Of a stretch of DNA of 22,633 nucleotides, positions 1-22,633 are shown piece after piece. The stretch's first letter is position 1. Every line of letters starts with the position of its first letter. Below the pieces are notes generated by a model. It worked only from the letters and a program-made list of their open reading frames with translations. It made no database searches and had not been told where the DNA came from. Location of the stretch: IMG/VR virus record IMGVR_UViG_3300042691_026310, positions 1-22,633 of that record; one strand, written 5' to 3'. Both the position numbers and the translations under genes were made by a program. This stretch comes from a virus.

Positions 1-33
1 GAGCCCGCAACCCAAGAGCAGCAGGCGGCGTGA
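1..33 (+). CDS. 3' end of an upstream gene (partial)
   Basis: Frame 1 is open from the window edge and reads EPATQEQQAA before a TGA at 31-33. The short Glu/Gln/Ala tail looks like the end of a phage protein, and the next gene starts 33 nt later with its own Shine-Dalgarno. Too little is visible to name a function, and another frame could be the real one. Confidence 0.25.
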   Translation, partial: EPATQEQQAA

Positions 34-66
34 CCGTCGAGCGATTGAGCATCAAGGAGATCAGCA

Positions 67-282
67 ATGCCGCTTGAACGATTTGTCGGCGAGAACGGCC
101 GGGAGTACTGCTTCTTGAGCTCCGAAGTCCAGCAGGTCGACCACGAGGCGCTGGCGCAGGATCCGCGGTACCTGGTGATCAGTCCGGCTGATGCTTCAGC
201 AGCACAGGCACAACCAGCGTCCCAGTTGCATGGCTGTGATGCTGGATCTCGCAAACGCGAACCGGGCACGGAAGACCTGTAG
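67..282 (+). CDS. small hypothetical protein, 71 aa
   Basis: The ATG at 67 has a good Shine-Dalgarno (AAGGAG, 54-59) seven bases upstream, the main support for this gene. The first ~45 residues (MPLERFVGENGREYCFLSSE and following) have a normal, mixed composition; the remainder, rich in Ala, Gln and Arg, runs under the minus-strand gene at 179-448 and looks less protein-like. The two genes converge and overlap by 104 bp, so one 3' end may be non-functional. No family was recognised, and there is no membrane segment or obvious motif. Confidence 0.45.
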   Translation: MPLERFVGENGREYCFLSSEVQQVDHEALAQDPRYLVISPADASAAQAQPASQLHGCDAGSRKREPGTEDL

Positions 283-448
283 TCGCGTCGACGATGAATT
301 CGAGCGTCAACACCTCGCCCACCTCTGGCAGCCGCCGGACTGGCCCGGCGATGCCTTCCACGTACCGCAGCTGGTGTTGGTGGGCAGGATGCACGCCCCA
401 CTTGACCAGTGGGTTGATGACGAGTCGTCTTGGTTCGGATGTGCTCAC
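179..448 (-). CDS. small hypothetical protein, minus strand, 89 aa
   Basis: This is the only minus-strand gene I accept. The start is a GTG at 448-446, preceded six bases upstream by a near-perfect Shine-Dalgarno (AAGGAGG on the minus strand); the frame is open further upstream but that part is Arg/Ala-rich and lacks signals. The product begins MSTSEPRRLVINPLVKWGVH and continues with alternating hydrophobic stretches such as VGEVLTLEFIVD and GTLVVPVLLK, suggesting a small beta-rich fold. No family was recognised. It is transcribed away from the CII-like regulator and primase cluster, a position typical of a regulatory or accessory gene in temperate phages. Its ribosome-binding site lies inside a long inverted repeat (449-508), so translation may be controlled. 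Confidence 0.6.
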   Translation of the reverse strand: MSTSEPRRLVINPLVKWGVHPAHQHQLRYVEGIAGPVRRLPEVGEVLTLEFIVDATTGLPCPVRVCEIQHHSHATGTLVVPVLLKHQPD

Positions 449-508
449 GCCTGCCCTCCTTGGGCTTGCTGTCGTGGGGACCGCGAGCGTAACCAAGGCA
501 GGGCAGGC
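449..508 (-). promoter_or_regulatory. inverted repeat burying the Shine-Dalgarno of the minus-strand gene
   Basis: Plus-strand arms are 449-463 and 493-508, complementary over 15 bp with one bulged base (499) and a 29-nt loop. In the minus-strand transcript the 3' arm is the Shine-Dalgarno region CCAAGGAGGGCAGGC immediately before the GTG start, and pairing can extend into the start codon through one G-C and one G-U pair. The 5' arm is thus an anti-Shine-Dalgarno. This suggests control of translation initiation, though a DNA-level role as operator is also possible. Confidence 0.55.
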
Positions 509-707
509 GCCAGTGCTTCGCCACCAGTTTTGCCCCCTCTGGCCGCGGCGACGCGGCGCCCGCGCGGCCTGGAAGGGCTGCCTCCTCCCGGCCGGCGCCA
601 CGGGTCGTGCGGGCGGGGTGTTTTCTGCTATCGCAGCGGCTGCGCCACGACCTGCCCACCGGCTGCGCTGAGGCGCGGACCCACGACCTGAAGAGAAGCG
701 TTTTCAT

Positions 708-724
708 GGCGCCAGTCTGGCGCC
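708..724. promoter_or_regulatory. short perfect dyad (GGCGCCA-GTC-TGGCGCC), possible operator
   Basis: Seven-base arms are perfectly inverted around three bases, 35 bp before the start of the CII-like regulator. There is no T-run after it, so it is a poor terminator; an operator or leader hairpin is more likely. It overlaps the alternative ATG at 706 of the downstream gene. Confidence 0.35.
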
Positions 725-759
725 CGCGACTGATAACTCCCGCACCTCAGAGATACGAA

Positions 760-1167
760 ATGCCATCGCCGCTTATCAGTGAATCACACCGGAGACAACT
801 GACCTTGGACCTGGACGAGAGCCTGTCGGAGCGCTTTGGCTGCCTGCGCGAAGTGGTGGCCCAGGGCGTCTACCAGCGGGGGCTCAAGCGAGCAGCAGCA
901 GACATCGACGAGGCGCCGGGCAACCTGAGCGTGCAGCTGGCGGGTGACGGGCAACGGAAGTTCAGCGTCGACCAGCTGGAGCGCTACATCCAGACCAGCG
1001 GCGACAAGACGCCGATCTACTACCTGATCGGCAAATACCTGGGCGACCACGGCGCGGCGCGCGACCATGCGATGGACCAGGTCGTGTCCCTGGTGGCAGA
1101 TCTGCGCGGGATGCTGGCCAGGGCTGGCGTGCCGGACGTCCAGTCGGCGGCGCGGAGGCGGTCATGA
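760..1167 (+). CDS. CII-like phage regulatory protein (CP76-like)
   Basis: The product is 135 residues. The stretch from about residue 22 (ERFGCLREVVAQGVYQRGLK) through RAAADIDEAPGNLSVQL resembles a helix-turn-helix: a helix, then a segment in which a domain tests for bound operators. The following FSVDQLERYIQTSGDKTPIYYL and LIGKYLGD are characteristic of phage CII-like (CP76) regulators found beside phage replication genes, which this family recognition rests on. Such proteins control early or lysogeny transcription. I chose the ATG at 760 because the protein-like sequence begins there; an in-frame ATG at 706 would add 18 residues. Neither start has a strong Shine-Dalgarno. The gene overlaps the next one by 4 bp (ATGA), so it heads a coupled early operon. 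Confidence 0.6.
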   Translation: MPSPLISESHRRQLTLDLDESLSERFGCLREVVAQGVYQRGLKRAAADIDEAPGNLSVQLAGDGQRKFSVDQLERYIQTSGDKTPIYYLIGKYLGDHGAARDHAMDQVVSLVADLRGMLARAGVPDVQSAARRRS

Positions 1168-1955
1168 AGGCTCAGACCAAGGGTCTGAAGCAGGCCGCAG
1201 CAGGCGTGCAACGCATCGGTGCGGGCATGGCAGGCGTCGCGGCCAAGGTCATCAACGACCAAGCCTACGCTGCGCGCAAGGATGTCCAGGCAGAGATGAC
1301 ACGGGTCTTTGATCGGCCTACGCCCTTCGTGCAACGCAGCTTGTGGGTGGACATGGCGTCACCGGTGAAGCTGAGCGCGCGACTGTGGCCGCGCAGCTTG
1401 GGCGGCAAGGGCGCCGACCCCGCGCGCATACTGGCGCCGCATGTGTTCGGGGGGGATCGGTCGGCCAAGCGCAGCGAGCGGTCGCTGCGGCGGGTCGGCC
1501 TGTTGCAGCCTGGCTTCTGGACCGCCATTGGCAAGGGTGCGCCGGCCGACAAGATCGACCGCTTCGGCAATCTGAAGGGCGCCTTCGTGGCGCAGCTGCT
1601 CAGCTACTTCAGAGCGCAGGGCGAGCAGGGCTACCGCGCCAACATGACCGACAAACGGCGCAAGGCCCTGGGGCAAAAGCGGCGCGGCGATGCTGGCTTC
1701 CTGCGCATCAACGGCGTGGAGTACTTCGCGACTCAAGGCCGGCTGCGTGGCGGCAGCGGAGCGCACCTGCAGCCGGGCATCTACAGCCGCAAGGGTATCC
1801 ACGGCTCGGACATCGCTCCGGTGATGGTGTTCGTGCGCAAGCCGACGTACCGCAAGCGGCTGGCCTTCGAGGCGCTGTCGCGTCAGGCAGCAGAGCGAGT
1901 GGGGCCGGTGGCGTTCGAACGCCGGATGGGTGCGCTGTCGAAGGTTGCCGGCTGA
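1164..1955 (+). CDS. tail-completion/minor-tail-like protein in the early operon
   Basis: The product is 263 residues and starts at an ATG overlapping the previous stop (ATGA). The N-terminal helix (AGVQRIGAGMAGVAAKVIND) leads into residues ~35-60 with EMTRVFDRPTPFVQRSLWV, then beta strands, then VFGGDRSAKRSERSLRRVGL near residue 95 and RFGNLKGAFVAQLLSYF near residue 130. This order resembles HK97 gp10/lambda gpZ-type tail or neck completion proteins, where a helix packs on a small barrel; the match is by recollection of family pattern, not a search. A structural protein is unexpected here, between a regulator and the primase and far from the head-tail genes. It could instead be a repurposed DNA-binding or virion-associated protein. 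It overlaps the next gene by 1 bp. Confidence 0.55.
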   Translation: MKAQTKGLKQAAAGVQRIGAGMAGVAAKVINDQAYAARKDVQAEMTRVFDRPTPFVQRSLWVDMASPVKLSARLWPRSLGGKGADPARILAPHVFGGDRSAKRSERSLRRVGLLQPGFWTAIGKGAPADKIDRFGNLKGAFVAQLLSYFRAQGEQGYRANMTDKRRKALGQKRRGDAGFLRINGVEYFATQGRLRGGSGAHLQPGIYSRKGIHGSDIAPVMVFVRKPTYRKRLAFEALSRQAAERVGPVAFERRMGALSKVAG

Positions 1956-2230
1956 TGCGGTGGAACTGGTTGCCCGCAGCCATGCCGGGGATCGCCGGGC
2001 TGATGGCCGACATGCGCAGGCGTCATGGCGACGCGTTCGTCAACAGTTGCTGGCAGAAGGGCGTGGTCGAGCGGCAGCCGCGGTTCTTCTTCGCGCGCGA
2101 GGGGCCGCTGGCTGTCGGCACGCCGTGGCCCGAGATCGCCGACGTGGCGGGATGGCAGGTGACGTCGACCCAGGCCGCGCTGTTCCTGGCCGACCCTGCC
2201 AGCTGGGTGGTCCCCGCGCGTGCCTCATGA
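1955..2230 (+). CDS. conserved small phage protein, 91 aa
   Basis: The ATG at 1955 shares its A with the preceding stop (TGATG), a classic coupled start, and the frame ends at 2230. The sequence starts MRWNWLPAAMPGIAGLMADM and contains FFFAREGPLAVGTPW near residue 45. I recall similar small proteins beside primase genes in other betaproteobacterial phages, always without known function. A helical N-terminus, a Trp/Phe-rich centre and a short acidic C-terminal half are visible; no signal peptide, metal site or membrane segment is. Its position in the regulator-to-primase operon suggests an early role, possibly as a partner of replication or of the preceding protein. Confidence 0.6.
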   Translation: MRWNWLPAAMPGIAGLMADMRRRHGDAFVNSCWQKGVVERQPRFFFAREGPLAVGTPWPEIADVAGWQVTSTQAALFLADPASWVVPARAS

Positions 2231-2387
2231 GGCAGTCCAGACCCCAACTCCCCAGGGGCCAGCGGCGCTGCGCGGCAGCGTGGCGTCCCCGCAACGCGTC
2301 CCTGCCGGGGGACGGGTCCTTCCTAGAAGCCTGCAATGAGGGTAATTCGAGCCCCCATCAGCCTGTAGTCAGTGGAGATTTCCCCAG
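2231..2387. other. intergenic leader before the primase-helicase gene
   Basis: No gene is visible in these 157 bp. A 6-bp perfect hairpin (CGTCCC 2297-2302, GGGACG 2309-2314) lies mid-way; no T-tract follows, so it would be a weak terminator at best. A more AT-balanced stretch near 2335-2380 could hold a promoter for the primase gene, but no convincing -35/-10 pair was found. The Shine-Dalgarno GGAG (2374-2377) belongs to the downstream gene. Confidence 0.4.
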
Positions 2388-4865
2388 GTGAACGGCCGCA
2401 ACTACGACGACGTTGTGCGGCAGCTCCGGGAAGCTGGGCTTGAGGTCGACGTGCTCGACATTGGGCACTTCAGGCGCGTGCGGGTCCGAGATGCTGGTCG
2501 CGAAAAGCGCGGCTGGTATCACCTGCACGAGCTCACGCTGGACACCGGCGGGTCGCTCATCGTCGGATCTTTCGGCGTCTGGCGCGGCAACGACAGTGGC
2601 ACGACCAAGGTCAAGCTGCGGCGCGACCAGGTGTTGTCGGATGCTCAGCAGCTGGCCATGCGCGAGCGCCTGGCGGCGGACCGCAAGGCCGCTGACCTGC
2701 AGCGGAAACAGAACCAGGCTCGCGCAGCGGCCCGAGCGCAGGCGATGTGGCAGCGGCTGGAGCCTGACGGCCAGAGCGAGTACCTGGCCCGCAAGCAGGT
2801 CGCGCCGCACGGTGTTCGGTTCTCGCGCGCCGGCGCTGTGGTGCTTCCGCTGCTTGACGTCGACGGCCGAGTGCACGGCCTTCAGGCGATCTACCCGCGC
2901 GGGCACGTCAAGGCCAAGCGGCTGGAGCGCGACAAGGACTTCTGGCCTGCGGGGCTGGCCAAGCAAGGGCATTTCTTCCCGATCGGCTCGCCTGCCGGCG
3001 CTTCGATCTGCCTTCTGGCCGAGGGCTACGCGACGGCGGCCAGCGCTTTCGAAGCGCTGCAGATCCCGGCCGTCGTGTGTTTTGACGCTGGGAACATTGG
3101 GCACGTCGCGGCGGCGCTCCGCGCCCGGTGGCCAGGCCTGCGGCTGCTGGTGCTGGCCGATGACGACTACATGGGACGCTGCCGCCAGGCCGGGTGCGGA
3201 CAGCTCACGCTGGTGGCCTCGCCCGAATGCCAGCACTGCGGAAAGCCGCACGGCGCCAGCAACGCCGGCGTGTCTGCGGCTCAGGCGGCCGGCCTGATCG
3301 AGCGCACGAGCTGGGTTGCGCCGCGCTTCACGGCAGAGCGTCCCCTGAACGCCAAAGGGCCGTCGGACTTCAACGATCTGCACTGCCTCGAAGGCCTTCA
3401 CGTCGTGCGCGCCCAGGTCGAGGCCCACCTCACGGCCATTGGGTGGTCGTCGCGGCAAAACGCGTCGCCGCCCGCCTCCACACAAGGGGGAGGGGGTGGC
3501 GCTGCTGTTGCCTTGCAGTCGATCCAGTCGCTGGACGAACTGCTGGACCGGTACGCGTTGGTCTATGAGGCTGCCGAAACGGTCTTCGACTCCTGGGAGC
3601 ACAAGCTCGTACCCCTGGCCAGCATGCGAAACCTGTGCGTCTCGCGGCAGCTGCACCGAGCCTGGATGGAGTCGCCCACGAAGCGAATCGCTCGGATCGA
3701 GGAGGTCGGATTCGATCCCGGCGAGTCCGATCCGGCAATCACCTGCAACATGTGGTCGGGGTGGCCGACGACCCCGAAGTCTGGCAGCTGTGCGCGCTTG
3801 CTTGAGCTGGGCGAGTATCTGTGCAGCCTGGACCCCCGGGCGGGCGAAATGTGGCGCTGGCTTCAGTGCTGGCTCGCGTACCCGATCCAGCACCCGGGTG
3901 CCAAGATGAAGTCGGCCGTGATCATGCACGGACCGCAAGGCACCGGGAAGAACCTGTTCTTTGAAGCCGTGCTCGGCATCTACGGCACTTATGGCCAGGT
4001 TGTTGACCAGGACGCGATCGAGGACAAGTACAACGACTTCATGTCCCGCAAGCTCATGCTGGTGGCCGACGAGGTTGTCGCCCGGCAGGAGATGTTCCAC
4101 GCCAAGAACAAGCTGAAAGGGCTGGTCACCTCGGATTCAATCTGGATCAACCCGAAGTTTGTCGCCCGGTACCGCGAGCGCAACCACGTCCAGGTGGTGT
4201 TCCTGTCGAATGAGGTCCAGCCCATGGCGCTGGAGCGCGACGACCGCCGCTACGCGGTGATCTGGACCCCCACGAAGTGGGAGACCGACATGTACAACGC
4301 CGTGCTGGCCGAGATCCGCGGCGGCGGTGTCGCCGCGCTGCATCACCACCTGCTGCATCTGGATCTCGGCGACTTCGGGCCGGCGACGCTGCCTCCAATG
4401 ACGCAGGCCAAGCGCGACCTGATCGAGCTCGGCATGGACAGCTCCGAGCGCTTCTACATCGAGTGGTCGGATCGCCACCTGCCGCTGTGTTTGTCAGGGG
4501 TGCGGACCGAAGATCTCTACGCTGCCTACCGGCACTGGTGCTCGCTGCAAGGCATCGGCAAGCCGGCGCAGCTCAACACCTGCGTCGGGGCCTGGAAGAA
4601 GCGGCCAGGCGTGCTGGTGCGCCGTGACCGGCACTTCCTGAACCACTCCCTGACGCGAGAGGTGCAGAGCATGGTGCTTTACCCGGCGTCCAGCGAGCAG
4701 CGCTTGACCCGTGAGCAGCTGACGGCGTCGATCAACGAGTTCAAGGAGGCGCTGTCCGACTGGCGAAAGGTCACCAGCGATCACATCCACAGCCGCAGTG
4801 GCCGTGGACCCTCGGCGAAGGATGGGTCCGATGCCGGGGAGGGTGGCAATGGCGCGCCGTTCTGA
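2388..4865 (+). CDS. bifunctional TOPRIM primase / SF3-like helicase
   Basis: The product is 825 residues, from a GTG with GGAG 10 bases upstream. It probably makes primers and unwinds DNA at the phage origin. The TOPRIM-type primase centre has Glu212 (LLAEGYATAAS) and an Asp258-x-Asp260 motif (LLVLADDDY). A four-cysteine knuckle (C265, C270, C281, C284) directly follows the DxD motif, an unusual place for a zinc site. After a Gly-rich linker near residue 365, the C-terminal helicase shows Walker A GPQGTGKN (515-522), Walker B LMLVADE (Asp561, Glu562), a sensor NE (Asn608) and Arg620/621 as likely arginine-finger residues, matching DUF5906/D5-type phage helicases. Immediately downstream lies a phased repeat array that may be its origin. 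It is the only replication enzyme in the window. Confidence 0.88.
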   Translation: MNGRNYDDVVRQLREAGLEVDVLDIGHFRRVRVRDAGREKRGWYHLHELTLDTGGSLIVGSFGVWRGNDSGTTKVKLRRDQVLSDAQQLAMRERLAADRKAADLQRKQNQARAAARAQAMWQRLEPDGQSEYLARKQVAPHGVRFSRAGAVVLPLLDVDGRVHGLQAIYPRGHVKAKRLERDKDFWPAGLAKQGHFFPIGSPAGASICLLAEGYATAASAFEALQIPAVVCFDAGNIGHVAAALRARWPGLRLLVLADDDYMGRCRQAGCGQLTLVASPECQHCGKPHGASNAGVSAAQAAGLIERTSWVAPRFTAERPLNAKGPSDFNDLHCLEGLHVVRAQVEAHLTAIGWSSRQNASPPASTQGGGGGAAVALQSIQSLDELLDRYALVYEAAETVFDSWEHKLVPLASMRNLCVSRQLHRAWMESPTKRIARIEEVGFDPGESDPAITCNMWSGWPTTPKSGSCARLLELGEYLCSLDPRAGEMWRWLQCWLAYPIQHPGAKMKSAVIMHGPQGTGKNLFFEAVLGIYGTYGQVVDQDAIEDKYNDFMSRKLMLVADEVVARQEMFHAKNKLKGLVTSDSIWINPKFVARYRERNHVQVVFLSNEVQPMALERDDRRYAVIWTPTKWETDMYNAVLAEIRGGGVAALHHHLLHLDLGDFGPATLPPMTQAKRDLIELGMDSSERFYIEWSDRHLPLCLSGVRTEDLYAAYRHWCSLQGIGKPAQLNTCVGAWKKRPGVLVRRDRHFLNHSLTREVQSMVLYPASSEQRLTREQLTASINEFKEALSDWRKVTSDHIHSRSGRGPSAKDGSDAGEGGNGAPF

Positions 4866-4881
4866 CCGTGGACACCGGATC

Positions 4882-4953
4882 GTGCATGCGCCTGTGCAGC
4901 CACCTGTGCAGGCGGATGTGCAGCCACTTGTGCATTCACTTGTGCATGCGGCT
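4882..4953 (+). repeat. six phased 12-bp GTGCA iterons
   Basis: GTGCA begins at 4882, 4894, 4906, 4918, 4930 and 4942, exactly every 12 bp. The units are GTGCATGCGCCT, GTGCAGCCACCT, GTGCAGGCGGAT, GTGCAGCCACTT, GTGCATTCACTT and GTGCATGCGGCT. The first five bases are invariant and the other seven drift, as expected for protein-binding iterons rather than a recent tandem duplication. The array starts 16 bp after the primase-helicase stop codon. Confidence 0.8.
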
Positions 4954-4962
4954 TTGGCGGCG

Positions 4963-5014
4963 CCTGCACATCGCAAGCCATTGTTCAAAAACGCTTTTTT
5001 GCGTCTTGTGCAGG
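4963..5014. repeat. inverted repeat CCTGCACA/TGTGCAGG around an AT-rich palindrome
   Basis: Arms at 4963-4970 and 5007-5014 are perfect 8-bp inverses with a 36-nt spacer. The spacer contains A5-CGC-T6 (4987-5000), one of only two such AT-rich tracts nearby. The arms contain the same GTGCA core as the iterons, so the same protein could bind them in opposite orientation, with the AT tract as a melting site. Role is inferred. Confidence 0.5.
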
Positions 5015-5040
5015 CGTGCAGGCGCTCCGCGCACGTCCGT

Positions 5041-5098
5041 GCACACACGCCAGCAGGCGCGTGGGTGGGCGTGGGTGCGGGCCGGCGGGCGTGTGTGC
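5041..5098. repeat. 11-bp inverted repeat GCACACACGCC/GGCGTGTGTGC
   Basis: Arms at 5041-5051 and 5088-5098 are perfect inverses with a 36-nt spacer, the same spacing as the neighbouring inverted repeat. The spacer is G/GT-rich. It could form a cruciform or an RNA hairpin in the leader of the terminase operon. Confidence 0.5.
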
Positions 5099-5139
5099 GC
5101 CCTCGCGGGCGCGCGGCCGGTCCCACCCCTGCACATCCG

Positions 5140-5152
5140 AAAAAGTCTTTTT
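5140..5152. repeat. second AT-rich palindrome (A5-GTC-T5)
   Basis: AAAAAGTCTTTTT is preceded by CCTGCACATC (5128-5137), the same ten bases that precede the first AT-rich tract at 4963-4972, and is followed by TTGTGCA at 5170-5176. It looks like a diverged second copy of the block at 4963-5014, possibly a second melting site. Confidence 0.4.
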
Positions 5153-5249
5153 GTGGCGCCAACTTGCCGTTGTGCATCCGACTCTGCGGTCCCTGCCCGA
5201 GTGCATGCACCGGCTGCACAGGCGGCAGCCTGCGTTCTGGAGCTATGGC

Positions 5250-5765
5250 ATGAGCGCTGACGCCGCGAAGGTCGATACCTGCACCCAGGCCGAATTCGCG
5301 CGCCGGCAGGGCTGGCAGCGCAGCTATGTGACCCGGCTCAAGCAGGCCGGCCGGCTGGTGGTGACGGATGACGGGATGGTGTCGATCGCCGCCAGCCTTG
5401 CCCGCATCCAGGCGTCTGTCGAAGCGCCCGGCCGGGCCAGCGCGGCGGCCGTCAGCCCGGGGCTGCGGTCCGACAAGGAGCGTCTGGCCTTCTACGAGGC
5501 AGAGAAAGCCCGCCTGGACCTCGAGGAGCGGCTCGGCAAACTTCGCAGCGCTCAGCAAGTCGACGATGCCCTGGCGGACATCGGCGCGCGCCTTCGCAGC
5601 ACACTGGAAACCTGGCCTGAGCGGCTCACGCCGCACCTGGCGTCCCTGGGTGGCGACGAGCAGTTGATCCGGGTCTACCTTGTCGACGAGATCGACGCTC
5701 GCCTGCGAGCGCTGAGCGACATGCTCCAGGCCGCCGCGCGCGCTCCTGGCGAGGCCGATTCGTGA
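5250..5765 (+). CDS. terminase small subunit
   Basis: The product is 171 residues. It should bind the phage packaging site and hand DNA to the large terminase encoded next. The ATG at 5250 has GGAG (5239-5242) seven bases upstream. Residues 11-40 (CTQAEFARRQGWQRSYVTRL and following) form a lambda Nu1-like winged helix-turn-helix, and residues ~70-105 (SDKERLAFYEAEKARLDLEE) form a charged helix with coiled-coil character for oligomerisation. The C-terminal helices (LRSTLETWPERL, VDEIDARLRALSDML) resemble the part of such proteins that contacts the large subunit. The stop overlaps the next gene by 4 bp (GTGA), so both subunits are translationally coupled. The repeat-rich region directly upstream may also contain the packaging site. 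Confidence 0.82.
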   Translation: MSADAAKVDTCTQAEFARRQGWQRSYVTRLKQAGRLVVTDDGMVSIAASLARIQASVEAPGRASAAAVSPGLRSDKERLAFYEAEKARLDLEERLGKLRSAQQVDDALADIGARLRSTLETWPERLTPHLASLGGDEQLIRVYLVDEIDARLRALSDMLQAAARAPGEADS

Positions 5766-7786
5766 CCGGCGATCTTGAGCTTCTGCTGCCGCCTGCTGCG
5801 GCGCCCTCGATGCTGTCGCGCCTGGCCCAGGCCGTGCGGCCGCGCAAGGTGCTCACGGTCAGCGAATGGGCCGACGCAGAGCGCCGGCTCAGCTCCAAGG
5901 GCAGCGCCGAGGCCGGGCGGTGGGTCACGGCCCGTAACCCGCCGACCCGCGAGCCGATGGACGCCATGAGCCTGCGCAGCCCCGTGCGCGAGGTCGTCCT
6001 GATGTGGCCGATCCAGTTCGCCAAGACCGAGGTCGCGCTCAATGTGGTCGGCTACACGATGGACTACGCGCCAGGTCCGATCATGGTGACGCTGCCGGGC
6101 GAAGTCTCGCTGAACAAGTGGACCGCGCAGAAGCTCCACCCGATGATCGAGGAGACCCCGGCCGTGCGGCGCTCCCTGGTCAGCACCAGTAGCCGCGAGG
6201 CCAGCAACACCAGGACCTTCAAGGACTTCGCGGGCGGGCAGCTGTTCCTTGAGCACGCAGGCACCTCCACACGGCTGAAGATGACCTCGGCCCGCACGGT
6301 GATTGCCGACGAGCTCGACGAGTTCGCGGCCAACCTGCCCAGCGGAGACGATCCGGTCGAGATGCTCAACGGCCGCACGTCGGCATTCCCCAGCACCTTC
6401 AAGCGGCTGTACATCAGCAGCCCGCAGATGAAGAGCACCAGCCGCACCTGGTACCTGTGGGAGCGCAGCGACCAGCGCCACTACCACGTCGCATGCCCAC
6501 ACTGCGGCGAGCGGCAGCCGCTGGTCTGGGCCGGGCTCAAGTGGGACACGGTCGTGCACAGCTCGATTCCCCGGCGGGCCTGGTATGTCTGCCGCGACTG
6601 TGGTGGCGAGATTGAAGAGCACCACAAGACGCGCATGATCGAGCGCGGCGGCTGGGTGCCGCATGCGCCTGATGTCACGGCCCGGCGCGGCTACACCCTC
6701 AACTGCCTGTACTACCAGCTCGGGTTGGGGCCCCGCTGGGCCGATCTCGCACAGATGTGGCTGGACGCTCAGGGCGACCAGGCCCGGCTCAAGACCTTCG
6801 TCAACGACCGGTTGGCCGAGCCCTGGGAGGACAAGGGCACCGCGCACGTCCGCGCCAACATAGTGCAGGAACGTGCCGAGCCCTACGCGCTGCGCACGGC
6901 GCCGGCTGGCGTGCTGCGCATCACTGCCGGGGTCGATACGCAGGACGACCGCTTCGAGGTGCAGATCACCGGCTGGGGTCGCGGCATGAGCTTCTGGGTG
7001 CTGGACTACGTGGTCATACCCGGAGACCCTGACGCCGACACCACGCGCGCGGCTCTGACCGAGTTGCTGAACCGGCCCATTCAGCACGCGTGCGGAGCGC
7101 TGATGCAGGTCGAGGCGACTTCCGTGGACATGCTCGGGCACCGTACCGAGGCCGTGAAGGCTTGGGTGCGCAGTCGCACCGTGCGACGTCCCATGGCGAG
7201 TTTCGGGTCAACCAACAGCACAGCGCCGCTGCTGGGCAAGGCCAAGCTGCAGGACGTGACCTGGCGCGGCCAGAACGACAAGCGCGGCGTGCACAGCTAT
7301 CCCATCGGCACCGTCAACGCCAAGCACGTCCTCTTCGGCCGGCTGGCGGCCGATCACGAGGCCCAGCAGAAGTGGCTGCACACGCCTGAGCCGCAAAGGC
7401 CGGCCGCGCCTGATCGGTCGTGCCACTTCAGCGACCAGGTCCCGCCCGGGTACTTCGAAGGCCTCATCAGCGAGATCTACAACCCCAGCAAGAACCGCTT
7501 CGAAAAGCGCCGAGGCAGCGTGCGCAACGAGCCGCTGGATACCTGGGTGCACTCCTACGCGGCGGCGCACCACCCTGAGCTGCGCCTGCACCGTGCGACC
7601 CGGGCGGACTGGGATCTGTGGGAGGCCCAGTTGCTTGCTCGCGCTGCAGCCGTCCGCGAAGGGCCCGCGGGGGCAGCTTCAGATCAACCGGCGCTGATCG
7701 AAGTCCGTGCGCCAGCCGCGCCCACCGACATGCCAGCCCGCGCCTCAAGCCCTGCAGCTCCAAGATCAGGAGGCCGTCGATGGTGA
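5762..7786 (+). CDS. terminase large subunit (lambda gpA family)
   Basis: The product is 674 residues, close to the 640 of lambda gpA. It is the ATP-driven motor and nuclease that cuts concatemers and fills proheads. The GTG start overlaps the small-subunit stop by 4 bp. The Walker A-like loop is WPIQFAKTE with Lys88; Ala replaces the Gly that usually precedes the Lys. Walker B is VIADELDE (Asp183/Glu184, Asp186/Glu187). A CPHC (Cys245/248) and CRDC (Cys277/280) pair suggests the zinc knuckle known from this family. The nuclease domain follows, with an early acidic motif GVDTQDDRFE (Asp392). The last ~40 residues are Ala/Pro-rich. The end overlaps the Mor-like gene by 7 bp. Confidence 0.93.
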   Translation: MTGDLELLLPPAAAPSMLSRLAQAVRPRKVLTVSEWADAERRLSSKGSAEAGRWVTARNPPTREPMDAMSLRSPVREVVLMWPIQFAKTEVALNVVGYTMDYAPGPIMVTLPGEVSLNKWTAQKLHPMIEETPAVRRSLVSTSSREASNTRTFKDFAGGQLFLEHAGTSTRLKMTSARTVIADELDEFAANLPSGDDPVEMLNGRTSAFPSTFKRLYISSPQMKSTSRTWYLWERSDQRHYHVACPHCGERQPLVWAGLKWDTVVHSSIPRRAWYVCRDCGGEIEEHHKTRMIERGGWVPHAPDVTARRGYTLNCLYYQLGLGPRWADLAQMWLDAQGDQARLKTFVNDRLAEPWEDKGTAHVRANIVQERAEPYALRTAPAGVLRITAGVDTQDDRFEVQITGWGRGMSFWVLDYVVIPGDPDADTTRAALTELLNRPIQHACGALMQVEATSVDMLGHRTEAVKAWVRSRTVRRPMASFGSTNSTAPLLGKAKLQDVTWRGQNDKRGVHSYPIGTVNAKHVLFGRLAADHEAQQKWLHTPEPQRPAAPDRSCHFSDQVPPGYFEGLISEIYNPSKNRFEKRRGSVRNEPLDTWVHSYAAAHHPELRLHRATRADWDLWEAQLLARAAAVREGPAGAASDQPALIEVRAPAAPTDMPARASSPAAPRSGGRRW

Positions 7787-8103
7787 GCGGCAAAGTCCAG
7801 ACCGATCCGCCGCCTCTGCGCGTCATGGCGGAAGACCCCGACTTCGTCGACCGCGTGTTCGCGTACCTGGTCGAGTTGCTGCCGGAGCTTTCCAAGCGCG
7901 AGGCCGACCTCAAGTCGGCGATGCGGCAGGAGTTCGGAGGCGAGGATCATTACGTGCGCCGCAAGGGCGGCAAGCGCCAAGAGCGCGCGCAAGAGGTGCT
8001 GCGGCTGTTCAATGGCCGCAACGCGACAGAGATCGCCCGCAGGCTCGGTTGCGGGCGCGCGACGGTGTACCGCTACCTGAAGCAGGCGGGTCGTGAGAAG
8101 TGA
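7780..8103 (+). CDS. Mor-like transcription activator
   Basis: The product is 107 residues. The ATG at 7780 lies inside the end of the large terminase gene, with a perfect AGGAGG (7768-7773) six bases upstream. The layout fits the Mor/C activators of Mu-like phages: N-terminal helices for dimerisation (residues ~20-50), an EFGG turn (51-54) followed by HYVRR, then a helix-turn-helix LFNGRNATEIARRLGCGRAT running into VYRYLKQ (about 77-101). In Mu, Mor dimers bind dyads and recruit RNA polymerase to weak late promoters. The first of two 26-bp dyads begins 43 bp after this gene, which makes it the prime candidate for its binding site. A simple resolvase-type HTH protein is the main alternative. 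Confidence 0.75.
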   Translation: MVSGKVQTDPPPLRVMAEDPDFVDRVFAYLVELLPELSKREADLKSAMRQEFGGEDHYVRRKGGKRQERAQEVLRLFNGRNATEIARRLGCGRATVYRYLKQAGREK

Positions 8104-8145
8104 GCCTCGTCAATCAGCGGCCGGCGGCGAGCCCAAGTAAAAACT

Positions 8146-8171
8146 GTCTCACTCTCCCCTGCAAATGAGAC
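8146..8171 (+). promoter_or_regulatory. 26-bp dyad, copy 1, before gpW-like gene (candidate activator site)
   Basis: GTCTCA at 8146-8151 and TGAGAC at 8166-8171 are perfect inverses separated by 14 bp. The element differs from copy 2 (14095-14120) at only two of 26 positions and sits 23 bp before the ATG of the next gene, exactly as copy 2 does. A weak -10-like TAGGCT (8183-8188) lies just before the ATG. The next gene has only a poor Shine-Dalgarno, consistent with a very short leader. Confidence 0.7.
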
Positions 8172-8194
8172 GGCGTCGTCTCTAGGCTGGGTGG

Positions 8195-8416
8195 ATGGCC
8201 TACACGCAAGCGGACCTTGATGCTCTGGACGCCGCCATTCTCAATGGCGAGCTTGAGGTCCAGGAGGGCGACCGTCGCGTGCGGTATCGCTCGATCCCTG
8301 AGCTGCAGGCCGCTGCGGCGCATGTGCGATCGCGCCTGGCCGAGGCTGCTTCGGGTTCAGGGGCTTCTCGTCGCAGCGTGCGCCGCTTCGACTTCACGAC
8401 TGCACGCGGAGAGTAG
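8195..8416 (+). CDS. gpW-like head-tail joining protein
   Basis: The product is 73 residues (lambda gpW has 68). It begins MAYTQADLDALDAAILNGEL, followed by VQEGDRRVRYRSIPELQAAA, the helix-hairpin-helix order typical of gpW-like proteins, which are monomers that stabilise the packaged head and provide the site for tail attachment. Residues 50-73 are basic and Ser/Arg-rich. As in lambda, it lies between the large terminase and portal genes. The start has no clear Shine-Dalgarno, whereas the portal gene 2 bp downstream starts at a GTG with GGAG within this gene's 3' end. Confidence 0.8.
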   Translation: MAYTQADLDALDAAILNGELEVQEGDRRVRYRSIPELQAAAAHVRSRLAEAASGSGASRRSVRRFDFTTARGE

Positions 8417-8418
8417 GC

Positions 8419-9939
8419 GTGGACTCGGCCAGCGAACGCAACGCCCCCACCGCTTTGGACCGCCTGATCGGCCGGATCAGTCCGCGCTGGGGGCTGGCCC
8501 GCTACCACGACCGGCTGCGGCTGACGCGCGCCTATGAAGCCGCCGCGCCTGGCGACTCCTGGCGCCCGCGCCGTGCCGGAGCCAGCGCAAACACCGACCA
8601 CCGCGCCGATGCGGCCATCATCCGCTCCAAGGCGCGGTCGCTGGTGCAAAACGTGCCGTACATCGCGGCCGCTCTGCGCGGCCTCGTCGCCCACACCGTC
8701 GGCACCGGGATCGTCAGCTACCCCAAAACCGCCAACGACACGCTGTCGACTCTGTACGCCCGCTGGTGCGCGGAGTGCGACGCCGACGGGCAGCGCGACT
8801 GGCATGGCATCCAGGCCGCCGCGTATCGGACCATGGAGCAAGACGGCGAAGTCTTGCTGCGCCTGCGCCCCCGGCTCAGCACCGACGGGCTGGCCGTGCC
8901 ACTGCAGGTGCAGCTCCTCGAAATCGACTGGCTGGACGGCTCCAAGGGCGTGACGCCCGGCTCGCTGGCGGGCGTGGCTGAGGGCAACATGGTCGTCAAT
9001 GGCATTGAGTACGACCGGCTCGGCAAGGTCGCTGCCTACTGGCTGTACGAGGAGCACCCTGGCGAGCTGCAGGTCCGCCGCACCCTGCGCACGCTCAGCC
9101 GCCGGGTCGATGCACGCTGGATCATCCATCTCTTTGCGCCAGACCGCCCCGGCCAAGGCCGCGGCTTCAGCCGCTTCGCGCCGGTCATCTCGCGTGCTCG
9201 TGATCTCGCTCTGTACGAAGACGCTGAGCTCGCGCGCAAGAACCTGGAGTCTCGGCTCGGCGTGCTCTTGAGCGGCGACGCATCACTGCTTGGCAACGAC
9301 AACGGCGGCGCACCATCCGAGGCCGGCGGGTCCGCCAAAGACCTCGGCCAGCTGCCCAGTGGCGGCATGATGCAGGTGCCTGCTGGCGTCAACATCACGA
9401 CCGTCGCGCCCAACCCGGCACCCGGCTACGTCGACACCGTCAAGATGCAGCTGCACCTCATCGCGGCCGGCATCGGCGTCCCCATCGAGCTGATGACGGG
9501 TGACTCGCGCGAGGCGGGCAGCTTCAGCTCCGTGCGTGCGCGGCGCCAGGAGTTCCGGCTGGAGGTCGAGGCCATGCAATGGCTCACCCTGGTGCCTCGA
9601 CTGTGCGACACGGTCTGGCGCGCGTTCGTCCAGGCGGCCATCGACTCCGGCAAGCTGCGGCCCGGCTCGTACCCGGCGGACCACTCCACGCCGAAGTGGG
9701 AATACGTCAACCCGCAGCAGGACGCAGAGGCCGAGATCCGGCTGATCAGCTGCGGCCTGCTGACCATCAGCGAGAGCCTGCGCCGCCGTGGCTACAAGCC
9801 GGCGGAGGTCTTCAAGGAGTACCAGCAGGACATGGATCAACTCAAGGCCGCTGGCCTGCTCCCGATCCTGCTGACCATGCTCAAGGGCGGCAACGCCGCG
9901 CCCAGCGCGGCTGCAGCCATGGCCGACATGAACGATTGA
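8419..9939 (+). CDS. portal protein (lambda gpB family)
   Basis: The product is 506 residues (lambda gpB has 533). Twelve copies would form the ring at the head vertex through which DNA enters and leaves. The GTG start lies 2 bp after the previous stop, with GGAG (8408-8411) upstream. Family features are the N-terminal AIIRSKARSLVQNVPYIAAA (~residues 70-90), QRDWHGIQAAAYRTMEQDGE in the wing (~120), the FAPDRPGQGRGFSRFAPVI segment (~240-258) and GDSREAGSFSSVRARRQEFR in the stem-to-clip region (~362-381). The C-terminal helices carry GYKPAEVFKEYQQDMDQL. No protease gene follows, as it would in lambda; four accessory genes intervene. Confidence 0.92.
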   Translation: MDSASERNAPTALDRLIGRISPRWGLARYHDRLRLTRAYEAAAPGDSWRPRRAGASANTDHRADAAIIRSKARSLVQNVPYIAAALRGLVAHTVGTGIVSYPKTANDTLSTLYARWCAECDADGQRDWHGIQAAAYRTMEQDGEVLLRLRPRLSTDGLAVPLQVQLLEIDWLDGSKGVTPGSLAGVAEGNMVVNGIEYDRLGKVAAYWLYEEHPGELQVRRTLRTLSRRVDARWIIHLFAPDRPGQGRGFSRFAPVISRARDLALYEDAELARKNLESRLGVLLSGDASLLGNDNGGAPSEAGGSAKDLGQLPSGGMMQVPAGVNITTVAPNPAPGYVDTVKMQLHLIAAGIGVPIELMTGDSREAGSFSSVRARRQEFRLEVEAMQWLTLVPRLCDTVWRAFVQAAIDSGKLRPGSYPADHSTPKWEYVNPQQDAEAEIRLISCGLLTISESLRRRGYKPAEVFKEYQQDMDQLKAAGLLPILLTMLKGGNAAPSAAAAMADMND

Positions 9940-9962
9940 ACGGACCGCGACGCGGCAGGCCC

Positions 9963-10283
9963 ATGCTTCACACCAGCGAGTACACCTTCACCGCCCCTGG
10001 CGGCACCAGCGTTGTCCAGGAGGTTCCGGATGGCACCGTGTGGTCCGCCCAGATGACGGCAACGGCCACCGGCGCAGTGACGGCCGCAGCCGTCCTGGAG
10101 GTGACCAACACGCCCGCCAACGCCGCCAGCTGGCGGACGCTGGCGACTTTCAACCTGGCCGGCTCGCCGTCGGCCAATGACAGCGCCGTGTTCACCGCTG
10201 CCTGGAAGGCCTACCGCTGGCGCGGTACAGGCCTCACGGGCACAGGCGCCGCGGCCAGCTGCGCCGTCTGCGTGGGAGCTTGA
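9963..10283 (+). CDS. small beta-rich hypothetical protein, 106 aa
   Basis: The ATG at 9963 lies 23 bp after the portal stop. The product reads MLHTSEYTFTAPGGTSVVQE, then DGTVWSAQMTATATGAV and ends in WRGTGLTGTGAAASCAVCVG. Alternating Thr/Val/Ala strands and Gly turns suggest a beta sandwich, as in phage head decoration or fiber-like proteins. No family was recognised, and no signal peptide or membrane segment is present. It begins a four-gene block between portal and protease, and similarity in style to its neighbour suggests both are virion components or partners of the lectin-like protein. Confidence 0.65.
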   Translation: MLHTSEYTFTAPGGTSVVQEVPDGTVWSAQMTATATGAVTAAAVLEVTNTPANAASWRTLATFNLAGSPSANDSAVFTAAWKAYRWRGTGLTGTGAAASCAVCVGA

Positions 10284-10285
10284 CC

Positions 10286-10693
10286 ATGGGAATCCTCAAC
10301 CCCGATTGCATCGTCGTTGCCAGTGCGCCGGTGGGCGGCACCGCTGTGGCAGAGCAGACCATCGCCCCGGGCAGCGACGCCGTCAACGGCGTGCAGCAGG
10401 TCCGTCAGAGCTTCCAGCTCCTGGGCAAAGCCACGGCCGTGGACACCAACATCGTCGGGCGGCCGGCCTTCGTGCACGCGTTGACCTGCAGCAACCCGTC
10501 CGCCACCGCGTTCGAGGTCTATCTGTCCGATGGAACGACGGGCACCGGCGCAGACTCCGCAGGCCAGCGGTTCAACGTGCCGGCCAACAGCTCGATCACG
10601 CACATGGTCAACCGGACCTTGTTTGTGGGCGTGCGGATTCGCGGCGCGGCTGCGTTCCCTGCCGGCGCTGAGATCTCGGCGACGGGAGCCTGA
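10286..10693 (+). CDS. small beta-rich hypothetical protein, 135 aa
   Basis: The ATG at 10286 has GGGAG (10274-10278) seven bases upstream, inside the previous gene's end, and the genes are 2 bp apart. The product begins MGILNPDCIVVASAPVGGTA and contains TCSNPSATAFEVYLSDGTTG near residue 72, PANSSITHMVNRTLFVGVRI near residue 100 and a Gly/Ala-rich end. The repeated strand-turn pattern indicates a single beta sandwich; the overall look is that of phage decoration or baseplate-type modules. The family is unknown. Coupled spacing with the gene before and after (1 bp) puts it in one operon with the lectin-like protein. Confidence 0.7.
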   Translation: MGILNPDCIVVASAPVGGTAVAEQTIAPGSDAVNGVQQVRQSFQLLGKATAVDTNIVGRPAFVHALTCSNPSATAFEVYLSDGTTGTGADSAGQRFNVPANSSITHMVNRTLFVGVRIRGAAAFPAGAEISATGA

Positions 10694-10694
10694 C

Positions 10695-12014
10695 ATGCTG
10701 CGCGGCTACGGCGGCTTTCGGCACCTTCGGACCGATCACTACAGCAGCGTGCGCTTCTCCGGCGGCACGTTGTCGCACACCGGCATGCCGGCACTGCCGA
10801 CCTCGGGCCCGTACAGCATCATGGCCTGGGGTTACAGCGTCCCAGGGGTCTCGGGCACGATCTACGCTGCCGGGGGCAGTTTCGGCGTCACAAGCGCCAA
10901 CCTTCTGACTCTGACGGGCTTGCTGTCGGCCGGTGTGCCGCTGCCGCTGGGCGACTGGTGGAGCGCTGCGCTGACCTACGACGGATCGGTGAGCACTCTG
11001 TATCTGGATGGCGAGATCGTCGCCGTCACCGGCAGTCCCGGAGTCGCCTTCATGGGCGGCGCGGCCAGCAGCTTGATGGGCGCTGGCGGGGCCCTTTCGC
11101 AGCTGATCGTGACGGCCGGGGCGTGCTTCACCCAGGACCAAGTGCGCCGCTTCCATTACGAGAACGTGGAGCCGCAAGCGGACGTAAATCTGCGCATGCT
11201 TGAAGGCCTGGGCACGGCGCTTGTCAACAGCGGCCGACTCGCAGGCACTGCGCACACCATGGGGGCGAACACGAGCTGGACGCCGGACGTGCCCAAGATG
11301 CCGGCGCTTTACGCTGTGGACAGCGGCAGCATGGTGCTCGACGGCACCACCAATGGCACGCTGACGCCAAGTGCAGGCGGCCTGACGGCTCTCGCGGCCA
11401 TCTATGGGGGCCCCGGCATCACCATGGCCGCATGGATCAAGCCGCATCCTGGCAACGATGGCAGCCGGTACCCGTTGGCTCTGTCCAACGGCACCACCTT
11501 GCTGCGTGCGATCGCCGACGCGGCGGGTCTCGGCAACGTGCAGTGGGCGAACATCCGCGCCAACGTCAGCAGCGCGGTCACGAACCAGCTCGCGCGGCCG
11601 CGCGTGCCAGGGTTTGGCCGGTGGATGCGCCTGGGTGTTTCCGTCGACGTCGTCGCGGGCGTCATCGAGACGGCACTCGACCGCGTGATCCAGACGCGTG
11701 ACGTCAACGTCGCGCACGTTGCCGCCAACTGGTACTCCGGCAGCACGGTGGCAGACTTCCGAATCGGGGCCAACGCCGGCAACGGTGCTGCGAGCCAGTG
11801 GTTTGGGCGGGTGGCCGATGTCGCAATCTGGAGGCGTCCTTTCTCAAGGTCGGACTGGCTGGACGACTTCCGCGGCGTCGGGCCAGCTGCCGATGTGCGC
11901 TGGCGCTTCAGGAGCGGTTTCGGGACCGCGCTGGCCCCCAGCGAAGGTGGCATTGCGGCCAGCCTGTCGGTGGGCTCCGGCGTCACCTGGAGCGCTGAAA
12001 GCCCTCGCGCATGA
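10695..12014 (+). CDS. double lectin-like (LamG/concanavalin-like) protein
   Basis: The product is 439 residues from an ATG 1 bp after the previous stop, with GGGAG upstream. Two laminin-G/concanavalin-type jelly-roll modules can be made out. The first (~15-160) has the signature WWSAALTYDGSVSTLYLDGE, and the second (~235-395) has ITMAAWIKPHPGND, then WMRLGVSVDVV and FGRVADVAIWRRPFSRSDWL. Such domains bind polysaccharides or glycoproteins. There is no signal peptide, so a virion location (head fiber, decoration) is more likely than secretion. It overlaps the glycosidase-like gene by 4 bp (ATGA), implying that binding and cleavage act on the same glycan. Family assignment is by pattern only. 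Confidence 0.65.
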   Translation: MLRGYGGFRHLRTDHYSSVRFSGGTLSHTGMPALPTSGPYSIMAWGYSVPGVSGTIYAAGGSFGVTSANLLTLTGLLSAGVPLPLGDWWSAALTYDGSVSTLYLDGEIVAVTGSPGVAFMGGAASSLMGAGGALSQLIVTAGACFTQDQVRRFHYENVEPQADVNLRMLEGLGTALVNSGRLAGTAHTMGANTSWTPDVPKMPALYAVDSGSMVLDGTTNGTLTPSAGGLTALAAIYGGPGITMAAWIKPHPGNDGSRYPLALSNGTTLLRAIADAAGLGNVQWANIRANVSSAVTNQLARPRVPGFGRWMRLGVSVDVVAGVIETALDRVIQTRDVNVAHVAANWYSGSTVADFRIGANAGNGAASQWFGRVADVAIWRRPFSRSDWLDDFRGVGPAADVRWRFRSGFGTALAPSEGGIAASLSVGSGVTWSAESPRA

Positions 12015-14068
12015 TCGCGCGCGACGCCATCCGCCTGATGGTGCCTCCCGGCAAGGGGGGCACGTTCCACCCTCAGCAGGTCTACCAGCCGTTCGCCCGC
12101 GTCACCGAGGCCGGCTACTCGTCCTGGGTCTACAAGGGGGGGCCTCGCCTGGCGCCGACGTACACCGGCGACTGGGACATCCCGCGCCGGTATCCGTTCC
12201 TCGAGCGCAGTCAGTGGCAGTTCGACACCGCCCACATGGCCGAGCAGCGCACCACGTTGCGCAATCTTCGTGTGGTCGGCGGCGTGGTCGGCGGCCTGGT
12301 GTCGCCGGCCACCTTGGCGCTCAATCCTGGGTACGGCGTCAAGACCCTGTACGGTGCCAACTGCATACCGCCGCTGGACGTGTTTGGCTACTGCGACTAC
12401 GGCTCGCCGGTGGACCGCCAGCGCCAGCTGTACGCGACCGAACCGCCGCTCACCGAGAGCCAGCGCGGCACCGCCTTCTGGCTGGGCCAGGGCAACAGCA
12501 TCCACTACGACGACTTCACCACCTGCGCGACGCTCTGGTTCTATGGCGGGGGCTTCGGCACGGAAGTGGAGCAGTCGTTCTCGGTGCCCAACTACGGCGC
12601 CTTGCTCAGATCCCAGTACGCCAACGACGCGGCCTATCTTGCGGCCTCGACATCGCAGACCCGGGCAAACCACCCGCCGCATGACCAGGCCTGGCGCCGG
12701 CACATGCTGCGCTACTGTCTTGACCACGCGCTGCAACGCGTGCGCCCAATGCACCTGGCCGCAGGCATCGAAAGCAGCTACAACGGTTTCGCCGCCATCC
12801 CGAGCACCTGGGGCGCGCTGTGCAATGTCCCGGTCGGGGCTTCGGCGTTCGACAACCTGATCGTCGAACTCAACCCCGCCGACACCGAGCCGGTGGCCGG
12901 CTATCAGCTCGGGCACGACCTCGCGGACACCACCCGGCTGCTCACCTGGTTCGCCCGCGTGCAGCTGGCCTGCGCGACGGTGCGCGCCTTCGGCGCCAAG
13001 GCCACAGTCGCGCCATACCCGTACATCCGGGCCGTGCCGCCCAACACCCAAGGCGACCGCTTCAGCACCTTTGCCGTGGTGCCGCCCACCTTCGACGACT
13101 TCCCGCCGACAGCGTCCACCTACACGGAGCCGGTGACCGTGGCGGCCAACTACCGCGTCACCTGCGCGTGGGCTCTGGCCAACGGGTGCATGCCCACGGT
13201 GCCGATTCAGGTCTTTGACTACATCACCAACTTCCTGACGGGCTGGCAGTCCGGCAATCGCTGGCAGTGGACGGCTGACCCGGTCGACTTCCAGCCGCTG
13301 TTTGACTGGATCGGCATGCACCGCGCCGTCCTGTTCGACGGCTTCGACACGCCTCCGCAGATCGCTCTGGCAGTGCCGGATCTCGACGAGCGCTACAGCA
13401 ACAGCACGAGCGACAGCCTGAGCAGCAGCACCAACTCCTGGGTCGGTGCTTACGAGGTAGAGGTCGGACCTGGCTGGGACATCAACCGCCTCAAGCGCTA
13501 CAGCCGCGACATCGTCGCGCCACTCATGACGCGGGGCCTGCCCTGGATGCTGTCGCTGCTGGGCCCAGGCCTGGACGCGACGCGAACAGCCGCCCAGTAT
13601 CCGTTCGCCGACATGGATGCGGTCATCAAGACCGAGCCCGATGCCACCTACACCCAAAGCGGCGCGGCCGTACCGGCAGGCGGCAACGTGCAGGCCCGGG
13701 CGTGGCTTACGGGCACGAACCTCGACCCACTGCGCACCGTCGTCGTCAATGGCGCAAGCGATGCGACCCGACCCACCCTGGCCAGTCTGCGCGCCCACCC
13801 GGATGGCCGCGTGGCCGTGCACCTGGTCAACACCAACAACTGCACCTATGGCACAGCGCCCAGCTACACCGGCGCGCAGGTCAACGCTCGCCAGTCGCAG
13901 CTCCGCCTTCGCATCCGGCAGGACGTGCTGGGCTCCGCGACAAAGGCGCACTGGTACGAGCCCGGCCAGGTGGGTGGGCGGCCATTGCGCGTGGACCGCG
14001 AGCCGGGCTGGGTCGAGCTGACGCTGCCCGGGCTGATGGACAACGCCGTCGTATTGCTCTCGCCGTGA
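12011..14068 (+). CDS. glycoside-hydrolase-like protein, 685 aa
   Basis: The start overlaps the lectin-like gene's stop (ATGA). I see a large alpha/beta central part, with GTAFWLGQGNSIHYDDFTTC (~residue 155), MHLAAGIESSYNGFAAIPST (~250), a helix-strand run to ~370, and then CAWALANGCMPTVPIQVFDY (~385) and WIGMHRAVLFDGFDTPPQIA (~435). That order resembles TIM-barrel glycosidases of the GH42-like kind. Residues ~590-685 (GRVAVHLVNTNNCTYG to LPGLMDNAVVLL) look like the small beta-sandwich that closes many such enzymes. Candidate acids (Glu253, Asp near 436) are not proven. No signal peptide is present. A depolymerase carried on the virion, or a host-surface modifier, would fit. The specific family is unknown. 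Confidence 0.55.
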   Translation: MIARDAIRLMVPPGKGGTFHPQQVYQPFARVTEAGYSSWVYKGGPRLAPTYTGDWDIPRRYPFLERSQWQFDTAHMAEQRTTLRNLRVVGGVVGGLVSPATLALNPGYGVKTLYGANCIPPLDVFGYCDYGSPVDRQRQLYATEPPLTESQRGTAFWLGQGNSIHYDDFTTCATLWFYGGGFGTEVEQSFSVPNYGALLRSQYANDAAYLAASTSQTRANHPPHDQAWRRHMLRYCLDHALQRVRPMHLAAGIESSYNGFAAIPSTWGALCNVPVGASAFDNLIVELNPADTEPVAGYQLGHDLADTTRLLTWFARVQLACATVRAFGAKATVAPYPYIRAVPPNTQGDRFSTFAVVPPTFDDFPPTASTYTEPVTVAANYRVTCAWALANGCMPTVPIQVFDYITNFLTGWQSGNRWQWTADPVDFQPLFDWIGMHRAVLFDGFDTPPQIALAVPDLDERYSNSTSDSLSSSTNSWVGAYEVEVGPGWDINRLKRYSRDIVAPLMTRGLPWMLSLLGPGLDATRTAAQYPFADMDAVIKTEPDATYTQSGAAVPAGGNVQARAWLTGTNLDPLRTVVVNGASDATRPTLASLRAHPDGRVAVHLVNTNNCTYGTAPSYTGAQVNARQSQLRLRIRQDVLGSATKAHWYEPGQVGGRPLRVDREPGWVELTLPGLMDNAVVLLSP

Positions 14069-14073
14069 CACGC

Positions 14074-14087
14074 CGCGGCTTGCCGCG
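14074..14087. terminator. GC hairpin after the glycosidase-like gene (weak terminator-like)
   Basis: CGCGGC (14074-14079) and GCCGCG (14082-14087) form a perfect 6-bp stem with a 2-nt gap, 5 bp after the stop codon. No T-run follows, so it is not a canonical intrinsic terminator, but it may slow or protect the upstream transcript end just before the second dyad. Confidence 0.3.
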
Positions 14088-14094
14088 CGAAATC

Positions 14095-14120
14095 GTCTCA
14101 GTTTCCCCTGCAAATGAGAC
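14095..14120 (+). promoter_or_regulatory. 26-bp dyad, copy 2, before protease-capsid gene (candidate activator site)
   Basis: GTCTCA at 14095-14100 and TGAGAC at 14115-14120 are perfect inverses separated by 14 bp. Twenty-four of 26 bases match copy 1 at 8146-8171, and the 23-bp distance to the start codon (14144) is identical. The leader sequences between dyad and ATG differ, so the dyad and its spacing have been kept rather than the whole region. A weak -10-like CACGAT lies near 14132-14137. Confidence 0.7.
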
Positions 14121-14143
14121 AGCCGAGCCGACACGATGGCGCC

Positions 14144-16267
14144 ATGCCGGACACCACAAGTTCCACGCCAGCCGATCAACGGCCCTCGGCATTGCCGCTG
14201 CAGATGCGCGAGGCTCGGATCGAGCCCAGCACATTCAACGCAGACCGCAATAGCGTCGAGGTGGTGTGGACGACCGGCGCCCGCGTCCGCCGGTACGACT
14301 GGGAGAGCGGCCGGGTCTACGAAGAGGAGCTCGTCGTCTCTCCCGAGACGGTCGACATGTCGCGCTTCGAGGCCCGCAGCGTGCAGGTCCTGGATGCGCA
14401 CCGCACGTATGGCGGCGTCGACGCCATCCTCGGCATTGCAGAGCGCGGCTGGCTTGCCGACGGCCAAGGCATTGCCGAGATCAGGCTGACGCAGCGCCCT
14501 GACCGGGCCGGCATCGTCCAGGACATCCGGGCCGGGATCATTCGCGACATCAGCTTCGGGTACTCGGTGCAGCGCTACGAGATCGTGCGCGCCCAAGACC
14601 GTACCGACGGCGTCAACGCCGACCTGTGGCGTGCCGTGAGGTGGCAGCCGCAGGAGATCAGTTTTGTCCCCGTGAACGCGGACATGGGCGCCAGCTCGCG
14701 CTCTGCGCCTGACGCTGGCAGTGCCCGCTTCCCGATCACCTTCATCCGCGCCGGCGGTTCACCGGCAACGCAACCCCAGGAGCATCAGATGCCCGCAGCT
14801 CAGACCGCCGCCGCGAGCGGCTTGCCCGCCGACCCCGCAGCCGGCGGCGCTGGTGCCCCCGCGCACACGCAGGAACCCCAGTCGCGCGCCGCGCCCAGCG
14901 GCGCCCAGGCCGGCGGCCCCGCTGCCGGTGGCGCTGCAATGGTCGTCGACGTCGCCCAACGTGCCCGCGAGGAAGAGCAGATCCGCGCCGCAGACATCAC
15001 CTCGCTGTGCGAGCGTGCTGGCCTCGCCGGTCTTGCTTCCCAGCTGATTCGCAGCGGCTCGACCCTGCAGCAGGCGCAGGACCAGGTGATCAATCAGCTG
15101 GCCCGCAACGACGCTGCCAGCGGTGGGCACCAGAACGTGCGCGGCATCCAGACCGTGCGCGACGAGCAGGAAACCCTGCTCCGCGGTTACGAAGAGGTGC
15201 TGATGCACCGCGTCAACCCGCGCGAGAAGATCACCGACAACGGCCGCCGCTTCCGCAGCATGTCGCTGCTTCAGATGGGCGTGGACTACCTGCTGGCGCG
15301 CGGGCTTGATGTCCGCGATCGCCCGCGAATGGAGCAGGCCGGCGCGATGCTGCACTTCCGCAGTGGCATGGGCGGGCTGCACACCACGAGCGACTTCGCG
15401 AATCTGCTGGCCAACGTGGCCACCAAGCGTCTGCGCATGGGCTACGACGAGAATCCGGGCACCTACCGGCAGTGGGCCCGCCGCGCCCCGAACTTGCCCG
15501 ACTTCAAGGAAGTCACCGTCGCGCAACTGGGTGCCATGCCTGATCTGCTGCGTGTCAACGAGGCGGGCGAGTTCAAGTACGGCACCTTTGGTGACGGCGG
15601 TGAGCGCTATCAGCTGATCAGCTACGGCCGCATTGTCCCGTTGAATCGCCAAGCCATCGTCAACGACGATCTGCGCGGCTTCGACCGCATCGTCAGCGGC
15701 TTCGGTGGCGCTGCGTCTCGGCTGGAGAACCGGCTCGTGTACGCCCAGCTCACCAGCAACCCGACCATGAGCGACACCGTGGCGCTGTTTGCAGCCGGCC
15801 ACGGCAACAACGGCACCGGTGGTGGCAGTGCGCTGCAGCTCAGTGCGCTGACGGCCATGCGCACCGCCATGCGGGTGCAGAAGGGCCTGGCATCGGAAGA
15901 ACTCAACCTGATGCCGGCGTTCCTGATCGTGCCGGCGGCGCTGGAGCAGCTGGCCTACCAGTTGACCAGCAGCAACTTCGTGCCGGCGCAGCCCAGCAAC
16001 GTCAACGAGTTCCGCACCGGTGGCCGCACGGCACTCGAGCCCATCGTCGAGCCGGTGCTGGACGCCAGCAGCGCTGCCACCTGGTACGCCGCGGCAAGCA
16101 ACAGCCAGGTCGACACGGTCGAATTCGCCTACCTGGACGGCGGCGAAGGCCCGGTCATCGAAACCGAAGTCGGTTTTGACGTTGACGGCGTCAGCTTCAA
16201 GTGCCGCGAAGACTTTGCGGCCAAGGCGCTGGACTGGCGCGGTCTGTACCGCGGCGTCGGCTCCTGA
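14144..16267 (+). CDS. prohead protease / major capsid protein fusion
   Basis: The product is 707 residues. Residues 1-~200 are an HK97-type (S78/U35-like) prohead protease with a catalytic His86 (QVLDAHRTYGG) and Ser137 (RDISFGYS). An Ala/Pro/Gly-rich linker (~205-265) leads to a charged helical segment (~270-345, REEEQIRAADITSLCERAGL and LRGYEEVLMH) that would act as scaffold, and then to an HK97-fold capsid (~350-707). Fused protease-capsid proteins are an established family. I chose ATG 14144 rather than 14114: the earlier ATG is part of the dyad, and the same ATG in copy 1 reads into a stop after six codons. This start lacks a Shine-Dalgarno, while an internal ATG at 14789 has a strong one. 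Confidence 0.9.
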   Translation: MPDTTSSTPADQRPSALPLQMREARIEPSTFNADRNSVEVVWTTGARVRRYDWESGRVYEEELVVSPETVDMSRFEARSVQVLDAHRTYGGVDAILGIAERGWLADGQGIAEIRLTQRPDRAGIVQDIRAGIIRDISFGYSVQRYEIVRAQDRTDGVNADLWRAVRWQPQEISFVPVNADMGASSRSAPDAGSARFPITFIRAGGSPATQPQEHQMPAAQTAAASGLPADPAAGGAGAPAHTQEPQSRAAPSGAQAGGPAAGGAAMVVDVAQRAREEEQIRAADITSLCERAGLAGLASQLIRSGSTLQQAQDQVINQLARNDAASGGHQNVRGIQTVRDEQETLLRGYEEVLMHRVNPREKITDNGRRFRSMSLLQMGVDYLLARGLDVRDRPRMEQAGAMLHFRSGMGGLHTTSDFANLLANVATKRLRMGYDENPGTYRQWARRAPNLPDFKEVTVAQLGAMPDLLRVNEAGEFKYGTFGDGGERYQLISYGRIVPLNRQAIVNDDLRGFDRIVSGFGGAASRLENRLVYAQLTSNPTMSDTVALFAAGHGNNGTGGGSALQLSALTAMRTAMRVQKGLASEELNLMPAFLIVPAALEQLAYQLTSSNFVPAQPSNVNEFRTGGRTALEPIVEPVLDASSAATWYAAASNSQVDTVEFAYLDGGEGPVIETEVGFDVDGVSFKCREDFAAKALDWRGLYRGVGS
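14789..16267 (+). CDS. nested scaffold-capsid product from internal start (proposed)
   Basis: An in-frame ATG (codon 216 of the fusion) follows AGGAG (14778-14782) with six bases between. It would make a 492-residue protein, MPAAQTAAASGLPADPAAGG onward: linker, scaffold-like helical part and capsid, without protease. Lambda uses the same trick, expressing scaffold Nu3 from inside the protease gene. Because the upstream ATG has no Shine-Dalgarno, this start could supply most of the capsid and leave protease as a minor product, the ratio that head assembly needs. The alternative is that the capsid is released only by cleavage of the fusion. Confidence 0.6.
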   Translation: MPAAQTAAASGLPADPAAGGAGAPAHTQEPQSRAAPSGAQAGGPAAGGAAMVVDVAQRAREEEQIRAADITSLCERAGLAGLASQLIRSGSTLQQAQDQVINQLARNDAASGGHQNVRGIQTVRDEQETLLRGYEEVLMHRVNPREKITDNGRRFRSMSLLQMGVDYLLARGLDVRDRPRMEQAGAMLHFRSGMGGLHTTSDFANLLANVATKRLRMGYDENPGTYRQWARRAPNLPDFKEVTVAQLGAMPDLLRVNEAGEFKYGTFGDGGERYQLISYGRIVPLNRQAIVNDDLRGFDRIVSGFGGAASRLENRLVYAQLTSNPTMSDTVALFAAGHGNNGTGGGSALQLSALTAMRTAMRVQKGLASEELNLMPAFLIVPAALEQLAYQLTSSNFVPAQPSNVNEFRTGGRTALEPIVEPVLDASSAATWYAAASNSQVDTVEFAYLDGGEGPVIETEVGFDVDGVSFKCREDFAAKALDWRGLYRGVGS

Positions 16268-16309
16268 TCCCAGGGACCCTGAACAACCCCTCCCCATCCG
16301 GAGCACAGC

Positions 16310-16645
16310 ATGAAGAACTTCGTTCAACCCGGTGACAAGCTGACCGTTATCGCACCCTACGCCGTGACCAGCGGCCAGGGCGTGCTCGTCGGTTTGCTGT
16401 TCGGTGTCGCCCAGCACGACGCCGCAAACGGCGCGCCGGTCGAGCTGCAGATGTCCGGCGTCGTCGACCTGAACACGCTCGGCACCGATACCGCCAGTGG
16501 CACGTCGCTGGTGCTGGCTTACTGGGACAACACCAACCGCCGAGTCACCACCGCCGCGTCCGGCAACACCAAGATCGGCATGATCGTCGAGGCCAAGGTC
16601 AACGGCCCGACGATCTCCCGCGTCCGCCTGAACGGCGCCTTCTGA
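16310..16645 (+). CDS. DUF2190-like capsid decoration protein
   Basis: The product is 111 residues from an ATG with GGAG (16300-16303) seven bases upstream. It reads MKNFVQPGDKLTVIAPYAVT, then SGQGVLVGLLFGVAQHDAAN, and later SLVLAYWDNTNRRVTTAASG and KIGMIVEAKV. This is the recurring small barrel of DUF2190 proteins, which bind the outside of capsids at the three-fold positions in the phages where they have been studied. It follows the capsid gene by 42 bp and is probably made in large amounts, as lambda gpD is. No unusual features are seen. Confidence 0.8.
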   Translation: MKNFVQPGDKLTVIAPYAVTSGQGVLVGLLFGVAQHDAANGAPVELQMSGVVDLNTLGTDTASGTSLVLAYWDNTNRRVTTAASGNTKIGMIVEAKVNGPTISRVRLNGAF

Positions 16646-16672
16646 CCGGCGGCGGCCGCGCTCGGGCAGGTC

Positions 16673-16969
16673 ATGGTCGCACCATTCGCTGCCCGGCAGG
16701 CCCGGCTCAACGCCGCGGTGCTCAGGCACCTGTCGGATGTCGAGGGCCAGCTGGACGGCGTCACGGTGCAGGGCATGTTCGCTGAGCCGTACCTGGAGGC
16801 GCTGGGCGGCATTGCGGCGACCGGGCCGACGTTGGTGCTTGACACCGCGCTTTGCACCGAGCTGACTCCGGCGAGTCAGTTCGTCTGCCCGCGCGGAACT
16901 TTCCGCGTGCGCACGCCGCAGGCCGACGGCGCCGGGCTCACCACGCTGCCGCTGGAGCGGCTGTCGTGA
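16673..16969 (+). CDS. head-tail attachment protein (gpFII-like)
   Basis: The product is 98 residues from an ATG 28 bp after the DUF2190-like gene. The pattern ARQARLNAAVLRHLSDVEGQ, a beta core (TVQGMFAEPYLEALGG), TLVLDTALCTEL and a final TFRVRTPQADGAGLTTLPLE resembles lambda gpFII-type proteins, which form the last ring on the head and accept the tail. No strong Shine-Dalgarno is present (only CGGGCAGG), but the frame and pattern are clear. It overlaps the next gene by 4 bp (GTGA). Confidence 0.7.
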   Translation: MVAPFAARQARLNAAVLRHLSDVEGQLDGVTVQGMFAEPYLEALGGIAATGPTLVLDTALCTELTPASQFVCPRGTFRVRTPQADGAGLTTLPLERLS

Positions 16970-17406
16970 CCCACCACCGCCAGGTCATCCGCGCAGCGGT
17001 CGCGGCGGCCCTGGCCGCAGGCGCCACGGCGGCCGGCACGCGTGTGTACCAGCACCCCTGGGACCCGCGGGTCACGTTGCCGGCTCTGGTCGTCGAGGAC
17101 GACGGCGAGCAGCAGCAGTCCGCGGCCATCTACTCCGGCACGCGGCGGCCCATCGAGCGCGTGCTGCTGCTGACCGTGTCGGCCGAGCTCAAGCAGTCCG
17201 ACGACTACGCCCAGGCCCGCGACGAGCTCGTCGCGGACGTCGAGCGAATCCTGGCCACCGCTGCGCTGCCGGGCGTCAAGAGCGTCGTGCCGGCCGGCTA
17301 CGAACCCGAGATTTCCGGCTCCGGCGACAAGCCCATCGTCGTCGGCCGCCAGCGCTTCCAGATCACCTACTTCACGTCGCAGGACGACCCGTCCGTGGCG
17401 CTCTGA
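16966..17406 (+). CDS. tail terminator protein (gpU-like)
   Basis: The product is 146 residues from a GTG that overlaps the previous stop (GTGA). An N-terminal helix (VIRAAVAAALAAGATAAGTR) is followed by VYQHPWDPRVTLPALVVEDD, a central beta sheet, the helix DDYAQARDELVADVERILAT and a last pair of strands (VVGRQRFQITYFTSQDD). This is the order of lambda gpU-type terminators, which stop tail-tube growth and join the tail to the head. Its place directly before the tube gene agrees. Confidence 0.75.
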   Translation: MTHHRQVIRAAVAAALAAGATAAGTRVYQHPWDPRVTLPALVVEDDGEQQQSAAIYSGTRRPIERVLLLTVSAELKQSDDYAQARDELVADVERILATAALPGVKSVVPAGYEPEISGSGDKPIVVGRQRFQITYFTSQDDPSVAL

Positions 17407-17428
17407 TCCTCCCACCGGAGACCTCACC

Positions 17429-18625
17429 ATGGCCATCCAATCCGACATCGGCGTCCTGCTGTCCTACCGCCGCGAAACCACCTACGGCACGATCGCGACC
17501 AACGACAGCACGGCCAAGGTCATTCCCTACGTTTCGCACAGCCTGGCGCTGAGCAAGACCGCGATCACGAGCCAGGAAAAGCGCGCCAGCTTCCAGCGCT
17601 CGACCATGCGGCACGGCAACCGGGCGGTGGGCGGCGACCTGGCGCTGCAGCTGCAGTGCGGCACCTACAAGGAGCTGATGGAAAGCGCCGTGCGGCGCGA
17701 CTTCACCGCGGTGGCCAACATCCCGCTGAGCAACGTCACGGCCACGGTGGCGGCGCCGCAATTCGTCCGTGCCGCGGGCAGCTGGATCACCGATGGCCTG
17801 TGCGTCGGCATGACCATCCGCTTCGCGGGCTGGGCGACGACCGGTGTGCCGAACAACGCCCGTAACTACACGATCATCGCGCTCACCGCGACCGGCATCA
17901 CCGTCGCCGAGCCGGTGGCGGCCAAAGCGGCCGGCGACTCGCTGACCATCAGCATCCCGGGCCGGGTCACCTTCATGCCGGTCACGGGCCACACCCAGAC
18001 CAGCTACACGGTCGAAGAGTGGAACCCGGACGTGCCGCGATCCAACCGCTTCCTGGGCGCGCGCGTCAACACCATGGCGATCGAGCTGCCGCCCAACGAC
18101 CGCGCCACGCTGACCTTCGGCTTCACCGGCCAGGACCGTGCCAAATCCGCGTCGCAGTACTTCACCTCGGCCAGCACGCCGGCGCTCAGCGTCATGCAGG
18201 TCGGCCACACCGGCGTGCTGGTCATTAACGGCGCGGTGTCGGCGCTGATCACGGGGCTGTCGATCAACGTCACCAACAACATGCAGACGGGCGCCGCGGT
18301 CGGCTCTGCGCTGACGCCTGGCGTGTTCCACGGTGCGATGGAGGTGACCGGGCAGTTCCAGTGCTACTTCAGCGACGCCACGTTCGACGACATCTTCGAC
18401 GACGAGACCGAGATCTCGCTGATCGTGCGGGCCACCGACGACACCAGCATCGGCGGCAACTTCATCCAGCTGTGCCTGCCGCGCATCAAGCTGTCCGGGG
18501 GCTCGTTCAGCACGCAGAACGAGAGCCGCATGCAGTCCTTCGACTTCACGGCGCTCGAGCACGCGGGCACCAACGGCAACCGCGCCACGACGCTGCACAT
18601 CCAGGACAGCACCGTCACCTCCTGA
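17429..18625 (+). CDS. major tail tube protein
   Basis: The product is 398 residues. The ATG at 17429 has GGAG (17416-17419) nine bases upstream. It begins MAIQSDIGVLLSYRRETTYG, typical of phage tail tube proteins that start with a short strand and a loop, and contains the long beta-strand pattern of the tube fold (KRASFQRSTMRHGNRAVGGD near residue 52; EWNPDVPRSNRFLGARVNTM near residue 197). The stretch at ~95-175, with TVAAPQFVRAAGSWITDGLC and a later AKAAGDSLTIS, looks like an inserted domain. Its length is nearly 1.6 times that of lambda gpV, consistent with that insertion. The C-terminal part (~310-398) has the closing strands. It builds the tube through which DNA passes. Confidence 0.88.
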   Translation: MAIQSDIGVLLSYRRETTYGTIATNDSTAKVIPYVSHSLALSKTAITSQEKRASFQRSTMRHGNRAVGGDLALQLQCGTYKELMESAVRRDFTAVANIPLSNVTATVAAPQFVRAAGSWITDGLCVGMTIRFAGWATTGVPNNARNYTIIALTATGITVAEPVAAKAAGDSLTISIPGRVTFMPVTGHTQTSYTVEEWNPDVPRSNRFLGARVNTMAIELPPNDRATLTFGFTGQDRAKSASQYFTSASTPALSVMQVGHTGVLVINGAVSALITGLSINVTNNMQTGAAVGSALTPGVFHGAMEVTGQFQCYFSDATFDDIFDDETEISLIVRATDDTSIGGNFIQLCLPRIKLSGGSFSTQNESRMQSFDFTALEHAGTNGNRATTLHIQDSTVTS

Positions 18626-18639
18626 TCGGGACCCGCGAA

Positions 18640-19101
18640 ATGTTTGACATCAAGAACCACCCGTCCGTGGCCGACGCCAGCGAGGCTGGCCACAGCTTCG
18701 AGCCGGTGTTCCCGGACGGCAAGCCCATCGGCGCCACCATCACCGTCCGCGGCCCTGAGTCCAAGGCTGTCCGCGCGGTGCTGCGCGCGCAGTTGTCGCG
18801 GGCCCAGATGCGCGAGCTGGCCGCTCGCAAGGCCGGGCGCGACGGCCCCGAGCCGGCCACGCTGGAGGAGCTGACATCGGACACGCTCGACCTGGCCGTG
18901 GCGCACACGATCAGTTGGTCGGGCTTTGCCGACGGCGGTGCCGAGATGCCGGCGACAGACGCGAACCTGCGCAAGGTCTACACCGAGCACAAGTGGCTGC
19001 GTGGCCAGGTCCTGCGCGAAGGTCAGGAACTGGGAAACTTCGTGCGGAGCAGCTCGCCGAGCTGCTCGACCACGCCCGCGCCGAGTTCCGGCTCGACCTG
19101 A
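18640..19101 (+). CDS. tail assembly chaperone (gpG-like), zero-frame product
   Basis: The product is 153 residues from an ATG 14 bp after the tube gene; no strong Shine-Dalgarno is visible (ACCCGCGAA). It begins MFDIKNHPSVADASEAGHSF, contains a beta part (IGATITVRGPESKAVRAVLR) and then Glu-rich helices. The last 20 codons (after 19041) are Ser/Pro/Thr-rich and look like the out-of-frame tail expected past a frameshift site. Like lambda gpG, it would hold the tape measure protein for tube assembly. At the slippery GGGAAAC (19032-19038) a fraction of ribosomes should shift to make the longer gpGT-like product. Confidence 0.83.
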   Translation: MFDIKNHPSVADASEAGHSFEPVFPDGKPIGATITVRGPESKAVRAVLRAQLSRAQMRELAARKAGRDGPEPATLEELTSDTLDLAVAHTISWSGFADGGAEMPATDANLRKVYTEHKWLRGQVLREGQELGNFVRSSSPSCSTTPAPSSGST

Positions 19102-19430
19102 CGCGTGAGGGCAAGTGCACGCTGCGCGCCCACCTGCAGCAGGCCCAGGCCTCCACGGGTCGGCGGCCGTCCGAGCTGGACACGCCCGCCGCGCCGCGGG
19201 CGCTGCTGTACCTGATCGCGGCCTTCGGCGACATCGCGCGCGGCCGCCCGCCCGGCTTCTCCGGGCCTGGTGCCATCTCGTGGGCCGAGATCGAGTCCTG
19301 GTGCCGGCTGAACCAGACGCCGCTGGATCCCTGGGAGGTGCGCGTCATCCGCGCGCTGGACGCAGTCTGGCTCGACGCGTGGTCGGCAGCCAATGCCACC
19401 ACGCCACCGACGACAAAACCCAGGCGTTGA
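18640..19430 (+). CDS. tail assembly chaperone frameshift product (gpGT-like)
   Basis: A -1 shift at 19032-19038 joins 133 codons of the gpG-like frame (18640-19038) to 19038-19430, giving about 263 residues. The added part starts LRAEQLAELLDHARAEFRLD and ends near WAEIESWCRLNQTPLDPWEV, a Trp/Cys-centred motif typical of the T domain of such chaperones. The T frame has no start signal of its own, because upstream of the slip it is Arg-rich non-coding sequence, so a shift is the only sensible way to translate it. In lambda, T binds the tube protein while G coats the tape measure. The product ends 13 bp before the tape measure gene. Confidence 0.85.
19032..19067 (+). promoter_or_regulatory. programmed -1 ribosomal frameshift signal
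   Basis: The heptamer G-GGA-AAC (19032-19038) is in the right register for -1 slippage of GGA/AAC to GGG/AAA. After 8 nt (19039-19046) comes a perfect 9-bp stem, GAGCAGCTC (19047-19055) with GAGCTGCTC (19059-19067), around a GCC loop. The spacing fits a stimulatory hairpin, and the new frame opens immediately into the T domain. Lambda uses GGGAAAG at the corresponding place. Confidence 0.88.
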
Positions 19431-19443
19431 CCGGAGTCACGTC

Positions 19444-22400
19444 ATGACGTTCAACGTCGAGACCCGCTTCACGGCCACGGGCGTCGAGACCGCCAAGCGC
19501 CAGGTCGACGAATACGGCCGGTCGCTGCTGGGTGCGCAGGACGCCGCAGACCGCATGTCGACGGCCCTGACCGGCGCCTTGTCGCGCGTGGGCCTGTTCG
19601 GCGGCGGCATCCTGCTCGGCCTGCCGGCGCTGTCGGGCTTGATCACGCAGGCCATCGGCGCGGCCGATGCGGTGACCACGCTGCGCAACCGGCTCGAGCT
19701 GGCCACCGGCAGCAATGCCCGGGCGGTGCAGGTGTTCGACGAGCTTTTCGCCGTGGCGCAGCGATCGCGCACCAGTTTCACGGAGCTGGGCAGCGTCTAC
19801 GCCACCATGGCCCGGGCCGGCTACGCCAACATCACCGTCGTGCAGGCCATCGGCAACGCCATGGCGGTGGGTGGCGGCAGTGCGGAAGGCATGCGCGCGG
19901 CGCTCGTGCAGCTCGGCCAGGGCATGGCCGCCGGCGCGCTGCGTGGCGAGGAGCTCAACAGCGTCATGGAGCAGGCGCCGCGCCTGGCCCAGGCGCTGGC
20001 CGACGGCCTGGGCGTGCCCATCGGGTCGCTGCGGCGCCTGGGCGAGCAGGGCGAGCTGACGGCGCAGAAGGTCGTCGACGCGCTGACCAAGTCCGCGCCC
20101 AAGCTGGCTGAGGAGGTGGCGCGGTCCACTGCCACGGTGTCGCAGGGCTTCACCGTGCTGGGCAACGCGACCACGCGTTTCATCGCGGACGCCGACAAGG
20201 CCACCGGTTTCACCCGAGCGCTGTCGCAGGCCGTGATCGGCCTGGCCGAAGGGATCGACGGGCTTGGCAACATCATCCGCAACAACGAAACGGCGTTCTC
20301 GCTCTTTGCGACTGGGGCGCTGGGTGTCGGGGCGGCCGTTGGCGTCCTGGCCGTCGGCAAGGCCGTGGCGATGCTGTCGGGCACGGTGGTGGCCCTTGGC
20401 ACAGCGCTGGCGGCCAGCCCTGCGGTGCTGGCGCTCTTGGGCATCGGCGCGGTCGGTGGCGGGGCTGTGGCGCTGGGCCGTGCTTACGCGCGGACGGAGG
20501 ATGGCATCGCTTCGGCGATCCGGTCACTTGAGCAACAAAACGCCGGCTCGGCTGAAGCGCTGCGGCGCGCTGAAGATGGCGGCCGGACTGCCGGCGCGGC
20601 AACGATCCGGGCCACGATGCAGCAACGGATCGACCAGATCCGCGAGCTGCGCGCGGAGATGGCGCTTCTGTCCGGGCAGGGGCTGGACAGCCGCGCCGAG
20701 GATGCGCGCTTCCAGGCCCTGCGCGAGCAGTTCGACCAGCAGGAGAAGGGCCGCGCGCGCGTGGCCGAGATCACTCGCCAGCTCAATGGCGGCGACCAGA
20801 AGTACGCCAAGACCGTCAGCGAGCTGGCGCAGCTGCTGGCTGCTGGAGCGCTGACCTATCAGGAGTACGTCGCCCTTAAAACCAAGGCCTACGAGGCGAC
20901 CGGAGCGCTTGGCAAGGCCGAGAAGGACCGGCTGGCCACCGCCAAGCGGCAGCAGGAGCAGGCCGATGCCGAGACCAAGCAGCTCAAGGACCTGGTCGAG
21001 TGGCGCTACGAGCAGACCAAGGCGCAGCAGGCCCAACTGCGTCGCTACGAGGAAGCCGAGCTGGCCATTGACGCGTCCTTGAAGAAGGGCGACGAGCAGG
21101 TGGCCAGCATCCGTGAGGAGACCCGGCTGCTCACGCTCAACAACGTCGAGCGCGAAACCGCGGTCGCGCTTCGCCAGCTCGAGGCCGCCGGCATCGCCAA
21201 GGGCACCTACGCCTACGAGGAGTACTCCAAGCGCATCCGCGAGGCCATCGTCGACCGGGAAAGCGTGCGCGAGAGCGTCGAGCGCGTGCGCGAGATCGGC
21301 GCGCAGTGGAAGCGCATGTCCGACGAGATCGGCCAGGCCCTGACCGACGCGCTGTTCCGGGCCTTCGAATCGGGCGGCAACGCCTTCAGCAAGCTGTGGG
21401 CCAGCATCCGCAACCTGGTGCGCAGCACCGTGCTGCGGGTCGTGCTGCAGCCGGTGCAGGCCGGCGTGGCGAACTTCGTCGGCGGTGTCATGGGCTACCC
21501 GATGGGTGCCCAGGGCGCGGGAGGCGGAAACACCGGCATGCAGGCGCTGCAGCTCGCGTCCTTCGGCCAGGGCCTGCAGAACGCATGGGGCAGCTACATG
21601 GGCGCCTCCAGCAGTGTCGGCACCTGGGCGCAGCAGGCCTACCTGCGCTACACCGGCACGCAGGCGACCAATTCAGTGCTCGCAGACTCTGCCGCGGGCA
21701 GTGCCGGCTATGGCGCCAGCAGTGCCTCTGGCGGCGCTGCCGCAGGCAGCTGGGGCGCATACAGCTCGACGGCTGCTGCCGCGATCGCCGGGCACTACAT
21801 GGGCCGCGGCATCAGCAGCGGTTACAGCACCGGAGGCAGCGGCAACAGCATGGTCAACGCCGGCACCTCCATCGGCACCGCCATCGGGGCCTACTTCGGC
21901 TACCCGCAGGCCGGTGCGGCGATCGGTGGCGCCATTGGCGGCGCCGTCAATCGCGCCTTCGGGCGCCGCGACCCGCAGGTCGTCGGTCAGGGGGTCGAAG
22001 CAAGTTTTGGCGGTGGAGAGTTCACCGGCAACGCCTACTTCGACATGCGGGCCAAGGGCGGCTGGTTCCGCAGCGACAAGAACTGGACGGACCGGGCCGG
22101 GGTCGGCACCGAACTGGCCGACGTCTTCAACGCCGGCGCCAAGGCGGTGTACGAGCAGGCCAAGCGCTACGGTGAGGCACTGGGCCTGCCCGTGGAGCAG
22201 CTGGCGAGCATCCGCACCAGCGCCCGGATCCAGTTCACCGGCGACGCCAAGGCGGACGAGCAGGCCACCGTCGCCGCGCTCAGCGCCTACGGCGATGCGC
22301 TGTCTGCGGGGTACAGCCAGATGCTCGCCACGTTCCAGCGCGTCGGCGAGTCCATGACGCAGACCCTGCAGCGCCTGGGCGTGCTGCAGGGCTTCAGCTC

Positions 22401-22633
22401 TAGCCTGAACGAGTTGGGCGGCGTCTTCTCGCGCGTGGCCAGGCTGAGCATCGACGCGCGCGAGGGCTTTATCGCCATGGCCGGTGGCATGGACGCGCTG
22501 CAAGCGCAGGCGCTCGGGTTCGCCCAGGAGTACTACTCGCGCGAGGAGATCGCGGGCCTGAAGGCGCGCGAGCTGCAGGGTGTGTTGGCCAGTGTCGGTG
22601 TCAACCAGGACGTCAACTCGCGCGAGCAGTTCC
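19444..22633 (+). CDS. tail tape measure protein (partial, 3' end outside window)
   Basis: The frame from ATG 19444 stays open to the window edge, at least 1,063 codons, with GGAG (19433-19436) seven bases upstream. The protein sets tail length and travels with DNA into the host. Residues ~60-215 show the tape-measure N-terminal module (ELATGSNARAVQVFDELFAV, GQGMAAGALRGEELNSVMEQ, LGEQGELTAQKVVDAL). Hydrophobic segments lie at ~49-66 and ~288-345 and may form the membrane channel. Residues ~390-625 are charged, Gln-rich helices with coiled-coil character, and ~690-850 is a Gly/Ser/Ala-rich part with ASSASGGAAAGSWGAYSS. Its last ~200 visible residues are amphipathic helices. The length fits a siphovirus tail; the missing end prevents a length estimate. 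Confidence 0.93.
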   Translation, partial: MTFNVETRFTATGVETAKRQVDEYGRSLLGAQDAADRMSTALTGALSRVGLFGGGILLGLPALSGLITQAIGAADAVTTLRNRLELATGSNARAVQVFDELFAVAQRSRTSFTELGSVYATMARAGYANITVVQAIGNAMAVGGGSAEGMRAALVQLGQGMAAGALRGEELNSVMEQAPRLAQALADGLGVPIGSLRRLGEQGELTAQKVVDALTKSAPKLAEEVARSTATVSQGFTVLGNATTRFIADADKATGFTRALSQAVIGLAEGIDGLGNIIRNNETAFSLFATGALGVGAAVGVLAVGKAVAMLSGTVVALGTALAASPAVLALLGIGAVGGGAVALGRAYARTEDGIASAIRSLEQQNAGSAEALRRAEDGGRTAGAATIRATMQQRIDQIRELRAEMALLSGQGLDSRAEDARFQALREQFDQQEKGRARVAEITRQLNGGDQKYAKTVSELAQLLAAGALTYQEYVALKTKAYEATGALGKAEKDRLATAKRQQEQADAETKQLKDLVEWRYEQTKAQQAQLRRYEEAELAIDASLKKGDEQVASIREETRLLTLNNVERETAVALRQLEAAGIAKGTYAYEEYSKRIREAIVDRESVRESVERVREIGAQWKRMSDEIGQALTDALFRAFESGGNAFSKLWASIRNLVRSTVLRVVLQPVQAGVANFVGGVMGYPMGAQGAGGGNTGMQALQLASFGQGLQNAWGSYMGASSSVGTWAQQAYLRYTGTQATNSVLADSAAGSAGYGASSASGGAAAGSWGAYSSTAAAAIAGHYMGRGISSGYSTGGSGNSMVNAGTSIGTAIGAYFGYPQAGAAIGGAIGGAVNRAFGRRDPQVVGQGVEASFGGGEFTGNAYFDMRAKGGWFRSDKNWTDRAGVGTELADVFNAGAKAVYEQAKRYGEALGLPVEQLASIRTSARIQFTGDAKADEQATVAALSAYGDALSAGYSQMLATFQRVGESMTQTLQRLGVLQGFSSSLNELGGVFSRVARLSIDAREGFIAMAGGMDALQAQALGFAQEYYSREEIAGLKARELQGVLASVGVNQDVNSREQF

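Follow-up and report, generated by a model that had tools for sequence, protein, structure and literature searches.

The locus raises the question of what two nearly identical palindromes are doing in front of two separate head gene operons of one phage. In the window (the whole 22,633-nt stretch of viral DNA analyzed here), GTCTCA-N14-TGAGAC occurs at positions 8146 to 8171 and 14095 to 14120, with perfect 6-bp arms in both copies, 12 of the 14 interior bases common to both, and 24 of the 26 bases identical overall. Each copy ends exactly 23 nt before an ATG, that of a gpW gene at 8195 or that of a capsid gene at 14144, and the first copy begins 42 nt after the end of a small regulator gene at 8103. 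No third copy is present in the 22,633 nt, and our scan of the window confirms the coordinates, the identity, and the absence of a third copy given in the first-pass annotation. Two perfect dyads that also share 12 of 14 interior bases are far from chance. By sequence comparison, these 26-base palindromes are very probably binding sites, inside two promoters (P1 and P2), of the small Mor-like activator encoded next to them; these promoters are the only ones of this type in the 22.6-kb record.

Degenerate matches in the window are of little help. The only other place with no more than 3 mismatches among the 12 arm bases is at 9249 (3 mismatches), and arms-only matches at this threshold number 3, against a shuffle mean of 7.6, which makes them rarer than chance. 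The arms-only pattern with 3 mismatches was therefore dropped as uninformative. Since arms alone with mismatches are no evidence, we turned to relatives, using the 107-amino-acid (aa) regulator (7780 to 8103) as the query and collecting viral contigs along with a few bacterial ones (a Rubrivivax metagenome-assembled genome [MAG] with an identical protein, Massilia, Undibacterium, Variovorax, and an Acidovorax MAG). In most relatives, the DNA 3′ of the regulator stop codon contains a dyad, often overlapping the stop. Paired dyads were then sought at each locus with the arm sequence left free in order to avoid bias, and the same two positions were recovered in most of the related phages, before gpW and before the protease-capsid gene. 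As a sequence-based test of the reality of the dyads, we consider this search conclusive.

A dyad is found upstream of gpW in 177/180 loci (122 unique sites) and upstream of the protease-capsid gene in 140/141 (94 unique sites), where the locus counts include duplicates and the genes were located by profile. The three loci without a P1 dyad in the scan are L108, which was missed by the interior filter only, L154, which has none, and L078, which has no P1 site. In six loci (L007, L019, L029, L055, L058, and L115), extra DNA separates the regulator gene from gpW, and the dyad stays by gpW, not by the regulator gene. The module is present in more than 100 phages, whose known hosts are Burkholderiales. 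Among INPHARED phages, no match was obtained with the window regulator as the query, and with that of one relative the only matches were to Mu-like Mor proteins. Across 399 Burkholderiales genomes surveyed, there were six Mor-like matches, four of them distant and with no dyads within the approximately 3 kb examined. The system is thus mostly seen in viral contigs, and a literature search found no description of the GTCTCA-N14-TGAGAC dyad.

The distance between P1 and P2 is short (approximately gpW-portal only) in 52/89 phages and 2.4 to 7.5 kb in the other 37, indicating a common place of insertion just upstream of P2. In the window, the genes inserted between portal and P2 occupy 9939 to 14068 and include one with a laminin-G/concanavalin-like domain (10692 to 12014) and one encoding a 685-aa protein with no family match (12011 to 14068).

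The regulator gene (7780 to 8103, + strand) stands at the end of the terminase operon, its start overlapping the end of terL by 7 nt, and it is the only Mor-like gene found between terL and gpW. The window protein matches Pfam Mor (PF08765) at 3.2e-5 and 24.3 bits, 0.6 bit under the cut-off of 24.9, and the same family is matched in 39/45 relatives (best, 3.9e-10). It also matches a PHROG of late transcriptional activators (7.3e-7), a profile comparison with the Mor structure 1rr7 gives 3.3e-5, and alignment with Mor and C places FNGRN in the C-terminal helix-turn-helix. The top Protein Data Bank entries in a fold search, at modest similarity, are 1rr7 and 9l0x (Mu C). An AlphaFold monomer model (pLDDT, 80; pTM, 0.42) has 1rr7 as its best match (TM score, 0.41 to 0.46; root mean square deviation, 8.8); the protein may have a Mor-type N-terminal dimerization domain. 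A resolvase-type helix-turn-helix is also matched. Homology therefore identifies the protein as a divergent member of the Mor/C family, in keeping with the Mor-like identity first assigned to it.

The promoters share one order of elements: an A-tract, the left arm, TTTTCC with a degenerate −35-like hexamer, the right arm, 11 nt, an nAnnnT −10 box, about 6 to 8 nt, and the ATG. At P1 (+ strand), these are an A-tract at 8139 to 8143 that adjoins the left arm like a proximal UP subsite, arms at 8146 to 8151 (GTCTCA) and 8166 to 8171 (TGAGAC), the hexamer TGCAAA at 8160 to 8165, and the −10 box TAGGCT at 8183 to 8188. At P2 (+ strand), a short A-tract (14090 to 14092) adjoins arms at 14095 to 14100 (GTCTCA) and 14115 to 14120 (TGAGAC), and the −10 box is CACGAT at 14132 to 14137. 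Counted from the right arm, the −10 box spans +12 to +17, and its composition is T 93%, A 100%, three free positions, and T 100% at the 122 unique P1 sites and C 68%, A 99%, three free positions, and T 100% at the 94 unique P2 sites, although neither this A nor this T played any part in the search for or selection of sites. Relative to the left arm, position −5 holds an A at 93% of unique P1 sites and 100% of unique P2 sites. Whereas the −10 is invariant, a proper −35 is lacking: the hexamer lying 17 bp 5′ of the −10 box matches TTGACA at 3 to 4 of 6 positions in 97/127 unique operators. Some factor-independent activity is possible with such a hexamer, and the placement of the A-tract is only suggestive of RNA polymerase contact via the alpha and sigma C-terminal domains.

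The dyads total 25 to 28 bp and are centered at about −36, with arms at about −48 and −24 and the downstream arm ending at −24. The first-pass annotation had treated the interior as 14 arbitrary bases; the length is correct for the window, but the sequence is partly conserved (TTTTCC...GAAA), being T-rich and then CC at the left and GAAA at the right. Likewise, GTCTCA and its spacer describe the window but are not fixed across phages, as both vary. The spacer ranges from 13 to 16 bp and has the same length at both P1 and P2 within a given phage in 88/89 cases. Across this range, the arms would rotate relative to each other by as much as about 100 degrees of helical phase; a rigid dimer could not accommodate such a shift across the family, which counts against the explanation that we prefer. 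As a separate observation, three entries for Mu C and Mor (9l0x, 9l0y, and 9vw8) each contain four activator chains, which may bear on the binding of wide, variably spaced dyads.

The variation of the arms follows that of the regulator. The helix presumed to read DNA has the form S/G/H-R-A/T/R/V-TVYR (C-G-R-A-T-V-Y-R in the window), and the class of this helix agrees with that of the arms in every distinct regulator (124/124): S/G-R-A/S goes with GTCTCA, H-R-x with GTCGCA, G-R-T with GT[C/T/A]CCA, S-R/K-R with GTG[A/C/T]CA, x-x-V with GTTTCA, and S-L-A with TTCTCA. On a tree built without the recognition-helix residues, there are at least 16 changes, and the 23 nonstandard regulators fall into 17 groups; in 5,000 simulations of independent evolution, at most 12 of these 23 cases were matched (mean, 1.8). 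The classes were defined after inspection of the data, and the rule was then written down before new loci were added. Five new regulators (L303, L310, L311, L317, and L338), four of them independent, fit the rule, in a held-out set that is small and in which L317 shares 99% identity with a regulator already known and L338 has an unseen residue that falls under the default rule. Arm mismatches in the G-R-T and S-R-R classes occur only at the position that the class tolerates (base 3, as C, T, or A, and base 4, respectively), and of all 20 arm mismatches, 17 would not pair in RNA, indicating that the arms obey the protein and not each other. That helix residues and operator arms change together is thus shown computationally, and it supports, at the level of predicted recognition, the idea of a new dyad specificity for a Mor-like regulator.

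The genes downstream of the dyads form a small set. P1 precedes a gpW-like head-tail adaptor Ad1 gene (8195 to 8416; PHROG 2545, 2.2e-22) and a lambda family portal gene (8419 to 9939; PF05136, 4.6e-81), and P2 precedes a gene for a fused protease-major capsid protein (14144 to 16267; PHROG 4523, 1.2e-207; PF25209, 5e-55), all on the + strand. A search by DNA alone returned 128 sites: 70 before capsid genes, 49 before gpW, six before holin genes, and two before excisionase-like genes, with one more (L268) assigned to gpW by inspection. The restriction of targets among these 128 sites to gpW, capsid, holin, and excisionase-like genes agrees with the compact late regulon that had been predicted. 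Where more than 3 kb of upstream sequence was available, all 30 P1 sites from this search had the regulator upstream, so that a dyad kept with the regulator lost, the case named in advance as contrary, was seen in 0/30. Of 23 long records, most contain two exact matches to the promoter pattern, a few contain three, and a reversed control pattern matches in none. The further copies before holin genes (L214:10658, L250:11200, L285, L289, L195, and L260) have a short predicted leader. In L203 and L248, a dyad promoter precedes AlpA/excisionase-like genes, which suggests that excision could also fall under the activator in some phages.

With the T of the −10 box set as −7, the A of the ATG of both the gpW-like and the capsid gene falls at the predicted +1. 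By −10 spacing, 80/122 P1 sites (about two thirds) and 86/86 P2 sites are predicted to be leaderless. The ATG lies 23 to 27 nt past the arm at 77/122 P1 sites and 23 to 25 nt past it at 73/86 P2 sites; the other 3 P1 and 13 P2 sites classed as leaderless were included on the basis of an earlier in-frame ATG that precedes the predicted start, and capsid starts were taken from the first in-frame ATG. Start codons in this group are ATG in 165/166 cases, and Shine-Dalgarno-like motifs occur in 2/80 P1 and 0/86 P2 cases (2/166 together), compared with 17/42 leadered P1 genes, 35/104 portal genes, and 15% of shuffles. With start codons at +1 to +3, the mRNAs from P2 and about two thirds of those from P1 should be leaderless, and the placement of the promoter implies that the capsid mRNA should start right at its AUG.

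Perfect inverted repeats near two start codons might also act in RNA: read-through mRNA could fold there into a 6-bp hairpin and so control translation or termination at gpW and capsid. However, given the fixed −10 box downstream, a transcript from this promoter would not include the dyad, the mismatches described above are mostly nonpairing, each arm tracks the helix class independently, and the 13- to 16-nt loop is itself conserved in sequence; we reject the hairpin as very improbable. Recombination between the dyads, swapping the portal-capsid segment, has in its favor the resolvase-type helix-turn-helix and, in the window, direct copies flanking a variable segment. The protein lacks a catalytic domain, however, the fixed spacing to the −10 and ATG would go unexplained, and the segment between the sites is short in 52/89 phages, so this reading was also rejected and is the least credible of all.

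The same protein and sites could instead serve repression, with binding over −48 to −24 blocking RNA polymerase until late; the dyad does span the −35 region, and a degenerate −35 is present. Against this, activation is the role of both Mor and C (PMC4287176, PMC4461284), the promoter has a poor core, an A-tract stands where Mu Pm carries an UP subsite (PMC4390567), and the regulator gene lies just upstream of the head genes in the same direction. Repression is thus unlikely, if less so than the hairpin. We are confident in a phage-specific late switch in which the Mor-like activator acts on P1 and P2. The first-pass proposal of such an activator for a late regulon is supported by homology, the helix-arm match, the −10 fixed 11 nt past the dyad, the target set, and the 0/30 result.

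What was computed is how the promoters are built, their linkage to the regulator, and the correspondence between helix and operator; we infer that the protein physically binds, that it activates and does not repress, that it acts late, and that the RNA ends are leaderless. Expression of the terminase operon would yield the activator from its last gene, and its helix-turn-helix would bind both half-sites of the 25- to 28-bp dyad. Binding would turn on two otherwise weak sigma70-type promoters, P1 for gpW-portal and P2 for protease-capsid onward, and in some relatives the holin copy as well. The arms at about −48 and −24 would flank the poor −35 element, the A-tract at about −55 to −50 would probably receive the alpha C-terminal domain of RNA polymerase, and the −10 box with its invariant A−11 and T−7 would follow. 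Start codons would lie at +1 to +3 at P2, as they would at P1 in about two thirds of the phages, and the head genes would then be made.

Detailed knowledge of Mor/C activators comes mainly from Mu. This large family may serve as a natural experiment with many independent specificity changes, each matching a helix residue to an operator base; recognition by Mor-type proteins would thereby become predictable, and the late-promoter signature could be used to annotate uncultivated phages. Leaderless mRNA is usually thought inefficient in Gram-negative bacteria, and these promoters suggest that an abundant late protein, the capsid, comes from one. We lean slightly toward a distinct Mor-like architecture, with an activator that straddles the −35 region on arms at −48 and −24, a spacer evolving with the regulator, a three-residue helix code, leaderless head mRNAs, and capsid synthesis dependent on leaderless initiation.

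Among known systems, Stenotrophomonas phage S1 is the nearest named phage and has a small helix-turn-helix gene (gp5) between terL and gpW, but its helix differs, and neither the gpW nor the capsid genes of S1 are preceded by such a dyad. gp5 (L188, 2358 to 2678) is annotated “putative peptidase a” but resembles a small helix-turn-helix protein and occupies the position of the activator, and it is probably misannotated. As with Mu C, which serves several late promoters (Plys, PI, PP, and Pmom), including those for head and lysis functions (PMC4461284), one regulator is linked to several targets here (gpW, capsid, and sometimes holin). However, Mu has separate Mor and C proteins, whereas a single Mor-like gene is found at this place, and the arm sequence and geometry differ. 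The resemblance to Mu Mor and Pm includes the FNGRN helix-turn-helix homology, a dyad over the −35 region with a recognizable −10 and, immediately 5′ of the dyad, an A-rich element (PMC4390567, PMC4287176), and a regulator gene a short distance ahead of its presumed targets. The comparison with Mu made at the outset thus stands for a Mor/C-type activator on a dyad but not for the geometry. The Mu Mor site is 16 bp (5-bp arms and a 6-bp spacer) centered at −43.5, with the proximal UP subsite at −57 to −52 (PMC4390567), values that are the published geometry of Pm and not a condition of the Pfam family. In contrast, the sites described here are 25 to 28 bp, with 6-bp arms of a different sequence, a 13- to 16-bp spacer, a center near −36, and a downstream arm reaching −24, and they lie at two or more promoters with predicted leaderless starts.
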